Program-made: the position numbers and the translations under genes
Source of the DNA: Pontibacter cellulosilyticus
GTDB lineage: Bacteria; Bacteroidota; Bacteroidia; Cytophagales; Hymenobacteraceae
Reading direction: 5' to 3'
Assembly (NCBI RefSeq): GCF_014306105.1
Contig: NZ_JACRVF010000002.1
Span: 186,001-250,000, forward strand
Length of the DNA: 64,000 bases
Shown here: one piece after another, positions 1 to 64,000 of the stretch
Position numbering within the stretch: the stretch's first letter is position 1
Layout of the letters: each line of letters begins with the position of its first letter
Notes under the pieces: model-generated
Database searches by the model: none
The model's input: only the letters and a program-made list of their open reading frames with translations
What the model was told of the DNA's origin: nothing

Positions 1-1
1 A

Positions 2-2188
2 CTTCGTACAGGTATGGACACTAACCGTAACTGGATACTTGATAACGAGATGCGCATTTCTGATGCTAAGACTCCTGAACAAATTGCAGCACTTCCTACA
101 TATGACTGGCAGGATGCAGCATTACAGACAGGTAGAATTCAGAACTACGAATTATCAGCAAGCGGCGGTAACGATAAAACTACGTTCTACCTTTCTGGTT
201 CATATAACATCAATGAAGCTATCTTCAAGAAAGTTGACTTCACAAGAGGTACAGCTAAGTTAGACTTAACGCACAAAGCATCTAATAAACTAACTATTGC
301 TTCGTCTGTTAACTTGTCATCATTCAACCAGGGTATTCCATTCTCAACTGATGGTTCTTTCTTAGGTAACCCTGCGTTCTCAGCTTCTTTGATGCTTCCA
401 AGCAATAGAATCTATAACGAAGATGGTTCTTACTTCGGTCTATTGGGTAGTGGCCAGGCTTTCCCTGGTATCTTAAACCAGAACATCATTGCTGTAAATG
501 ATTTCAACAGCGGTAATCAGCGTAGCAATTTCGTAGTTGGTAACTTGTCAGCTACTTACGAAATTATTCCTGGTCTTTCTTTCAAGACATTCTATGGTTT
601 GGATTACAGACTTGTACAGGGTAAGCAGTATCGTGACCCAAGAACAAATGATGCTTATGCAAGAAAAGGTTTAGGACAGGTAGAAAGTACTTGGAACACA
701 AACTTCCTTACTACACAGACTTTAAACTACAGCAAGAAATTTGGAGAGCACTCTCTTAATGCTTTAGCTGGTTTCGAGTACAAGCACGAGCAGCAAGAAA
801 ACATCTCTGCATCAGCTGACGGTTTCCCGTCTCCTGAATTCAGATACTTAAACTCTGCAGCTAACCCACTTTCTGCTGGTGAATTCTTCTCTGAGTTCAA
901 GAGAATCTCTGGCTTCGGTCGCTTCAACTATAACTACAAGAGCAGATACCTTCTGTCTTTGACTACACGTGCTGACGGTTCTTCAAGATTCGGCCGCAAC
1001 TACAGATATGGTTTCTTCCCTTCTGTACAGGTAGGTTGGAATGTTAGTGAAGAGTCATTTATGAAAGGTATCGATGTATTGTCTTACCTGAAAGTTCGTG
1101 CTTCTTACGGTACAACAGGTAACGACCAGATTGGTAACTTCGCATCTAGAGGTCTATATGGATCAGGCGCAGTTTACGGCGGTGTTGCTGGTGTTACGCC
1201 AACTCAGTTCGAAAACCCTGAGTTAAGATGGGAGAAAAACATAACTACTAACTTCGGTATTGACTACGGCTTCTTTAATGACCGTATCACAGGTACTGTT
1301 GAAGCTTATAACAGAGAAAGCAAAGACCTTCTAATCGGTCAGCCAGTATCATGGACATCTGGTTATGCCGCATTTACTTCAAACGTTGGAGAGCTGCGTA
1401 ACCGTGGTATCGAGGTTGAGTTAAGAACAGCAAACCTGAAAACAGAATCAGGCTTAAACTGGAATACTAACTTTAACTTCGCTTACAACCAAAACCGTGT
1501 TACTAAGCTTTATGGTGGACTTCAGGAGCTTCCTGGTGATAACTCTATCCGTGTAGGACATGCTGTAGGTACTATCTTCACACAAAGATATGCTGGTGTA
1601 AACCCTGCAACTGGTAGACCAATGTTCTACGATAAGGACGACAACATTACATACATCCCAGTACTTGATGACAGAAAAGTTATCGGTGATACACAGCCAC
1701 TTTACTTTGGTGGTTTGAACAACACAATTTCTTACAAAGGCTTTGAGTTAGACTTCCTGTTCCAGTATGAGTATGGCAGAATGGCGAACGATGGTCAGCT
1801 AAACTTCCTGATGGAGAATGGTAACCGTGCGTTCAACACCCTACAGCATTTCTATGACAACCGTTGGACAACACCTGGTCAGATTACAAGTGTACCAAGA
1901 GCATATGATACTGGTGTTGAGACACGTGGTGTAAACCATGTAACTGGCTCTAGCCGCACATGGAACAAAGTAGATTACATCCGTCTGAAGAATGTGCAGC
2001 TTGCCTACAATGTACCTACAGCACTAGCTCAGCGTATCAAGCTTTCTAATGCAAGGATCTATGTTCAGGGAACTAACCTGTACACTTACGATGACTACAG
2101 AGGCTATGATCCGGAGTTCTTCGGTTCAGCAACTGGTATCATCCCGCAATCTAAAAATTACACTGTAGGTATCCAGCTTGGACTATAA
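2..2188 (+). CDS. SusC/RagA-type TonB-linked outer membrane protein, C-terminal part (5' end outside window)
   Basis: The reading frame is already open at base 2, so the signal peptide, carboxypeptidase-like domain and plug lie upstream of the window. What remains (about 729 residues) is the end of the plug and the 22-strand barrel: the segment TGRIQNYELSASGGNDKTTF near residue 40 is the usual SusC barrel entry, followed by many alternating aromatic strands and the closing strand NYTVGIQLGL. The family imports oligosaccharides, peptides or other large nutrients across the outer membrane with TonB energy, acting with a SusD lipoprotein lid. The susD gene starts 11 bases downstream, so the two are clearly co-transcribed. 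The substrate cannot be inferred: no glycosidase, protease or regulator lies beside the pair within the window. Confidence 0.95.
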   Translation, partial: LRTGMDTNRNWILDNEMRISDAKTPEQIAALPTYDWQDAALQTGRIQNYELSASGGNDKTTFYLSGSYNINEAIFKKVDFTRGTAKLDLTHKASNKLTIASSVNLSSFNQGIPFSTDGSFLGNPAFSASLMLPSNRIYNEDGSYFGLLGSGQAFPGILNQNIIAVNDFNSGNQRSNFVVGNLSATYEIIPGLSFKTFYGLDYRLVQGKQYRDPRTNDAYARKGLGQVESTWNTNFLTTQTLNYSKKFGEHSLNALAGFEYKHEQQENISASADGFPSPEFRYLNSAANPLSAGEFFSEFKRISGFGRFNYNYKSRYLLSLTTRADGSSRFGRNYRYGFFPSVQVGWNVSEESFMKGIDVLSYLKVRASYGTTGNDQIGNFASRGLYGSGAVYGGVAGVTPTQFENPELRWEKNITTNFGIDYGFFNDRITGTVEAYNRESKDLLIGQPVSWTSGYAAFTSNVGELRNRGIEVELRTANLKTESGLNWNTNFNFAYNQNRVTKLYGGLQELPGDNSIRVGHAVGTIFTQRYAGVNPATGRPMFYDKDDNITYIPVLDDRKVIGDTQPLYFGGLNNTISYKGFELDFLFQYEYGRMANDGQLNFLMENGNRAFNTLQHFYDNRWTTPGQITSVPRAYDTGVETRGVNHVTGSSRTWNKVDYIRLKNVQLAYNVPTALAQRIKLSNARIYVQGTNLYTYDDYRGYDPEFFGSATGIIPQSKNYTVGIQLGL

Positions 2189-2199
2189 TTAATCAGAAA

Positions 2200-3744
2200 A
2201 TGAAAAAGTTTTTAAAATATAAGAAATCATCAGTATTGCTTTTGGCTGGTCTTCTTGCGTTCTCATCTTGTGAGAACGCACTGGATGTGGATCCAAGACA
2301 GTCAATTGATATGGCGACAGCGCTTAGCTCACGTGAGACTGTAAATGCCGCGATCGCTTCTGCTTACTCTCGCTTAAAGTCTGCCAGAGCATATGGTAGA
2401 GATATGGTTGCTTTACCAGAGGCTTTAGCTGATAACGGTCAGGCGACAAACAGATCAGGACGTTTATTGAACGAATCAAATAACGTACCTGGTGCTCACT
2501 TCGCTAGCTGGCAAAACTATTACTACACCATCAATGAAGTTAACTTAGCTCTTGATGCGATCCCGAGTTTAAATCTTGTGCCAGCTGTATCAGAGCAGGA
2601 GAGGAATCTTTGGGAAGGACGCCTACAGTTCTTAAGAGCTATTAGTTATTTCGACTTGGTTCGTAGCTATGCCTATATACCAGGAGCAGTAGTACCAAGC
2701 CAGGCAAAAGGTGGTGTGCCTTTAGTTCTAACAGGTGTAAAAGAGTTAGCAGACGCTGTTAACCGCTTACCAGAAAGAGCTCCAATTGCAGATGTGTATG
2801 CGCAGATTTATGCAGATTTAAAGGCTGCTGAAACTAAACTTGGCAATGCTGGTACTGCTGGTACTAGCGGTACTGCATGGGGAACGAGAGTAGCTGCACA
2901 GGCTTTATTAGCACGTGTTGCTCTTTATAATAAGGATTATGCAACTGCGAAAGAGTATGCAGACAAAGTTATTGCTTCGCATGGTAGCAAATTGTTGACT
3001 CCAACAAACTACGTAGCAGGATGGCGCAGCGCAGTGAACCCAGAGTCTCTTTTTGAAGTTACTTACTCTATTAACGCAGAGAACATTGGTGTAAACGAGT
3101 CGTTACAGACAACATTTACTTCTCTAGTAACTCCTGGAGTTAGAACACAAACAGGTGGATTTGGTGACTTAGTGCCAACAAGTGGTTTATTAACTGCTCT
3201 AGGTATAACAGTAACAGGCAACGGTACTAACAGTGCTGCTATTACTGCACGTAACAGTGATGTTCGTAACTTGTTATTCGAGTTAGGTACTTCAGGTCGT
3301 GGTGCTCCATTCGTAGAGACAACTAAATACATTGGCAAGAACGGTTTCATAAACCTGGATAACGCACCTGTTCTCAGAATTGCAGAGATGTATTTGATCA
3401 GAGCTGAAGTTCAGGCAACTGCTGGTGCTTCAACTTTCAACGAAGTAGAAGCTCTAAAAGACTTAGTGAGAATCAAAACAAACAGATATTCTGATTATGT
3501 AGGTTCTGCTATAGCGACAGCTGATGCTGCTCTAACTGGCTCAGCTCTTTATGAAGAAATCATTCGCCAGAGAAGAATTGAGTTTGCTTTCGAAGGACAC
3601 CGTTTCTTTGATATGAAGAGATTAGGTCGTGATATAGTGAAGTCACCATCTAATCTATTGTTCACAGACTTTAGAATCCTTCCTTCGATTCCTGTAAGAG
3701 AGCTTGATGGAAATCCTAACTTAGTTAACAACGTAGGATATTAA
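2200..3744 (+). CDS. RagB/SusD-family nutrient-uptake lipoprotein
   Basis: A 514-residue surface lipoprotein that forms the lid over the SusC-type barrel encoded just upstream and takes part in substrate capture. The N-terminus is a short basic stretch, a hydrophobic segment and the lipobox LAFSSC with the acylated cysteine at about residue 24. The body has the helical TPR-like SusD fold: LQFLRAISYFDLVRSYAYIP near residue 150 is the conserved family motif, and the C-terminal EEIIRQRRIEFAFEGHRFFD near 450 is the typical SusD_RagB ending. Length is normal for the family. A third lipoprotein gene follows 18 bases later, giving a three-gene unit that ends in a strong terminator. Substrate unknown. 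Confidence 0.95.
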   Translation: MKKFLKYKKSSVLLLAGLLAFSSCENALDVDPRQSIDMATALSSRETVNAAIASAYSRLKSARAYGRDMVALPEALADNGQATNRSGRLLNESNNVPGAHFASWQNYYYTINEVNLALDAIPSLNLVPAVSEQERNLWEGRLQFLRAISYFDLVRSYAYIPGAVVPSQAKGGVPLVLTGVKELADAVNRLPERAPIADVYAQIYADLKAAETKLGNAGTAGTSGTAWGTRVAAQALLARVALYNKDYATAKEYADKVIASHGSKLLTPTNYVAGWRSAVNPESLFEVTYSINAENIGVNESLQTTFTSLVTPGVRTQTGGFGDLVPTSGLLTALGITVTGNGTNSAAITARNSDVRNLLFELGTSGRGAPFVETTKYIGKNGFINLDNAPVLRIAEMYLIRAEVQATAGASTFNEVEALKDLVRIKTNRYSDYVGSAIATADAALTGSALYEEIIRQRRIEFAFEGHRFFDMKRLGRDIVKSPSNLLFTDFRILPSIPVRELDGNPNLVNNVGY

Positions 3745-3762
3745 TTTTTTGAATACAAAATC

Positions 3763-4356
3763 ATGAGAAAGATATTTATATTATTTCTGGCGCTGATATC
3801 ATTGTCAGTAACATCCTGCATCGAAAACGAAGACATAGTAATAAAAAAGGACTTCGTTGAGTTTGATGCAGCCACGTACAACAGCTTTGGTCTGGATAAA
3901 AATTATCCAGTACTGAGCAGACACCAGACAGAAGGTCACTATGGTCGTGGAGTATATACAGCTACAACTAACGGTATTCCAGCCGATCCACTTATTAGCA
4001 GAACATCTGGTACTATAAGATTCAGAGTAAATCTTGTAGGTCCTCAGAGATCTACTGAGACTCAGATTGCTTATTCAGTTGTACCTGGTGAGACTTTCCA
4101 GACTAAAAATGCTACAACTGGTGCTATAATTATAGATGGCCAGCCTGCTGTGCAGGGCACTCACTTTACAACAACTGGTACTTTAACTATACCAGCTAAC
4201 TCTAGCTTTGGTATTGTAGAAGTAAATATTCTGAACCCAGGTACTGCTCTTGCTACAGAAAGACTAATTGTTCTTGAGCTGCAAGGAAGTGAAGCTGCAA
4301 AATTGCCAGCTAGTGCTAATTACAAAAGAATTGGTATCCTGATCAACAAAGGATAA
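3763..4356 (+). CDS. Small lipoprotein of a SusCD operon (DUF4843-like)
   Basis: A 197-residue predicted lipoprotein, third gene of the SusCD unit. The signal peptide ends in the lipobox SVTSC at about residue 19. The mature part begins with a VEFDAATYNSF segment and continues as a beta-rich domain with VQGTHFTTTGTLTIPANSS and a closing RLIVLELQGSE strand, a layout like DUF4843 or Calx-beta-like lipoproteins often found next to SusD genes. It could be an accessory surface-binding protein for the same nutrient. The family assignment is by resemblance only; lipoprotein status and operon membership are more secure than the name. Confidence 0.75.
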   Translation: MRKIFILFLALISLSVTSCIENEDIVIKKDFVEFDAATYNSFGLDKNYPVLSRHQTEGHYGRGVYTATTNGIPADPLISRTSGTIRFRVNLVGPQRSTETQIAYSVVPGETFQTKNATTGAIIIDGQPAVQGTHFTTTGTLTIPANSSFGIVEVNILNPGTALATERLIVLELQGSEAAKLPASANYKRIGILINKG

Positions 4357-4374
4357 GGTTAACATTCTATAGTC

Positions 4375-4408
4375 AAAAAAGGCCTCAGATTTCTGAGGCC
4401 TTTTTTAT
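4375..4408 (+). terminator. Intrinsic terminator after the SusCD operon
   Basis: GGCCTCAGAtttCTGAGGCC-type stem flanked by six A on the left and six T on the right, 18 bases after the stop of the small lipoprotein. The A/T flanks let it work in both directions, but no minus-strand gene ends here. Confidence 0.9.
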
Positions 4409-4561
4409 TTTATAAAACAGTTAGAATAATGTTCATTATTATGTACACCAAGCGAAGCAGGTGTTAAGGTAATTACAAAAATGTAAAGGCTAGCATCAAA
4501 TACATAGTGAGGTTATATCTTTAAATCTGAATGAAGGAGCTTTAGAGCTACTTGGTTTTTG

Positions 4562-5371
4562 CTAAAATATATAGTTAAACATTGCGCCGTTATATTCTGG
4601 TGCAGCAACTGGCAGTAGACTGTAGTTAGCTTTTTTGGACCTTCTGTGTAATTCCGGTACAAGAATACCAAGGCCAGCACCCACAGCATACCCAACTATG
4701 TTATCGCTTAAAAAATGCTTGCCAGCTCTGATCCTCAAATAACCCACTGCCACAGGCACAACGGCTGCTGTCGCCCAAATATAAGGCCGGGCAGGAGAGT
4801 CTGGATTAAAATCGTGGTATACTTTGGCAACGAAAAAAGTTGCTGCAGCGGTAGCTGCAGTATGGCCGGCATAAAATGAATTCGTTGCTTGCTTATCAGT
4901 TTTGATACTTAAAGGAGCATCATCAGCATAGATGTATGGTCGCTTGCGCCTAGAGAGACCAGCTGTTAAGCTGTAAAGTCCTCCTGCTAAGGACATAGTT
5001 TGGCCATACAGTAAGAAAACCTGTGGAGCATTCTGCTTAATATCTTCGTCCAATAGAAGCAGAAATGGCGTAAGGAATGAACCGTAAAAAGGAAAGTCAC
5101 TAACTGTTTCGGCGCTTGTGCTATAGTTGCCTGCAGCAAAACGATCAAACCCATTAACGTCTGCTTTAGTAAGGTTTAGCAGGTTCTGCTGTGTTAATCT
5201 GTCTTTATTATTAATAAGAGAACCGCCTACAACCGATGCTCCAATGCCTGCCGCGGTTAAAGCCCCATCTTTGAGCCAACTAGTTTTATAAGGCGAAGTA
5301 GCAACCTGTGCGAAAGAACAGTTGATACTAAGGCATATAAGAAAGAAAACCAGCGATAGTTTGCCTTTCAT
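4562..5371 (-). CDS. PAP2-superfamily phosphatase, exported, copy 1
   Basis: A 269-residue protein with a cleavable signal peptide ending near SINCSFAQ. The PAP2 signature is complete in outline: RRKRPYIY (motif 1, Lys and Arg), FYAGHTAA (motif 2, catalytic His) and RIRAGKHFLSDNIVG (motif 3, Arg-x4-His and Asp). Members of this fold dephosphorylate lipid phosphates such as phosphatidate, phosphatidylglycerophosphate or undecaprenyl pyrophosphate, or act as acid phosphatases. Motif 2 reads AGH where most relatives have SGH. The gene lies 6 bases after a paralogue that shares long identical stretches (for example HDFNPDSPAR), so the pair is a tandem duplication and probably one operon. Substrate unknown. 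Confidence 0.88.
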   Translation of the reverse strand: MKGKLSLVFFLICLSINCSFAQVATSPYKTSWLKDGALTAAGIGASVVGGSLINNKDRLTQQNLLNLTKADVNGFDRFAAGNYSTSAETVSDFPFYGSFLTPFLLLLDEDIKQNAPQVFLLYGQTMSLAGGLYSLTAGLSRRKRPYIYADDAPLSIKTDKQATNSFYAGHTAATAAATFFVAKVYHDFNPDSPARPYIWATAAVVPVAVGYLRIRAGKHFLSDNIVGYAVGAGLGILVPELHRRSKKANYSLLPVAAPEYNGAMFNYIF

Positions 5372-5377
5372 CCTTTA

Positions 5378-6181
5378 CTAAAAGCTATAAGTCAATAAAG
5401 CTCCTCTGTAATCTGGTGCGGCAACAGGCGTGAGGCTGAAATTTGTGTTGTTCGTTTTCTTATGAAGTTGCGGAACAAGTATACCTGCAGCTGCGCCTAG
5501 AGTATACCCAACTATGTTATCGCTAAGAAAGTGTTTGCCGGCTCTTAGTCTGAGATAGCCGACAGCAGCAGGTATAGCAGCAGCTGCGGCCCATACATAT
5601 TTTCGTGCAGGTGAATCCGGGTTAAAATCATGGAAGATTTTTGCTGCGAAAAACGTAGCGCTGGCTGCTGCAGCTGTGTGTCCGGCATAAAATGAGTTTC
5701 TGGCGTTGGCTCTTGTCTTCTCCGACATCTCTACGTCGGCGCTGTAGATTAAAGGCCTTGTTCTAGGTAGATTGCCATTTGTCATAGTAAACAGAGAGCC
5801 TGTTACTGCCATCGTCTCTACATATAGCACAAATACCTGCCCAGCTTTACTGCCAACATTATCATTCAACATCATTAAAAAAGGTAGGCCGAATGATCCA
5901 TAAAATGGAATATCACTTACCTTTTTTGCGTTTTCAGAATCCCAGCCTGCAGAAAACCGGTCAAAGCCATTTACATCGTCCTTGCTTAATCTGGAAATCT
6001 GCTCTGGGGTCAACCCGTCCTTGTCCTGCATAAGTGTAAGGCCATAATAACTAAGACCCATACCAGCTACAATAATAGGAGCGTCTACTTTAAAGCTGGT
6101 TTTGTAAGGGGAATCATCCTGTGCGTGCACCTGTCCGGTGAATATGGATAGAATAGCGATAACGCTAAATATTTTTTTCAT
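5378..6181 (-). CDS. PAP2-superfamily phosphatase, exported, copy 2
   Basis: A 267-residue paralogue of the next gene and first in transcription order. The signal peptide ends near TGQVHAQ. PAP2 motifs: LPRTRPLIY (motif 1, with Arg-Thr-Arg-Pro in place of the other copy's Arg-Lys-Arg-Pro), SFYAGHTAA (motif 2, again Ala for the usual Ser) and RLRAGKHFLSDNIVG (motif 3). The C-terminal third is almost the same as in the neighbour, while the N-terminal third is more diverged. It is likely a periplasmic or membrane-facing lipid-phosphate phosphatase. Motif 1 differs between the copies at the position before Arg-Pro, which may mark a different substrate preference; that is inference. Confidence 0.88.
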   Translation of the reverse strand: MKKIFSVIAILSIFTGQVHAQDDSPYKTSFKVDAPIIVAGMGLSYYGLTLMQDKDGLTPEQISRLSKDDVNGFDRFSAGWDSENAKKVSDIPFYGSFGLPFLMMLNDNVGSKAGQVFVLYVETMAVTGSLFTMTNGNLPRTRPLIYSADVEMSEKTRANARNSFYAGHTAAAASATFFAAKIFHDFNPDSPARKYVWAAAAAIPAAVGYLRLRAGKHFLSDNIVGYTLGAAAGILVPQLHKKTNNTNFSLTPVAAPDYRGALLTYSF

Positions 6182-6439
6182 AGTTGTATTGTCAATTGTA
6201 TCATTAATTGTACTTGAAACGTGCGTATCAATATCAGGGTTTAGTAATACAAAGCGGCAAAGAGCTATTTATGTTATAACCAAGAGTTGAAGTTAAAGTT
6301 ATATCATCACTCACTATTACGTTTTAATCTGATGTCTGCTTATACTTCATGTTTCAACTATGGCAGAATTGTCTTAGTTTTGTACCCGCTACTCAAATGT
6401 GTGGCGAGGTTTATACTTTGTACCTAAACCCTTACAATC

Positions 6440-7744
6440 ATGCCGTATTTATTTACTTCTGAGTCAGTATCAGAAGGACATCCAGATAAAGTGGCGGATC
6501 AGATATCCGATGCGCTGCTTGACGAATTCTTAAAGCAAGACCCGCAGTCTAAGGTGGCTTGTGAAACACTGGTTACAACTGGTTTAGTTGTACTTAGTGG
6601 AGAAGTTAAGACAGAGGCCTATGTTGATGTGCAGAAAGTAGCACGTGATGTTATCAAACGCATAGGTTATACAAAATCTGAGTATATGTTTGATGCAGAT
6701 GCTTGCGGTGTTATCTCTGCGATACATGAGCAGTCTGCTGATATTAACCAGGGAGTGGAGCGTGCTAACCCAGAAGATCAGGGAGCCGGTGACCAGGGTA
6801 TGATGTTCGGCTACGCTACAAACGAAACTGATAACTACATGCCATTGGCGCTTAGCATTTCGCACCTGCTGTTAGAGGAGCTGTCTGCTATCCGCAAAGA
6901 AGGTAAAGAAATGACTTATCTGCGCCCAGATGCCAAGTCTCAGGTTACGATTCGTTACAGTGACAACCATGTGCCTGAAAAGATCGATACCATAGTTATC
7001 TCTACGCAGCACGATGAATTTGTGAAAGCTGACAGTGACACAGCAGAGGCAAAAGACAGCGCTGAGAAGGAGATGGTAGCCAAGATCAAAGAAGATGTCG
7101 ACGCTATACTTATCCCGCGTGTACTGAAGAAGTTGCCGGAGCGTATCCAGAAGCTTTTCAACAACGATATCGTTTATCACATTAACCCAACCGGAAAGTT
7201 TGTTATTGGTGGCCCGCACGGTGATACAGGTTTAACTGGTCGTAAGATCATTGTTGATACGTATGGCGGTAAAGGTGCGCACGGTGGTGGTGCTTTCTCT
7301 GGTAAAGATTCTTCTAAAGTTGATCGATCAGCGGCTTATGCTGCACGCCATATCGCTAAAAACTTAGTAGCTGCCGGTGTTGCCGACCAGGTGTTGGTGC
7401 AGGTTGCTTATGCGATTGGTGTTGCCAAGCCAGTAGGTTTGTACGTAACTACATATGGCTCTACGAAAGTGAAAGATGCCAGTGGCAATATAATGAGTGA
7501 TGGCGAAATTGCGGAGAAGGTAAGCAAGCTGTTTGACATGCGCCCTTACGCTATTGTACAGCGTTTTGGCCTGCAGAACCCAATTTTCTCTGAGACGGCT
7601 GCTTATGGACACATGGGTAGAACTCCAGGGATTAAAAAACTTGAGGTTTCTGTTAACGGCCATAAAGAGAGCAAAGAGTTCGAAACCTTTACTTGGGAGA
7701 AACTGGATTACGTTGACCAGATAAAGAAGGAATTTAGCCTATAA
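6440..7744 (+). CDS. metK: S-adenosylmethionine synthase
   Basis: MetK makes S-adenosylmethionine from methionine and ATP in the cytoplasm. All three domains are visible in 434 residues: [19 protein letters not shown] at the N-terminus (ATP-binding His), [15 protein letters not shown] near residue 115, and the loop [14 protein letters not shown] followed by [20 protein letters not shown] near 255-300. It is somewhat longer than the E. coli enzyme, as usual in Bacteroidota. The gene stands alone between the PAP2 pair (divergent) and a strong terminator. No SAM riboswitch was recognised in the 258-base leader region. A TATACTTTG element lies 20 bases before the start and could be a -7 box. The other methyl-cycle gene here, ahcY, is at 37.6 kb. 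Confidence 0.98.
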
Positions 7745-7762
7745 CCTTTAAGAAGGTATATA

Positions 7763-7803
7763 AACAAAAAGGCCTGCTAGTGTATAGCAGGCCTTTTTGT
7801 TTA
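7763..7803 (+). terminator. Intrinsic terminator between metK and hpf
   Basis: AACAAAAAGGCCTGCTA pairs with TAGCAGGCCTTTTTGTT around a short loop, giving a long stem with A and T tracts on either side. It follows metK by about 20 bases and faces the convergent hpf gene about 60 bases on, so it can serve both. Confidence 0.9.
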
Positions 7804-7862
7804 TGCAGTTGATGAAATTACTTTAGAAATTCATCATTCATAATTAGTAAGCTCTGCTTACA

Positions 7863-8162
7863 CTAGTGCGCCATTTGCTTTTCTTTATACTTTCTTAGCT
7901 GGCGTCGCATTGCTTCTACTGCGGCGTCTGCGGCAGCTTCAAAAGAAGGGGCATCTTCTTCAGAGTAGAGGGTGGCACCCGGTACAAAAAGTTTGATCTC
8001 TACGGTTTTATTGTCTATACCGTCCCGGTTGTTATGTTTAAGAAACACTTCACCTTCCACTACACGATCGTAGAATGTTTCCAACTTATCTACTTTCTGC
8101 TGTATGAAATCGGTAAGCTGCTGGTCAGCCTCGAAGTGGATGGAATGCATCTGTAGCTTCAT
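7863..8162 (-). CDS. hpf: Ribosome hibernation promoting factor / RaiA-like
   Basis: A 99-residue protein of the short HPF/RaiA (S30AE) family, which binds the 30S decoding centre and silences ribosomes in stationary phase. Sequence signs: the opening beta strand MKLQMHSIHFEADQQLTDFI, helix FIQQKVDKLETFYDRV, strand TVEIKLFVPGATLYSEE and final basic helix AVEAMRRQLRKYKEKQ. It lies directly after the XerC-like recombinase gene on the same strand with a 24-base gap. No long C-terminal dimerisation domain is present, so it is the short form. Confidence 0.93.
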   Translation of the reverse strand: MKLQMHSIHFEADQQLTDFIQQKVDKLETFYDRVVEGEVFLKHNNRDGIDNKTVEIKLFVPGATLYSEEDAPSFEAAADAAVEAMRRQLRKYKEKQMAH

Positions 8163-8186
8163 AGTCGTAATATTTAATGGTTTAAC

Positions 8187-9065
8187 TTATGCTTTAGGAT
8201 GTGCCTTCTCAAAGACAGACTTTAGCTGCTCTATTGAGTTGTGCGTGTACACTTGCGTTGCCGCAAGACTTGAATGGCCTAGTAAATCTTTAATTGCATT
8301 TAAATCTGCCCCCTTGTTTAGTAAGTGTGTAGCAAAGGAATGCCGCAACACGTGAGGGCTGTTATGGTCAGAGGTGGTAATCAAACTAATATACTTTTTG
8401 ACAACGCGGTAAACGAACTTAGGATAAAGGGGACGAGCTTTATTAGTAACGAGCAGTTTTTCTGAATTGTTATCAGAAAACTCACTTTTCTTGTACTGCA
8501 AATACTCCTCAATACAGCTCAGCAAAGAGTCGTTGATAGGAACAACTCGTTCTTTATTGCCTTTGCCCAGCACGCGCACCGTTTTGGCACGCATGTCTAT
8601 GTCGTTCTCTTCAATTCCGATCAGCTCGGCCAGACGAATGCCGGTGCCATATAGAAATTCAAGTATAAGCCTGTCACGCTGGCCTTCGAAAGACTTTTCA
8701 AATTCAAAACTATCAAGGAGCGTGTTAAAAGACTCTTCGGGTACGAAGGCTGGAAGTTTTTTAGGAGCCTTAGGCGCTTTGATGCGCACCATTGGATTAA
8801 CGCTGATTTGTTGCTGCGAAAGCAGAAACCTATAGTATGACCGTAAACAGGCAATCTTCCTATTGATGGACCTTGGTTTAATATTATTCTGGACAAGCGT
8901 AAGTATCCAGGAGCGGATAATAGTATGGTCGGCCTCTGCCGGTTCTGTGATCTGGTATACTTGCTCCAGGTACTGAGAAAACTGTCCCAGATCGGTGTGG
9001 TAGGAGGTAAGGGTGTGCGGACTGTACCGCTTTTCGTACTGTAGGTACTTAAAAAATAATTCCAT
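8187..9065 (-). CDS. xerC: XerC/XerD-like site-specific tyrosine recombinase
   Basis: A 292-residue tyrosine recombinase of the size expected for chromosome-dimer-resolving Xer proteins. Catalytic residues can be placed: Arg144 in GTGIRLAEL, Lys168 in GKGNKER, His238 and Arg241 in HVLRHSFATHLL, His264 in LLGHSS and the nucleophile Tyr273 in VYTH. Residues 1-85 form the SAM-like core-binding domain (YSPHTLTSYHTDL). It is followed by hpf and preceded by rpsU on the same strand, a housekeeping setting, not an integrase beside an attachment site. Whether it acts as XerC or XerD cannot be told from this window alone. Confidence 0.9.
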   Translation of the reverse strand: MELFFKYLQYEKRYSPHTLTSYHTDLGQFSQYLEQVYQITEPAEADHTIIRSWILTLVQNNIKPRSINRKIACLRSYYRFLLSQQQISVNPMVRIKAPKAPKKLPAFVPEESFNTLLDSFEFEKSFEGQRDRLILEFLYGTGIRLAELIGIEENDIDMRAKTVRVLGKGNKERVVPINDSLLSCIEEYLQYKKSEFSDNNSEKLLVTNKARPLYPKFVYRVVKKYISLITTSDHNSPHVLRHSFATHLLNKGADLNAIKDLLGHSSLAATQVYTHNSIEQLKSVFEKAHPKA

Positions 9066-9136
9066 AAACTAGTATCCCTGATGTGAAGATCAGTTACACT
9101 AATTTATGGAATTATCGGATATATTGGTATAAAAGA

Positions 9137-9331
9137 CTAGTAGTTTTGTTCAGCAAAAAGCTTCTGCTTGTAAGCAGCTCTCTCTTTTTGCTTTCTCTTA
9201 GCTACAGATGGCTTTTCGAAAAAAGTTCTCGCACGCAGCTCTTTCAGAACACCAGTTCTTTCAAATTTCTTCTTGAATCTTTTTAATGCACGGTCTACAG
9301 ACTCGTTATCTTTTACGTTTACAATAATCAT
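9137..9331 (-). CDS. rpsU: 30S ribosomal protein S21
   Basis: A 64-residue, strongly basic protein. It opens with MIIVNVKDNESVDRALKRFK, the S21 signature, and continues with RARTFFEKPSVAKRKQKER, typical of Bacteroidota S21. S21 joins the small subunit near the anti-Shine-Dalgarno region and helps initiation. It is monocistronic or first in a unit with the XerC-like gene and hpf (72-base gap). A promoter of the Bacteroidota type lies about 31 bases upstream of the start on the minus strand. Confidence 0.97.
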   Translation of the reverse strand: MIIVNVKDNESVDRALKRFKKKFERTGVLKELRARTFFEKPSVAKRKQKERAAYKQKLFAEQNY

Positions 9332-9361
9332 GTTATCTCTCTTCTCTTAGAATTAGGGTTG

Positions 9362-9393
9362 CAAATTTAACGAAGGTTATACTTAAAAATCAA
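9362..9393 (-). promoter_or_regulatory. Bacteroidota-type promoter for rpsU
   Basis: On the minus strand, TTG (9391-9393) and TAAATTTG (9362-9369) are separated by 21 bases, fitting the -33/-7 pattern TTTG...TAnnTTTG of the Bacteroidota housekeeping sigma factor. The start codon of rpsU follows after about 30 bases. Confidence 0.6.
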
Positions 9394-9478
9394 CAGATTG
9401 GGCAAAAATTTTATCCAAATCTGTAAAAAATAAATAGTTAGCTACACAGCAACGTATAAAATACTGCCTTTAAGCCCA

Positions 9479-10618
9479 TTATTTAAGTATAGCTCTAGAG
9501 ATAACAAGCTTTTGTATCTCACTTGTTCCCTCACCAATGGTGCAAAGTTTGGCGTCGCGGTAATACTTTTCAGCCGGATAGTCTTTCGTAAAGCCATAGC
9601 CGCCGAAAATTTGTACAGCCTCGTTCGCCACTCTAACCGATACCTCAGACGCATAAAGTTTAGCCATAGCAGACTCTTTGTTCACGTTAAGTCCGCGGTT
9701 CTTCATATCGGCAGCCTGGTAGGTCAATAAAGAGGCAGCCTCTATTTCAGTGGCCATGTCTGCTAGCTTAAAGGCAATGCCCTGGAAGCTGGAGATAGGT
9801 TTGTTAAACTGGCTACGCTCCTGAGAGTAAGCAAGCGCAGCTTCGAAAGCGCCTTGTGCAATGCCAAGAGAAAGTGCCGCGATAGAAATACGACCACCAT
9901 CCAGAACTTTCATTGACTGGATAAAGCCTTCGCCTACTTCGCCTAGAATCTGATCTTTGTGTACGCGGCAGTCCTGGAAAATAAGCTCTGTTGTTTCGGA
10001 AGCACGCATACCCAGTTTATCTTCTTTGCGACCTGCGCTAAAGCCCGGAGTACCTTTTTCAATAACGAAAGCCGTCATGCCGTGAGAGTCGCCTACTTCG
10101 CCGGTACGAACAATTACCACAGCAACATTGCCGCTTTTACCATGCGTAATAAAGTTTTTGGCACCGTTGATCACCCAATAGTCGCCATCCTGTACGGCTA
10201 CTGTGCGCATGTTACCTGCGTCAGATCCGGTGTTAGGCTCTGTTAAGCCCCAGGCACCGATCCACTCGGCTGTAGCCAGTTTTGGCAGGTATTTCTGCTT
10301 CTGCTCTTCGTTGCCAAATTGCAGAATATGGCCAGTGCAAAGGGAGTTGTGTGCCGCCATCGAAAGCCCGATAGAGCCATCAATTTTTGATAATTCAGCG
10401 ATTGCTGTTACATACTCCAGATAACCGAAACCTGAGCCGCCATATTCGGTTGGCACCAGTACGCCCATTAGTCCCAGTTCACCGAGTTGTTTGAACACTT
10501 CCACCGGAAACTCCTGGCTCTCGTCCCACTCACGCATCTTAGGTTTAATGTTCTTTGCTCCGAAGTCACGGACCATGTCCGCAATCATGCGCTGATTTTC
10601 TGTAAGTTTAAATTCCAT
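9479..10618 (-). CDS. Acyl-CoA dehydrogenase
   Basis: A 379-residue FAD enzyme that introduces the alpha-beta double bond into acyl-CoA, in fatty-acid or branched-chain amino-acid breakdown. The three domains are clear: N-terminal helices from FKLTENQRMIADMVRDFG, middle beta domain with WGLTEPNTGSDAGNM and WVINGAKNFITHG, and C-terminal helices with QIFGGYGFTKDYPAEKYYRD. The catalytic base is Glu363 in TIGEGTSEIQ, the short-chain acyl-CoA dehydrogenase position. Length is standard. No electron-transfer flavoprotein or hydratase gene is nearby, so the chain-length preference is not shown by context. Confidence 0.95.
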   Translation of the reverse strand: MEFKLTENQRMIADMVRDFGAKNIKPKMREWDESQEFPVEVFKQLGELGLMGVLVPTEYGGSGFGYLEYVTAIAELSKIDGSIGLSMAAHNSLCTGHILQFGNEEQKQKYLPKLATAEWIGAWGLTEPNTGSDAGNMRTVAVQDGDYWVINGAKNFITHGKSGNVAVVIVRTGEVGDSHGMTAFVIEKGTPGFSAGRKEDKLGMRASETTELIFQDCRVHKDQILGEVGEGFIQSMKVLDGGRISIAALSLGIAQGAFEAALAYSQERSQFNKPISSFQGIAFKLADMATEIEAASLLTYQAADMKNRGLNVNKESAMAKLYASEVSVRVANEAVQIFGGYGFTKDYPAEKYYRDAKLCTIGEGTSEIQKLVISRAILK

Positions 10619-10779
10619 TAAAAGTTTAGTGTGCAGTTTTAAAGTCGCGTATATAACGGTTTTACACCATCTGTTGTTTACAAAGCTAGCTAATTGTGTT
10701 TAAAAGCCAACGCATTGCATGTAATTTAAGCTATATTGGTTATGAAAAGGCACAGTCATTGAACAGGCAAATCATATTG

Positions 10780-10811
10780 TTTGATAGGGGCTATTATTTA
10801 GCGTATCTTTG
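10780..10811 (+). promoter_or_regulatory. Bacteroidota-type promoter for the CpsB-like phosphatase
   Basis: TTTG at 10780-10783, then 20 bases, then TATCTTTG at 10804-10811: a full match to TTTG-N19/20-TAnnTTTG. The expected transcript starts near 10818, about 50 bases before the coding region. Confidence 0.65.
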
Positions 10812-10870
10812 AAGTTAGTTTATATAAAAAGGCAGAATACACCAAACAGACGCTGCTAAGCAACTGGTTA

Positions 10871-11617
10871 ATGAAGAAGTTTCTACAAAGCTTATTTAAG
10901 GGAGAGAGCGTGGCTGAGGCATCTTTCAGCGCATTAGCTGTTGATATGCATTCACATATTCTTCCTGGGCTGGATGACGGCGCAGACAGCCTTGAAAAGT
11001 CTTTGGAGTTGGTGCAGGCAATGAAGGAGCTGGGGTACAGAAAGCTGATCATGACGCCGCACATTATGAGTGACTTCTATAAAAACACGCCAGATATGAT
11101 CCGTGAGCGGTTAGCTGTGCTACGTGCGGCGGTGCAGGAGGCTGGTATAGACATGGAGCTTGATTGTGCTGCAGAGCATTACTTGGACGAAGGCTTTCTG
11201 GAGAAACTGAGCAGGGATGAAGAGTTGCTGACTTTTGGTGATAACTACCTGCTGTTCGAAACATCTTTCCTGAACGAGCCACTAAATCTGCGCGAAGCTA
11301 TCTTTAAAATGCGCTCTAAAGGCTATAAACCAGTGCTGGCACACCCGGAGCGCTATTCCTACTTCTACGGTAAGTTCGATGATCTGGCAGAGCTATGGAA
11401 GCAGGGAGTGCTTTTTCAGCCTAACCTCAACTCGCTTTCAGGTTATTACTCGCCAGCTGCCAAAACCGTAGCCGAAAAACTTATTGACAGCGGCATGGTT
11501 GATTTTCTGGGCTCTGATGTGCACAGCCTAAAACACACTGACTCGCTTAACAGGGTACTGGCAAGTAAGTATTTGCCTAAGGCACTCAGCCTGGCAGTGC
11601 GCAACAGTCAATTGTAA
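10871..11617 (+). CDS. CpsB/CapC-type PHP-domain tyrosine phosphatase
   Basis: A 248-residue manganese-dependent PHP-fold phosphatase of the kind that dephosphorylates BY-kinases controlling capsule and exopolysaccharide export. Metal-binding motifs are intact: DMHSHILPGLDDG (His27, His29, Asp35-36), MTPHIMSDFYKNT near residue 61, LAHPERYSYF near 155 and FLGSDVHSL near 213. Length is typical of the family. No Wzc-like kinase or polysaccharide cluster lies beside it; the next gene, an epimerase/reductase, starts 27 bases downstream on the same strand, so the two may be co-transcribed. Confidence 0.92.
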   Translation: MKKFLQSLFKGESVAEASFSALAVDMHSHILPGLDDGADSLEKSLELVQAMKELGYRKLIMTPHIMSDFYKNTPDMIRERLAVLRAAVQEAGIDMELDCAAEHYLDEGFLEKLSRDEELLTFGDNYLLFETSFLNEPLNLREAIFKMRSKGYKPVLAHPERYSYFYGKFDDLAELWKQGVLFQPNLNSLSGYYSPAAKTVAEKLIDSGMVDFLGSDVHSLKHTDSLNRVLASKYLPKALSLAVRNSQL

Positions 11618-11644
11618 TCCTTCCAACCTCAAACGTATCAATCC

Positions 11645-12625
11645 ATGACGGTATTTGTGACTGGCGGCAGCGGCCTTATCGGCAGTTTCTTGATTCCTGC
11701 CCTACTAGGCAAAGGATATACTGTTAAAGCCAGCTACAGAGAGTATGTGCCATCGATAGAAGGTAAAGAGCAAGTGCAGTGGCTGGAGGGGGATATACTT
11801 GACCCAATTTTTCTGAGGGAGGCCCTGCAGGATGCGGAATATGTGTTCCATTGTGCCGGTTTAGTATCGTATGCACCGCAGGATAAAGAGCTGTTAAAAC
11901 ATGTAAACATAGAGGGCACAGCCAACGTGGTTGATGCCTGCCTGGATCATGGAAGTATAAAACTTTGCCACGTTAGCTCGATTGCGGCCATTGGCAAACC
12001 CAAAGGAGCCTCTGTACTTACTGAAGAGAACAAATGGGATGCCGCAGAGTATCATTCTGCCTATGCCAGCTCCAAATACCTTGGCGAATTGGAAGTATGG
12101 CGCGGTGTATCTGAAGGGCTGGATGCTGTTATCGTAAACCCATCAGTTATACTTGGGCCTGCAGACTGGCACCGCAGCAGCACGCAATTATTTAAATACG
12201 TTTACAGAGAGAGGCCTTTCTATACTGAAGGTGGTGCAAATTTTGTAGATGTAAGAGATGTGGTGGAGGCCATGATGCGCTTAACCTTCTCGGATATTAC
12301 AGGTGAAAGATTTATATTAAGTGCAGCGGAACTGAGCTATAAAGAGTTTTTTCGTGCAGTGGCCGCCTGTTTCGGTAAAAAAGCGCCAGGTATAAAAGTG
12401 CCTCCGGCCCTGACGGAAGTGGTGTGGCGCTTGGAGCGGGTTCGAACCTGGTTTACCGGTGGCAGGCCACTTATCACCAAAGAGACAGCGCGTATCACAG
12501 GTAAGCATCACTTGTTCAGTAATGATAAGGTGCGAAAAGCCACTGGAATGGATTTCAGGCCAATAAAAGATAGTTTAGAATGGGTGTGCCGAGAGCTGAA
12601 GCCTGCGGCGCAAAATGCTGTGTGA
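11645..12625 (+). CDS. NAD-dependent epimerase/dehydratase (extended SDR)
   Basis: A 326-residue extended short-chain dehydrogenase. The Rossmann motif is MTVFVTGGSGLIGSFL at the N-terminus, HCAGLVSY near residue 80 is the NNAG-like strand, and HSAYASSKYLGELE near 138 carries the catalytic Tyr-x3-Lys. The C-terminal half (VDVRDVVEAMMRL, then SAAELSYKEFFRAVAACFGK) resembles dihydroflavonol reductase-like members acting on sugar nucleotides or other ketone/alcohol pairs. It follows the CpsB-like phosphatase by 27 bases. The substrate is not recognisable. Confidence 0.88.
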   Translation: MTVFVTGGSGLIGSFLIPALLGKGYTVKASYREYVPSIEGKEQVQWLEGDILDPIFLREALQDAEYVFHCAGLVSYAPQDKELLKHVNIEGTANVVDACLDHGSIKLCHVSSIAAIGKPKGASVLTEENKWDAAEYHSAYASSKYLGELEVWRGVSEGLDAVIVNPSVILGPADWHRSSTQLFKYVYRERPFYTEGGANFVDVRDVVEAMMRLTFSDITGERFILSAAELSYKEFFRAVAACFGKKAPGIKVPPALTEVVWRLERVRTWFTGGRPLITKETARITGKHHLFSNDKVRKATGMDFRPIKDSLEWVCRELKPAAQNAV

Positions 12626-12696
12626 ACTAAACTATTTAAAGTGTAAATATGTACTAAGACAAAGGCTGTGACCCTTACAGCTTGTTGGATGTTGAG

Positions 12697-14094
12697 ATGA
12701 AAGATAATTTTGAAGAACACAGCGAAGAGCTGGAACTGATAAACCGTTTCGAGCAGATGCTCGGCAGTAAAGAGACTGTATTTTTTGATTTGACTGACTT
12801 TGAGTCAATTATAGATTATTACACCGCAAATTTCGAATATAAGAAAGCCCTTTTAGCCTGTGATGCCGCACTGGCGCAATATCCTTTTTCTTCTGGTTTG
12901 CTTATTGATAAAGCGCAATTGCTGGCTATGTCCGGCAATTTTGAGGAAGCGCTTGTGGTTATAAACCAGGTGGCTGAAGTAGAGCCCGAAAGTGCCGATG
13001 TGCAGCTTACACGTGGTATTATTTATACCCAGCGCGGGGAGTTTCGTGATGCCATAGATTATTTTAAAAAGGCGCTTGCCTACTCCGAAGACAGGGATGA
13101 TATCTACTTTAATATAGCCCTTGCCTACCAGACGTGGGGTAAGTTTAATTCGGCCATCAAGTACTATAAAAAGTGCATTGGGCTTAACGTAGAAAACGAG
13201 GCGGCTATGCAGGAGATCATCTATTGCATGGAGCTTACGGGCACCATCCGCGAGCATTTGCCTTTCTTCCAGGAGTTTATCGATAAAGACCCTTATTCGT
13301 ACGTAGCTTGGTTTAATATTGGCAACGTGTACAACAAGCTCGGCTCTTACGATAAGGCCATTGGCGCTTATGACTATGCCACTATTATCAAACCTGACTT
13401 TATTACGGCCTACAATAACATGGCGAACGCCTATGTTTTTATCGGCGAGTATACCAAAGCCATAGAAGCCTTTAACGCAATGCTGGAGCACGGCACACCA
13501 AATGCAGAAGTATACTGCAACATAGGTGAGTGCTACGAAAAGCTAAGCCAGTGGGACCTATCGCGCCGCTACTACCAAAAAGCCGTTGACCTGGACCCTG
13601 AGATGGATGAAGCTTGGTTTGGCATTGGGGTTATACTGGATGCGCAGGGCAAGTGGTATGAGGCGGTGCACTTCTTTAAAAAGGCCGTTGAGCTTTACGA
13701 CGACAGCGTGGACTATTGGGTGGCATTGGCCGCCGCAGAGTATAACGTAGGGCATGTGGTGTCGGCATTGGAGAGTTATGCCCGTGCTGCTGAAATTCAG
13801 CCGGACGATAAGAACATCTACCTTAATTGGTCCATCATCCTGTACGAGCAGGGCAACTTCGACGAGGCCATCGAAATAATTTTAAATGCGATTGAGCTGC
13901 AGCCAGACGAAGCAGAGCTTTATTACAGGGCCTGTGCCTATATGCTTTCGGCAGGAAAATACCGCGAAGCTTACAATTATCTGGAAAATGCGTTAATTTT
14001 GGACTTCGATAAGCACAAGCTGTTGTTTGAGTTCTTCCCGGAACTAGAGTCGCAGCGCGCTTTATCAAGACTGATTGATCAATATCGCAAATAA
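12697..14094 (+). CDS. Tetratricopeptide repeat protein
   Basis: A protein of 465 residues made almost entirely of TPR helix pairs, roughly ten to twelve units, for example ADVQLTRGIIYTQRGEFRDA, AWFNIGNVYNKLGSYDKAIG and YCNIGECYEKLSQWDLSRRY. It has no signal peptide or membrane segment, so it is probably a cytoplasmic scaffold. The ATG at 12697 (MKDNFEEHSEEL) is preferred over an in-frame TTG at 12682. The next gene, a ComA-type synthase, begins 6 bases after the stop, so the two are co-transcribed. No catalytic domain is present and the partner is unknown. Confidence 0.9.
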   Translation: MKDNFEEHSEELELINRFEQMLGSKETVFFDLTDFESIIDYYTANFEYKKALLACDAALAQYPFSSGLLIDKAQLLAMSGNFEEALVVINQVAEVEPESADVQLTRGIIYTQRGEFRDAIDYFKKALAYSEDRDDIYFNIALAYQTWGKFNSAIKYYKKCIGLNVENEAAMQEIIYCMELTGTIREHLPFFQEFIDKDPYSYVAWFNIGNVYNKLGSYDKAIGAYDYATIIKPDFITAYNNMANAYVFIGEYTKAIEAFNAMLEHGTPNAEVYCNIGECYEKLSQWDLSRRYYQKAVDLDPEMDEAWFGIGVILDAQGKWYEAVHFFKKAVELYDDSVDYWVALAAAEYNVGHVVSALESYARAAEIQPDDKNIYLNWSIILYEQGNFDEAIEIILNAIELQPDEAELYYRACAYMLSAGKYREAYNYLENALILDFDKHKLLFEFFPELESQRALSRLIDQYRK

Positions 14095-14100
14095 ATCTAG

Positions 14101-14874
14101 ATGAACTATACGCTGACAAGTATCCCTGAGCGCGAGACAAAACCCCGTGAGCGCGGCTTTACCATGGCCATGGACAAAGGTCTTAGTGTACGAGAGGTAG
14201 AAGACTTTTTAGAAGTAGCCGGAGACTACGTGGACATTGTAAAATTAGGATGGGCCACCTCTTATGTAACTCCAAACCTTCAGCGCAAACTGGATGCTTA
14301 CAAAGCAGCAGGTATTCCCACCTATTTCGGAGGTACTTTATTTGAAGCGTTTATTGTGCGCAACCAGTTCGACGATTATCGTCGCGTACTGGACAAGTAT
14401 AACATGACTTTTGCTGAGGTGTCGGATGGTTCGCTGGATATGCCGCATGATGTAAAGTGCGATTATATACAGCAGCTGACAGAACAGGTAACAGTATTAT
14501 CGGAAGTAGGATCTAAGGATGCGGAGAAGATCATTCCGCCATACATGTGGATCAAACTGATGAAAGCGGAGCTGGATGCCGGTGCCTGGAAAGTGATTGG
14601 TGAGGCACGCGAGGGCGGTAACGTAGGTCTGTTCCGTTCTACCGGCGAGGTGCGCAGTGGCCTTGTAGAGGAGATCCTGACGCAGATACCTTTTGAGAAA
14701 ATCCTTTGGGAGGCGCCGCAGAAAGCACAGCAGGTTTGGTTTATCAAATTACTCGGTACAAACGTGAACCTGGGTAATATTGCGCCAAACGAGGTAATTC
14801 CGCTTGAGACAATTCGATTAGGTTTGCGCGGTGATACATTCTCGCACTTTTTGGATACCGAAAAACCTTGCTAA
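14101..14874 (+). CDS. Phosphosulfolactate synthase (ComA family)
   Basis: A 257-residue TIM-barrel protein of the ComA family, which adds sulfite to phosphoenolpyruvate to make phosphosulfolactate. Visible family features are GFTMAMDKGLSVREVEDFL at residue 19, YVDIVKLGWATSYV near 42, GIPTYFGGTLFEAF near 68, FAEVSDGSLDMP near 103 and the C-terminal WFIKLLGTNVNLGNIAPNE and GLRGDTFSHF. In methanogens ComA starts coenzyme M synthesis and in Bacillus it leads to sulfolactate; neither fits here. Some Bacteroidota make sulfonolipids from cysteate, so a role in sulfonate supply is possible, but that is inference. It follows the TPR gene by 6 bases and ends at a terminator. Confidence 0.9.
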   Translation: MNYTLTSIPERETKPRERGFTMAMDKGLSVREVEDFLEVAGDYVDIVKLGWATSYVTPNLQRKLDAYKAAGIPTYFGGTLFEAFIVRNQFDDYRRVLDKYNMTFAEVSDGSLDMPHDVKCDYIQQLTEQVTVLSEVGSKDAEKIIPPYMWIKLMKAELDAGAWKVIGEAREGGNVGLFRSTGEVRSGLVEEILTQIPFEKILWEAPQKAQQVWFIKLLGTNVNLGNIAPNEVIPLETIRLGLRGDTFSHFLDTEKPC

Positions 14875-14901
14875 TAGCTTAAAGTATAAAACCAAAAGTA
14901 T

Positions 14902-14939
14902 AAATTGCCCGTCGGTAAGCCCGAGCGGGCAATTTTTTT
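14902..14939 (+). terminator. Intrinsic terminator after the ComA-family gene
   Basis: AAATTGCCCG pairs with CGGGCAATTT around a 13- to 14-base loop, then a run of T. It sits 28 bases after the stop and 12 bases before the DUF368 gene. Confidence 0.9.
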
Positions 14940-14950
14940 AACAGATTTCT

Positions 14951-15922
14951 ATGCCAAGTACAGCCTCAAGAAATACCATGAAACGCAGATCGTTAAGGGA
15001 GTATCTTTTATTGTTTTCGAAAGGAGTGGCCATGGGAGCAGCCGATGTTGTTCCAGGCGTATCGGGTGGTACCATCGCTTTTATCACAGGCATTTACGAG
15101 GAGTTGCTAAACTCTATCCGCTCTGTAAATGGCGAAGCCGTGAAGCTGTTGATCAAGTTCAGGTTCCTGGATCTCTGGAAGCACATCAACGGCAATTTCT
15201 TGGTGGTGCTGGTATCGGGCATACTTTTCTCGATAGCTTTGCTGGCCCGCCTAGTGCTGTTTCTACTTAACGATTACCCGGAGTTGCTGTGGTCTTTCTT
15301 TTTCGGATTGATCGTGGCCTCGGCGGTGGTAGTAAGCAAAAAGATTACCCGCTGGACCTGGGGTGTTATACTCGCCGGCCTTTTAGGTACGGCGCTGGCG
15401 TACTACATTACAGTAGCCACGCCCACACAGACACCCGAAAGCTACTGGTTTATTTTTCTGTCAGGGGCTATTGCCATCTGCGCCATGATTTTGCCGGGCA
15501 TCTCAGGCAGCTTTTTGCTGGTGCTGCTGGCCAAGTATGAATTTATACTTAACGCTGTTAAAGACTTCAAATTAGATATAGTAGCTGTGTTCGGCCTGGG
15601 ATGCGTTACGGGTATACTTGCCTTTTCGCATGTGCTTAACTGGATGCTGAAGCACTACCATAACATCACGGTTGCCCTGCTAACAGGTTTTATGGTGGGC
15701 TCTCTAAACAAAGTATGGCCCTGGAAGCAGACCTTAGAAACCTACACTGATCGACACGGAGAAGTAAAGCCATTGGTACAGGAAAATGTAATGCCGGGCA
15801 CTTACGAGACAGTAGTAGGCCACGAATCATACTTAACCTATGGTATTGCATTGGCACTATTCGGATTTTTCCTGGTGTACCTCATCGATAAGTTCACAGA
15901 CAACAATTCGACCAAAGTATAA
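14951..15922 (+). CDS. DUF368 membrane protein, probable polyprenyl-phosphate transporter (PopT-like)
   Basis: A 323-residue polytopic inner-membrane protein of the DUF368 family. The two signature half-repeats are present: GAADVVPGVSGGTIAF near residue 28 and ICAMILPGISGSFLLVLL near 176, each followed by several hydrophobic helices. Family members have been shown to flip undecaprenyl phosphate back across the membrane, recycling the lipid carrier of cell-wall and polysaccharide synthesis. The start could be the ATG at 14951 or the one at 14978 (MKRRSLREYLL). aroE begins 3 bases after its stop, so they are co-transcribed. Confidence 0.92.
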   Translation: MPSTASRNTMKRRSLREYLLLFSKGVAMGAADVVPGVSGGTIAFITGIYEELLNSIRSVNGEAVKLLIKFRFLDLWKHINGNFLVVLVSGILFSIALLARLVLFLLNDYPELLWSFFFGLIVASAVVVSKKITRWTWGVILAGLLGTALAYYITVATPTQTPESYWFIFLSGAIAICAMILPGISGSFLLVLLAKYEFILNAVKDFKLDIVAVFGLGCVTGILAFSHVLNWMLKHYHNITVALLTGFMVGSLNKVWPWKQTLETYTDRHGEVKPLVQENVMPGTYETVVGHESYLTYGIALALFGFFLVYLIDKFTDNNSTKV

Positions 15923-15925
15923 TAT

Positions 15926-16660
15926 ATGCGCAAGTTCGGGCTGATCGGAAAGAAGTTAGGGCACTCGTTCTCGAAAAAGTATTTCACGGCAAAGTTTGAG
16001 GGCGAAGGTATAGCTGATGCACAATACAACCTGTATGAACTGGAGCAGGTGCAGGATCTGAAAGCCCTGCTGCAGCGTGAGCCGGAGCTGGTGGGCTTAA
16101 ACGTAACCATCCCCTATAAGCAGGAGGTAATTCCCTTGCTGGATGAGCTAGATGATGCGGCTGCCAGGATTGGAGCTGTAAATACCATTAAGATCGAGAA
16201 CGGCCACACCAAAGGCTACAATACCGACTATATTGGCTTCAAAGACACCTTGCAAGCCTTTTATCCGAAAGAGAAGTATAAAAACGCTTTAGTGCTGGGT
16301 ACTGGCGGTGCCTCCAAGGCAATTTGCACAGCCCTCTCAGATTTGAGCATACCTTTTACTTCTGTTTCCAGAACTCCGGCGCAGGGCGAGCTTAGCTATG
16401 AGCAACTGACGGAGGAGATGCTGCAGGATTATAACCTGATCGTGAATACAACTCCGCTGGGCATGGCACCCAACACAGATACGCTGCCAACCATACCCTA
16501 TGAAAGTATAAGTACTGATCATTTTGCCTACGATATTGTGTACAATCCTGAAAAAACTTTGTTTTTAGAGCGCTGTGAGGCTGCAGGAGCTAAAATTATG
16601 AACGGGATAGGCATGCTGCACGGTCAGGCGGAGGCAGCCTGGGATATCTGGAATTCGTAA
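15926..16660 (+). CDS. aroE: Shikimate dehydrogenase
   Basis: AroE reduces 3-dehydroshikimate to shikimate with NADPH in aromatic amino-acid synthesis. The 244-residue protein shows the substrate motif LGHSFSKKYF near residue 11, the catalytic Lys in LNVTIPYKQEVIPLLDELDD, AARIGAVNTIK and NTDYIGF near 83, and the nucleotide-binding LVLGTGGASKAIC near 117. It is slightly shorter than the E. coli enzyme, as is common in Bacteroidota. It sits 3 bases after the DUF368 gene, with no other shikimate gene in view. Confidence 0.96.
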   Translation: MRKFGLIGKKLGHSFSKKYFTAKFEGEGIADAQYNLYELEQVQDLKALLQREPELVGLNVTIPYKQEVIPLLDELDDAAARIGAVNTIKIENGHTKGYNTDYIGFKDTLQAFYPKEKYKNALVLGTGGASKAICTALSDLSIPFTSVSRTPAQGELSYEQLTEEMLQDYNLIVNTTPLGMAPNTDTLPTIPYESISTDHFAYDIVYNPEKTLFLERCEAAGAKIMNGIGMLHGQAEAAWDIWNS

Positions 16661-16759
16661 CATTGGGCGTAAGTGTAAAAAAAGTAATAAAGAGCGCTAA
16701 ATCAGTGCAACTTTTCGGGGGTGGTTTTCCGTACAAGAGGCAATATAAAACGCCGCCCT

Positions 16760-17164
16760 ATGATACAGATACATACCCTTAAGCAGAAAACACACGCCAT
16801 CAATACAGAAATCTATGCGTTATACTTGTCTTACCGCGATAATCGCGTGAAGTGGTATGTACGCATGCTGTTAGCTTTTGCCATTGGGTATGCCATTAGT
16901 CCCATAGACCTGGTACCGGATCTGGTTGCTGTCTTCGGTTTCCTAGATGATGTAGTGGTAGTGGCGCTGGGCTTTCACTTCTCATACCACCTGCTTTCTA
17001 AAAATGTGGTGGGGCAGGCAAAACTGCAGGCTTTTGAGGAGTTAAATAATTCTTCGGCAAGTATGGCCGCGGCTGCTTACCGCATTGTGGGCTATGCCTG
17101 GATGTTGGCTTTGGCTATCGTACTAGTGCTGCTCTACAAATTTACGACACTCACCTTATTCTAA
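16760..17164 (+). CDS. YkvA/DUF1232 family small membrane protein
   Basis: A 134-residue protein with the DUF1232 signature FAIGYAISPIDLVPDLVAVF followed by GFLDDVVVVALGFHFSYHLL, the hallmark of YkvA-like membrane proteins of unknown function. A C-terminal hydrophobic segment (YAWMLALAIVLVLLYKF) gives a further membrane span. The ATG at 16760 (MIQIHTLKQK) is chosen; an in-frame GTG at 16721 would add 13 residues of basic, non-conserved-looking sequence. It is 99 bases after aroE and ends at a terminator. Confidence 0.88.
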   Translation: MIQIHTLKQKTHAINTEIYALYLSYRDNRVKWYVRMLLAFAIGYAISPIDLVPDLVAVFGFLDDVVVVALGFHFSYHLLSKNVVGQAKLQAFEELNNSSASMAAAAYRIVGYAWMLALAIVLVLLYKFTTLTLF

Positions 17165-17198
17165 AGATATACCCCTTTAAGACAAACTATAATCTAAG

Positions 17199-17226
17199 AG
17201 CCTCCTGTTACAGGAGGCTTTTTTAT
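17199..17226 (+). terminator. Intrinsic terminator after the DUF1232 gene
   Basis: AGCCTCCTG-tta-CAGGAGGCT followed by a run of T, 34 bases after the stop. Confidence 0.92.
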
Positions 17227-17499
17227 TTGTATATACCTGCCCTTTTGTTAAGATTATACTTTATGCTGCTAACAGAGTAATGGTACTGCAACTGCCTCAT
17301 TACTTATGTCTTAAGTAAAATTTTATTTTCGTAGTAGCCTTACTTTAGATAAATTTAATCGTGCTATTTTAATATATTTGCGCCCAATATTGTGAGGGGC
17401 AGATGTTCCTTAAAATATCCGGTAATTTTTTTCAGAGCCTTGCAACCCTTTGGCAACTAATAGAATCATAGGATTGAGTAAGGCATAAACAGGCAGCGT
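17227..17499 (+). other. Intergenic leader region upstream of the ECF sigma gene
   Basis: With the terminator before it, this gene-free stretch spans 335 bases. It is AT-rich and holds two promoter-like elements: a TATATTTG box (17373-17380) that fits a housekeeping -7 element without a clear -33 partner, and the ECF-type element at 17440-17468 described separately. No open reading frame of note or structured RNA was recognised. Confidence 0.5.
17440..17468 (+). promoter_or_regulatory. Candidate ECF-sigma promoter (autoregulatory) before the sigma gene
   Basis: TTGCAACC at 17440-17447, 15 bases, then GAATCA at 17463-17468, 32 bases before the sigma start. The AAC and TC cores and the spacing resemble ECF -35/-10 elements. 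The same left word and spacing with GGGTCA recur at 19820 and 21380 before lipoprotein genes. Confidence 0.55.
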
Positions 17500-18078
17500 T
17501 TGAATCTTTTTACAAAACCAAAATCCGAAGAGGACAAGCTTATAGAGGGGTGCATAGCGGGCAAGCGCGATATGCAGCGACTTCTCTATGATCTGTACTC
17601 TAAAAAGATGATGGCCGTTTGCCTGCGCTATGCCCCAACGAATTTTGAGGCAGAGGACATTATGCAGGAAGCATTTGTAAAAGTGTTTTCAAACCTGCAG
17701 AATTTTAAAAAGGACTGCCCACTGGAGTTCTGGATCAGGAAGATAATGGTGAATACGGCGCTGAAGCATTTGCGCAGCAAGCAACTGCTCACCGTGTCGC
17801 ATGAGAATGAAGAGGTTACAAACCTGCCTTCGGATGGTGTTAACCTGAGCGGCTACTCCCTAAATGAACTAATGGGTATGATCCAAAGTCTTGCCCCACG
17901 TTACCGGATGGTGTTTAACCTCTATGCCATAGAGGGGTACAACCACAAAGAGATTGGAGAGATGCTAGGCATCTCGGAAGGAACATCTAAGTCACAATAT
18001 TCACGCGCAAGGGCTATACTGCAAAGTATGCTTACGCGCCAGGAAAAACCATTTCAAGAGCATGTCATCATCGGATAG
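17500..18078 (+). CDS. ECF-type RNA polymerase sigma factor
   Basis: A 192-residue sigma-70-family ECF factor. Region 2 is YDLYSKKMMAVCLRYAPTNF with EDIMQEAFVKVFSNLQNFKK; region 4 is the helix-turn-helix YNHKEIGEMLGISEGTSKSQ with YSRARAIL. The start is a TTG at 17500; no in-frame ATG fits upstream, and the next Met is inside region 2. The following gene overlaps it by 17 bases and encodes a protein with a cytoplasmic head, one membrane helix and an outer-membrane barrel, so the pair looks like sigma plus its anti-sigma. A matching promoter element lies just upstream, implying autoregulation. Confidence 0.92.
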   Translation: MNLFTKPKSEEDKLIEGCIAGKRDMQRLLYDLYSKKMMAVCLRYAPTNFEAEDIMQEAFVKVFSNLQNFKKDCPLEFWIRKIMVNTALKHLRSKQLLTVSHENEEVTNLPSDGVNLSGYSLNELMGMIQSLAPRYRMVFNLYAIEGYNHKEIGEMLGISEGTSKSQYSRARAILQSMLTRQEKPFQEHVIIG

Positions 18079-19798
18079 AAAAGAATACGGAGAGCTGGAG
18101 CAAAGCATGTGGCAGCGCTTCCAGGATGCAGAAGCTCTGCCATCTTCTGATGTTTGGTCTCGGATAGATCATGAGCTTACACTGGAGGAAAGCAAGCACT
18201 ACAGAAGCCGGATGGTGCTGTATCGCCAATTGGCGGCAGCATGCTTTGTGCTGTTTATGCTGGCGGGTGCTTTACTCACCTACCATTATAAAACCGAAGC
18301 TACTATTGATGCTGGTATCGCCAATATGCAGCTTAACACCAGCACAGGTGTGGAAGAAATAGCAGTTACTGAACAGCCAAGTATAGCGCCACAGGCACAG
18401 GCCAGCTTTGAGACTAAACAAAATATAGCCACCGCTTCTGTAGCGGAAGCAAGCCAACCTCAGGCAGATGCAGCAATGCAGAAAAGAACAGGTATGGCAG
18501 GCGCAAGTGTAGTAGGTAAAGCTCAAGCTGCAGCTGCAGCTACAACAGGTACAGCTCCGATAGCTAAAGTACGTGCTCAAAAACTGGCTGGCATAGGAGT
18601 TGCCTCAGGAACTGCTAAGTATAATTTGAATAGTGCTGTGGCTGCTGCTACTGAAACATCTGCCACAGCCGAAGAACAAAGTATATTCAATACCTATAAG
18701 AGCGAAGAAAGTGGCAGTATGTCGGTTTCGTCCCGGTTTAATATAGGTCAATCGTTTTTCCAGACGGCGCGCCAGGCCATCACCTCTGTGCCTCCTTCCT
18801 ATACAAACAGCTCAGCTCAAAGTATAAATAACGAACCAGGCCGAAGTCGTTCTTTTGTAGAGCTTAGCCAGGCAGCCGTTGCAGATAATCTTAAAGAGCA
18901 GAAAAAGGCGGAGGAGTTAGCCATTGCGCTGAATACTCCGGCTCAAGCAGGTGAAAAAGAAGAAAAATCAAGTGGAGAAGACAGCCGTTGGTCTCTGGGC
19001 TTAGGGTATGCGCCTTCCTACTTCAACCAGAATATCCAAATGCCGGGGCAGATGATGGATGCTGTAGCACACCGTAGCCTGATTGCAGGTGGCCCTGACT
19101 TACTTTCCAGCTCTGCCGACAATATGAATGAGGCGCGCGAAGAATTTGAGGCAAACACAGACCCTGCATTCTCTTTTGCTGCTGAGGCAAAGGCTGGTTT
19201 CAACTTGTTTAAAAAGTTTAAGCTGTTAGCCGGGATAGGGTTTACGCAAAATTCAGCCAGAACAAAATCTAGCTATATTGTTAACCAGTTCCTGTATAAG
19301 CCAGGCAGCAACAAACGTGTAGAAATGCCAGGTACTACAGTTTTCCTGCCATCACTCAACAATAACTTTACCACAGACTCTCTAAGTGTGGAGAAGACTG
19401 ATGACTTCTATGTAAACTACCGCTACCGCCATATCACCTTGCCTGTAGGCCTTCAGTATGAAGGCAATGTTAGCAAAGACTGGTTCTGGTATGCATCAGC
19501 AGGTATGGCTGCCAACTTCTTAGTGGAAACAGCCGTGATGGCCTCAAACAGCGAGGTGCGAGATGTAAGCTATGATCATAACGATGACTCTCCTTTTCGT
19601 AAGGTGCAGTTTTCAGGCAATGCTTCGGTAGGTTTGGGGAAGCGTATATCTAATTTCATTTCGGTAACAGCCGGTCCTGAATTTAGAGGATACCTGAACT
19701 CGCTGCTGGCGGAGCCTGACAAAGCATTAGCGCCGCAGGGCAACCCATACACCATTGGCATCAACATGTCGGTTAACTACAGCTTGGGTAAAAAATAA
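18062..19798 (+). CDS. Predicted double-membrane-spanning anti-sigma factor with C-terminal beta-barrel
   Basis: A 578-residue protein of unusual layout. Residues 1-55 are hydrophilic (YGELEQSMWQRFQDAEALPS) and probably cytoplasmic; 56-75 form a single membrane helix (QLAAACFVLFMLAGALL); about 80-305 are an Ala/Gln/Ser/Thr-rich, low-complexity linker; from about 309 (WSLGLGYAPSYF) to the end run alternating strands of an outer-membrane beta-barrel, with LPVGLQYEG and GPEFRGYL. There is no cleavable signal peptide. Such proteins (Dma anti-sigma factors of Bacteroides) link the outer membrane directly to a cytoplasmic sigma. The 17-base overlap with the ECF sigma gene supports this role. The barrel type and the signal are unknown. 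Confidence 0.8.
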   Translation: MSSSDRKEYGELEQSMWQRFQDAEALPSSDVWSRIDHELTLEESKHYRSRMVLYRQLAAACFVLFMLAGALLTYHYKTEATIDAGIANMQLNTSTGVEEIAVTEQPSIAPQAQASFETKQNIATASVAEASQPQADAAMQKRTGMAGASVVGKAQAAAAATTGTAPIAKVRAQKLAGIGVASGTAKYNLNSAVAAATETSATAEEQSIFNTYKSEESGSMSVSSRFNIGQSFFQTARQAITSVPPSYTNSSAQSINNEPGRSRSFVELSQAAVADNLKEQKKAEELAIALNTPAQAGEKEEKSSGEDSRWSLGLGYAPSYFNQNIQMPGQMMDAVAHRSLIAGGPDLLSSSADNMNEAREEFEANTDPAFSFAAEAKAGFNLFKKFKLLAGIGFTQNSARTKSSYIVNQFLYKPGSNKRVEMPGTTVFLPSLNNNFTTDSLSVEKTDDFYVNYRYRHITLPVGLQYEGNVSKDWFWYASAGMAANFLVETAVMASNSEVRDVSYDHNDDSPFRKVQFSGNASVGLGKRISNFISVTAGPEFRGYLNSLLAEPDKALAPQGNPYTIGINMSVNYSLGKK

Positions 19799-19819
19799 AT
19801 TTATTTTTTCAGTGATGCC

Positions 19820-19848
19820 TTGCAACCATTGCCGGTGTAGTAGGGTCA
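19820..19848 (+). promoter_or_regulatory. Candidate ECF-sigma promoter before the first lipoprotein unit
   Basis: TTGCAACC (19820-19827), 15 bases, GGGTCA (19843-19848), 47 bases before the lipoprotein start. Identical words and spacing occur at 21380-21408; the flanking GATGCCT is shared as well. Confidence 0.6.
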
Positions 19849-19895
19849 TGAAAGTGTAGAAGGCGCCAATTAGTAGACTGCTAACCTCTAAAACT

Positions 19896-20324
19896 ATGAA
19901 GATAATACCTAGTAAGTATGCCCCTTTATGGGCAGTCGCTAAATCAAACCTATCCGGTTGGTATGTACTGTTGGCCCTTCTTTTTCTATCTCTTTTTATG
20001 TCAGGTTGCGAGAAAGGGGAGGAGATAACCGAGTGCTGGGAGCCGCAAGTTAACTGCAGCGTAGAGGTATCGGCAGAGCGTATCATGTGTGGCTATGGCG
20101 CCTTTAACAATGTGTGGCTAAAAACTGCTGATGGTGCATATCTGCAGCCCTGGTACAATTTAACCGAACAGAAAGAGCTTGTGCCTGGACAAAAGTATAA
20201 GATTGCCTTTAAGACAGTTGAAAGAGATGACAAGTATAAAGATGTTTTTTATTGTTTAGCAGCAGTTCCTGTATCAGAGGCTATAGTATTAACCTGCATT
20301 AGTCCGGCAATCAGCAATAATTAA
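19896..20324 (+). CDS. Cysteine-rich small lipoprotein A of the ECF locus
   Basis: A 142-residue predicted lipoprotein with a long N-terminus (about 38 residues) ending in the lipobox LSLFMSGC. The mature domain has five or more further cysteines: in EITECWEPQVNCS, ERIMCGYG, VFYCLA and VLTCIS. The order of features (C-rich start, CG turn, WLK strand, VPGQKYKI, terminal CIS) parallels the two lipoproteins at 20873 and 21461, so the three look like diverged paralogues with paired disulfides. A candidate ECF promoter lies just upstream and the next gene follows by 23 bases. No known family was recognised; location is probably the outer membrane. Confidence 0.75.
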   Translation: MKIIPSKYAPLWAVAKSNLSGWYVLLALLFLSLFMSGCEKGEEITECWEPQVNCSVEVSAERIMCGYGAFNNVWLKTADGAYLQPWYNLTEQKELVPGQKYKIAFKTVERDDKYKDVFYCLAAVPVSEAIVLTCISPAISNN

Positions 20325-20347
20325 TTACCTAGTGCCTTATCTAAGCT

Positions 20348-20800
20348 ATGAAAAAGACTACTTATGTAGTTTACCTGGGCTTTATTGCCCTTACCACCCT
20401 CACTGCTTGTTTTGAAGTGGAGGAACCTGCACCAAGCTTTGACGCTGAGAGCGTGAAAGCTTCTGTGCAGGGTAGGTGGGCTGTTGAGAAAGTAAGCAAC
20501 AAACTATGCAGAGACAACAGTTGCACATCCAATACAGTAGCGGGTACTCCGCAGGAATACTTTGAGTTCCGGGCTGACAGTGCCTATGTATTAAGAACAG
20601 GGGCAAGTATAAATGCTACTCTATGCGATGCCTATAAAGCAGAGTATGATCAAGGGGGAGTAATTTTACTTAGTAATGCCAGCCGTAAAGAACGCTTTAA
20701 AATAGTGGAGTTAAAGGCAAACAAAGCTGTGATGGAGAGTACTTTTACTGGCCGTGATCCAGCAGCTGTATTTACTGATACATACTATTTGTACAGGTAA
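20348..20800 (+). CDS. Lipocalin-like small lipoprotein of the ECF locus
   Basis: A 150-residue predicted lipoprotein with signal MKKTTYVVYLGFIALTTLTA and lipobox Cys at about 21. The mature part looks like a small beta-barrel of the lipocalin-like kind seen in Bacteroidota: VQGRWAVEKVSNKLC, EYFEFRADSAYVLRTG, GVILLSNASRKERFKIVEL and a closing DTYYLYR. Two cysteines in LCRDNSC and one in TLCDAYK could pair. It is unlike the other three lipoproteins here. It is 23 bases after lipoprotein A and probably shares its promoter. Ligand unknown. Confidence 0.72.
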   Translation: MKKTTYVVYLGFIALTTLTACFEVEEPAPSFDAESVKASVQGRWAVEKVSNKLCRDNSCTSNTVAGTPQEYFEFRADSAYVLRTGASINATLCDAYKAEYDQGGVILLSNASRKERFKIVELKANKAVMESTFTGRDPAAVFTDTYYLYR

Positions 20801-20872
20801 CTACCGGAGCTTGTAACATAGGGTGTGTGTTACTGATGCAACCTTTTAGAGCCGTTAGTACAAACTGAAACT

Positions 20873-21247
20873 GTGAAGAATGTTTTATCTGCTGTGTTGC
20901 TTTACCTGGGCTTATCAGTGCTGGTAATAAGCTGTTCTGAGGCAGAGCCTGAGCCTAACTGTATAGCAGCAGAAGTAATAGAAGCAGATTGCGGCAGTGG
21001 ATGGTATATCCTGAAACTGGAAGAGAAGCAGAGTTCCGATATACTGCCAGGAGGTAGTTATGTGGGGCAGTTGCAGGGCGGCTATGTTACAACTGATAAC
21101 CTGCCGCAGGCTTATAGGCAGCCTGGCCTGAAGTTGCGATTAGCACTAGAGATTAACGGCGAGTATAGTCCCCTTTGTGTAACCGTTGCCATTATGTACC
21201 AAGCAGTGAAAGTTAAGAACGTATGCGTGAGTTCTAGCGCAGATTAA
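20873..21247 (+). CDS. Cysteine-rich small lipoprotein B of the ECF locus
   Basis: A 124-residue predicted lipoprotein starting at a GTG (VKNVLSAVLLYLGLSVLVIS), with the lipobox Cys at about 21. The mature part has cysteines in EPNCIAAEV, EADCGSGW, SPLCVTVA and KNVCVSS. It aligns by eye with the product of 21461: same start (SE..., then a C-x-A-x-V segment), a YVTTDNLPQAYRQPGLKL segment matching YVVVNNLPDNLKQIGATF, and an ending MYQAVKVKNVC matching MYEAATIKNIC. It lies 72 bases after the lipocalin-like gene, with only a TGCAACC half-element upstream (20837-20843), so it may be read through from the first unit. Confidence 0.72.
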   Translation: MKNVLSAVLLYLGLSVLVISCSEAEPEPNCIAAEVIEADCGSGWYILKLEEKQSSDILPGGSYVGQLQGGYVTTDNLPQAYRQPGLKLRLALEINGEYSPLCVTVAIMYQAVKVKNVCVSSSAD

Positions 21248-21307
21248 TATACGAACCTTTATGATTTATACATAAATGTTGTTTTTTGATTAGGAAGAGA
21301 ACCCTCT

Positions 21308-21340
21308 TAAAAGCCTGCTGTTTTTCGGCAGGCTTTTTTC
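21308..21340 (+). terminator. Intrinsic terminator after lipoprotein B
   Basis: AAAAGCCTGC pairs with GCAGGCTTTT around TGTTTTTCG, then T residues, about 60 bases after the stop. It separates the first lipoprotein unit from lipoprotein C. Confidence 0.88.
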
Positions 21341-21379
21341 TTTGGCGACATATAAAATATAGAATATTTATGATGCCTC

Positions 21380-21408
21380 TTGCAACCATATTGCAAATGG
21401 TGGGGTCA
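21380..21408 (+). promoter_or_regulatory. Candidate ECF-sigma promoter before lipoprotein C
   Basis: TTGCAACC (21380-21387), 15 bases, GGGTCA (21403-21408), 52 bases before the ATG of lipoprotein C and just after a terminator. Same words and spacing as at 19820-19848. Confidence 0.6.
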
Positions 21409-21460
21409 ACTATATAGAAGCTGCTCAAAAGCGCAGCCGCAAAGTATAAACTGTGGCATT

Positions 21461-21832
21461 ATGAAAAACTTAGTACTCATTTTTGCTTTAATGCTGTTAG
21501 GCCCTCTTTTAACGGGATGCTCTGAAGAAGATGTGGCTGTTCCGTGTTTGCAGGCACGTGTGGTAGATGTGGCAGACCCATGCAGCGGCGAGATAGTGCT
21601 GGAACTGACAAAAGAAGACCAAAATTCCGGGAACGGTTTTTGCGGTACTGCAAACATCTATAAATATGTTGTGGTTAACAATCTACCAGATAATTTAAAG
21701 CAGATTGGCGCCACATTTACTTGCCAAATAGAAACGAGAGAAAGTGAAAGAGGCTGTATAGCTATATACCCAATGTATGAAGCTGCAACCATCAAAAATA
21801 TTTGCAATAGCAATCAGGTACTGCCCCGGTAG
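21461..21832 (+). CDS. Cysteine-rich small lipoprotein C of the ECF locus
   Basis: A 123-residue predicted lipoprotein: MKNLVLIFALMLLGPLLTGC is the signal and lipobox. The mature part has cysteines in AVPCLQARV, ADPCSGEIV, GFCGTAN, FTCQIE, RGCIAIY and KNICNSN, an even set that suggests disulfides. It is a paralogue of lipoprotein B (shared YxVVxNLP and MYEAATIKNIC segments). The ATG at 21461 is chosen; a longer in-frame start at 21380 is rejected because it coincides with the promoter element and lacks a signal peptide. It is a single-gene unit between its own promoter and a terminator. Function unknown. Confidence 0.75.
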   Translation: MKNLVLIFALMLLGPLLTGCSEEDVAVPCLQARVVDVADPCSGEIVLELTKEDQNSGNGFCGTANIYKYVVVNNLPDNLKQIGATFTCQIETRESERGCIAIYPMYEAATIKNICNSNQVLPR

Positions 21833-21887
21833 TGGCAGCAGGAAGAAATAAAGTTAGACATATAGTTTTCTGCACATTTACTACCGT

Positions 21888-21921
21888 GAAGCCTGCCGAT
21901 TTTCGGCAGGCTTCTTTTGTT
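21888..21921 (+). terminator. Intrinsic terminator after lipoprotein C
   Basis: GAAGCCTGCCGA pairs perfectly with TCGGCAGGCTTC over a 3-base loop, then TTTTGTT. Confidence 0.9.
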
Positions 21922-22031
21922 ATAGCCATCAGGTGTGGTTATCTCGTAACAAGCAAATACTATAACTGTTAGCAATTTGCGAGTATGTTTAGCCGTTATA
22001 CTTTATCTTTACTAGTCCGTAACCAAAACAC

Positions 22032-24059
22032 ATGGATTTTAAACTTACATCAGAGTTTCAGCCGACAGGTGACCAGCCAAAGGCCATTGCCCAATTAACC
22101 GAAGGTATAAAGAAAGGGGAGCCTGTACAGGTGTTGCTGGGTGCTACGGGTACCGGTAAAACGTTTACCATGGCCAATGTTATACAAAACACAGGAAAGC
22201 CAACTCTTGTACTGTGCCATAACAAAACGCTGGCCGCGCAGCTCTACGGCGAGTTTAAGCAGTTCTTCCCTGAAAATGCGGTTGAGTACTTTATTTCTTA
22301 CTATGACTATTATCAGCCGGAGGCATACATTGCTTCGTCGGATGTTTTTATAGAAAAAGACCTGGCTATAAACGAGGAGATAGAGAAGCTGCGTTTGCAT
22401 ACTACCTCTGCGTTACTTTCCGGCAGGAGGGATATTGTGGTGGTGGCGTCGGTGTCGTGTATCTATGGTATTGGTAACCCAGAGGAGTTTGGTAAAAACG
22501 TTTTATACTTAGCGCCGGGGCAACGCTACAGCCGAAATAACCTGCTTTATACGTTTGTTCAGATACTCTACAGCCGAACCGAAGCAGAGTTCACACGTGG
22601 AACATTTCGGGTAAAAGGCGATACAGTTGACATTTACCCAGCCTATGCCGACTTTGCTTACAGGCTATACTTCTTTGGCGACGAGCTGGAGCAGATTCAC
22701 CGCATCGATCCGCAATCGGGTAAAAAGCTTTCGGATGAGAAGGCGGTAACGCTGTATCCGGCTAACCTCTTCGTGACAGGTAAAGACACGTTGCAGCAGG
22801 CTATACATGAAATACAGTATGACATGGTGGCACAGCACGACTACTTTTTAAAAGAGGACAGGCCAACAGAAGCAAAAAGAATAAAAGAGCGTACTGAGTT
22901 TGACCTGGAAATGATCCGTGAACTAGGTTATTGTTCTGGCATTGAGAACTACTCCCGATATTTCGATCGCAGATCTCCTGGTGCAAGGCCTTTCTGTCTG
23001 CTTGATTATTTCCCGGACGATTTCCTGATGGTAATTGACGAGAGCCACGTAACCGTGCCGCAGGTACGCGCCATGTGGGGCGGCGACAGGTCCAGAAAGG
23101 TGGCGCTGGTAGAGTATGGCTTCCGTTTGCCGGCTGCCATGGACAACCGTCCGCTTACCTTTAATGAGTTCGAGAGCCTGATGCACCAGGTGGTGTTTGT
23201 GAGCGCCACTCCGGGAGACTATGAGATACAGAAGTCCGAAGGTGTAATTGTGGAGCAGATCATCAGACCAACCGGCCTTCTGGATCCAGTAATAGAAGTA
23301 CGCCCAAGCACTAATCAGGTGGACGACCTGCTGGATGAAATTGATGAGCGTGTAAAAGAGGGTGCCCGAGTGCTGGTAACCACGCTTACCAAGCGTATGT
23401 CCGAAGAGCTTACAAAATACCTGGAGCGCCTTAATATTAAAACAAAGTACCTGCACTCCGAAGTGAAAGCCTTGGACCGTGTGGAGATTCTGCGGGAGCT
23501 GCGCCTTGGTGAAATAGACGTGCTGGTGGGCGTAAATCTGCTGCGCGAAGGCCTCGATTTACCAGAAGTTAGTTTAGTTGCTATACTTGATGCCGATAAA
23601 GAGGGCTTCCTGCGAGACCAGCGTTCACTTATCCAGACGATGGGTCGTGCAGCCCGAAACGAAAAGGGGAAAGTAATCATGTACGCTGACCGTATGACGG
23701 GTTCTATGCAGCGTGCTATTGATGAGACCAACCGCCGTCGCGCCACCCAGATGGCTTATAACGAAGAACACGGTATTACGCCACGCACGGTACTTAAATC
23801 TAAAGACGAGATCTTTGAGCAGACATCCGTAGCCGACATGAAGAAGAAAGAAGTGAAGATGTATGCTGGTCCGGAGGAGGTTTCTATTGCAGCCGAGCCA
23901 ATTATCCAGACCATGAAGCGCGACGAGCTGGAGAAGCTGATCAAAAAAACGGAGAAGCAAATGGAGGCAGCAGCCAAAGACCTCGACTTCTTGCAGGCCG
24001 CCAAGTATAGAGATGAACTGGCAGAGTTACGAAACTTGCTCAAAACAAAGCGAAATTAA
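22032..24059 (+). CDS. uvrB: UvrABC excinuclease subunit B
   Basis: UvrB is the damage-verification helicase of nucleotide excision repair. The 675-residue protein has the Walker A LLGATGTGKTFTMANV near residue 36, the beta-hairpin YYDYYQPEAYIASSDVFIEK near 92, the motif II region MVIDESHVTVPQ near 337, helicase motif V/VI residues in LREGLDLPEV and QTMGRAARNEKGKV, and the C-terminal UVR coiled coil LIKKTEKQMEAAAKDLDF that contacts UvrC. Length is standard. It is monocistronic, ending at its own terminator. Confidence 0.98.
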   Translation: MDFKLTSEFQPTGDQPKAIAQLTEGIKKGEPVQVLLGATGTGKTFTMANVIQNTGKPTLVLCHNKTLAAQLYGEFKQFFPENAVEYFISYYDYYQPEAYIASSDVFIEKDLAINEEIEKLRLHTTSALLSGRRDIVVVASVSCIYGIGNPEEFGKNVLYLAPGQRYSRNNLLYTFVQILYSRTEAEFTRGTFRVKGDTVDIYPAYADFAYRLYFFGDELEQIHRIDPQSGKKLSDEKAVTLYPANLFVTGKDTLQQAIHEIQYDMVAQHDYFLKEDRPTEAKRIKERTEFDLEMIRELGYCSGIENYSRYFDRRSPGARPFCLLDYFPDDFLMVIDESHVTVPQVRAMWGGDRSRKVALVEYGFRLPAAMDNRPLTFNEFESLMHQVVFVSATPGDYEIQKSEGVIVEQIIRPTGLLDPVIEVRPSTNQVDDLLDEIDERVKEGARVLVTTLTKRMSEELTKYLERLNIKTKYLHSEVKALDRVEILRELRLGEIDVLVGVNLLREGLDLPEVSLVAILDADKEGFLRDQRSLIQTMGRAARNEKGKVIMYADRMTGSMQRAIDETNRRRATQMAYNEEHGITPRTVLKSKDEIFEQTSVADMKKKEVKMYAGPEEVSIAAEPIIQTMKRDELEKLIKKTEKQMEAAAKDLDFLQAAKYRDELAELRNLLKTKRN

Positions 24060-24103
24060 GTATAAAAAAGCACCTATGACCTGAGCCGTGGGTGCTTTTT
24101 TAT
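24058..24103 (+). terminator. Intrinsic terminator after uvrB
   Basis: AAAAAAGCACC pairs with GGTGCTTTTTT around a loop of about 16 bases, directly after the stop codon; the A/T flanks let it also end the convergent fasciclin transcript. Confidence 0.88.
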
Positions 24104-24116
24104 TGTTATCGTTTTA

Positions 24117-24689
24117 CTATTGGGGCAACAGCACCTGGTCCACCACGTGTATTACTCCATTTGAAGTAGGGATAGAGGCTACAATGTTGGCGCCGTTCAC
24201 AGTTACTTTGCCATCTTTTACACCCATCGTTATACGGCCGCCATTTACCTGGCCAAGGCTCTGCCCGTCTTCAAAACTATCTGCGTTAAGCACACCTACA
24301 TACACGTGGTACTGCAGTATGTTTCTAAGATCGCCTCTTTTCTCAGGTTTTAGCAACCCTTCTACAGTGCCGGCAGGCAGCTTTTCGAAAGCTGCATTGG
24401 TTGGCGCAAATACGGTAAACGGACCTGCATTGGTTAACACATCCACCAGTCCAGCTGTTTTTACAGCAGTTACCAAAGTAGTATGATCAGGAGAGGTAGC
24501 TGCCACCTGCACCACGTTTTTCTGAGACTCATTATCTACTACTGAAGACTGCCCTCCTGATGCCTCTGCCTCAGATGAAGTTATTTCCTGTTGCAGGTCG
24601 GTGTTTGTTCCTGTTTGCTGTTCTGTTGGGTTGCAAGATGCGAACACGATTCCTGCCACCACTGCTACTGCCAAGTATGCCTTTTTCAT
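24117..24689 (-). CDS. Fasciclin-domain lipoprotein
   Basis: A 190-residue lipoprotein: MKKAYLAVAVVAGIVFASC gives a lipobox Cys at 19. An acidic, Ser/Gln-rich spacer follows, then one fasciclin (FAS1) domain with the H1 box GPFTVFAPTNAAFEKLPAGT, the YHV motif LQYHVYVG and the H2 box NGVIHVVDQVLLP at the end. FAS1 domains mediate adhesion or matrix contacts. The ATG at 24689 is chosen over an upstream in-frame start that would spoil the signal peptide. It is convergent with uvrB and shares its terminator. The large gene-free region upstream may hold its promoter. Confidence 0.92.
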   Translation of the reverse strand: MKKAYLAVAVVAGIVFASCNPTEQQTGTNTDLQQEITSSEAEASGGQSSVVDNESQKNVVQVAATSPDHTTLVTAVKTAGLVDVLTNAGPFTVFAPTNAAFEKLPAGTVEGLLKPEKRGDLRNILQYHVYVGVLNADSFEDGQSLGQVNGGRITMGVKDGKVTVNGANIVASIPTSNGVIHVVDQVLLPQ

Positions 24690-25201
24690 GATGTTTGATT
24701 TTTGAGTTGGAAACATCACAATGTTAGCGCATTAGCAATTCAGAAAATATGATCTACATTAATAAGAGAAAATGATCTTTTACTCTTTTTTGCTAATAAG
24801 AGGGGGAAGCTGATGTTCTTGAATAGAGTTTTTATACTTGCTAAAGTACAGAAGCGATGGAGATGTATATAAGGAAGTGATTTGCAAATAGTGCAGGCAA
24901 CGATAGATGAGTCTGGTTTTACCCTGTTCCTGCCCCGGGTAGGAGCAGAAACAGGACCAGGAATTTCATAGTTTTATAGGTAGGTTTGGTCGTAGCAAAG
25001 CAGTTTTTTGCTGCTTTCTATAACTAAGATGCAGTTTGTTGCAAAAGGGTTGCACGGGGCTGAAAAAAAATTTAAAATATTTTCTCCGGAGAAATAAAAA
25101 CGATGGACTATTGAATAACTAAATTATTAGTTGTAAGTTTAATCATAGATAACGTTGCTCCAATTTATACCTAACACGCAGACATACTTAAGACCACTAT
25201 T
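24690..25201. other. 512-base intergenic region between divergent genes
   Basis: No coding sequence was found. It is AT-rich and contains an imperfect hairpin (24923-24955), a perfect 14-base palindrome TTTCTCCGGAGAAA (25081-25094) and a long A-rich stretch beside it. Promoters for both the fasciclin gene and the DUF6624 gene should lie here; none matches the TTTG/TAnnTTTG pattern clearly. Confidence 0.5.
25081..25094. repeat. Perfect 14-base palindrome, possible operator
   Basis: TTTCTCCGGAGAAA is its own reverse complement. It lies 107 bases before the DUF6624 gene in an AT-rich setting, as expected of a binding site for a dimeric regulator. No regulator is known. Confidence 0.4.
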
Positions 25202-26119
25202 ATGAAAAAAACTTTCTTAATGCTAGCTCTTGCCTGCACCAGCTTAACAGCCGCAGCACAATCCGTAACTGATGCCTTAGACAAGTATAAATCTAAAGAG
25301 TATAAAGCCTCTGGCGAGCTATATGACAAAGTGCTGCAGGCAGGTAAAGGCTCCGCATCTGATCATTACAATGCTGCCTGCTCCTGGGCATTGGCCGGAA
25401 ACAAAAATAAGGCCTTTGCGCATCTGGAGCAGGCTATTGCTAAAGGCTATTTAGCTGTAGCGCACTGGCAGAAGGATACTGACCTTAGCAGCCTACATGC
25501 TGATAAGCGGTGGCCGAAACTGGTAGACGACCTGAAAAGGAGTGTGGCAGCCATAGAGGCAAAGTATAACCAACCTTTAAAGGCACAGCTGGAAAGTATA
25601 TATGAAAAAGACCAGCAGATACGCCGTGAGTTTGTGGCTGCCAGAGAGCAGCACGGTATGGAGTCGGCGGAGGTGAAGGAGCTAGGACAGAAGATGGAGC
25701 AAATTGACCAGGAGAACCTGAAGCAGATAATGCCATTGATTGAAACGTATGGCTGGCCTGGGAAAAGTATGGTGGGTATGCACGCAAGTTCAGCTGTTTT
25801 TCTGGTGATACAACACGCTCCCAAAGAAGTTATGGAAAAATACCTGCCACTGCTACGTGAGGCTGCAGCCAAAGGAGAAGCATCAAAAAACCATCTGGCC
25901 ATGATGGAGGACAGGGTGCGGATGAACCAAGGTTTGCCTCAGCTTTACGGAAGCCAGGTGCAAATGGACTCTGATACAAAGCAATGGGTACTCTATAAGG
26001 TGGAAGATGAAGCAAACCTGGACAAACGCCGTGCTGAGATGGGGCTCGGGCCAATCAAAGATTATCTCAAAAGTATGGGCGTAGAGTATACTCCACCTAC
26101 TGGCCAACCTGTAAAGTAA
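25202..26119 (+). CDS. Secreted TPR-like protein with DUF6624 domain
   Basis: A 305-residue exported protein. The signal peptide MKKTFLMLALACTSLTAAAQ ends in a typical AAAQ site. Residues 25-110 form short TPR-like helices (SASDHYNAACSWALAGNKNK). From about 130 the DUF6624 pattern appears: IYEKDQQIRREFVAAR, YGWPGKSMVGMHASSAVFLV, IQHAPKEVMEKYLPLL, QLYGSQVQMD, and the end DKRRAEMGLGPIKDYL. The family has no known function. The gene stands alone and ends at a terminator next to the convergent radical SAM gene. Confidence 0.85.
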   Translation: MKKTFLMLALACTSLTAAAQSVTDALDKYKSKEYKASGELYDKVLQAGKGSASDHYNAACSWALAGNKNKAFAHLEQAIAKGYLAVAHWQKDTDLSSLHADKRWPKLVDDLKRSVAAIEAKYNQPLKAQLESIYEKDQQIRREFVAAREQHGMESAEVKELGQKMEQIDQENLKQIMPLIETYGWPGKSMVGMHASSAVFLVIQHAPKEVMEKYLPLLREAAAKGEASKNHLAMMEDRVRMNQGLPQLYGSQVQMDSDTKQWVLYKVEDEANLDKRRAEMGLGPIKDYLKSMGVEYTPPTGQPVK

Positions 26120-26197
26120 TTTAAGTTAGTGATATACTTTCTGGATAAGAGTTTAACCGCTCCTCCGAGCATTGGAATCCCTGCATAGGTAAAATCG

Positions 26198-26211
26198 CCC
26201 TCCCTGGAGGG
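26198..26211. repeat. Short GC-rich inverted repeat
   Basis: CCCTCC-CT-GGAGGG in an otherwise AT-rich spacer after the DUF6624 gene. It could be a small REP-like element or a transcript 3' structure; only one copy was noticed in the window. Confidence 0.3.
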
Positions 26212-26272
26212 GGTAGGTTAACGCAGTTGCAGGAAATGCAGCGCGTAGCTTTACAGTCAAGCGCAGTTTTCC

Positions 26273-26305
26273 TTAAGAAGGGCTACAGCAATAGTAGCCC
26301 TTTTT
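26273..26305 (+). terminator. Intrinsic terminator overlapping the stop of the radical SAM gene
   Basis: AAGGGCTAC-agcaata-GTAGCCCTT followed by T residues on the plus strand. It can end the DUF6624 transcript and contains the last codons of the convergent minus-strand gene. Confidence 0.75.
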
Positions 26306-28487
26306 CGCGTAGTTCAAACCAGGTCGGTGACGCCATAAACTCATCAAACGTAAGGTGCGCCTCCGACGGAAAACTCTCCTGTAGTTGTGAAAGTGTTAAG
26401 GCTTCATTGCTCTCCGGTACAATCCTCTGTATTACATCAAATAGCCACTGACCTATACTTGCAGTTGTTTTTAGCTCAAAGTCCTCGCCTTTTTCATAAA
26501 ATGTGAGCACGCAACGTTCAATAGTCTGGCCCTTCTTGGCGTACATAGTAAAATCAATCTCAGGGGTATTACCTAACCAAAGAACGCGCGCGCTAGGGCG
26601 AGTGCTGTCGGGACGGTGTGGCTGAGCAATGGCTGTACCGATCAGGTTAGGCTTAACGGTAGTGCGTGGCGTTTTAAAATCGAACCAGAACGAAAGCGGC
26701 TCATCCAGTGCAACACCATGCATGTAGTTGTAAATAGCCTTAGCCAAACCCTCTCCAAATAAAGCATGGTCGGTGCCAGTTGGGTCGTCGTGCCACAGGT
26801 CGTTGTTGGCAAAGTCGCCTTCCTCAGGGCCTACCTTTACCACTTTATACTTCTCCGGGTTCTTGCCTACAGGGCTGTGTGCCGTCATGCTAAAGCGGTG
26901 CCAGTAACCGGACTGTATCACGTTATTCTCGAACAACTGCCGCACTACCTCCAAAGAGTCTATTGTTTCCTGGGTAGTCTGCGTTGGGAAGCCATACATG
27001 AGGTAAGCGTGCACCATGATGCCAGCTTGAGTAAAGCTGTCGGTAACGCGGGCCACTTGGCCTATACTTACACCTTTTTCCATCAGGGCCAGTAGCCTGT
27101 CCGAAGCCACTTCCAATCCACCCGATACGGCAATACAGCCGGATGCTGCCAGCAGGCGGCACAGGTCCGGCGTAAATGTCTTCTCGAAACGGATATTTCC
27201 CCACCAGCTGATCTTCACACCTCGTCGGATAAGCTCTAGGGCCATGTCGCGGAGTGGGGCAGGAGGGGCAGCTTCATCAACAAAATGGAATCCTGTCTGC
27301 CCGGTCTGGGCTATGATCTGCTCAATGCGGTCTACCAGCAAGGTAGCTGGTGCCACATCGTAGCGGTTTATATAATCTAAGGTGATGTCGCAGAAGGAGC
27401 AGCGTTTCCAGTAGCAGCCGTGGGCAATGGTAAGCTTGTTCCAGCGGCCGTCGCTCCAGAGGCGGTGCATCGGGTTTACTACATCTATCACCGAAAGATA
27501 ATCTTTCAAAGGCAAGTCGCTGTAATCAGGCGTACCCACTTCGGTGTGCGCAATATCGGGGTCGGTGCAGCCATTCATGTATTTTACCTCTCCGTCCTGA
27601 AGTATAAAAGCACGTTGCAGTTGATCTGCCTCACGTTTGCCCTGCAGGTGCTCGAGCAGTTTCAGCCACGGGCCTTCGCCGTCGTCCAGCGTCACAAAGT
27701 CAATGTATTTGAACAGGCGTGGCTCACGCAGGCTGCGCAGTTCGGTGTTCGGGTAGCCGCCACCCATAGCCGTTTTTATACCCGGGTGCTTCTGCTTGAT
27801 GTGTTGAGCAATTCTTAATCCGCCGTACAAATTACCCGGAAACGGAATGGAGAAACCAACTATTCCTGGCTGTGCCTTTTGCAGGTGCTCATCTAGCAGT
27901 TCCAGTAGCATCTGGTCTATCAGGCTTGGCTCTTGCTGCAGTGCCTCCTCCATAGGGGTAAAAGATGTAGCCGATAGTGCCAGCTTTTCAGCGTAACGGC
28001 TAAAGGCAAAGTATGGCGATATGGTTTCTTTTATCAGGTCACCGAGGTCTTCCAAGTATAAAGTAGCTAGGTAACGTGCCCTGTCGGTGATGCCCATACT
28101 TCCGAAGGCCCAGTCAATGTCCTCTACCTGATCAAAGCGGGAAGCCTCAGGCAGAAAGCGGCTAAAGCTGATCTGCTGTGCCAGTGTCAGGTCCTTGTTC
28201 TGCAGGAATCTGATAACCGGCTCGATGGTATGCAGGTACTCCCGCTTCAGGCGAAGTATGCGTAGGCTGTTATCCGATAACTCATAGTCACCGTCCTCAA
28301 TCTTCTTAAAAATACGTGTTAAGCCATCTCTGGAGAACATCTTCAGCACCAGCTCTATACCTAAGTCCGCCTGATGCACCGTATAGCCTCTGCCGGTCAG
28401 GAAGCCTTTTAAATAGGCTGTGGCAGGGTAAGGGGTATTAAGCTGGGTAAGCGGAGGGGTTATTAAGAGAATGTTTGGCTGCTCCAA
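26283..28487 (-). CDS. Radical SAM protein with B12-binding-like N-terminal domain
   Basis: A 734-residue protein. Residues 1-280 hold a cobalamin-binding-like fold (PNILLITPPLTQLNTPYPAT, later GFSIPFPGNLYGGL and AMGGGYPNTEL). The radical SAM core starts near 370 with HGCYWKRCSFCDITLDYINR, a Cys-x4-Cys-x2-Cys cluster motif, and continues with GLEVASDRLLALMEKGVS and HAYLMYGFPTQTTQETIDSL. A C-terminal domain of about 200 residues follows. The position where B12 proteins usually have Asp-x-His-x2-Gly reads ADLGIELVLK without His, so cobalamin may bind base-off or not at all. No substrate gene is adjacent; function unknown. Confidence 0.88.
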   Translation of the reverse strand: MEQPNILLITPPLTQLNTPYPATAYLKGFLTGRGYTVHQADLGIELVLKMFSRDGLTRIFKKIEDGDYELSDNSLRILRLKREYLHTIEPVIRFLQNKDLTLAQQISFSRFLPEASRFDQVEDIDWAFGSMGITDRARYLATLYLEDLGDLIKETISPYFAFSRYAEKLALSATSFTPMEEALQQEPSLIDQMLLELLDEHLQKAQPGIVGFSIPFPGNLYGGLRIAQHIKQKHPGIKTAMGGGYPNTELRSLREPRLFKYIDFVTLDDGEGPWLKLLEHLQGKREADQLQRAFILQDGEVKYMNGCTDPDIAHTEVGTPDYSDLPLKDYLSVIDVVNPMHRLWSDGRWNKLTIAHGCYWKRCSFCDITLDYINRYDVAPATLLVDRIEQIIAQTGQTGFHFVDEAAPPAPLRDMALELIRRGVKISWWGNIRFEKTFTPDLCRLLAASGCIAVSGGLEVASDRLLALMEKGVSIGQVARVTDSFTQAGIMVHAYLMYGFPTQTTQETIDSLEVVRQLFENNVIQSGYWHRFSMTAHSPVGKNPEKYKVVKVGPEEGDFANNDLWHDDPTGTDHALFGEGLAKAIYNYMHGVALDEPLSFWFDFKTPRTTVKPNLIGTAIAQPHRPDSTRPSARVLWLGNTPEIDFTMYAKKGQTIERCVLTFYEKGEDFELKTTASIGQWLFDVIQRIVPESNEALTLSQLQESFPSEAHLTFDEFMASPTWFELREKGLLLL

Positions 28488-28607
28488 AATTGTATGGCTT
28501 TGGTTGTTAGTGCGGCAAAATTAGGCATTCTGCCGATAGGATTTACATTTTGTCTCTCCCGAAACAGTTGCAGGGCAGGAGTGGTTCAGAAGCTGAGTAT
28601 AACAAGA

Positions 28608-28630
28608 AAGCCTGCATCAACAGCAGGCTT
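28608..28630 (-). terminator. Intrinsic terminator after the DUF2798 gene
   Basis: Read on the minus strand, AAGCCTGC and GCAGGCTT flank a 7-base loop and are followed by a T-rich tract, 28 bases after the stop. Confidence 0.75.
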
Positions 28631-28657
28631 CCATATATGGGTTAATATTTACTTGCT

Positions 28658-28882
28658 CTATCTGCCGGCAACCTTATCTACAGCATAGTTAACGCCAGGT
28701 ACAATGGCCAGGGTTGTAAGCGCCACCAGTGTAAAAACAACAATGAACGAACGGAACCAACGGATCAGAAAATCAGAGGCCAGGCCAAATGTATAAAGCT
28801 CCATTGCTGAGGCTAACAAAAGGCTAAGTATGGCGATAATGATCAGTTTGCGCTTTAGCTGGGGCTTAATGTATTTCTTCAT
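28658..28882 (-). CDS. DUF2798-like two-helix membrane protein
   Basis: A 74-residue protein with a basic N-terminus (MKKYIKPQLKRK) and two hydrophobic helices: LIIIAILSLLLASAMELYTF and SFIVVFTLVALTTLAIVPGV, joined by DFLIRWFR and ending in NYAVDKVAGR. The layout and the FLxxWxRSF segment resemble DUF2798 membrane proteins of unknown role. It is followed by a terminator and lies 51 bases after a tiny hydrophilic reading frame on the same strand. Confidence 0.75.
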   Translation of the reverse strand: MKKYIKPQLKRKLIIIAILSLLLASAMELYTFGLASDFLIRWFRSFIVVFTLVALTTLAIVPGVNYAVDKVAGR

Positions 28883-28933
28883 AAAGGGTTAACTAACAGC
28901 GCAAAGTTACATCTTTATACCTTAGCTTATACT

Positions 28934-29101
28934 TTACGAGTGACCTTTTTGCGCATCTTCCTCCTCCTTTGTCTGGTTTGTCTCTGGCTTTGCAGGCTCA
29001 GGCGGAGGGCTAGACTTCTCTCTCTTTACACGCTCTATATCCGAAGAATCGTCTTTGGTGGTTTCCTCTAATGGAGGCCTGTTGTGCTTTTTCTCTTGCA
29101 T
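28934..29101 (-). CDS. Small charged, proline-rich hypothetical protein (55 residues)
   Basis: A 55-codon frame, ATG at 29101 to TAA at 28934, starting MQEKKHNRPPLEETTKDDSS and ending EEEDAQKGHS. It is very hydrophilic, rich in Glu, Lys and Pro, without cysteine or hydrophobic stretches, so disordered. Codon choice and composition resemble the small hydrophilic genes at 34.5-35.3 kb. It lies 51 bases before the DUF2798 gene on the same strand. No function is known. Confidence 0.55.
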   Translation of the reverse strand: MQEKKHNRPPLEETTKDDSSDIERVKREKSSPPPEPAKPETNQTKEEEDAQKGHS

Positions 29102-29249
29102 AGGTTAGTGTTCTATAGTTTATACTGTAAGTACGATAAGCGTTTAAACGAGTAGTGTTTTTAACTCTATACTTATCCTGAACGTACATTTAAAAGCCGC
29201 TGGTTATAAATTACCGCTGGCAAATTGTGCAACTAAAACGAAATCAGTA

Positions 29250-29564
29250 ATGAAAATAAACGATATAAAACCACTTACCTGGGCGGCCGCTTTAGGATTG
29301 TTTGCAATGGTAGGCCTGGGCGCCTGCGATAAGGGTACAGAGCCTGGAGATACAAATACAGAGCGTAGCGAAATTATTGACGAGGGGGAATTGGTAGAAG
29401 AGAACGAGGATCCGATGGCGCCTTATACAGATACCACTGATCTGGAAGACCATTACGACCATGCCGACCATGAAGATCACGACGATAACAAGGCAAAAGC
29501 TATAGGTGACGGAGCTTATGACGGAAAAAAGGACGGCGTGCAGCGGGATGACCTAAACAATTAG
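29250..29564 (+). CDS. Acidic Asp/His-rich small lipoprotein
   Basis: A 104-residue predicted lipoprotein. Signal MKINDIKPLTWAAALGLFAM is followed by VGLGAC with the lipobox Cys at 26. The mature part is extremely acidic (about 30 Asp/Glu) and carries the run DHYDHADHEDHDD near residue 68, in which His alternates with Asp, a plausible metal-binding stretch. The tail IGDGAYDGKKDGVQRDDLNN is also charged. No known domain was recognised. It ends at a strong bidirectional terminator facing the BtuG-like gene. Confidence 0.72.
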   Translation: MKINDIKPLTWAAALGLFAMVGLGACDKGTEPGDTNTERSEIIDEGELVEENEDPMAPYTDTTDLEDHYDHADHEDHDDNKAKAIGDGAYDGKKDGVQRDDLNN

Positions 29565-29575
29565 TAAAGAATACA

Positions 29576-29617
29576 AACAAAAAAGCCTGCATAATTACAT
29601 GCAGGCTTTTTTGTTAT
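29576..29617. terminator. Bidirectional intrinsic terminator
   Basis: AACAAAAAAGCCTGCAT pairs with ATGCAGGCTTTTTTGTT around a short loop, between the convergent Asp/His lipoprotein and BtuG-like genes; A and T tracts serve both directions. Confidence 0.9.
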
Positions 29618-29628
29618 AAAATTCAGGC

Positions 29629-30717
29629 TTAATTAAACACGAAACCGTTTGGTGCAATTCCAGCAGTAAAAGAGCCAGCAGAAGTGCCATCTGGGTTGTA
29701 AATGTACACGGTTCCATCACCGGCAAATCCATTAGCATCGCCACCGTATATCAAACCTGTCTCAGGGTCTACACCTAAACCATAAAAGCTACGGTTTATA
29801 AGAACAGAATTGCTAAGGCTTGAGGCACCAATGTTGTGCGCATAAGTTTTGCCGGCGTAATTGAAGTACAGTTTATCTTTGCCAGAACTGATAGCAAGAT
29901 TACCAGGCTGGCTTTGGTTGCCAGGGAAGGTAAAAGTTGTTTGTACAGCCTGTGTGCTAGGGTTGATCATGTTTAAAGCCCCAGCTGTAGTTTTGGTATA
30001 ATCTACCGTCCAATCGGAATTATAAGCTACTTTACCCCCACTTAGCACCCACACGTTATTGTTTTTATCAAGCACAAGGCCATTTGGCGAGTCAGAAACG
30101 GTAATACTTTGCTCTACCACATCGGTGTTAGTGTTGATTACAGACACGCTGTTGCCGCCGCCGTTTGTCACATAGAGTTTCCCGTTAACTAATAGTAGCT
30201 TCTCAGGCATTACACCTACAGAAATTGTTTTAGTTACGGTTCTGCTAGCTAGGTCGATCACTGAAACACGACCTGCCTGTCCAAAGCTAACCCACTCTGT
30301 TACATAGCCTTTAGTGTTGTTAAGGGCTACAAAATAACGCGGTAGTAGCAGGCCTTCAATTACACCTTCCGATTTGAAAGTATAAGTGTTTACTACTTCA
30401 ATCTTATTGCTATTGTTTGCTACTATATAGGCACGGTCATTTTGGATGGTCATGCTTTGCACCACATCGCCAAGTGGACGGCTATCGTTTTCTTTACTGA
30501 AAATGCCATTTTGTACCTGCTTTGCGGTTTTACTGTAATAAGACACTGATCCGGTTGGGGTGCCATAGTTTCCTTCGTTCACCACAAAAACACCTTCTTC
30601 AGCATAAGCGCCTGATGGAGCATCATTGTTATTATCGTCGCAGCTGGTAAATCCGAAAGCAGCTACTGATAAGGCTATAGCTGAAAAAAAGCTACGGAAT
30701 GTATTCAATCGTTTCAT
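29629..30717 (-). CDS. BtuG-like surface beta-propeller lipoprotein
   Basis: A 362-residue lipoprotein with lipobox FGFTSC (Cys 26), then an Asp/Asn-rich spacer and a YncE-type seven-bladed propeller: GVFVVNEGNYGTPTGSVSYY, IQNDRAYIVANNSNKIEVVN, GRVSVIDLASRTVTKTISVG, GKLYVTNGGGNSVSVINTNT and SDSPNGLVLDKNNNVWVLSG. BtuG of gut Bacteroides is such a propeller that captures vitamin B12 on the surface and hands it to BtuB. Here the gene follows a TonB receptor by 23 bases, and that receptor is headed by a cobalamin riboswitch, so the BtuG-like role is well supported by context. Confidence 0.82.
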   Translation of the reverse strand: MKRLNTFRSFFSAIALSVAAFGFTSCDDNNNDAPSGAYAEEGVFVVNEGNYGTPTGSVSYYSKTAKQVQNGIFSKENDSRPLGDVVQSMTIQNDRAYIVANNSNKIEVVNTYTFKSEGVIEGLLLPRYFVALNNTKGYVTEWVSFGQAGRVSVIDLASRTVTKTISVGVMPEKLLLVNGKLYVTNGGGNSVSVINTNTDVVEQSITVSDSPNGLVLDKNNNVWVLSGGKVAYNSDWTVDYTKTTAGALNMINPSTQAVQTTFTFPGNQSQPGNLAISSGKDKLYFNYAGKTYAHNIGASSLSNSVLINRSFYGLGVDPETGLIYGGDANGFAGDGTVYIYNPDGTSAGSFTAGIAPNGFVFN

Positions 30718-30740
30718 TTTAAGTGATTATAAGATATAAG

Positions 30741-32720
30741 TTAAGGTATGATAAAGCGTAAACTGAATGTGTAGCCGCGCGGAGGCATGGCATGGTACGC
30801 CATGGTTTGGTAGGTGGCATTTGTCACGTTATCGGAACGTAGGGTAAGTACAAGGTTGTGGGTATGCAACTGCAGGCGCTTGCTCAGGGCTAAGTCTAGC
30901 AGCATAAAATCCTTCAGGTAATTTGACTCTGAGTTGTTGGTGTAGCGGATGCCGGTATAGTTTAGATTGCTTAGCACAGACCAGCCTTTATAAGCAGCAA
31001 CAGCGCCAAGTACAGCTTTATGGCGTGGCACGTACATTAACTGATTTCCCTTGTTACCACTGCCTTCGTACACTTTTGCCTGCTCCGATGAAGTGTAAGT
31101 ATAACCTGCTGTTGCGCTTAATTTTGCCTCGCCCAGCGTTATGGTTGCTTTTGTGTTTGCCTCTATGCCCTCTGCAGCTACTCTAAATAAGTTAACAGGC
31201 CGCCAACGTCCGCCAGCATCCGGAGACCATTGAATCCAGTCGTCAATTAGCATGTGATAAGCTGTCAGCTCCGTTTCCAATAATAGGGTATTACCAAGTA
31301 TGAAGAGGTGTCGCAGGCCGCTTTCATAGCTCCAGCCTTGCTCTGGTTTCAGATCTGGGTTGCCGGCACCTACCCAAAAACGGTCATTGAGTGTGGGTGC
31401 CCGGTAACTACCTGCCACATTGCCTTTGAGCGAAAGCTGATTTATGTTATCATTATAAAACTTCCAATCGAAGCCAAGTGCTGGCGTTGGCTTAGGATTA
31501 TAACCTTCGATGATAGCTTGGCGCAGATTTAGGCTCAGTTTAAGGTTTGAGGCTGGGTCGTAACGGAGTAAGGCAAAGGCAGATGCCCTGTTTTCGGACT
31601 GCTCTCCAGCGTAACCGCTGTTAGTTGCTGCGAAGTGCTGCAAATTTATCCCTCCTCGCAAGCTCCAGCGGTTGCCATGTGTATAAGCCTGCTCTGCCTG
31701 CAGTTGATATGTGTTTACATCTGAAATTGAGCTAGCAGTAGTGTTGCTGGTATATTGTAGGTAGTCGTTAAATAAGGCGGCTTTTACCGCTGTTTGTCCA
31801 TATCGGCTATTATGTTCCAACTCAGCCATCAAACGCAGGTTTTTATCCTGCAACTGTGCTTTATTTGCCGCCGAGCCCATAGCAGGCTGTACTTCTCTAT
31901 CTGCAAAAGTATACCACCCGTGCAGGGCAAATTTGGTGGCTGCAGCCAATTGCCAGACCAAGTCCTGTGTGATGCCATACTGCGATACAGCTGCATTTTC
32001 CTGCCGCACCTCTGGTGTTTGATACCTGGTTAGGTCTTTATATTTAAAGTTGTTAGCTGCCTGGCCATAGTATAAGCCTGTGCCAGCCTGTACTTTAGTA
32101 GTGCCATACTTTACATTACTGCTGCCAAAGTAGCGGCCAAAGCTCCCTGTCTCTGTCTGCACATCTGCGCCAAATCCCTCTCCCTTATAGTCTGGGGAGT
32201 TTAACAGCACCGCACCGCCTATGGCTCCACTGCCATAAGTTGCTGCTGCCGGTCCATACTGCACCGCTACATTACCAAAGCCACTAACAGGTAAAGTGGC
32301 AAAATCTGTTTGCCCTAAGGTAGGAGAGGAGATATTGAGGCCGTTCCAGAGTATAGCGGTTTGAGAAGCATTAGTGCCCCGAAATGCCACAGTGGAAATA
32401 CCACTTACACCATAGCTTTTGAGGTACAGCGGAGTACGAGCTTGTAAAGCTTGAGCTAGTGAGCCAGATGCATAAGTATCTAGGTAGCTGCTATCTAATT
32501 GCGCGACACGGCTACCGGCAGCATACACTTCAGCGGGTTTGCCAAATACCTCTACAGTATGCAGCTGGTGCCGTGTAGTGTCCTGCTGTTGCGCCAGTGC
32601 AATAGGCGCTATACTTAGGCAGCAGCCTAATAGCCATACTTTCAGAAATGAGAATCGTGCCAATGCTTTGTTTGCTTTAGTCCCGAAGCATGCCGGCAGG
32701 TATAAGGGCAGAAACAGCAA
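30741..32720 (-). CDS. btuB: TonB-dependent cobalamin receptor BtuB
   Basis: A 659-residue TonB-dependent outer membrane receptor. The plug starts with HTVEVFGKPAEVYAAGSRVA (TonB box region) and contains VAFRGTNASQTAILWNGLNI and YGSGAIGGAVLLNSP; the rest forms a 22-strand barrel with DRFWVGAGNPDLKPEQGW near residue 440. A cobalamin riboswitch precedes it on the same strand and a BtuG-like gene follows, so the substrate is vitamin B12 or a relative. No ATG fits the start: TTG at 32720 gives 659 residues, while TTG at 32663 (LARFSFLKVWLLGCCLSIAP) gives a neater signal peptide and is a good alternative. Confidence 0.9.
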   Translation of the reverse strand: MLFLPLYLPACFGTKANKALARFSFLKVWLLGCCLSIAPIALAQQQDTTRHQLHTVEVFGKPAEVYAAGSRVAQLDSSYLDTYASGSLAQALQARTPLYLKSYGVSGISTVAFRGTNASQTAILWNGLNISSPTLGQTDFATLPVSGFGNVAVQYGPAAATYGSGAIGGAVLLNSPDYKGEGFGADVQTETGSFGRYFGSSNVKYGTTKVQAGTGLYYGQAANNFKYKDLTRYQTPEVRQENAAVSQYGITQDLVWQLAAATKFALHGWYTFADREVQPAMGSAANKAQLQDKNLRLMAELEHNSRYGQTAVKAALFNDYLQYTSNTTASSISDVNTYQLQAEQAYTHGNRWSLRGGINLQHFAATNSGYAGEQSENRASAFALLRYDPASNLKLSLNLRQAIIEGYNPKPTPALGFDWKFYNDNINQLSLKGNVAGSYRAPTLNDRFWVGAGNPDLKPEQGWSYESGLRHLFILGNTLLLETELTAYHMLIDDWIQWSPDAGGRWRPVNLFRVAAEGIEANTKATITLGEAKLSATAGYTYTSSEQAKVYEGSGNKGNQLMYVPRHKAVLGAVAAYKGWSVLSNLNYTGIRYTNNSESNYLKDFMLLDLALSKRLQLHTHNLVLTLRSDNVTNATYQTMAYHAMPPRGYTFSLRFIIP

Positions 32721-32769
32721 ACGCAGAAATAGCGGAGGCCGTGCAGCTTTTTACCCGAAAGCATACGAC

Positions 32770-32965
32770 AAATCTTGTGTCGGACTGGCAGGTCTCCTGG
32801 CTCTCTTCCTTAGTCCGCCTTCCCATGTTGCGGGCAACACAGTGGCATTGGTGAAATGGACTAAGCCTTTTTACGAAGATGACAGTTGCGGGAACAGCGC
32901 AGGACTCACACCTGCTTCCCTTTTAAGGCTATAACAACGGTAATTGCTATAGCCACCAATCTGGT
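32770..32965 (-). ncRNA. Cobalamin (B12) riboswitch
   Basis: On the minus strand the canonical B12 box AGCCAGGAGACCTGCC lies at 32787-32802, and upstream of it GGTGTGAGTCCTGCGC and CTGTTCCCGCAACTGTCATC (about 32875-32920) form the conserved core, with a TTGGTGG element at about 32955. A CGACA/TGTCG hairpin just 3' of the box may be part of the expression platform. The switch leads into the BtuB gene, where bound adenosylcobalamin would lower expression. Ends are approximate. Confidence 0.95.
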
Positions 32966-33090
32966 GCGAAATTACGAATTTATAATTTTGAATTACGAAT
33001 TATAAGAGATGAATCGTGAAGGTATTTAACTTTTGATAAGAAGATCTACGTAAATCCAAACACGAACAACGATAAAAGGAAAACGAGACT

Positions 33091-33690
33091 TTGAAGCTGC
33101 CAAAAGAATTTTATACCCGACCTGATGTGGTGCAGATAGCACGGGAGTTGCTGGGGAAACACGTTTATACTTGCATTGACGGAATTATAACCGGAGGCAT
33201 GGTTGTGGAAACAGAAGCCTATGCCGGTGAGAACGATAAGGCCTGCCATGCCCATCTAAACCGCCGCACCCAGCGCACGCAAATTATGTACAGCGAAGGC
33301 GGTGTGGCTTATGTATACTTGGTATATGGCATTTACCACCTCTTTAATATCATCACAAATAAGCAAGACAAAGCTGATGCGGTATTGATAAGAGCCATAG
33401 AGCCAGAAGTAGGAGTGGAAGAGATGCTGCTAAGGCGGGGATTCGAAAATATAAAACCTAATTTAACTGCTGGGCCGGGTGTAACAAGTATAGCTTTGGG
33501 CATTAGTAAAAAACACTACGGCGAAGATTTAACAGGTAACACTATTTGGCTGGAGGACAAAAACATCGTGCTACCTGAACAAAGTATAGCCACAGGCCCG
33601 CGCATTGGCATAGACTATGCAGGTGAAGATGCCCTGCTGCCCTGGCGCTTTTGGGTAAAGGGAAACCCGTGGGTTAGCCGGAAAAAGTAA
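33091..33690 (+). CDS. 3-methyladenine DNA glycosylase (AAG/MPG family)
   Basis: A 199-residue base-excision-repair glycosylase of the mammalian AAG fold, removing alkylated purines. Visible motifs: LARELLGKHVYT-like start (residues 17-28), GGMVVETEAYAGENDKACHA near 44 with the catalytic Glu, NRRTQRTQIMYSEGGVAYVY near 66, the intercalating region LVYGIYHLFNIITN and the ending GPRIGIDYAGEDALLPWRFW. The start is a TTG at 33091 (protein MKLPKEFYTRPD); no upstream ATG is available in frame. It is convergent with the DHFR-like gene, with only 12 bases between stops. Confidence 0.93.
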   Translation: MKLPKEFYTRPDVVQIARELLGKHVYTCIDGIITGGMVVETEAYAGENDKACHAHLNRRTQRTQIMYSEGGVAYVYLVYGIYHLFNIITNKQDKADAVLIRAIEPEVGVEEMLLRRGFENIKPNLTAGPGVTSIALGISKKHYGEDLTGNTIWLEDKNIVLPEQSIATGPRIGIDYAGEDALLPWRFWVKGNPWVSRKK

Positions 33691-33702
33691 GGTGCGACTA
33701 GA

Positions 33703-34233
33703 CTACTTGTTTTTATAATGCAGTTGCACCAGCGCCGATTTATAGCTTTCAGACCTTACCAGTTGCAATTGCTGCTCCGGCAACCCATCCTGAGATAAGC
33801 GGATGCCATCGCCCAGAAGTATAGGTATAATGGAGATGGTATACTCATCGATAAGATTGTGCTGCCGCAACGCAGAGATAACTTGTGCTCCTCCGTCACA
33901 GAAGATGGTGCCACCTTCTTCTGCTTTTAGCTTTGTAACCAGCTCGGTTAAATCTCCTGAATAGAACCTGATTTTGCCAGCGGGCTCTTGGGGTGTGCGG
34001 GTAATTACATAGCACTCTTTATCACCATACGGATTTTCTACGCCCATACTTAGCACCTTGTCATAAGTGCGCCTGCCAAGTATAATGGTATCTACAGTAG
34101 CGATAAACTTTTGATAACCGTAGTCCTCGCCTTTGGTTTCTACTATCGATAACCACGACAGGTCATCATCTTGCCGGGCAATATAACCGTCAAGGCTAGT
34201 AGCAATGTAAATGACAAGCTTTCTGGAACTCAT
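33703..34233 (-). CDS. Dihydrofolate reductase-like protein (RibD C-terminal family)
   Basis: A 176-residue member of the DHFR/RibD-C superfamily, close to the YwjB/YyaP type. It opens with KLVIYIATSLDGYIARQDDD, continues with TIILGRRTYDKVL and ECYVITRTPQEP, and has the NADPH-binding GGTIFCDGGAQVISAL near 118 and the tail DEYTISIIPILLGDGIRLSQ. Such proteins are probable NADPH reductases of unknown substrate; this is not a true folA, which has a different active-site start. It may share a promoter region with the small genes upstream. Confidence 0.88.
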   Translation of the reverse strand: MSSRKLVIYIATSLDGYIARQDDDLSWLSIVETKGEDYGYQKFIATVDTIILGRRTYDKVLSMGVENPYGDKECYVITRTPQEPAGKIRFYSGDLTELVTKLKAEEGGTIFCDGGAQVISALRQHNLIDEYTISIIPILLGDGIRLSQDGLPEQQLQLVRSESYKSALVQLHYKNK

Positions 34234-34273
34234 AATTTAAATTGGGCTTAGATATACACTCAAACTTGTATAA

Positions 34274-34435
34274 TTATACTTTAAGTATAAAGTACAAGAA
34301 AGCAAAAAATACAACGGTAAAAAAGAGGCCTGCAACAATATCATCAGAGCGAATGGGCTTTTTTAAAATGATTTTGTATGCTACCCAAACTACAAAAATC
34401 ACAGCTAGTATTACGCCTGCTGTAACAAATACCAT
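34274..34435 (-). CDS. Tiny two-helix membrane protein (53 residues)
   Basis: An ATG at 34435 to TAA at 34274 gives 53 residues: MVFVTAGVILAVIFVVWVAY (helix 1), a polar turn KKPIRSDDI, then VAGLFFTVVFFAFLYFILKV (helix 2). Both segments are long enough to cross the membrane and the loop is charged, so this is very likely a real small membrane protein. It is too short for most gene callers. It lies 39 bases before the DHFR-like gene on the same strand. Its stop codon lies within an inverted repeat of the word TATACTT/AAGTATA. No family was recognised. Confidence 0.65.
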   Translation of the reverse strand: MVFVTAGVILAVIFVVWVAYKIILKKPIRSDDIVAGLFFTVVFFAFLYFILKV

Positions 34436-34473
34436 GGGCTAAATACGTTGGTTTCAATTAAAACAGCTGTAAA

Positions 34474-34510
34474 AAACAGGAGCCACAACATTGCTGCTGT
34501 GACTCCTGCC
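34474..34510 (-). terminator. Intrinsic terminator after the small hydrophilic gene cluster
   Basis: On the minus strand, AGGAGTCACA pairs with TGTGGCTCCT (one wobble) around a loop of 9-10 bases and is followed by GTTTTTTAC, 9 bases after the stop of the last hydrophilic gene. Confidence 0.8.
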
Positions 34511-34519
34511 TTTTAAGTT

Positions 34520-34699
34520 TTATAAGTTATGCTTTCGCCGCTCACGGTCTTGTTCGTTGTCGGTGCGGCCCTGTGGCGTCTGTTTTTGATTTAGTTTGGT
34601 GTCAGTTACATCTCTTTCCAGGCTGTTACTGATGTCTTTTGGGTTGTTCTTATTCTTATCCGTTAACCCGGATTTTTTATTTTTATCTTGATTCTTCAT
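34520..34699 (-). CDS. Small hydrophilic protein (59 residues)
   Basis: ATG at 34699 to TAA at 34520: MKNQDKNKKSGLTDKNKNNP, then KDISNSLERDVTDTKLNQKQ and a basic tail DRERRKHNL. It has no hydrophobic core, Lys/Asn/Asp/Gln dominate, and it should be disordered. It follows the 88-residue gene by 27 bases and is itself followed by a terminator, so it is the last gene of a three-gene unit of similar hydrophilic proteins. Such proteins in Bacteroidota are sometimes linked to stress or drying, but no function is shown here. Confidence 0.6.
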   Translation of the reverse strand: MKNQDKNKKSGLTDKNKNNPKDISNSLERDVTDTKLNQKQTPQGRTDNEQDRERRKHNL

Positions 34700-34726
34700 G
34701 ATTTTACTTTATAAGGTGAGGTGAAA

Positions 34727-34993
34727 TTAATCCTCGTTTTCTTCTTTGGCTTGTTTGCCGCTGTCTTTACGAGTGCCGCCTGAATTAGACCAGCCTTTGC
34801 CTTGCGAGGATTTTGATTGCTGTCTGCCTAGGTTACCACTAGTTGTCTCAGCTGTTGAGCGGCTCTTATCTAAAGAAGCCTGAACAGCTAGGCGATCTCC
34901 TTTTTTACCGTCTTCAAACGATTTTTGAGGGTTGCTGGCGAAGCCATGAAACTCCCAGTTGGTGTTCTTCTGTCCTTTCATTGTTGTTTTCAA
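34727..34993 (-). CDS. Small hydrophilic Gly/Ser/Lys-rich protein (88 residues)
   Basis: An 88-residue protein: MKTTMKGQKNTNWEFHGFAS, then NPQKSFEDGKKGDRLAVQAS and a Gly/Ser/Lys-rich tail GKGWSNSGGTRKDSGKQAKE. A second Met at residue 5 is an alternative start. The NWEFHGFASNPQ segment is the only part with aromatic residues; the rest looks disordered. It lies 49 bases after the 79-residue gene and 27 bases before the 59-residue gene, all on the minus strand. No family was recognised with confidence. Confidence 0.65.
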   Translation of the reverse strand: MKTTMKGQKNTNWEFHGFASNPQKSFEDGKKGDRLAVQASLDKSRSTAETTSGNLGRQQSKSSQGKGWSNSGGTRKDSGKQAKEENED

Positions 34994-35042
34994 TTATAAG
35001 TGAAACATATGTCAGGCAATATGCCCAGGTAATTCTTTGGGT

Positions 35043-35282
35043 TTACGAGTGGCGGTTACCGCTACGCTTGTGACCTTGGCTGCCTACTTTTACATGTGCC
35101 TTTGCAGCTTCGTGCCAATCGCGGCCATGTACAATGGCCTTGCCGGAGAGATTTCGATCATACTTAGAAGATGGCGGAATAACCTGCTTTTGCTGATTTC
35201 CCGAGCCGGGTTGTATCGTGCGTGAGGTGTTATGAATATCCTGCGACATCCTGTTCTGAAGATCGTTTTTATCTGTCTTCAT
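35043..35282 (-). CDS. Small basic hydrophilic protein (79 residues)
   Basis: The frame is open further upstream into the methyltransferase gene, but the ATG at 35282 (MKTDKNDLQNRMSQDIHNTS) sits in the intergenic gap and matches the MK-start style of its neighbours, so it is preferred. The 79 residues include SKYDRNLSGKAIVHGRDWHE and AAKAHVKVGSQGHKRSGNRH, basic and His-rich. It is first in a unit of three small hydrophilic genes. No domain was recognised. Confidence 0.6.
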   Translation of the reverse strand: MKTDKNDLQNRMSQDIHNTSRTIQPGSGNQQKQVIPPSSKYDRNLSGKAIVHGRDWHEAAKAHVKVGSQGHKRSGNRHS

Positions 35283-35291
35283 AGTACTTGG

Positions 35292-35323
35292 TAAAATAAA
35301 AAATGGCCTGTACTTATTCAGGC
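35292..35323 (-). terminator. Weak intrinsic terminator after the methyltransferase gene
   Basis: On the minus strand GCCTG-aataagta-CAGGC is followed by CATTTTTTATTTT, 55 bases after the methyltransferase stop and just before the first small hydrophilic gene. The stem is only 5 pairs, but the T tract is long. Confidence 0.55.
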
Positions 35324-35377
35324 TCACCAAGTAGTGTACGAAGCTAAGGTGGTGTTGTTCAGGAAAATGGACTTTAA

Positions 35378-36565
35378 TTAAGCCTTCTGGCAAACCAGTA
35401 CAACTGGCTTCTGGTGCATGTCGGTGGTAAAGAACAAGTATATATCGCCACCCTCTTTTATGCCGGTTTTTCGGCGGATTTCGGCCACTGATTCTGGGAA
35501 ATTGCGCACAGTTATATTCGCTTTTTTGGTAGGCAGGTGGCGCATGAGTTCTTTTTTGTTGTAGCGGCATACGGCCAGGCACCTGAAGCTGCGGCCCGGA
35601 AAATCTGGCACAAGCATGGCCGAGGTATAAAGGTGACTGTTAGGGTGGAGTTTACTCATACCGTACCGCTGACCTGTAGTGCGGAAGGCGCCGGCTTTAA
35701 GTATGGCGGCATTGGGTTCGTACACAAACTGCAGCGGATCGGAGTAATTTGGAACGGCGGCATCTTCGGCTGTGCGGGTAAAACTTATACTTTGCGAGGC
35801 AGCCCCCGATAATAGGTTTGTGGCTGTACGCGCTGCCTCTGCTGGAGCGGGTGCGTTAGGCTGCAGCAAGTATAAAACTTCCTTCACTTCGTTCTGCACA
35901 GCCACAACCCATATCTGGTATACCTGCCCCAGTTGCTCCAGCGCCTGTTCAATGTCAAGCATCGGTGAGGTTTTGAGAAGTATGGCTTTTGATTTTTGCA
36001 GCAGGAGAGGCAGTAGGTGCAATACATCAGGCTCACAGTCCTGTAGCAAGTGCAGTTTTTCGTCGCGGTTGCCGCGGCGGGCAGGGTCTAAGTATATTAT
36101 ATCAGCTTTGCCGGTATAGCTTTCTAAGAAGTCCTCTGCGGTAGTGTTTATACTTTGGAGGTTATCAGCGCCCAGCAGCTTAAAGTTATGTGCAGCAATC
36201 TGCTGCAACTCTTTGTTCTGTTCCAGGTGCACTACCTGCTTAAATCGTTTGGCAAAGTATAAACTGTCCACGCCAAAACCTCCAGTCAGATCAATCAGTA
36301 GATCTCCGGAAATAACCGAGGCCTTGAAAGCTGCTGTAGCCTCAGAAGAGCTTTGTTCTACAGAAAGCGTAACCGGGAAGATTATATCAGGATTTTGCGC
36401 CCAGGTAGGTAGCTTGTGCGTAGCTTTTTGCCTTGCTTGTATCTGTTGAACCAACTCCAGTACAGGCAACTGAGGATAGCGTTTAGCCTGTAGCATAAGT
36501 GTGGCCGGGGCGTGGTGCAGGTGCTCCTGTATAAATTGCTTCTCTTCTGGTGTAAAAATGCGCAT
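35378..36565 (-). CDS. Class I SAM-dependent methyltransferase with THUMP-like domain
   Basis: A 395-residue protein. N-terminal helices (TPEEKQFIQEHLHHAPATLM) precede a class I methyltransferase fold: LIDLTGGFGVDSLYFAKRF near residue 87 is the SAM-binding motif I, VVHLEQNKELQQIAAHNFKL motif II, and ADIIYLDPARRGNRDEK near 150 motif IV. The C-terminal 120 residues match the THUMP-like, ferredoxin-like domain often fused to such enzymes in Bacteroidota (AAILKAGAFRTTGQRYGMSK, later NITVRNFPESVAEIRRKTGI). An RNA substrate is likely but unproven. Confidence 0.88.
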   Translation of the reverse strand: MRIFTPEEKQFIQEHLHHAPATLMLQAKRYPQLPVLELVQQIQARQKATHKLPTWAQNPDIIFPVTLSVEQSSSEATAAFKASVISGDLLIDLTGGFGVDSLYFAKRFKQVVHLEQNKELQQIAAHNFKLLGADNLQSINTTAEDFLESYTGKADIIYLDPARRGNRDEKLHLLQDCEPDVLHLLPLLLQKSKAILLKTSPMLDIEQALEQLGQVYQIWVVAVQNEVKEVLYLLQPNAPAPAEAARTATNLLSGAASQSISFTRTAEDAAVPNYSDPLQFVYEPNAAILKAGAFRTTGQRYGMSKLHPNSHLYTSAMLVPDFPGRSFRCLAVCRYNKKELMRHLPTKKANITVRNFPESVAEIRRKTGIKEGGDIYLFFTTDMHQKPVVLVCQKA

Positions 36566-36772
36566 CTTTAGGTTTGCATGAAAAAGCAGGCAATGCCAAA
36601 GGTACGGAATTATACTTTGAGTCTATAGTTCGTTAAGCTTACCAATGGTGAAGTATGAGCTAGCTTGATAATCTTTTTGTTTAATGTTTTTAAAATAACT
36701 CTAAACAATATCCCTCACTGCTAGTTGTTAAGAGTGTAATCAATTAAGAAGTTAACTAATAGAAAAAATGCT

Positions 36773-37465
36773 ATGAAGAAGAGTCTGAAAATTTTATTGC
36801 TAGCTGTTTTGCCAACAGTTTTCCTGGCTGCCTGCGACGATGACGATGACTTGGATCTGCAGGACGACAACGCACAGGTAATGGTAGTGCATGCCTCTCC
36901 CAATGCACCTGCTGTAGACCTATATGTAGATGATGCCAAAGTAAACGCTACTGCGCTTAACTACCCGAATAATACTGGCTATCTGGAAGTAGAAAGCGGC
37001 AGCCGTAATTTTAAAGTAACTCTTGCCGGAGCCAGTGCAGGAAGTGCCGTTATAAATGCCACTGTGCCCTTAGAAGAAGATCAGGCATATAGTGTGTTTG
37101 CAGTTAATACTTTAAGTAATATAGAAGCACTTGTTTTAGAAGACGACCTGACAGAGCCAGCCTCTGGTAAAGCACATGTGCGTTTCGTGCACTTGTCGCC
37201 GGATGCGCCAGCCGTAGATATTGCTGTGCAGAATGGCCCGGTGCTTTTCTCCAATATCCAGTTTAAGGGCAGCACGGCTTTTGTGCCTGTTGATGCCGGA
37301 AACTATACCTTAGAAGTAAGGCCTACAGGATCAAGCACAGCAGTATTAACTCCCCAGGTGCAGCTTACGAATGGTGCTATTTACACGATTTTTGCCAAAG
37401 GCTTCTTAACACCGCCAGCTAACAACAATAACACGCTAGGTGCTGAAGTAATTGTTAACAACTAA
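36773..37465 (+). CDS. DUF4397-domain lipoprotein
   Basis: A 230-residue lipoprotein with lipobox VFLAAC (Cys 21) followed by a run of Asp. The mature part contains two copies of the DUF4397 unit: VMVVHASPNAPAVDLYVDDA with YLEVESGSRNFKV, and VRFVHLSPDAPAVDIAVQNG with FVPVDAGNYTLEVRP, then AIYTIFAKGFL. The family is secreted or surface-attached and of unknown role. It is a single-gene unit closed by a strong terminator. Confidence 0.92.
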   Translation: MKKSLKILLLAVLPTVFLAACDDDDDLDLQDDNAQVMVVHASPNAPAVDLYVDDAKVNATALNYPNNTGYLEVESGSRNFKVTLAGASAGSAVINATVPLEEDQAYSVFAVNTLSNIEALVLEDDLTEPASGKAHVRFVHLSPDAPAVDIAVQNGPVLFSNIQFKGSTAFVPVDAGNYTLEVRPTGSSTAVLTPQVQLTNGAIYTIFAKGFLTPPANNNNTLGAEVIVNN

Positions 37466-37493
37466 CCTAGTATTTGAAGAAGACCACTACCCC

Positions 37494-37528
37494 AGCGCCT
37501 GCTTAATGAGCAGGCGCTGTTGTTTTTA
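37494..37528 (+). terminator. Intrinsic terminator after the DUF4397 gene
   Basis: AGCGCCTGCT pairs with AGCAGGCGCT over a short loop, followed by a TGTTGTTTTTA tract. Confidence 0.88.
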
Positions 37529-37568
37529 GAGTATAATTTTGAGATTCAAGAGTATAAGGTAAGTATAG

Positions 37569-37599
37569 TTGAACTTGCGCAACAAAATTTGTAATTTTG
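37569..37599 (+). promoter_or_regulatory. Bacteroidota-type promoter for ahcY
   Basis: TTG at 37569-37571, 20 bases, TAATTTTG at 37592-37599: a good match to the TTTG...TAnnTTTG pattern, 25 bases before the ATG of ahcY, giving a very short leader. Confidence 0.6.
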
Positions 37600-37624
37600 T
37601 GTTTTACCTGAAAAAACATTCATA

Positions 37625-38932
37625 ATGATCGATACACAACTTAAGTACAAAGTAAGAGACATCTCCCTTGCAGAGTGGGGACGTAAGGAAATTAGGTTGG
37701 CTGAGGCAGAAATGCCAGGCTTAATGGCTATTCGTGAGGAGTATGGCCCAAGCAAGCCGCTTGCAGGTGCACGCATTGCAGGTTGCCTTCACATGACTAT
37801 CCAAACAGCTGTTCTTATTGAGACGCTGGTAGAGTTAGGCGCTGAGGTTACCTGGTCGTCTTGCAACATTTTCTCTACGCAAGACCATGCTGCTGCTGCA
37901 ATTGCCGCTGCTGGCATCTCTGTATATGCCTGGAAAGGTATGACTGCAGAGGAGTTTGACTGGTGTATTGAGCAGACCCTGTTCTTCGGTGAAGACCGTA
38001 AGCCACTTAATATGATTCTGGATGACGGCGGTGACCTTACAAACATGGTGTTTGATAAGTATCCTGAGCTTGCATCGGGTATCAAAGGCTTGTCTGAAGA
38101 GACTACAACCGGTGTACACCGTTTGTATGAGCGTATGAAGAACGGCACATTGGTAATGCCTGCTATCAACGTAAATGACTCAGTTACTAAGTCTAAGTTT
38201 GACAACAAGTATGGCTGTAAAGAGTCGTTGGTAGATGCGATCCGTCGTGCTACTGATGTGATGATGGCCGGTAAAGTAGCTGTAGTTGCTGGTTACGGCG
38301 ACGTAGGCAAAGGTTCTGCTGCTTCGCTAAGAGGTGCAGGTGCCCGAGTAATCGTAACTGAGATCGACCCGATTTGCGCGCTACAAGCTGCCATGGACGG
38401 TTTTGCTGTAAAAAGAATGGTTGATGCCGTGAAAGAGGCTGACATTGTGGTTACTGCAACTGGTAACAAAAACATTATTACAGGCGAGCATTTCCGTTCT
38501 ATGAAAGACAAGGCTATCGTTTGTAACATCGGACACTTCGATAACGAGATCGATATGGCTTGGCTGAACGGTAACTACGGTGATACCAAGGATGTTATTA
38601 AACCGCAGGTAGACCTTTATAATGTAGACGGTAAAGATATCATTGTGCTTGCTGAAGGGCGCCTTGTAAACCTTGGTTGTGCTACAGGCCACCCATCGTT
38701 TGTAATGTCTAACTCATTCTCTAACCAGACGCTTGCCCAGATAGAGCTTTGGACAAATGCTGATGCTTACGAAAACAAAGTTTATACTTTGCCTAAGCAC
38801 CTGGATGAGAAAGTAGCCCGTCTGCACCTTGGTAAGATTGGTGTTGAGCTGGATGAGTTAACTCCTGATCAGGCTAATTATATTGGTGTGGAGGTAGAAG
38901 GCCCATACAAGCCAGAGTACTACAGATACTAA
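37625..38932 (+). CDS. ahcY: Adenosylhomocysteinase
   Basis: AhcY cleaves S-adenosylhomocysteine to adenosine and homocysteine, closing the methyl cycle with MetK at 6.4 kb. The 435-residue protein has the substrate region [20 protein letters not shown] near residue 47, [18 protein letters not shown] near 77, the NAD-binding [20 protein letters not shown] near 220, [12 protein letters not shown] near 299 and the C-terminal PYKPEYYRY whose Lys-Tyr completes the NAD site. Length is standard. It is monocistronic between its own promoter and terminator. Confidence 0.98.
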
Positions 38933-38948
38933 TAAGTATAAATATAAG

Positions 38949-38986
38949 AACAGCCGGCGCAGTTTTCTGTGCCGGCTGTTTTGTTT
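38949..38986 (+). terminator. Intrinsic terminator after ahcY
   Basis: AACAGCCGGCGCA pairs with TGTGCCGGCTGTT (one G-T pair) around a 6-base loop, followed by TTGTTT. Confidence 0.9.
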
Positions 38987-39018
38987 ATAGATGTTCTGTA
39001 ATAGTAGTATTTATCTTT

Positions 39019-39765
39019 TCATATAATATTGAATCTGGACATCAGGGTTTTCTTATAAGACTTACCTATTGGTACATCGCCTTTGGCAAACACAACTGAG
39101 TTTTCTTCTAGTGCCTCAATCTTATCTAAGTTGGCGATATAAGACCGGTGTACGCGCACAAAGTTCTGAGGTGGTAATTTGTGCTCCATGTCTTTTAGTG
39201 TAGAGCTAACCAAATACTTTTGGTCGGCAGTTACGATAAAAGAATAGTTGTCGTAGGCCTCTACCCAGATAATCTCACTATAAGGCACTTTAATTATCCG
39301 GTGCTTTACCTTTACAAAAATGTAATCAGTGGCAACTTCCTGTTCTTTATTGCTTATCGGCGCTCCGTTTATTTCTTTTTCTTCACGGTGGCCGCTGTCG
39401 TGCTTGTATAGCGCAATTTCAATGGCTGAGCGCAGGCTCTTTTCATCAAACGGTTTAACCAGGAAACCATCAGGTTCAGTCTTTTTTGCCCTATCAATAG
39501 TCGCATGATCTGCGTAGGCTGTTAGGTAAATAAACGGAATGTCAAATTCCTTGCGGATGCGGTTCCCGATATCCACACCGTCCTGGCCACCTCCTAAATT
39601 GATGTCTAGCAGCACCAGGTCTGGTTGAGTCTCTCTGATCTTATCGATTGTGTCCTGGCCTGAGTCAATTGCGCATGTAGTATAGCCTAGCTCTTCCAGG
39701 CTCGCTGCAAGATCCTCCGCAATTATGACTTCGTCTTCTGATATAAGAATTTTAGGTTTTGTCAT
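39019..39765 (-). CDS. LytTR-family response regulator
   Basis: A 248-residue two-component regulator. The receiver domain (residues 1-125) shows KILISEDEVIIAEDLAASL, the phospho-acceptor Asp in PDLVLLDINLGGGQDGVDIG near 53, a Thr in FIYLTAYADHATIDRAKK and the Lys in GFLVKPFDEKSL. The DNA-binding LytTR domain (about 145-248) has IFVKVKHRIIKVPYSEIIWV, EAYDNYSFIVTADQKYLVSS and FVRVHRSYIANLDKIEAL. It lies 29 bases after the histidine kinase gene on the same strand and is its evident partner. Targets unknown. Confidence 0.93.
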   Translation of the reverse strand: MTKPKILISEDEVIIAEDLAASLEELGYTTCAIDSGQDTIDKIRETQPDLVLLDINLGGGQDGVDIGNRIRKEFDIPFIYLTAYADHATIDRAKKTEPDGFLVKPFDEKSLRSAIEIALYKHDSGHREEKEINGAPISNKEQEVATDYIFVKVKHRIIKVPYSEIIWVEAYDNYSFIVTADQKYLVSSTLKDMEHKLPPQNFVRVHRSYIANLDKIEALEENSVVFAKGDVPIGKSYKKTLMSRFNII

Positions 39766-39794
39766 AGCTTTAGGTTCTTACGGAAAATTAATAA

Positions 39795-42794
39795 TTATGA
39801 TGGTAAAACAAAATACAATATTGAATTAGTGCCATTATTATTTTTAAAGTCTATTCTCCCATTAACTTTTTTGCTAAGTGATGACACTAACTGCAAGCCA
39901 AAAGAGTTTTTCATCTTTTGTTCAAAGTCGACAGGCAAGCCCCTACCGTTATCGCTTACGGTTAAAGTGAAGCGGCCGTTATGATCTTGCTTCAAAACTA
40001 TGCGCAGCTGCCCCTGCTGGTTTCTATCGGTGAAAGCGTATTTTAAAGAATTGGAAACGAGCTCATTTACAATTAAGCCCAGTGTAATGGCTGTGTCAAT
40101 GTCTACTTTAATAGAGGGCACGCTGAGGTCCAGGTGTACCTGCTCTTCTGTAATACCATAAGCCTCATACAAACTCTCGCATATGCCCCGGAAGTAGTCG
40201 TCCAGATCTATTGCACCTAAATCGTCGTGGCGGTAAAGCCGCTCATGAAGTATAGCCATAGAGCGCACTCTACTCTTAAGAGCTCGCATTACATCTGTAG
40301 CCTGTGGGTCCTGTACGTACCTCGATTGCAGATTTAGCATACTTATTACTATCTGCAAGTTGTTCTTTACACGGTGGTGAATCTCCTGCAGCAGCATCTC
40401 TTTTTCACGGTTCTTTCGCTCTAATAAACGCGTGCGGTGGTTTACCCGCATTTCGAGCAGCGTGTTCATTTTAACAAGGCTGCGCTCCCGCAGTTTCACG
40501 ATGCTCAGCACCGCCCCGGCAACAACAAGCAGCAATACGCCTATAAACCACTCCCGGCGCCAGATAGGTGGTACAATCGAGAAGGCATACACATAGGGCT
40601 TGGGTGTCCAGTAGCCATCGTTGTTTTGGGCAATCAATTCAAAGTTGTAGTTGCCTGGCGTAAGGTTAGGGTAACTGGCAAAAGACTGATCAGTAGCGGC
40701 TGACCATTGGTCCTGGTAACCTTTTAGCCGGTATTTATACTTAACCTGCTCTGGCCCCGAAAGGCAAATGGCATGAAAATCGAATGTCAGGTGGTTTTGC
40801 GTGTGCGGTAGGCGCAGATTTATAGGCAAGCCCGAAATAGAGTCTGATTTATAGCCCAGCTGTTGCCAGTCGGTAGGCTTCTGGTACAGCATTATTTCGT
40901 TGATAGAGACTTTCGGGTAAATTTTGTTTGGTCTGTCCAGAGTTGGCAGGTATTTAGTGAGGCCCTTGGTGGTGCCAAACCATATACAGCCATCAGGGGT
41001 TTGCGTTATAGCATTGTTATTAATCTCGATTCCTCTAAAACCATTTGCACCCGAGTAACTCCTGTATGATAGCTTTTGGTGTTGCCGCAGCGGTGGGAGC
41101 AGTACTTTGAGAACATTGCGGCTTGTGCCTACCCATAGGTTATCTTTATCATCCACAAAAAGACCTTTAACCCCTTCGTTTGGCAATCCTTCATCTTTTG
41201 TGAGCAGCTTTGGCTTTTCCCATTTGTCATTAAGTACGGCTATACCATAGTTAAAGCCTCCAAAGTATAACACTCCATACTTATCTTCTGCTATAGATGT
41301 CACCTCTTCTAACTGGAACTGCTCTAACTCAGGAGCCTTAATGATTTCTCCGTTTACCAACTTATAAACACCGGTAGAGGCTGCAATCCAAAGCTGGTTT
41401 TTACTGTCGCGGAGCATGTGATGGATTTTGGCAACAGGTAAAATACCTGGCAGTTTATACTTTTTAAAAGCACCATTAGTGTAGCAGACTATTCCGTTAG
41501 CTGTTGCCATCCAAATATTCCCCTTCTCATCGGGCATGCATTGATATACTTCATTGGCAGGCAGTCCGTTATCTATTGTAAAGTGTCTGGCGCCAAGCGG
41601 AGTAACATTCCAAGCGCCGTTACTGGTGGCCACCCAGGTAGTCTGATCCTCCATTACCGCAATCCGATGTACTGTAGTGCCCTCAGGCCATAGTGTGTTC
41701 AGGTTCCAGTTTAAGCGACCTCCATCTAAGTAAGCTGTGTTTCCTTCCTCTGTGCCTACCCATATCCTGCCTTTGTTGTCGCTGGTTAAGGCAGTAACAC
41801 GTGGCTCATTTAATTCGGCAAAATCAAAGTAATGTATAAACCAAGGCGAAGTATACTGCTGTATGCCATAGCCATTAGTGCCTATCCAGATATTCCCCTC
41901 TTTGTCGGCGGCCAGGGTATTGATGCGTTTAGAGCGAAGGCCATTCTGCCTGGCAAAGTAAGTATAACTTTTGCCATCATATTTAACCAAGCCGTTTTGT
42001 TTCAGGCCAATCCATAAGTTTCCGTACAAATCATGCAGAAAAGAAGAAACTCCTAAGTCCGGCCGGTTGATCGGTATCTTGAAAGCCGACAAGGTGGTAT
42101 CCGAAAATATTGCTGCTCCTTCTTCAGTGCCTATCCAGACATCCTGGTTCTTGTCCTGGTAAAGAGTGGTAATATGATTGCTGGGTATGGGGCTGTTTTC
42201 TGTATTATAGTGAGTTGTACCGGTGCTGCCTGCTCTGTGTAATCCGTCGGTTTGGCTACCGGCCAGAACCGTGTTGTCGGGCATTACTACAACAGAGGTA
42301 TAAGGCTGTTCGGGAAGCGTTGTATATTTAGTGAATGAGTTGTTGTTCAGGTAGTATATGCCCTCCTCGGTTGCAAACCATATGTTGCCCCTGGTGTCTT
42401 CTGTTATGTCAAAAACGGTGTTAGCCTTAAAGCCCTGCTCTGCCCCATACTTCCTAAACTTGCCTGCAGTATACTTAACCAAGCCACGATCAGAGGTGCC
42501 AATCCAGATATTATTTTGCTTGTCTTCGAAAAGAACAGACACATTATTGCTAGTTAGGCCGCTTTCGTTGGTGTAAGTATAAAATTGTTTGCCGTTAAAA
42601 CGACTTACTCCACCTCGTGTGGCAATCCAAAGGTGTCCTGTGTGGGCCTGGAGGATATCGTTTACCTGCGACTGAGGGAGGCCCTGTTCGAGTGTCCAGT
42701 TTCTGAAGTTATACTGCTGCGCCCCCACGTGTATACTTTGCAATACACAGAGCACACTTAGCACTACAGCTATATATAAAGGGCGTTTGATCAT
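39795..42794 (-). CDS. Two-component-propeller sensor histidine kinase (HisKA_2)
   Basis: A 999-residue sensor. After a signal peptide (about residues 1-25, ending HVGAQQ) come many two-component propeller repeats (HLWIATRGGVSRFNGKQFYT, NIWIGTSDRGLVKYTAGKFR, NIWIGTNGYGIQQYTSP) to about 640, then a Y_Y_Y domain (KYRLKGYQDQWSAATDQSFA) near 700 and one membrane helix (WFIGVLLLVVAGAVLSIVKL) near 750. The cytoplasmic part has the HisKA_2 phospho-His in EIHHRVKNNLQIV near 805 and an HATPase domain with LIVNELVSNSLKYAF, SDNGRGLPVD and NSFGLQLVSSL. It has no receiver of its own and pairs with the adjacent LytTR regulator. The ligand is unknown. Confidence 0.93.
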   Translation of the reverse strand: MIKRPLYIAVVLSVLCVLQSIHVGAQQYNFRNWTLEQGLPQSQVNDILQAHTGHLWIATRGGVSRFNGKQFYTYTNESGLTSNNVSVLFEDKQNNIWIGTSDRGLVKYTAGKFRKYGAEQGFKANTVFDITEDTRGNIWFATEEGIYYLNNNSFTKYTTLPEQPYTSVVVMPDNTVLAGSQTDGLHRAGSTGTTHYNTENSPIPSNHITTLYQDKNQDVWIGTEEGAAIFSDTTLSAFKIPINRPDLGVSSFLHDLYGNLWIGLKQNGLVKYDGKSYTYFARQNGLRSKRINTLAADKEGNIWIGTNGYGIQQYTSPWFIHYFDFAELNEPRVTALTSDNKGRIWVGTEEGNTAYLDGGRLNWNLNTLWPEGTTVHRIAVMEDQTTWVATSNGAWNVTPLGARHFTIDNGLPANEVYQCMPDEKGNIWMATANGIVCYTNGAFKKYKLPGILPVAKIHHMLRDSKNQLWIAASTGVYKLVNGEIIKAPELEQFQLEEVTSIAEDKYGVLYFGGFNYGIAVLNDKWEKPKLLTKDEGLPNEGVKGLFVDDKDNLWVGTSRNVLKVLLPPLRQHQKLSYRSYSGANGFRGIEINNNAITQTPDGCIWFGTTKGLTKYLPTLDRPNKIYPKVSINEIMLYQKPTDWQQLGYKSDSISGLPINLRLPHTQNHLTFDFHAICLSGPEQVKYKYRLKGYQDQWSAATDQSFASYPNLTPGNYNFELIAQNNDGYWTPKPYVYAFSIVPPIWRREWFIGVLLLVVAGAVLSIVKLRERSLVKMNTLLEMRVNHRTRLLERKNREKEMLLQEIHHRVKNNLQIVISMLNLQSRYVQDPQATDVMRALKSRVRSMAILHERLYRHDDLGAIDLDDYFRGICESLYEAYGITEEQVHLDLSVPSIKVDIDTAITLGLIVNELVSNSLKYAFTDRNQQGQLRIVLKQDHNGRFTLTVSDNGRGLPVDFEQKMKNSFGLQLVSSLSKKVNGRIDFKNNNGTNSILYFVLPS

Positions 42795-42961
42795 GGAAAA
42801 GCAGCAAGCTTACGGCTACGAAGGTTGTGTATTAATCGCGCAAATATGTATTGTACTATAATTTAATGCTTTTGTTACGCGATAAGCTTTTAAGTACCTG
42901 AGTTTTTAGCGATAAAAGAACGATATTTGCAGCGCGTAAAGAATCAAGATCATTGTACTCC

Positions 42962-43732
42962 ATGCAAGTAAAGCTGTCTGTAACTATTATCACTTTTAAT
43001 GAAGAGCAAAACATAGAGCGCTGCCTGAAGTCTGTTGAAGATATTGCCGATGAAGTGGTGGTTGTAGACTCTTTCTCAACGGACAGGACGAAAGAAATCT
43101 GCTTAAGTTATGGAGTTAAGTTTATACAAAACTCTTTTACAGGCTACAGTGAGCAGAAAAACTTCGCCAATGCAAGTGCATCGTTTGATTATATTCTCTC
43201 TTTAGATGCCGACGAGGCATTGACAGACGAACTACGGCAGTCTATCTTAACTGTAAAGAACAATTGGACAGCCGATGCCTACAGAATGAACCGCCTTACT
43301 AACTATCGTGGGAAATGGATAAAGCACTCTGGTTGGTATCCTGATAGAAAATTGAGGCTATTTGATAAAACAAAAGGATCTTGGAAAGGACAATTGCACG
43401 AGAGTATCGTGACAGAGCCCGGTGCTAAGGTAGAGTATCTAAAGGGAGATATCTTGCATTACTATAGCTATAACGTAAAGCAGCACGTGGACCAGATCAA
43501 CAAGTACACCGGCATTTACATGAATGAAATGTGGCAGAAAGGCAAAAAGACGTCTGTGCTCGCTGTAGTTGTAAAGCCGCCTTTTCGTTTTTTCAGAACA
43601 TACTTTTTGCAGCTGGGTTTTCTGGACGGCTTTAATGGGTTCTTTATTGCCGGTTTATCAGCCTATACTGTTTTCCTGAAATATGCTAAGCTATACTTAG
43701 CTCACAAAGCAGGCGGCCCTGACAAAGTATAA
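42962..43732 (+). CDS. Glycosyltransferase family 2 (WaaE/KdtX-like)
   Basis: A 256-residue GT-A enzyme. It opens with LSVTIITFNEEQNIERCLKS, carries VVVDSFSTDRTKEIC near 33 and the metal-binding DxD-like LSLDADEAL near 80, then RMNRLTNYRGKWIKHSGWYP and LHESIVTEPGAKVEYLKGDI, typical of LPS core beta-glucosyltransferases of the WaaE type. The ATG at 42962 (MQVKLSVTI) is chosen over an in-frame TTG at 42953. A hydrophobic C-terminus (YFLQLGFLDGFNGFFIAGLS) suggests membrane association. The second glycosyltransferase starts 26 bases later. Confidence 0.9.
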   Translation: MQVKLSVTIITFNEEQNIERCLKSVEDIADEVVVVDSFSTDRTKEICLSYGVKFIQNSFTGYSEQKNFANASASFDYILSLDADEALTDELRQSILTVKNNWTADAYRMNRLTNYRGKWIKHSGWYPDRKLRLFDKTKGSWKGQLHESIVTEPGAKVEYLKGDILHYYSYNVKQHVDQINKYTGIYMNEMWQKGKKTSVLAVVVKPPFRFFRTYFLQLGFLDGFNGFFIAGLSAYTVFLKYAKLYLAHKAGGPDKV

Positions 43733-43758
43733 CTGATATCGTTGTTTAATTTTATACT

Positions 43759-44745
43759 ATGGTAGCAGGCATTTCTGTTGTTATTCCTAACTATAACGGG
43801 ATTCACCTTTTCGAGCATACGCTGCCAACGGTGGTAGAGGCGTTGCAACATGTAAATAAACCCAATGAGATTATTGTAGTGGATGACTGTTCGACAGATA
43901 CCTCTGTAGCGTACCTCCAGCAGCACTACCCTGAAATAAAAATCATTCAGAACAAGGTAAACAGTGGCTTTTCGGTAACGGCTAACAATGGCATAAAGGC
44001 GGCAACTTATGATAAAGTGCTGTTGCTGAACAGCGATGTGAAGCTAACTCCTGATTATTTTGCCAACCAGTACAAGTATTTTGACAAGCCTGATACCTTT
44101 GGGGTAATGGGCAGGATTGTAGGTTGGGAAGACGAAAAGATTCAGGACGGGGCCAAATTCCCATACTACCACGGCAGCAAGATTAAAACATCAGGCAACT
44201 ACTTGTTAAAGGACGAGCGCCTGATGCAGGATGGTTTATACTCTATGTACCTCTCCGGGGCCAATGCTTTCATCGATAAAGAAAAGTTCTTGTTGATAGG
44301 AGGCTTTAATGAGCTATTCTCTCCTTTTTATGTGGAGGATTATGAGTTATCATTGCGGGCATGGCGCTTAGGCTTTAAGTGCTACTACGATTACAACAGC
44401 GTTTGTCGCCACCAAGTCTCTACTTCTATTAAATCTAAAAGCAAGAAGAGGTACGTAAGCACCATTTACGACCGCAATAAGATGTTTTTGCATGCCATTC
44501 ACTTAGAAGGAGTGCAACGCCTGCTGTGGTATCTGCAACTTATCCCAGAGGCTCTTGTAAGAATATTCACCTTTAGATGGCACTACCTGAAGTCGCTGTC
44601 AATGTTTATGAATGCGTCGGAGCAGGTAAATCAGTCAAGGCTGCAGTTTGAGACCAAATCCAAGGCGCTTGGCACACGGTGCAGCATTGGCGAAATCAAA
44701 GAATTTATACTTTCCAGTATCAAAGCCGAAAAAGTCATTTTATAG
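43759..44745 (+). CDS. Glycosyltransferase family 2
   Basis: A 328-residue GT-A glycosyltransferase. Family marks: GISVVIPNYNGIHLFEHTLP, EIIVVDDCSTDTSVAYLQQH near 37, NSGFSVTANNGIKAATYDKV and VLLLNSDVKLTPDYF near 92 (the NSD metal motif), GANAFIDKEKFLLIGGFNE and FYVEDYELSLRAWRLGFKC near 190, the usual ED motif of rhamnosyl-like transferases. It follows the WaaE-like gene by 26 bases, so both likely add sugars to a surface polysaccharide or LPS. Donor and acceptor unknown. Confidence 0.92.
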   Translation: MVAGISVVIPNYNGIHLFEHTLPTVVEALQHVNKPNEIIVVDDCSTDTSVAYLQQHYPEIKIIQNKVNSGFSVTANNGIKAATYDKVLLLNSDVKLTPDYFANQYKYFDKPDTFGVMGRIVGWEDEKIQDGAKFPYYHGSKIKTSGNYLLKDERLMQDGLYSMYLSGANAFIDKEKFLLIGGFNELFSPFYVEDYELSLRAWRLGFKCYYDYNSVCRHQVSTSIKSKSKKRYVSTIYDRNKMFLHAIHLEGVQRLLWYLQLIPEALVRIFTFRWHYLKSLSMFMNASEQVNQSRLQFETKSKALGTRCSIGEIKEFILSSIKAEKVIL

Positions 44746-45092
44746 CCGGCAGCTAACATCGCATCTATACTTTTTTGGAGGCACAACCAGTGCAGTTAGA
44801 AAAGCAGGCCCCATGGCTCACCCATAAACTATGCGGTACTAGTTTATTGCACTAAAAAACTACAACAACAAATTTTTTCGGCTGTATTAGCCTTCTCAAG
44901 TGTCTGGTATAAACTTTTATCTGTCCTTTTGGTAAAAGTATATTATATCGTGCAGGCTTCGGGCAAAATGTAGAACATTTAGCGGCTATCTGTTGCAACC
45001 CTGAAGCGGCAAGCGAGGTATGTAATTAAAATTTCTATATTTGCGTATAAATACGCGATTGAGGACTTCACAAAAGTACAAAATCCAAGTTG
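44746..45092 (+). other. 347-base intergenic region upstream of the second ECF sigma gene
   Basis: AT-rich, with no coding frame. It holds a TTGCAACC word (44993-45000) whose right half (AGGTAT after 15 bases) matches the GGGTCA element poorly, a TATATTTG box (45036-45043) fitting a housekeeping -7 element, and an inverted repeat GCGTAT-AA-ATACGC (45043-45056) immediately after it. Confidence 0.5.
45036..45056 (+). promoter_or_regulatory. Putative -7 box with overlapping inverted repeat before the rpoE-like gene
   Basis: TATATTTG (45036-45043) fits TAnnTTTG; no clear TTG lies 19-21 bases before it. The inverted repeat GCGTAT/ATACGC shares its first base with the box and covers the expected transcription start, a position suited to a repressor. 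Inference only. Confidence 0.4.
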
Positions 45093-45686
45093 ATGAGCGA
45101 GCAAACAGGTAAACAGCTGAGTAAAGAGGAAAAAGACGCTAGGTTCGAGGCCGAGCTTCTGCCGGTGCTGGACCCTCTGTACAACTTTGCCTACAGGCTC
45201 ACCCTAGACGAAGACGACGCTAATGACCTTGTGCAGGAGACCTACCTGAAAGCCTATCGTTTTTTTGACTACTTCGAACAAGGAACTAATGCAAAAGCAT
45301 GGCTGTTCCGAATCCTGAAGAACTCATTCATAAACGAGTTTCGGAAAAAGAGCAAGCAACCTGCCAAAGTAGATTATAGCGAAGTTGAGGGGTATTATAA
45401 CTCCGAAGACGTTGAAGGTGAGGGTGGGGTAGCTTCTACTACCGATATGCGCACCGAAAGTGTGCAGGATCTAATAGGAGATGAAGTAGCCAGTGCCTTA
45501 AATGCCTTGCCAGTCGACTTTAGGACAGTAATTATACTTTGTGATTTAGAAGGCTTTACTTATGAGGAAATGGCCAAGATACTGGACATTCCGATAGGTA
45601 CTGTAAGATCGAGGTTGCACCGTGCCCGGAACTCTTTGAAGGAGAAGTTGGAAAAATATGCCAAAACAATGGGTTATAACAGTTAG
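45093..45686 (+). CDS. ECF sigma factor (RpoE/SigW-like)
   Basis: A 197-residue ECF sigma factor. Region 2: DPLYNFAYRLTLDEDDANDL then VQETYLKAYRFFDYFEQGTN with AKAWLFRILKNSFINEFRKK. Region 4: ALPVDFRTVIILCDLEGFTY, EEMAKILDIPIGTVRSRLHR. The ATG at 45093 is used; a TTG lies just before it. It is followed 26 bases later by a zinc-finger anti-sigma gene and then gmk and nadD, all on one strand, so sigma and anti-sigma are co-expressed. This pair is of the common soluble ZAS type, unlike the barrel-fused pair at 17.5 kb. Confidence 0.95.
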   Translation: MSEQTGKQLSKEEKDARFEAELLPVLDPLYNFAYRLTLDEDDANDLVQETYLKAYRFFDYFEQGTNAKAWLFRILKNSFINEFRKKSKQPAKVDYSEVEGYYNSEDVEGEGGVASTTDMRTESVQDLIGDEVASALNALPVDFRTVIILCDLEGFTYEEMAKILDIPIGTVRSRLHRARNSLKEKLEKYAKTMGYNS

Positions 45687-45712
45687 CAAGACATTAAGAG
45701 TTTTTAGTTAAG

Positions 45713-45994
45713 ATGGAATCGAAATTTACAGAAGCTTATCAAAAAGCGCCGGACGAGGGCTACGAAACAGATTGTAGCAAAGTCTCCGAGATGCTGGACC
45801 TCGTTATCGACGGCGAAGCCACCTCCGAAGAAGAGAAATTTTTTAATACACACCTCGAAGAGTGTGTAAGTTGTTTCGAGAGCCATCAGAAACAAAAACT
45901 TCTAAAAGGGATCATCAGCGGCCATCTCAAGCGCGTGATTGTGCCGGAAAGTCTGGCGCTTTCTATCAGAGCGAAGATTCAAGAAACTTTATAA
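45713..45994 (+). CDS. Zinc-finger (ZAS) anti-sigma factor
   Basis: A 93-residue soluble protein with the anti-sigma zinc motif His-x3-Cys-x2-Cys in FNTHLEECVSCFESHQ near residue 45 and an upstream Cys in ETDCSKVSEMLDLVIDGEAT. It has no membrane segment. It lies 26 bases after the ECF sigma gene and 6 bases before gmk, so it is expected to hold that sigma inactive in the cytoplasm. Confidence 0.88.
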   Translation: MESKFTEAYQKAPDEGYETDCSKVSEMLDLVIDGEATSEEEKFFNTHLEECVSCFESHQKQKLLKGIISGHLKRVIVPESLALSIRAKIQETL

Positions 45995-46000
45995 TCCCTA

Positions 46001-46585
46001 ATGCAAGGCAAAATCATCATCTTTTCGGCACCGTCAGGTGCCGGCAAAACCACCATTGTAAAGCATCTGCTCAACGTAAATCCAAATCTGAGCTTCTCCA
46101 TTTCGGCCTGCACACGCGATAAGCGCGGCCGCACCGAAGAGAACGGTAAAGATTACTACTTCATAACACCGGAGGAGTTCAAGCAAAAAATCAAGAACGA
46201 CGAGTTTGTAGAGTGGGAGGAAGTATACGAAGGCGCTTTTTATGGCACCTTAAAATCAGAAGTGGAACGCATCTGGAAAAGTGGAAAGCATGTGATTTTG
46301 GATGTAGATGTTAAAGGAGGGTTAAGTATAAAGCATTTTTACAGAGATAGAGCATTAGCCGTTTTCGTTAAGCCGCCTTCGATTGATGAGCTGGCAAAGC
46401 GACTTACCGCACGCGCCACAGATTCAGCTTCGAGTATATCCAGCCGGGTATTTAAAGCAAAATTTGAAATGGGCTTCGAAGATCAGTTTGATACGGTGAT
46501 CGTGAACGATGACCTGGACAAAGCCTGCCGTGAAGCAGAGAAGCTGGTAAACGAGTTTCTTAACTCAGAGCCTGCCATCGTATGA
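46001..46585 (+). CDS. gmk: Guanylate kinase
   Basis: Gmk phosphorylates GMP to GDP with ATP. The 194-residue enzyme has the P-loop FSAPSGAGKTTIVKHLL near residue 6, the GMP-binding FSISACTRDKRGRTEENGKD near 32 and YYFITPEEFKQKI, EGAFYGTLKSEVE near 77, then VILDVDVKGGLSIK near 97. It begins 6 bases after the anti-sigma gene and overlaps nadD by 4 bases (ATGA), so translation is probably coupled. Confidence 0.97.
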   Translation: MQGKIIIFSAPSGAGKTTIVKHLLNVNPNLSFSISACTRDKRGRTEENGKDYYFITPEEFKQKIKNDEFVEWEEVYEGAFYGTLKSEVERIWKSGKHVILDVDVKGGLSIKHFYRDRALAVFVKPPSIDELAKRLTARATDSASSISSRVFKAKFEMGFEDQFDTVIVNDDLDKACREAEKLVNEFLNSEPAIV

Positions 46586-47154
46586 AAGTAGGGCTGCTGT
46601 TCGGCTCCTTTAACCCGATTCACATAGGCCACCTCATACTTGCCAACTTCATGGCGACCAACACCGATCTAGATACGGTTTGGCTCGTGGTGTCTCCGCA
46701 GAATCCGTTTAAACCAAGCAACACGCTCCTGCATGAGTTCGATAGGCTGCATATGGTTTCGTTGGCCATTGCCGATAACCCGGTGCTGGGTGTATCTAAT
46801 ATTGAGTTTAGCATGCCCAAGCCCAGTTACACGATTGATACGCTAACATACCTGCAGGAGAAGTACCCGAGTTATGAGTTTGTGTTGCTGATGGGCGAGG
46901 ACAACCTGCCGCTTTTCCCGAAATGGAAGAACTACGAAAGTATACTGCAATACCACAAAGTATACGTGTATCCGCGCTCAGGATCTATTACCACAGAGCT
47001 GCCAGAGATGCCAAACGTTTCTTTTGTAAAGGCACCTATACTTGATATATCAGCAACGTTTATCAGGCAGTGTATTAAGGAAGAGAAAAGTATAAAGTAC
47101 TTGGTGCCCGATGAAGTAGCAGAGTATATAAAAGTACACAAGCTATATATTTGA
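46582..47154 (+). CDS. nadD: Nicotinate-nucleotide adenylyltransferase
   Basis: NadD transfers AMP to nicotinate mononucleotide in NAD synthesis. The 190-residue protein opens with VGLLFGSFNPIHIGHLILAN (the HxGH nucleotidyltransferase motif), has WLVVSPQNPFKP near 36 and ends its catalytic core with LDISATFIRQCIKEEKSIKY near 150, the ISxTxIR motif. It overlaps gmk by 4 bases and the unit closes with a terminator 47 bases later. Confidence 0.96.
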   Translation: MKVGLLFGSFNPIHIGHLILANFMATNTDLDTVWLVVSPQNPFKPSNTLLHEFDRLHMVSLAIADNPVLGVSNIEFSMPKPSYTIDTLTYLQEKYPSYEFVLLMGEDNLPLFPKWKNYESILQYHKVYVYPRSGSITTELPEMPNVSFVKAPILDISATFIRQCIKEEKSIKYLVPDEVAEYIKVHKLYI

Positions 47155-47200
47155 CTCTGGGATAATAAACGACAGGTACTGGTTTGATCTAACTTCAAGT

Positions 47201-47238
47201 AAAAAGCCCCGTGATATTTCTATCGCGGGGCTTTTTAT
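47201..47238. terminator. Bidirectional intrinsic terminator between nadD and frr
   Basis: AAAAAGCCCCGTGATA pairs with TATCGCGGGGCTTTTT around a 4-base loop, between convergent nadD and frr; A and T flanks suit both directions. Confidence 0.92.
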
Positions 47239-47257
47239 ATTTTAATATCCTAAGAAC

Positions 47258-47821
47258 TTAGATTGTCATGATTTCGGCTTCTTTCTTAGCCAGTAGTTCA
47301 TCAATCCTAACAATGAAAGCGTCTGTCAGTTTCTGTACTTTGGCTTCTGCGTCGCGTACGGCATCCTCAGATGTTCCTTCTTTCTGAAGCTTCTTCAATG
47401 TGTCGTTTACATCTTTGCGCACGTTACGAACACTGATCTTGCCATGCTCCGTTTCGTTCTTCACCTGCTTTACCAGCTCGCGGCGGCGCTCTTCAGTAAG
47501 TGCCGGAATGTTCAGACGGATGGCATCAGCCTCTTGCTGTGGGTTAAGACCAAGGTCGCTGTTCTTGATGGCTTTGTTGATCTCGCCCAGCATGTTCTTT
47601 TCCCAAGGCTTGATAAGCAAAGTGCGTGCATCAGGAGCCATAATGTTAGCTACCTGAGAAACAGGAGTTGGAGTGCCATAATAGTCAACACGCAAACCTT
47701 CTACCATAGCAGGAGAGGCCTTGCCAGCACGGATTTTAGTAAGTTCAGAGCTGGTGTGTTGCACCGCTTTTTCCATAGACTCCTCTGCTTCGCTGAGGTA
47801 AAACTGAATTTCTTCCGTCAT
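47258..47821 (-). CDS. frr: Ribosome recycling factor
   Basis: Frr, with EF-G, splits post-termination ribosomes. The 187-residue protein has the family landmarks ELTKIRAGKASPAMVEGLRV near residue 25, YYGTPTPVSQVANIMAPDAR, KAIKNSDLGLNPQQEADAIR and LTEERRRELVKQVKNETEHG near 115, with a final coiled helix. It lies 108 bases after pyrH on the minus strand, the usual pyrH-frr order. Confidence 0.98.
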   Translation of the reverse strand: MTEEIQFYLSEAEESMEKAVQHTSSELTKIRAGKASPAMVEGLRVDYYGTPTPVSQVANIMAPDARTLLIKPWEKNMLGEINKAIKNSDLGLNPQQEADAIRLNIPALTEERRRELVKQVKNETEHGKISVRNVRKDVNDTLKKLQKEGTSEDAVRDAEAKVQKLTDAFIVRIDELLAKKEAEIMTI

Positions 47822-47929
47822 ATCAATTTATCGCTTTAAAGTTCTTTTGAAACTATACGTATGGTTACGTTGCAAAATTACTAATTTTTCTCTTTTTGCT
47901 TGGCGTAGCGTTAGCAGCAGTTTTGCTGC

Positions 47930-48661
47930 TTATTTTACCGTCTCTGTCAGGTCGTCCATCGTTACCAGCGTGCCAATCTCTTCGCCCTGCACCAGTCGCT
48001 TCAGGTTACCCTGTGTGTTCATATCGAATACAATAATAGGTAAGCCGTTTTCTTTGCAAAGTGTAAAGGCTGTCATGTCCATCACATTAAGGCCTTTCTC
48101 GAATACATCCTTAAACGAAATGTTTCTGTAGAAGATCGCATCCGGGTTCTTTTCAGGATCAGCTGAGTAAATGCCGTCTACACGAGTGCCTTTTAACACT
48201 ACATCAGCCTCAATTTCAATGGCTCTTAAGCTTGCAGCTGAGTCGGTAGTAAAGTATGGGTTACCGGTACCGGCACCAAATATTACCACACGGCCTTTTT
48301 CTAAGTGGCGCACGGCACGGCGGCGGATATAAGGCTCGCATACCTGCTGTATATTAAGTCCGGAAAGTAAGCGGGTATAAACCCCGAGTTTCTCCAGTGC
48401 ACTCTGCAAAGCCATACTGTTAATAACTGTGGCCAGCATTCCCATGTAATCGCCCTGCACGCGGTCAAGACCAACCTGCTCGGCCTGCACACCTCTAAAG
48501 ATGTTGCCGCCACCAATCACTACTGCTACTTCAACGCCAAGCGCTGCTACCTCTTTAATCTCCTGGGCATACTGTATCAACCTGTTCGAGTCGATGCCGT
48601 ACTGCTGTTCACCCATCAGCGCCTCACCGCTAAGCTTCAGTAATATTCTCTTATACTTCAC
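47930..48661 (-). CDS. pyrH: Uridylate kinase
   Basis: PyrH phosphorylates UMP. The 243-residue protein shows [20 protein letters not shown] at the start, [20 protein letters not shown] near 46, [20 protein letters not shown] near 68, [20 protein letters not shown] near 125 and [20 protein letters not shown] near 198. Length is standard. It is followed by frr on the same strand. Confidence 0.97.
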
Positions 48662-48741
48662 GATTTATACTATTTAGTTATAAGTTTGGTCTATCGTTTT
48701 AGAGGGCAGACAGGTGCTGCCCAACTGGCAACACAAAAAAG

Positions 48742-49239
48742 TTAAAATAAAATCAATACCTGATTTTTTTCTACGTTCTGGCGGTTCTGTACCTTAATTT
48801 CTTTTACCACGCCATCGCCAGGCGATTTCAAGATATTTTCCATCTTCATGGCCTCCAGTATCAGGATAGGGTCTCCCTTTTTAACCTCCTGGCCCGGCTG
48901 CACCTTAATGTCAAGTATAAGTCCAGGCATTGGCGCCTTCACATCGTTCACTTTGCTGGCGTTGGCATCGCTCATGCCCAACTGGTCAAGCAGTAGGTCG
49001 AAACGGTCTTTAGCCGTAACAGTTTGCTTAATGCCGTTAATCTTAAAAGTGAAAGTCTTGGTCTGGTAATCAGCCTCTACCAACTCTGCAGTATAAGATT
49101 TGTTGTCTTTTATGATGTGGTAAGTCTGCGGGCCTATGGGCTGGATGTCCCAGTTAAAAGGTGTTCCGTTTAGAAGTATGGAGTCTTTTTGAATATCAAC
49201 CTGCCATGTTTTGTCGTTAGCGGTTTTTATCTGGAGCAT
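48742..49239 (-). CDS. Biotin carboxyl carrier-type protein
   Basis: A 165-residue protein whose C-terminal 70 residues form a biotinyl domain: VNDVKAPMPGLILDIKVQPG, GDPILILEAMKMENILKSPG with the biotinylated Lys at about 132, and VVKEIKVQNRQNVEKNQVLI. The N-terminal 90 residues resemble the acyl-CoA carboxylase carrier type of Bacteroidota (propionyl- or acetyl-CoA carboxylase, or methylmalonyl-CoA decarboxylase). No carboxyltransferase or biotin carboxylase gene is adjacent, so the partner lies elsewhere. Confidence 0.9.
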   Translation of the reverse strand: MLQIKTANDKTWQVDIQKDSILLNGTPFNWDIQPIGPQTYHIIKDNKSYTAELVEADYQTKTFTFKINGIKQTVTAKDRFDLLLDQLGMSDANASKVNDVKAPMPGLILDIKVQPGQEVKKGDPILILEAMKMENILKSPGDGVVKEIKVQNRQNVEKNQVLILF

Positions 49240-49324
49240 CTGTTATATGTGGTTTTAGAGCTTAAAGATAATTGATTTCTCACAGTATTTTTAGAACTTG
49301 ACTTCAAAATTAAAACATTCCACC

Positions 49325-51871
49325 ATGAATCATAGATTTTTGAGTGTAGTTGGCTTGGCAGCTGCTATAGCTTTTACGACAAGCTGTAGCACAAACAAAG
49401 CGGCCACAGACAACACATCTTCGAAAGTAGTAACAGGAAAAGCTGCAGCGGCTCAGACTGCAGACAGCATTCCGGTTTGGGCACCTAAACGGCACGGCTT
49501 TAATCCTTCCCGCACCCTTGATCACGACCTGCTGCATACCAAGCTGCGGGTAAGCTTTAACTGGGAAAAGCAGCACCTCAATGGCCTTGCCGAACTTACT
49601 CTTAAGCCATACTTCTACCCTCAGGATAAACTGACACTAGATGCCAAGGGGATGGACATACACGCCGTTAACCTCATGAAAGGCTATGATGGCACTCCTC
49701 TAAAGTATGAGTACAACGGCGAAAAGCTCACTATTAATCTAGGCAAGACCTACACCCGCATCGAAGAGTATACTATAGAAATTGATTATACCGCAAAGCC
49801 TAATGAGCTGAAAGTTGGCGGCAGCGATGCCATCACCCAGGACAAAGGTTTATACTTCATCAATCCGCTTGGTAATGACCCTTACAAGCCAAAGCAGATC
49901 TGGACGCAAGGTGAGACAGAGGCCAACTCCGCCTGGTTTCCTACCATTGATACGCCTAACGAACGCATGACGCAGGAGATATACATTACTGTAGATCCAA
50001 AGTATACCACGCTCTCCAATGGTATATTTATGTACTCACGTAAGAATGCGGACGGTACTAAAACTGATTATTGGAAACAGGAGCTGCCACATGCGCCATA
50101 CTTAACCATGATGGCAATCGGTGAGTATGCAGTTGTAAGAGACAAGTGGCGCAATAAAGAAGTAAACTACTATGTCGAGCCTGCTTACAAAAACACAGCT
50201 AAGAAAGTGTTTGGCAACACACCGGAAATGATGGAGTTCTTCACTAAAAAGCTTGGTGTGGAATATCCATGGGCTAAATATTCGCAGGTGGTCGTGCGGG
50301 ACTTTGTGTCTGGTGCGATGGAGAATACCTCTGCCTCTACCTTTATGGAGGATCTGCAGATGAACGAACGCGAGCTGTTAGACAAGCATTGGGATAACAT
50401 CATCGCCCATGAACTTTTTCATCAGTGGTTCGGAGACTACGTAACGACAGAATCCTGGGCAAACCTTCCGCTTAACGAGGCTTTCGCTAATTATTCTGAG
50501 TACTTGTGGGCCGAGCACAAGTATGGTCCCGACGAGGCAGCCTATCTACAGATGGACGAGCTGAGCCAGTACCTGGATGAGGCAGAGACAAAACGAGAAC
50601 CGCTGATACGCTATCAATATGGCGACAGAGAGGATATGTTCGATAGCCACTCCTATGCAAAAGGAGGGCGTGTGCTGCACATGCTGCGCAAGTATGTAGG
50701 CGATGAAGCTTGGTGGGCTTCGCTCAATCGCTACCTTACACAGCACAAGTATACTGCTGTTGAAGTAGCTGAACTGAGAATGGCTTTTGAAGATGTAACC
50801 GGCCAGGACCTGATGTGGTTTTTCGATCAGTGGTTTTTACAGCCGGGGCACCCGGAGTTAAAAGTAACCCACACCTATGAAAACGGTCAGCTAAACCTGC
50901 GCGTGCAGCAGCTACAGGATACCGCCTATATGCCGGTTTACCGCCTGCCTCTTGAGGTAGCGGTGTGGGCAAACGGCAAGCTCACAGACTATCCAATTGT
51001 GATAGATAAAGCAGACCAGACCTTTACATTGCCAGCCACAGCACAGCCGCAATTAGTGCTGTTCGATGCAGACCAGCAACTGCTAGGCACAATAGACCAT
51101 GATAAAACAAAACAGGAGCTGGTGTATCAGTTCAATAATTCTAAACAGTTGTCTCCAAAATTAGAGACAATGGTGCGGCTGCAGGAGCAACTAACTGATC
51201 CGGAGGTGCTAAAGCTGTTGCAAAACGCTTTACAGGATGACTACTGGGTGGTACGAAGCGCGGCAATAAGTGCCTTAAGCCAGTTGGAGTCGGATAAGGC
51301 AAACTCAGTAAAAGAAGCCATAGCGAAGCTTGCGCGTCAGGATAAAAAAGGAGCAGTTAGAGCAGATGCTATACTTGCACTCGCTAACTGGGAGGGTGAG
51401 AAGTATAAACAGTTATACCTGGATGCGATGAACGACAGCTCTTATATTGTAAATGCTGCCGGTATACTTGGCTATGCAGGTACAGGAGCTGCTGACACAA
51501 AAGAAAGACTGGCAAAGTTCGAGAAAGAGAAAGGAGAAGAAGTGATCTTGGCACTTTCATCCTTTTATGCTGTGCAGGGAGGCCCTCAGAAGTATGACTG
51601 GTTTGTACGTAATATCAGGCAAGGCAAAGGAGGTGCACTATACTACCTGCTGCAGAGCTTTGGAGCGTTTCTGGCAGCCAATCCTCAGACAAACACTCCT
51701 GAATCGATAGAATTATTGAAACAACTGGCGCAAAACCACAACATCTACTACGTAAGAGGGGCTGCTTATCAGGCGTTGATGGTAATGTCGGAGAAGCCGG
51801 AGGTGCAGCAAATTCTGACAGAAATAAAAGAAAGTGAGACAGATAAGCGATTGTTGGAAATGTATAACTAG
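49325..51871 (+). CDS. M1-family aminopeptidase lipoprotein with C-terminal HEAT repeats
   Basis: An 848-residue zinc aminopeptidase. The ATG at 49325 gives a lipoprotein signal MNHRFLSVVGLAAAIAFTTSC; an in-frame TTG at 49298 is less likely. The M1 marks are FVSGAMENTSASTFM (the GAMEN substrate motif) and IIAHELFHQWFGDYVTTESW with LNEAFANYSEYLW (HExxH-x18-E zinc site). The last 270 residues are alpha-helical repeats of HEAT type (YWVVRSAAISALSQLESDKA). It is probably anchored to a membrane and trims peptides for nutrition. It is monocistronic. Confidence 0.95.
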   Translation: MNHRFLSVVGLAAAIAFTTSCSTNKAATDNTSSKVVTGKAAAAQTADSIPVWAPKRHGFNPSRTLDHDLLHTKLRVSFNWEKQHLNGLAELTLKPYFYPQDKLTLDAKGMDIHAVNLMKGYDGTPLKYEYNGEKLTINLGKTYTRIEEYTIEIDYTAKPNELKVGGSDAITQDKGLYFINPLGNDPYKPKQIWTQGETEANSAWFPTIDTPNERMTQEIYITVDPKYTTLSNGIFMYSRKNADGTKTDYWKQELPHAPYLTMMAIGEYAVVRDKWRNKEVNYYVEPAYKNTAKKVFGNTPEMMEFFTKKLGVEYPWAKYSQVVVRDFVSGAMENTSASTFMEDLQMNERELLDKHWDNIIAHELFHQWFGDYVTTESWANLPLNEAFANYSEYLWAEHKYGPDEAAYLQMDELSQYLDEAETKREPLIRYQYGDREDMFDSHSYAKGGRVLHMLRKYVGDEAWWASLNRYLTQHKYTAVEVAELRMAFEDVTGQDLMWFFDQWFLQPGHPELKVTHTYENGQLNLRVQQLQDTAYMPVYRLPLEVAVWANGKLTDYPIVIDKADQTFTLPATAQPQLVLFDADQQLLGTIDHDKTKQELVYQFNNSKQLSPKLETMVRLQEQLTDPEVLKLLQNALQDDYWVVRSAAISALSQLESDKANSVKEAIAKLARQDKKGAVRADAILALANWEGEKYKQLYLDAMNDSSYIVNAAGILGYAGTGAADTKERLAKFEKEKGEEVILALSSFYAVQGGPQKYDWFVRNIRQGKGGALYYLLQSFGAFLAANPQTNTPESIELLKQLAQNHNIYYVRGAAYQALMVMSEKPEVQQILTEIKESETDKRLLEMYN

Positions 51872-51921
51872 CATGTGTTGTGAAGCGCGTGAGAAAAAAA
51901 TGAACTTTTTTTTCAAGAATA

Positions 51922-51952
51922 TTTGACATGAAAGAAAAAGCGGTTAATTTTG
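51922..51952 (+). promoter_or_regulatory. Bacteroidota-type promoter for the tRNA-tuf unit
   Basis: TTTG at 51922-51925, 19 bases, TAATTTTG at 51945-51952: an exact fit to TTTG-N19-TAnnTTTG. The transcript should start near 51959 and lead into tRNA-Tyr. Confidence 0.75.
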
Positions 51953-52034
51953 CATCTCCTTAGAACGAAGAACGCTGCTGAAGCGAAAGGTTTTGAGGAG
52001 TAAGTTCTGCAGTTTTATTGCAAAATTAACTATT

Positions 52035-52118
52035 GGGGAGATTCCAGAGCGGCCAAATGGGACGGACTGTAACTCCGTTGTTGTAATGACTTCGCAGGTT
52101 CGAATCCTGCTCTCCCCA
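52035..52118 (+). tRNA. tRNA-Tyr (GTA)
   Basis: An 84-base class II tRNA with acceptor stem GGGGAGA/TCTCCCC, anticodon GTA in GACTGTAACTC, a long variable arm and the T arm GCAGGTTCGAATCCTGC. The 3' CCA is not encoded. Confidence 0.95.
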
Positions 52119-52155
52119 CAATAATTTTATGCCGGAAAGGCTTTTAGTGAAATAA

Positions 52156-52228
52156 GCGGGAGTAGCTCAGTTGGTAGAGCGATAGCCTTCCAAGCTATAG
52201 GCCGCGAGTTCGACCCTCGTCTCCCGCT
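52156..52228 (+). tRNA. tRNA-Gly (TCC)
   Basis: A 73-base cloverleaf: acceptor GCGGGAG/CTCCCGC, D arm AGCTCAGTTGGTAGAGC, anticodon loop CTTCCAA with TCC, T arm CGAGTTCGACCCTCG. Confidence 0.95.
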
Positions 52229-52248
52229 CTCTCAAAATTTGAGGGAGC
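52226..52248 (+). other. Stable hairpin directly after tRNA-Gly
   Basis: GCTCTCTCAAAA and TTTGAGGGAGC form a ten-pair stem with one wobble, starting within the last three bases of tRNA-Gly. A T-rich but interrupted tract follows, so it may be a weak terminator or a processing signal between tRNA-Gly and tRNA-Thr. Confidence 0.4.
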
Positions 52249-52346
52249 TGTATTTGTATTTATAGGGTATTGATCAGAGGAATTTCATGCGTATGGATTT
52301 CCTTTTTACTATAGGTGCAAATTGAAGTTCTTTAATAATGGGAAAA

Positions 52347-52418
52347 GCCGACGTAGCTCAGGGGTAGAGTACTTCCTTGGTAAGGAAGGGGTCGTGGGTT
52401 CAATTCCCATCGTTGGCT
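52347..52418 (+). tRNA. tRNA-Thr (GGT)
   Basis: A 72-base cloverleaf: acceptor GCCGACG/CGTTGGC with a G-T pair, anticodon loop TTGGTAA with GGT, T arm GTGGGTTCAATTCCCAT. It lies 71 bases before tuf. Confidence 0.94.
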
Positions 52419-52489
52419 CTAAGTCCGTTACGTGTAATTAAAAGCGCGACATAAACTTAAACGTTTTAACCTTAATTTAATATCATACA

Positions 52490-53677
<1,188 letters not shown>

Positions 53678-53693
53678 TTACTGATATGTTACA

Positions 53694-53732
53694 GACCCGT
53701 TCTTAAAGTTTTTTAGGAACGGGTTTGTTTTC
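53694..53732 (+). terminator. Intrinsic terminator after tuf
   Basis: ACCCGTTC pairs with GAACGGGT around a 15-base loop, followed by TTGTTTT. Its T tract coincides with the -33 box of the next promoter. Confidence 0.85.
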
Positions 53733-53754
53733 ATAAAAGATTTATATAAATTTG
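53724..53754 (+). promoter_or_regulatory. Bacteroidota-type promoter for the tRNA-Trp/secE/nusG/rpl/rpo unit
   Basis: TTTG at 53724-53727, 19 bases, TAAATTTG at 53747-53754: exact consensus. Start expected near 53761, 28 bases before tRNA-Trp. Confidence 0.78.
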
Positions 53755-53788
53755 CACTCCATTTGAGAAAAATGGCGTGCATTTTTTT

Positions 53789-53861
53789 ACGGGTGTAGCT
53801 CAATTGGTAGAGTAGCGGTCTCCAAAACCGTTGGCTGGGAGTTCGAGTCTCTCCACCCGTG
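53789..53861 (+). tRNA. tRNA-Trp (CCA)
   Basis: A 73-base cloverleaf: acceptor ACGGGTG/CACCCGT, D arm AGCTCAATTGGTAGAGT, anticodon loop CTCCAAA with CCA, T arm TGGGAGTTCGAGTCTCTCC-like. secE starts 26 bases later. Confidence 0.95.
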
Positions 53862-53887
53862 CAATTAAAAAATTAGAAAGCGAAGCA

Positions 53888-54079
53888 ATGAGCAAGGTAA
53901 CAAACTACATAAACGAGACAGTTGAGGAGATGAAGCATAAAGTTTCATGGCCTTCATATTCTGAATTGCAGAATAGCTCAATATTAGTACTTATTGGCTC
54001 GCTTATTTTTGCTCTAGTAGTTGGTGCCATGGATTTTGTTTTTGATTCAGGGCTGACTTGGTTCTACAACCAGTTTTAA
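53888..54079 (+). CDS. secE: Preprotein translocase subunit SecE
   Basis: A 63-residue single-span subunit of the SecYEG channel. The amphipathic helix VTNYINETVEEMKHKVSWPS carries the conserved KVSWP, and the membrane span is SSILVLIGSLIFALVVGAMD. The ATG at 53888 (MSKVTNYIN) is chosen; a longer frame runs back into tRNA-Trp and is rejected. It is followed by nusG after 13 bases. Confidence 0.95.
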   Translation: MSKVTNYINETVEEMKHKVSWPSYSELQNSSILVLIGSLIFALVVGAMDFVFDSGLTWFYNQF

Positions 54080-54092
54080 AAAAGACTAAAGA

Positions 54093-54650
54093 ATGGCTGA
54101 TTTAAAATGGTATGTAGTGCGCGCAGTAAGCGGGCAAGAAAAAAAAGCTAAAGCTTACCTCGAGAACGAGATCATCAGGCAAAACCTGGAGGAGTACGTT
54201 CCGCAAGTTCTTATACCTGCAGAAAAGGTATATGAGATGCGCGGAGGTAAGAAAAGAATCAGAGAGCGCAATTTCTTTCCAGGATATGTGCTTGTGAATG
54301 CTGATCTGTCTCACGGTGAGGCTGAACACATCATAATCAGTACACCAGGAGTAATTGGTTTTCTGGGTTCAAATGAAAAAGACGCTAGCAAGAAGCCAGT
54401 TCCTTTGCGTCAATCAGAAGTTAACAGGATCTTAGGTACTGTTGATGAAGCTGAAGAGCAGGCAGAAGTGCTGGATACACCATTTATAGTGGGAGAAACA
54501 GTTAAAGTAATGGACGGTCCATTCAGCGGTTTCTCAGGTACTGTAGAGGAGGTGTTTGAAGAGCGTAAGAAGCTTAACGTAATGGTGAAGATTTTCGGAA
54601 GAAACACGCCAGTTGAGCTGAATTACATGCAAGTAGAAAAAGAATCGTAG
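54093..54650 (+). CDS. nusG: Transcription termination/antitermination protein NusG
   Basis: A 185-residue NusG. The NGN domain has WYVVRAVSGQEKKAKAYLEN and FFPGYVLVNADLSHGEAEHI; the KOW domain is VGETVKVMDGPFSGFSGTVE near residue 132. It binds RNA polymerase and couples it to Rho or the ribosome. It lies between secE and rplK as usual. Confidence 0.97.
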   Translation: MADLKWYVVRAVSGQEKKAKAYLENEIIRQNLEEYVPQVLIPAEKVYEMRGGKKRIRERNFFPGYVLVNADLSHGEAEHIIISTPGVIGFLGSNEKDASKKPVPLRQSEVNRILGTVDEAEEQAEVLDTPFIVGETVKVMDGPFSGFSGTVEEVFEERKKLNVMVKIFGRNTPVELNYMQVEKES

Positions 54651-54660
54651 TAAATAAATA

Positions 54661-55104
54661 ATGGCAAAGGAAATAAAAGGTTATCTGAAACTTCAGATAA
54701 AGGGAGGTGCCGCGAATCCATCGCCACCGGTTGGACCTGCACTTGGTTCTAAAGGTCTTAACATCATGGAGTTCTGTAAGCAGTTTAATGCTAGAACCCA
54801 GGATAAGCCTGGCCAGGTGTTACCAGTATTGATTACAATCTATGCAGACAAGTCCTTCGACTTCGTAGTTAAGACTCCACCTGCTCCAGTATTGTTAATG
54901 GATGCTGCTAAAATTAAGGGTGGCTCTAAAGAGCCAAACCGTAACAAAGTAGGTTCAGTTACTTGGGATCAGGTTAAAGAGATTGCAGAAACTAAGATGC
55001 CGGATTTAAATGCATTCAAACTGGAGTCAGCTATGAAAATGGTAGCTGGTACAGCAAGAAGCATGGGTATCACAGTATCTGGTAAAGCTCCTTGGAACGA
55101 ATAA
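54661..55104 (+). CDS. rplK: 50S ribosomal protein L11
   Basis: A 147-residue L11. The N-terminal [20 protein letters not shown] carries the thiostrepton-binding Pro-rich region; the C-terminal RNA-binding domain has [20 protein letters not shown] and [13 protein letters not shown]. It forms the GTPase-associated centre with L10-L7/L12. Confidence 0.98.
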
Positions 55105-55120
55105 TTAGAGTTAAAGGATA

Positions 55121-55813
55121 ATGGCGAAGATTTCAAAAAATAGAAAAGCAGCTTTAGCTAAAGCTGACTTGACAAAGGAATATTCTTTAACAGATGCCGC
55201 TTCAGTAGTAAAAGATATCACTTTTACAAAGTTTGATGCCTCTGTTGATATCGACGTTCGTCTTGGTGTAGACCCTCGTAAGGCTGACCAGATGGTGCGT
55301 GGTATCGTGACATTGCCGCACGGTACTGGTAAAGACGTAAAAGTTCTTGCATTAGTAACTCCTGACAAAGAGCAGGAAGCGAAAGATGCTGGTGCTGACT
55401 ATGTTGGTCTTGATGACTACATTCAGAAAATCGAAAAAGGATGGACTGATGTTGACGTGATCATCACTATGCCTGCAGTTATGGCTAAAGTAGGTCGTTT
55501 AGGTAGAATATTAGGTCCTCGTAACCTGATGCCAAACCCTAAGTCAGGAACTGTTACACAGGACGTAGCAAAAGCAGTAAAAGAAGTAAAAGCCGGTAAA
55601 ATCGACTTCAAAGTTGACAAGTTTGGTATCATCCATACTAGCGTAGGTAAGGTATCTTTCTCTGCAGAGCAGCTTGCTGCCAATGCATCGGAAGTTATTC
55701 AGACACTAAACCGTTTGAAGCCTTCATCTGCAAAGGGTACTTACATTAAGAGCATCACATTGTCTAGCACAATGAGCCCGGCCGTAATCGTTGACAAGAA
55801 CGCAACTATCTAA
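55121..55813 (+). CDS. rplA: 50S ribosomal protein L1
   Basis: A 230-residue L1. Landmarks are [20 protein letters not shown] near residue 36, [40 protein letters not shown] near 118 and [20 protein letters not shown]. In many bacteria L1 also represses its own operon by binding the leader RNA; no matching leader element was identified here. Confidence 0.98.
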
Positions 55814-55817
55814 GAAA

Positions 55818-56342
55818 ATGACCAGGGAAGAAAAAGAAATAATTGTACAGGACCTGAGCGAGAAGTTAGCGAACACAAACTACTTCTACATTACCGATGC
55901 TTCAACAATGTCTGTTGCTCGTATCAACGCTTTCAGGAGACTTGCATTCGAGAGAGGAATCGAATACAAAGTATACAAGAATAAATTAATTAAAAAGGCT
56001 CTAGACACACTAGAGGCTGATACAACTGCACTTGAAGGTGTTTTGAAAGGCGCTTCTGGTATCCTGTTCTCAAATGAGGCGGGCAATGCCCCTGCAAAAC
56101 TTCTACAGGACTTCAGAAAGAAAGGCAATGCGCTTCCACTTCTGAAAGGTGCATACATCGACGCAGGTTTGTATGTTGGAGATGATCAGTTAGATGCTCT
56201 AACTAAGATCAAATCTAAAAACGAGCTTATCGGAGATGTTATTGGCTTACTTCAGTCTCCTGCGAAGAATGTGGTATCTGCACTTCAGAGCAGCGGTGGC
56301 AAGTTAGCTGGCATCTTAAAAACTTTATCAGAAAAAGAATAA
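55818..56342 (+). CDS. rplJ: 50S ribosomal protein L10
   Basis: A 174-residue L10, the base of the L7/L12 stalk. It starts at the ATG at 55818 (MTREEKEIIVQDLSEKLANT), 4 bases after rplA; an earlier in-frame start inside rplA is rejected. It contains YFYITDASTMSVARINAFRR, IEYKVYKNKLIKKALDTL and a C-terminal helix KNVVSALQSSGGKLAGILKT that binds L7/L12 dimers. Confidence 0.96.
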   Translation: MTREEKEIIVQDLSEKLANTNYFYITDASTMSVARINAFRRLAFERGIEYKVYKNKLIKKALDTLEADTTALEGVLKGASGILFSNEAGNAPAKLLQDFRKKGNALPLLKGAYIDAGLYVGDDQLDALTKIKSKNELIGDVIGLLQSPAKNVVSALQSSGGKLAGILKTLSEKE

Positions 56343-56385
56343 TTCTAAAAACGTAATCAATAAGTAACTTTTAATTTCAATAAAA

Positions 56386-56766
56386 ATGGCAGATTTGAAA
56401 GCATTCGCTGAGCAGTTAGTAAACTTAACTGTTAAAGAAGTTAACGAACTAGCTACTATTCTTAAGGATGAGTATGGCATCGAGCCTGCTGCTGCTGCTC
56501 CAGTAATGGTTGCTGGTGGTGGTGCTGCTGAAGGAGGAGCTGCTGCAGAAGAAAAAACTTCTTTTGACGTAATCCTTAAGTCAGCTGGTGCTCAGAAACT
56601 AGCAGTAGTTAAGCTTGTAAAAGAGCTTACTGGTCTTGGTCTGAAAGAGGCTAAAGAACTAGTTGATGGCGCTCCAAAATCACTTAAAGAAGGTGTTGCT
56701 AAAGACGAAGCAGATTCACTAAAGAAATCTTTAGAAGAAGCTGGTGCTGAAGTAGAGGTTAAATAA
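56386..56766 (+). CDS. rplL: 50S ribosomal protein L7/L12
   Basis: A 126-residue stalk protein. N-terminal dimer domain: [20 protein letters not shown]; a flexible Ala/Gly hinge ([20 protein letters not shown]); C-terminal domain [20 protein letters not shown] with [20 protein letters not shown]. It recruits translation factors. Between it and rpoB lie two hairpins, the second with a T tract. Confidence 0.98.
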
Positions 56767-56789
56767 TCTCATTTCATCAACATACCGAA

Positions 56790-56829
56790 AACAGGTAGAC
56801 CTGGCAAATTCGTCAGGTCTTTTCCTGTT
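56790..56829 (+). other. Long hairpin in the rplL-rpoB spacer
   Basis: AACAGG-t-AGACCTG on the left pairs with CAGGTCT-ttt-CCTGTT on the right around a 10-base loop: two stem blocks of 7 and 6 pairs split by an unequal bulge. It could be a processing site or attenuator in the ribosomal-protein/polymerase operon. Confidence 0.6.
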
Positions 56830-56836
56830 TGTATAC

Positions 56837-56862
56837 GGATTCAAAATTTGAATCCTTTTTGG
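56837..56862 (+). terminator. Attenuator-like terminator upstream of rpoB
   Basis: GGATTC-aaaattt-GAATCC followed by five T, 62 bases before rpoB. As rpoB has no promoter of its own that was recognised, this is probably a partial terminator that sets the ratio of ribosomal protein to polymerase transcripts. Confidence 0.65.
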
Positions 56863-56923
56863 CTCACAGCTGTTTTGGACTCTGTGTGCCTGTAACTGAT
56901 TGTAAACGTAAAACTTCAAGGCT

Positions 56924-59900
56924 TTGGCTAAGAATAAAACGACAGATCGAATCAATTTTGCCTCTATTAAGCAGGTAATTGACTATCCTGACTTCCTGGA
57001 TGTTCAGGTTCAGTCATTCCAAGACTTTTTTCAGCTGGAAACTCCGGCTGAAAATAGAGCTCAGGAAGGCTTGTTCAAGGTGTTTGCCGAGAACTTTCCT
57101 ATCTCAGATTCCAGAGAGAATTTCGTGCTGGAGTTCATCGATTATCATATCGATCCTCCGAAGTATTCTGTTGATGAAAGCATCGATAGAGGTCTTACTT
57201 ATTCAGTTCCTCTTAAAGCTAAACTTCGCCTGATCTGTAATGATGAGGATAACGAGGACTTTGAGACAATTGAGCAGGAAGTTTTCTTGGGAAATATCCC
57301 ATACATGACAGAGAAAGGTTCTTTTGTCATCAATGGTGCCGAGCGTGTAATCGTGTCTCAGCTGCACAGATCACCAGGTGTGTTCTTTGCGCAGAGCAAG
57401 CACACAAACGGTACTAAATTATATTCTGCCAGAATTATTCCTTTTAAAGGATCTTGGGTTGAATTTGCTACAGACGTGAACAACGTAATGTATGCTTATA
57501 TCGACCGTAAGAAGAAATTCCCAGTTACGACATTGCTACGTGCTATAGGTTATGGCACAGATAAAGATATTCTGGACTTGTTCGGCCTGTCTGAAGAAGT
57601 ACCAGCGGATAAATCAACCCTGAAGAACTCTATCGGAAGAAGACTTGCTGCACGTGTTCTAAGAACATGGACAGAAGACTTCGTAGATGAGGATACAGGT
57701 GAAGTAGTATCTATTGATAGAAATGAGGTTATTTTAGAGAGGGATTCTGAAATAACACCAGAAGATATTGATGTTATACTTGACTCAGGTGTGCAATCTA
57801 TCATTCTGCACCGAGAGAATGTAAACATAGCAGACTATGCTATAATCTACAACACGCTTCAAAAAGACAACTCTAACTCAGAGCAAGAGGCAGTAGAGCA
57901 GATATATCGTCAACTTAGAAATACTGAAGCACCTGACGTAGAAACAGCGCGTGATATTATCCAGAAGTTATTCTTCTCAGATAAGCGCTATGACTTAGGT
58001 GAAGTTGGTCGCTATCGTATTAACAAAAAGCTAGGGTTAGATACAAACTGGGAAGCTAAAGTATTAACAAACGAGGACATTGTCCTGATTGTGAAATACC
58101 TTATTGGTTTGATTAACTCTAAAGCTGTAGTGGATGATATTGACCACTTGAGCAACCGCCGTGTTAGAACAGTTGGTGAGCAGCTGTATGCGCAGTTCGG
58201 TGTTGGTCTGGCACGTATGGCCCGTACCATCAAAGAGCGTATGAACGTGCGTGATAACGAAGACTTCAAACCAGTTGATTTGATCAACGCGCGTACATTG
58301 TCTTCTGTGATCAACTCGTTCTTCGGAACAAACCAGCTTTCTCAGTTCATGGACCAGACTAACCCTCTGGCAGAAGTAACACACAAACGTCGTGTGTCTG
58401 CCTTAGGACCAGGTGGTCTATCAAGAGAGCGTGCTGGTTTCGAGGTACGTGACGTTCACTACACACACTACGGTCGTCTGTGTACAATTGAAACTCCTGA
58501 AGGACCAAACATTGGTCTTATCTCTTCCCTGTGCGTTCACGCACGTGTTAACCATATGGGCTTTATTGAAACTCCTTATCGCAAGGTGATTGAAGGTAAA
58601 GTACAAGTTGACGGATCAGTAGAATATCTGACAGCTGAGGAAGAAGATACGCACCACATCGCACAGGCTAATGCCTTGATCGATGAGCAAGGTAACTTCA
58701 TAAATGAAAGAGTAAAAGGTAGATTCGAAGGTGATTTCCCTGTGGAAGAACCATCTACTTATACATATATGGATATTGCTCCGAACCAGATTGTATCGGT
58801 TGCGGCGTCTCTTATTCCGTTCCTGGAGCATGATGATGCTAACCGTGCCCTGATGGGTTCGAACATGCAACGCCAGGCTGTTCCGCTTCTGAAGCCTCAG
58901 GCTCCAATTGTTGGTACTGGTCTGGAAGGTAGAGCTGCAATAGACTCAAGAGCACTTGTAATCGCTGAAGGCGAAGGTGTGATTGACTTTGTTGATGCTA
59001 CTAAAATTGTTGTGAAGTATGACCTGTCTGATGATGAGAAGCTAGTATCATTTGATGCGGAATATGTTACTTACGATCTGATTAAATTTAGAAGAACTAA
59101 CCAGGATACATGCATCAACCTGACTCCGATTGTGCGAACAGGTCAGCGTGTAACGAAAGGTCAGCCGCTGTGCGAAGGTTATGCTACAAACAACGGAGAA
59201 CTTGCACTAGGAAGGAACCTACAAGTAGCGTTCATGCCATGGCAAGGTTACAACTTCGAGGATGCTATCGTAATCTCTGAGAAGGTAGTACGCGATGACG
59301 TATTTACTTCCATCCACATCGAAGAATTCGAGCTGGAAGTTCGTGAGACGAAGCGTGGTGAGGAAGAACTTACTTCTGAGATCCCGAACGTAAGTGAAGA
59401 AGCAGTTCGTAACCTTGATGAAAACGGTATCATCCGTTTAGGTGCTGAAGTTAAAGAAGGAGATATCCTGATTGGTAAAATCACACCAAAAGGTGAGACG
59501 GATCCAACGCCAGAGGAGAAACTACTTCGTGCGATCTTCGGTGATAAAGCAGGTGATGTGAAGGATGCTTCGCTTAAGGCGCCGCCATCACTAAACGGTG
59601 TTGTGATTGATACGAAACTATTCTCCAGACCTAAGAAAGACAAAAACCTTCGTGCTAAGTCTAAGAAAGAGGTTGAAGAGTTAAAAGTGAAGTATGGCAA
59701 GGAGTTGACAGCTATCAAAAATGTGATGGTGGATAAACTGGTTGCTTTGCTGGAAGGCAAAACTTCACAAGGTATCAGACACAAGTTCGGTGATGAAATA
59801 CTATCTAAAGGAGTTAAATTCTCAAGAAAGAACGTAATTGAGGCATTGTTCCCGGAGAAGAACCCATATAAGGACGAAAGTAACTATGCGGTTCCGGAAG

Positions 59901-60796
59901 AGGTGAACATGTTCAAAGATCTGATACTGGAGAACTGGACAACAGACGATAAAGCAAACGGCATGCTGGTTGAGCTTGTTAAGAACTATAACAAGCGCAG
60001 AAACATCGTTTCAGCACACTTCAAGCGTGAGCGTTTCACACTAGAGGTAGGTGACGAGTTACCAGCAGGTATTGTACAGTTAGCTAAAGTGTACATTGCG
60101 AAGAAGCGTAAGCTGAAAGTGGGTGACAAGATGGCGGGCCGTCACGGTAACAAAGGTGTGGTTGCAAGAATCGTTCGTGAAGAGGACATGCCATTCCTAG
60201 AGGACGGAACTCCGATGGATATCGTGCTTAACCCACTTGGTGTACCTTCTCGAATGAACATCGGTCAGATATATGAAACGGTACTTGGATGGGCTGGTCT
60301 TAAATTAGGTAGAACATATGCTACTCCAATTTTCGACGGTGCTACTGAGGATCAAGTATCAGCCGAGTTAGCTGAAGCAGGATTGCCGAAGTTTGGTCGT
60401 TCATACTTGTTTGACGGCTTAAGCGGTGATCGCTTTGATCAGCCGGTAACAGTTGGTGTGATATACATGCTGAAACTGGGTCACTTGGTTGATGATAAGA
60501 TGCACGCACGTTCTATCGGTCCTTACTCACTGATTACGCAGCAGCCACTAGGTGGTAAAGCACAATTTGGTGGTCAGCGATTCGGTGAGATGGAGGTGTG
60601 GGCGCTTGAAGCATTCGGTGCATCAAACGTACTGCAGGAAATACTTACAGTTAAATCTGATGACGTTATTGGCCGTGCGAAAGCATATGAGGCCATTGTT
60701 AAAGGTGATGTCTTGCCGAAACCAAATATCCCTGAATCATTCAACGTATTGATTCACGAGTTAAGAGGTCTGGCCCTGGAGATCACATTAGAATAG
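56924..60796 (+). CDS. rpoB: DNA-directed RNA polymerase subunit beta
   Basis: RpoB of 1290 residues. Landmarks: [20 protein letters not shown] near residue 10, [20 protein letters not shown] with [20 protein letters not shown] near 470-500 (the rifampicin-binding region, wild-type in appearance), [15 protein letters not shown] near 770, [20 protein letters not shown] near 1065 and [20 protein letters not shown] near 1210. The start codon is TTG: an in-frame stop lies 15 bases upstream and no ATG falls between. Confidence 0.98.
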
Positions 60797-60806
60797 TAAA
60801 GTATAA

Positions 60807-60842
60807 CACTAAGCGCTAAGGCAGAAGCCGAGGCGCTTAGTG
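60807..60842 (+). other. Hairpin in the rpoB-rpoC spacer
   Basis: CACTAAGCGC pairs perfectly with GCGCTTAGTG around a 16-base loop, with no T tract after it. It fills most of the 103-base gap between the two genes, so it is not a terminator and could be an RNA-processing or stability element. Confidence 0.6.
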
Positions 60843-60899
60843 CACTTTATAAGATGTAGCTGTAAGGCATATTCATTGTATCGACATTATTATAATAAT

Positions 60900-63800
60900 A
60901 TGGCATTTGCAAAAAATAAAAAGCTAACTCAGGACTTCTCAAAAGTAACGATAAGCTTGGCTTCACCAGAGTCGATTCTGGAGCGTTCCAACGGAGAAGT
61001 AACAAAGCCTGAGACAATCAACTATAGAACCTATAAGCCTGAAATGGGTGGTCTATTCTGCGAAAGAATATTCGGACCTGTAAAGGACTGGGAATGCCAC
61101 TGTGGAAAGTATAAAAGAATCAGATATAAAGGTATCATCTGCGACCGTTGCGGTGTAGAGGTTACTGAGAAGAAGGTGCGTCGTGAGCGTATGGGCCATA
61201 TTGAGCTTGTAGTTCCAGTAGCACACATCTGGTACTTTAAGTCTCTTCCAAACAAAATCGGATATCTGTTAGGCTTACCAACTAAGAAGCTTGACCAGAT
61301 CATCTATTACGAAAGATATGTAGTTATTCAGCCAGGTATACTTGCGGAAGACAATGTAAATACATTGGACTTCCTGACAGAAGATGAGTACCTGGATATG
61401 ATTGACAAGCTCCCACGCGAGAACCAGATGTTGGATAACAATGATCCAAACAAGTTCATTGCGAAAATGGGCGCTGAGGCATTGCAAATGCTGTTGGAGC
61501 GTACGAATCTAGATGACTTGTCATACGAGCTTCGTCACGCAGCCGCTCACGAGACCTCGCAGCAGCGTAAGGCTGAGGCGTTAAAGCGTCTTCGTGTGGT
61601 TGAGGCATTCCGTGATGCTGCAACAAGAATTGAAAACAGACCAGAGTGGATGATCATCCGCATGGTACCTGTTATTCCGCCAGAGCTTCGTCCGCTAGTT
61701 CCATTGGATGGTGGCCGTTTTGCGACTTCTGACTTGAACGACCTTTACAGACGTGTTATTATACGTAACAACCGTCTGAAGCGTCTGATCGAGATCAAAG
61801 CTCCTGAGGTAATTCTTCGTAACGAGAAGCGTATGCTACAGGAAGCGGTAGACTCTCTGTTCGACAACTCACGTAAAGTGAACGCTGTTCGTGCAGAAGG
61901 TAACCGCGCGCTGAAGTCACTTTCTGACATGCTGAAAGGTAAGCAGGGACGTTTCCGTCAGAACTTGCTTGGTAAGCGTGTTGACTATTCTGGACGTTCA
62001 GTAATTGTGGTTGGTCCTGAACTGAAGCTGCATGAATGCGGTCTGCCTAAGAACATGGCAGCTGAGCTTTTCAAGCCGTTCATCATCCGTAAGCTGATCG
62101 AAAGAGGTATAGTTAAGACTGTAAAGTCAGCTAAGAAAATAGTAGATCGTAAGGACCCTGTAGTATGGGACATCCTGGAGAACGTGCTGAAAGGCCATCC
62201 GGTACTCCTTAACCGTGCCCCTACACTACACAGATTAGGTATTCAGGCATTCCAGCCTAAACTGATCGAAGGTAAAGCGATTCAGCTGCACCCATTGGTG
62301 TGTACGGCATTCAACGCCGACTTTGACGGTGACCAGATGGCGGTGCACGTTCCACTAGGACCTGCTGCTGTACTGGAAGCCTCTATGCTAATGCTTGCTT
62401 CGCACAACATCCTGAACCCTGCTAACGGTGCTCCAATTGCGGTACCTTCTCAGGACATGGTACTTGGTTTATACTATGTATCTAAAGGAAAGCGTAGCAC
62501 AGAAAATGAGAAGATCGCCGGTGAAGGCATGAGCTTCTACTCTGCGGAGGAAGTAATCATCGCCATTAACGAAGGCCGTCTTTCTAAGCAAGCCTACATT
62601 AAGGTAAGAACAAAGGTTAAGAACGAAAAAGGTGAACTGGAGCTAAAGCTCATCGAAACAGTAGCCGGCCGAGTTCTGTTCAACCAGTTCGTACCAGAAG
62701 AAGTTGGTTTCGTAGACGAGCTTCTAACAAAGAAAAAACTTCAGCAGATTATATCAAGAGTGTTCAAAGAGACAGGTATGGCTCGTACGGCTCACTTCTT
62801 GGATGATATCAAAACGCTAGGATTCCAGTCAGCTTACAAAGGTGGTCTGTCAATGGGTCTAGGTGATATCAACATTCCTGCTGAGAAAGATATACTTGTA
62901 GAGCAGGCCAAGAAAGAAGTAGATGCTGTATGGCAAAACTACTCTATGGGTCTGATCACAGATAACGAGCGTTACAATCAGGTAATTGATATCTGGACGC
63001 GTATCAACAACCAGATTACTGAAACGTTGATGCGCCGTCTGGAGAATGATGATCAGGGCTTCAACTCGATCTTCATGATGATGCACTCAGGAGCCCGTGG
63101 TTCTAGGGAGCAGATCCGTCAGCTGGGTGGTATGCGTGGTCTGATGGCTAAGCCTCAGAAATCATTGCAAGGTTCAGTTGGTGAGATTATCGAGAACCCA
63201 ATCCTTTCTAACTTTAAAGAAGGTCTAGATGTAATCGAGTACTTTATCTCTACTCACGGTGCTCGTAAAGGTCTTGCCGATACAGCTCTTAAAACTGCGG
63301 ATGCGGGTTATCTAACTCGTCGTTTGGTAGACGTTTCGCAGGACGTAATTGTGAATGAGGAAGATTGCGGTACATTACGTGGTTTGGAAGTAAGCGCACT
63401 TAAAGACAACGAAGATATCGTAGAGTCTTTATCAGAGCGTATCCTAGGTCGTGTAACAGTTCACGATGTATATGATCCAATTACAAATGAGCTGATTGTA
63501 GAATCTGGTTTAGAGGTAACGGAAGAAGTAGCTCGTGCTATTGAGAACACAGCCATCGAAGCTGTAGAGATTCGCTCGGTACTTACTTGTGAGTCTAAGA
63601 GAGGAATCTGCGCGAAGTGCTACGGACGTAACCTTGCTACCGGATTTATGGTGCAGAAAGGTGAGGCCGTTGGTGTAATCGCTGCACAGTCAATTGGTGA
63701 GCCTGGTACTCAGCTGACACTACGTACATTCCACGTGGGTGGTACTGCTTCTAACATCGCTGTAGAAGCTACTATACTTGCTAAGTTTGGCGGTAAGATT

Positions 63801-64000
63801 GAGTTCGAGGATGTTCGTACTATCGATACGGTGAACAATGAAGGTGAGCCGGTAAAAGTAGTAATGGGACGTTCTGGTGAGGTGAAAGTAGTTGATCCTA
63901 ATACAGGTAAACTGTTTATCTCTAACCACGTGCCATATGGTTCATTCATCAGTGTGAACGAAGGCCAAATAGTAGAAAAAGGAGAGAAACTTTGCCACTG
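60900..64000 (+). CDS. rpoC: DNA-directed RNA polymerase subunit beta' (3' end outside window)
   Basis: The first 1033 codons of rpoC; the frame is still open at the window edge. Landmarks: the zinc-binding [20 protein letters not shown] near residue 65, [20 protein letters not shown] near 350, the catalytic [12 protein letters not shown] near 473, the bridge and trigger region [20 protein letters not shown] near 733, and the second zinc site [20 protein letters not shown] near 898 followed by [16 protein letters not shown]. It follows rpoB by 103 bases. Confidence 0.98.

Follow-up and report, generated by a model that had tools for sequence, protein, structure and literature searches.

A predicted Dma-type outer-membrane-to-sigma switch and its bipartite promoter ahead of lipoprotein genes in Pontibacter cellulosilyticus

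How might the state of the outer membrane be passed to a sigma factor, and which genes would respond to it? This question is raised by a locus in a 64,000-nt stretch of the Pontibacter cellulosilyticus genome (contig NZ_JACRVF010000002.1, positions 186,001 to 250,000; hereafter the window), in which an ECF sigma gene is followed on the forward strand by a gene for a membrane protein and by four genes for small lipoproteins. A preliminary description had proposed that the sigma factor is paired with a Dma-type anti-sigma factor and that lipoprotein genes close by share a promoter motif, which the present analysis supports. The same description had called the system self-contained and its lipoproteins private, which was wrong, as the same bipartite promoter also stands ahead of other lipoprotein genes in this genome and in sister genomes. 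We consider it probable that the pair is an autoregulated Dma/ECF-type envelope switch, running from the outer membrane to the sigma factor and serving surface lipoproteins. Work of 2024 reportedly introduced the Dma anti-sigma factors from a single gut species. The Dma-type system is already known as a kind, and what is newly decoded is its promoter code and regulon, neither of which was found beyond Bacteroides in the literature searched. The anatomy and conservation of the pair, the promoter code and the target genes were all obtained by computation.

The sigma factor and its membrane-spanning partner

The sigma ORF (192 aa, TTG start; 17500-18078, + strand, as are all features below) carries the Pfam domains Sigma70_r2 (PF04542) and Sigma70_r4_2 (PF08281), and the generic sigma70-ECF model TIGR02937 is the sole model over its cut-off among the matches listed. 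Sigma orthologs in 37 Pontibacter/Botryobacter loci share 78–93% identity. The 80 listed relatives belong to Bacteroidota wherever the record names a group; most of them, and most of the distant loci, have a partner with a head and a transmembrane (TM) helix beside the sigma, and about half of the distant partners are of barrel length. The sigma factor thereby appears to agree with the ECF21 traits, namely restriction to Bacteroidota and a Dma-type partner. Four sigma paralogs (36–46% identity) are encoded in the genome; that they may share promoters is a point against the explanation preferred here.

The sigma ORF overlaps by 17 nt, as previously described, with that of a 578-aa Dma-like protein (18062-19798), which was analyzed with AlphaFold, Foldseek/VIA and Pfam. 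A cytoplasmic head, one membrane helix, a low-complexity linker and a C-terminal barrel had been proposed for this protein, and structure prediction agrees, showing the helix and eight strands in an AlphaFold model built from 42 sequences. The head (residues 1–52; 18062..18217), presumed to bind the sigma factor, has the conserved pattern F..R..DAE..P...WxRIdxxL, in which W32 is invariant and E24, P27, and I35 are nearly invariant across the 42 sequences, and the motif recurs in sigma-adjacent partners across Bacteroidota. The TM helix (residues 53–76; 18218..18289) was placed by hydropathy and lies within a model helix spanning residues 29–82. It is followed by an Ala/Ser/Thr/Gln-rich tether (residues 77–304; 18290..18973), disordered to about residue 262, with an AlphaFold pLDDT <50 over residues 80–262. 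The stretch between TM helix and barrel measures 228 residues, close to the 225 first estimated. Among 34 orthologs, residues 77–262 of the tether have a mean identity of 15.6%, and the tether length ranges from 194 to 231 residues; the alignments point to a tether that is free in sequence and constrained in length.

Residues 305–578 (18974..19795) form a predicted eight-stranded outer-membrane barrel, based on AlphaFold and VIA. The model has eight long strands at residues 310–574, with a barrel pLDDT mostly >85, and Pfam places an OMP_b-brl_2 match (PF13568) at residues 354–526 (E 3e-8). The VIA Z scores of the barrel are 17.0 for NspA, 16.1 for OprF, and 15.7 for OmpA, and the modeled barrel appears OmpA-like. 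The C-terminal barrel, the single helix after a short head, the disordered tether, and the neighboring ECF sigma gene are traits of the Dma family. The Dma-like protein was found in 50/50 Pontibacter genomes searched and in 62 of 100 genomes sampled from the rest of the family, and its gene adjoins that of the sigma factor in all 38 Pontibacter/Botryobacter loci examined.

The bipartite promoter and the genes behind it

Nearly identical promoter-like words had been noted ahead of two lipoprotein genes. Both were recovered, at 19820 before lipoprotein 1 and at 21380 before lipoprotein 4, and a third lies at 17440 before the sigma gene, so that the motif TTGCAACC-N17-RTCAT has three sites in the window. 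The predicted ECF-type autoregulatory promoter (TTGCAACC-N17-ATCAT; 17440..17469) stands 60 nt upstream of the start codon of the sigma gene; TGCAACN-N17-RTC precedes the sigma gene in 28/37 orthologous loci and its first half in 37/37. The predicted promoter for lipoproteins 1–3 is TTGCAACC-N17-GTCAT (19820..19849), and that for lipoprotein 4 is TTGCAACC-N17-GTCAA (21380..21409), whose orthologous sites in L001 and L002 carry the full GTCAT. Further upstream of the sigma gene, a TAnnTTTG word (17373..17380), the single intergenic match, is a weak candidate for a housekeeping (sigma-A) promoter providing basal sigma expression; about one such match is expected by chance in the stretch searched. 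A scan for the sigma-70 consensus gave no more matches than chance, as expected in Bacteroidota.

In 41 Pontibacter genomes, TTGCAACC-N17-RTCAT occurs 58 times, compared with five occurrences of the reversed pattern, and with spacers of 18–20 nt the genus-wide excess is gone (18 vs. 16). By these pattern counts, the promoter words are real and more than chance, and the 17-nt spacing is strict. In 33/37 loci, a site equivalent to the lipoprotein 1 promoter follows the Dma gene, chance alone giving 0.0045 per region. Well beyond the genus, 13/39 loci of sigma orthologs have the motif at the exact 17-nt spacing, where 0.03 are expected, and the −35 core and spacing are shared with sites ahead of sigma relatives in other Bacteroidota orders. 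The strict promoter and its recurrence in other orders may therefore make Dma regulons predictable from sequence. That only these 13 of the distant loci carry the exact motif is a point against the preferred explanation.

Four small lipobox-bearing proteins are encoded downstream of the Dma gene in two units, as originally described, which are split by an intrinsic terminator closing the first unit (21309..21337). Lipoprotein 1 (142 aa, Cys38, acidic CEKGEE start; 19896..20324) belongs to no Pfam or NCBIfam family and has no convincing match in the PDB. Homologs of lipoprotein 2 (150 aa, Cys21; 20348..20800) occur in many Pontibacter loci. The most conserved partner (35/38 loci) is lipoprotein 3 (124 aa, GTG start, Cys21; 20873..21247), with a predicted five-stranded OB-like fold; its family has no match among PDB sequences, and the family profile gives only weak matches to lipoprotein 1 and to L148, a sister-species lipoprotein discussed below. 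Lipoprotein 3 has no intact promoter site of its own, the word at 20837 before it being, on correction, the first half only. Lipoprotein 4 (123 aa, Cys20; 21461..21832), a paralog of lipoprotein 3 with 31% identity, is followed by a terminator at 21888..21914. NigD was considered as an identity for lipoproteins 3 and 4 and was rejected for want of Pfam support.

Regulon counts outside the locus are likewise pattern searches, in which motif-like matches within coding sequence (L160–L162) and N16/N18 matches (L084, L093) were treated as background. Of 19 off-locus sites in this genome and the genus, 14 lie upstream of lipoprotein genes, compared with 0/18 wrong-spacer controls (Fisher p 2e-6); the set spans about nine families, the serpin sites being orthologous and counted as one. 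At least two further putative lipoprotein targets lie elsewhere in this genome. The L085 lipoprotein was rejected as a conserved target, as it is present in only 2/41 genomes.

We propose that the 578-aa protein spans both membranes, with the OmpA-like barrel in the outer membrane, the length-constrained disordered tether bridging the periplasm and one helix passing the inner membrane. The N-terminal head would bind the sigma factor and keep it inactive, until a change in the state of the barrel (a ligand, failed assembly or cleavage of exposed tether) set it free. The freed sigma factor may then transcribe the TTGCAACC-N17-RTCAT promoters, its own among them, which would amount to positive feedback. 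Its dispersed set would consist of small outer-membrane, probably surface, lipoproteins, comprising lipoproteins 1–4 and those elsewhere in the genome, and in sister species would include serpin and potempin-A-like protease inhibitors.

Known systems and the possible role of the regulon

RseA/sigma-E combines an inner-membrane anti-sigma factor with an autoregulated ECF sigma factor and envelope targets, all of which it would have in common with the Pontibacter pair. However, the single Pontibacter chain would itself reach the outer membrane, and the locus has no gene for a separate DegS/RseB-type sensor. FecR/FecI with TonB-dependent transducers likewise relays the state of the outer membrane to an ECF sigma factor, whereas the Pontibacter locus lacks a TonB-dependent receptor and its eight-stranded barrel is fused to the putative anti-sigma factor. 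In Bacteroides thetaiotaomicron, Dma1 and Dma2 are anti-sigma factors with a head, a TM helix, a long disordered tether, a C-terminal barrel, and an adjoining ECF sigma factor (PMC13088901). The domain plan and sigma adjacency of Dma1/Das1 and Dma2/Das2 (ECF21 sigma) are the same here, but genus and family differ, and the regulon consists of lipoproteins behind TTGCAACC-N17-RTCAT. A search for the Bacteroides Dma1 via NigD loci returned three NigD genomes, and no das-dma-nigD locus was recognized among their loci.

It may be, with a probability not far short of even, that the system serves general outer-membrane and lipoprotein homeostasis as for Dma1, an unassembled barrel leading to sigma release. 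On this reading, the lipoproteins could remodel the outer membrane or promote vesicles, as NigD1 does in B. thetaiotaomicron. The architecture matches that of Dma1/Dma2, whose loss leads to hypervesiculation, for which nigD1 is required on loss of dma1 (PMC13088901), and lipoprotein 3 counts 4pqx, which is NigD-like, among its weak OB-fold neighbors. However, this genome has no NigD_C match, the lipoprotein 3 family (29 members, E up to 1) has no NigD match, and serpins are ill-suited to a pure remodeling role.

The serpins point to a second, slightly less probable reading, in which the system defends the envelope when proteases attack it, the exposed tether or barrel sensing the damage and the induced lipoproteins inhibiting the proteases at the cell surface. 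The inhibitors would tentatively be serpins, potempin-A-like proteins, and perhaps also lipoproteins 3 and 4, with their OB-like fold. In sister species, the motif precedes a serpin lipoprotein gene (PF00079, E 9e-119) in 21/21 genomes having one, as TGCAACN-N17-RTC with diverged spacers in the genus sample, and precedes potempin-A-like inhibitor lipoproteins in 3/4. Two of the latter, L148 (E 3.5e-4) and L246 (E 2.2e-7), both downstream of the motif, are similar in sequence to potempin A (8b2n/8b2m) and are putative inhibitors. Potempins are small lipoproteins of Tannerella, each adjoining the protease it inhibits, and the serpin miropin is also a known Tannerella inhibitor (PMC7296668). The sister-Pontibacter regulon members belong to or resemble the potempins and miropin of Tannerella forsythia, but are dispersed and have a common ECF promoter. 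Potempins A, C, and D are among the best VIA matches of the lipoprotein 3 model, with Z of only 5.1–5.9 within the common OB-fold background, and potempins are its nearest structures, in a weak match (Z 5.9, 4.3 Å, 80 residues). On the other side, the genome of the window has no serpin and no L148 relative, and further motif targets (a GIN lipoprotein, a lipocalin-like protein, and a T9SS-tail protein) are not inhibitors. The link to serpins and potempin-like inhibitors yields a new and concrete hypothesis on the threat that the system may counter. With much the same probability as the anti-protease reading, a Dma-type switch in Pontibacter, and perhaps in Bacteroidota more widely, may command an anti-protease shield of dispersed surface lipoproteins, serpins and potempin-like inhibitors included. 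A single bipartite promoter, conserved in a large part of the phylum, might on the same tentative footing serve all members of such a shield and allow Dma regulons to be predicted from sequence.

We infer that all the promoters are read by this sigma factor and not by one of its paralogs. That a paralogous ECF sigma factor reads the lipoprotein promoters and the sigma–Dma pair controls only itself is improbable: paralogs of 44–46% identity have a similar region 4 and TGCAACC-N16-GTCTT lies upstream of the paralog at C6:296076, but the other three paralog genes have no comparable N17 site, and the site is common to the sigma factor's own promoter and the adjacent lipoproteins genus-wide, in GGAATCAT and GGGTCAT forms.

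Architecture of the sigma/Dma locus

The window pair joins the Dma/ECF kind as a new member with good support; its promoter is decoded, and its regulon is wider than the preliminary description held. The ECF sigma gene (17500–18078), whose product matched sigma regions 2 and 4 in Pfam, overlaps the gene of the 578-aa Dma-like protein (18062–19798), which matched an outer-membrane barrel domain. ORF coordinates and lipobox calls confirmed the 17-nt overlap and the four small lipoproteins described downstream, none of which had a family match in the Pfam search. The layout, flanked by DUF1232 and uvrB genes, is kept across most of the genus. Sampling of 50 Pontibacter genomes turned up the Dma-like protein in every one, and other genera of the family carried it in 62 of 100 genomes.

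The plan claimed for this protein, with a cytoplasmic head, one membrane helix, a low-complexity linker and a C-terminal barrel, is borne out by an AlphaFold model built from 42 sequences. In the model, the N-terminus forms a short helical head followed by a single long helix holding the transmembrane (TM) segment, residues 80–262 have very low confidence, and eight strands occupy residues 310–574 (pLDDT mostly >85). The structural neighbors of the barrel part are the eight-strand barrels NspA, OmpA, and OprF (VIA Z 15.7–17.0, 2.3–3.0 Å). As an OmpA-type barrel, it would have both ends in the periplasm and long loops directed outward, matching what the tether requires. Among 34 orthologs, identity to the window protein is ~56% for the head and barrel and 16% for the disordered part, and the tether measures 194–231 residues (sd 9); free sequence with a held length should be the signature of a tether whose length is needed. 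The head motif (E24, P27, W32, I35) also occurs in sigma-adjacent partners of distant Bacteroidota, some of which have no barrel; the barrel is likewise absent from a paralog in the window's genome, the 291-aa head and TM partner of a further ECF sigma (L095, G000:C1:588342).

Promoter motif and proposed dispersed regulon

The motif TTGCAACC-N17-RTCAT/A stands before the sigma gene (17440), lipoprotein 1 (19820), and lipoprotein 4 (21380); the latter two are the near-identical promoter-like words noticed previously, and the first is an additional one. Upstream of sigma, TGCAACN-N17-RTC is kept in 28 of 37 orthologous loci, the remainder keeping TGCAAC with a variable second half, and downstream of Dma the motif was found in 33/37 loci versus 0.0045 expected per region under a Markov model. 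In distant relatives, it occurs at spacing 17 in 13/39 versus 0.03 expected, and all other spacings from 13 to 21 together gave two matches. The strict pattern occurred 58 times in 41 Pontibacter genomes versus five for the reversed pattern, and spacings 18–20 showed no excess in Pontibacter genomes (18 versus 16 in the control). Chitinophagaceae-type sigma genes (L058, L061, L062, L064, L067, L069) carry a variant promoter, CGCAACG/GCAAC-N17-GTCTT, at −66 to −72, and their partners have several repeated head-like segments ahead of the TM helix.

The lipoprotein set is not private, as had been proposed. In the window's ~4.6-Mb genome, the motif also lies upstream of two further lipoprotein genes (C1:1190923, C6:687439), and a weaker form precedes a GIN-domain (DUF2807) lipoprotein at C1:1490569. 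Across the genus, 14 of 19 sites outside the sigma/Dma locus lie 28–160 nt ahead of a lipobox ORF, versus 0/18 wrong-spacer control sites (Fisher p 2.4e-6). These off-locus targets span about nine families, so the lipobox excess does not depend on a single gene. The window also holds TGCAACC-N17-ATCTT at 25054–24940 on the minus strand, with a 16-codon ORF (MKFLVLFLLLPGAGTG) resembling a truncated lipoprotein gene start ~60 nt beyond it; this site, upstream of a fasciclin-like gene, is possibly a decayed regulon member.

Probable lipoprotein targets

Lipoprotein 3, of which lipoprotein 4 is a paralog, is present in 35/38 loci. The lipoprotein 3 model is a five-strand OB-like barrel (pLDDT 78), whose best solved neighbors are potempins, CusF/SilF, and a NigD-like protein; since Z is only 5–6 and no sequence match to PDB entries was found, it was placed in no family. 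In each of lipoproteins 1–4, positions +2 to +6 include two or three acidic residues, resembling the surface-export signal of Bacteroidetes lipoproteins (PMC5080379), and all four are therefore likely located at the cell surface. At three loci (L012, L014, L017), ~62-aa ORFs ~2.3 kb past the sigma start retain only the lipoprotein 1 signal peptide region (GWYVLLAL..SGC), which points to lipoprotein 1 having decayed in some members of the genus.

Four off-locus targets are serpins (PF00079). A targeted search detected serpin lipoproteins (L222–L242) in 21/41 Pontibacter genomes, about half, one per genome and with divergent N-termini; TGCAACN-N17-RTC precedes 21/21 of these genes, both halves invariant and the spacer between them diverged. 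A lipoprotein similar to Tannerella potempin A (E 3.5e-4) lies behind two off-locus sites, and a further relative (E 2.2e-7 to potempin A) likewise has the motif, which is missing from one of the four potempin-like genes. These targets tentatively suggest a protective role against proteases, a reading held at rather low confidence because neither a serpin nor a potempin-like target gene was found in the window's genome.

Proposed signaling and sigma paralogs

Deletion of Dma1 or Dma2, the dual membrane-spanning anti-sigmas of Bacteroides thetaiotaomicron, activates the cognate sigma (PMC13088901), providing the model for the predicted anti-sigma role of the Dma-like protein. By analogy, the head most likely sequesters sigma and the barrel most likely reports the outer-membrane state. 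Sigma could be released by a misassembled barrel, a bound ligand or a cut in the tether, and would then amplify its own expression and turn on the dispersed lipoproteins. The motif promoters may also be cross-recognized by sigma paralogs, which are present in this genome at 36–46% identity; one of four has a similar upstream site, but with spacer 16, and the other three have none.

Besides L095, this genome has a further ECF sigma at L096 (G000:C9:369622) with a head and TM partner, a Dma-like 493-aa product with a weak barrel match (E 2.6e-5), and at L097 (G000:C8:203089) a lipoprotein lies between another ECF sigma and a head-like gene. The window itself carries a more distant ECF sigma gene (28% identity) at 45210–45665 on the plus strand.
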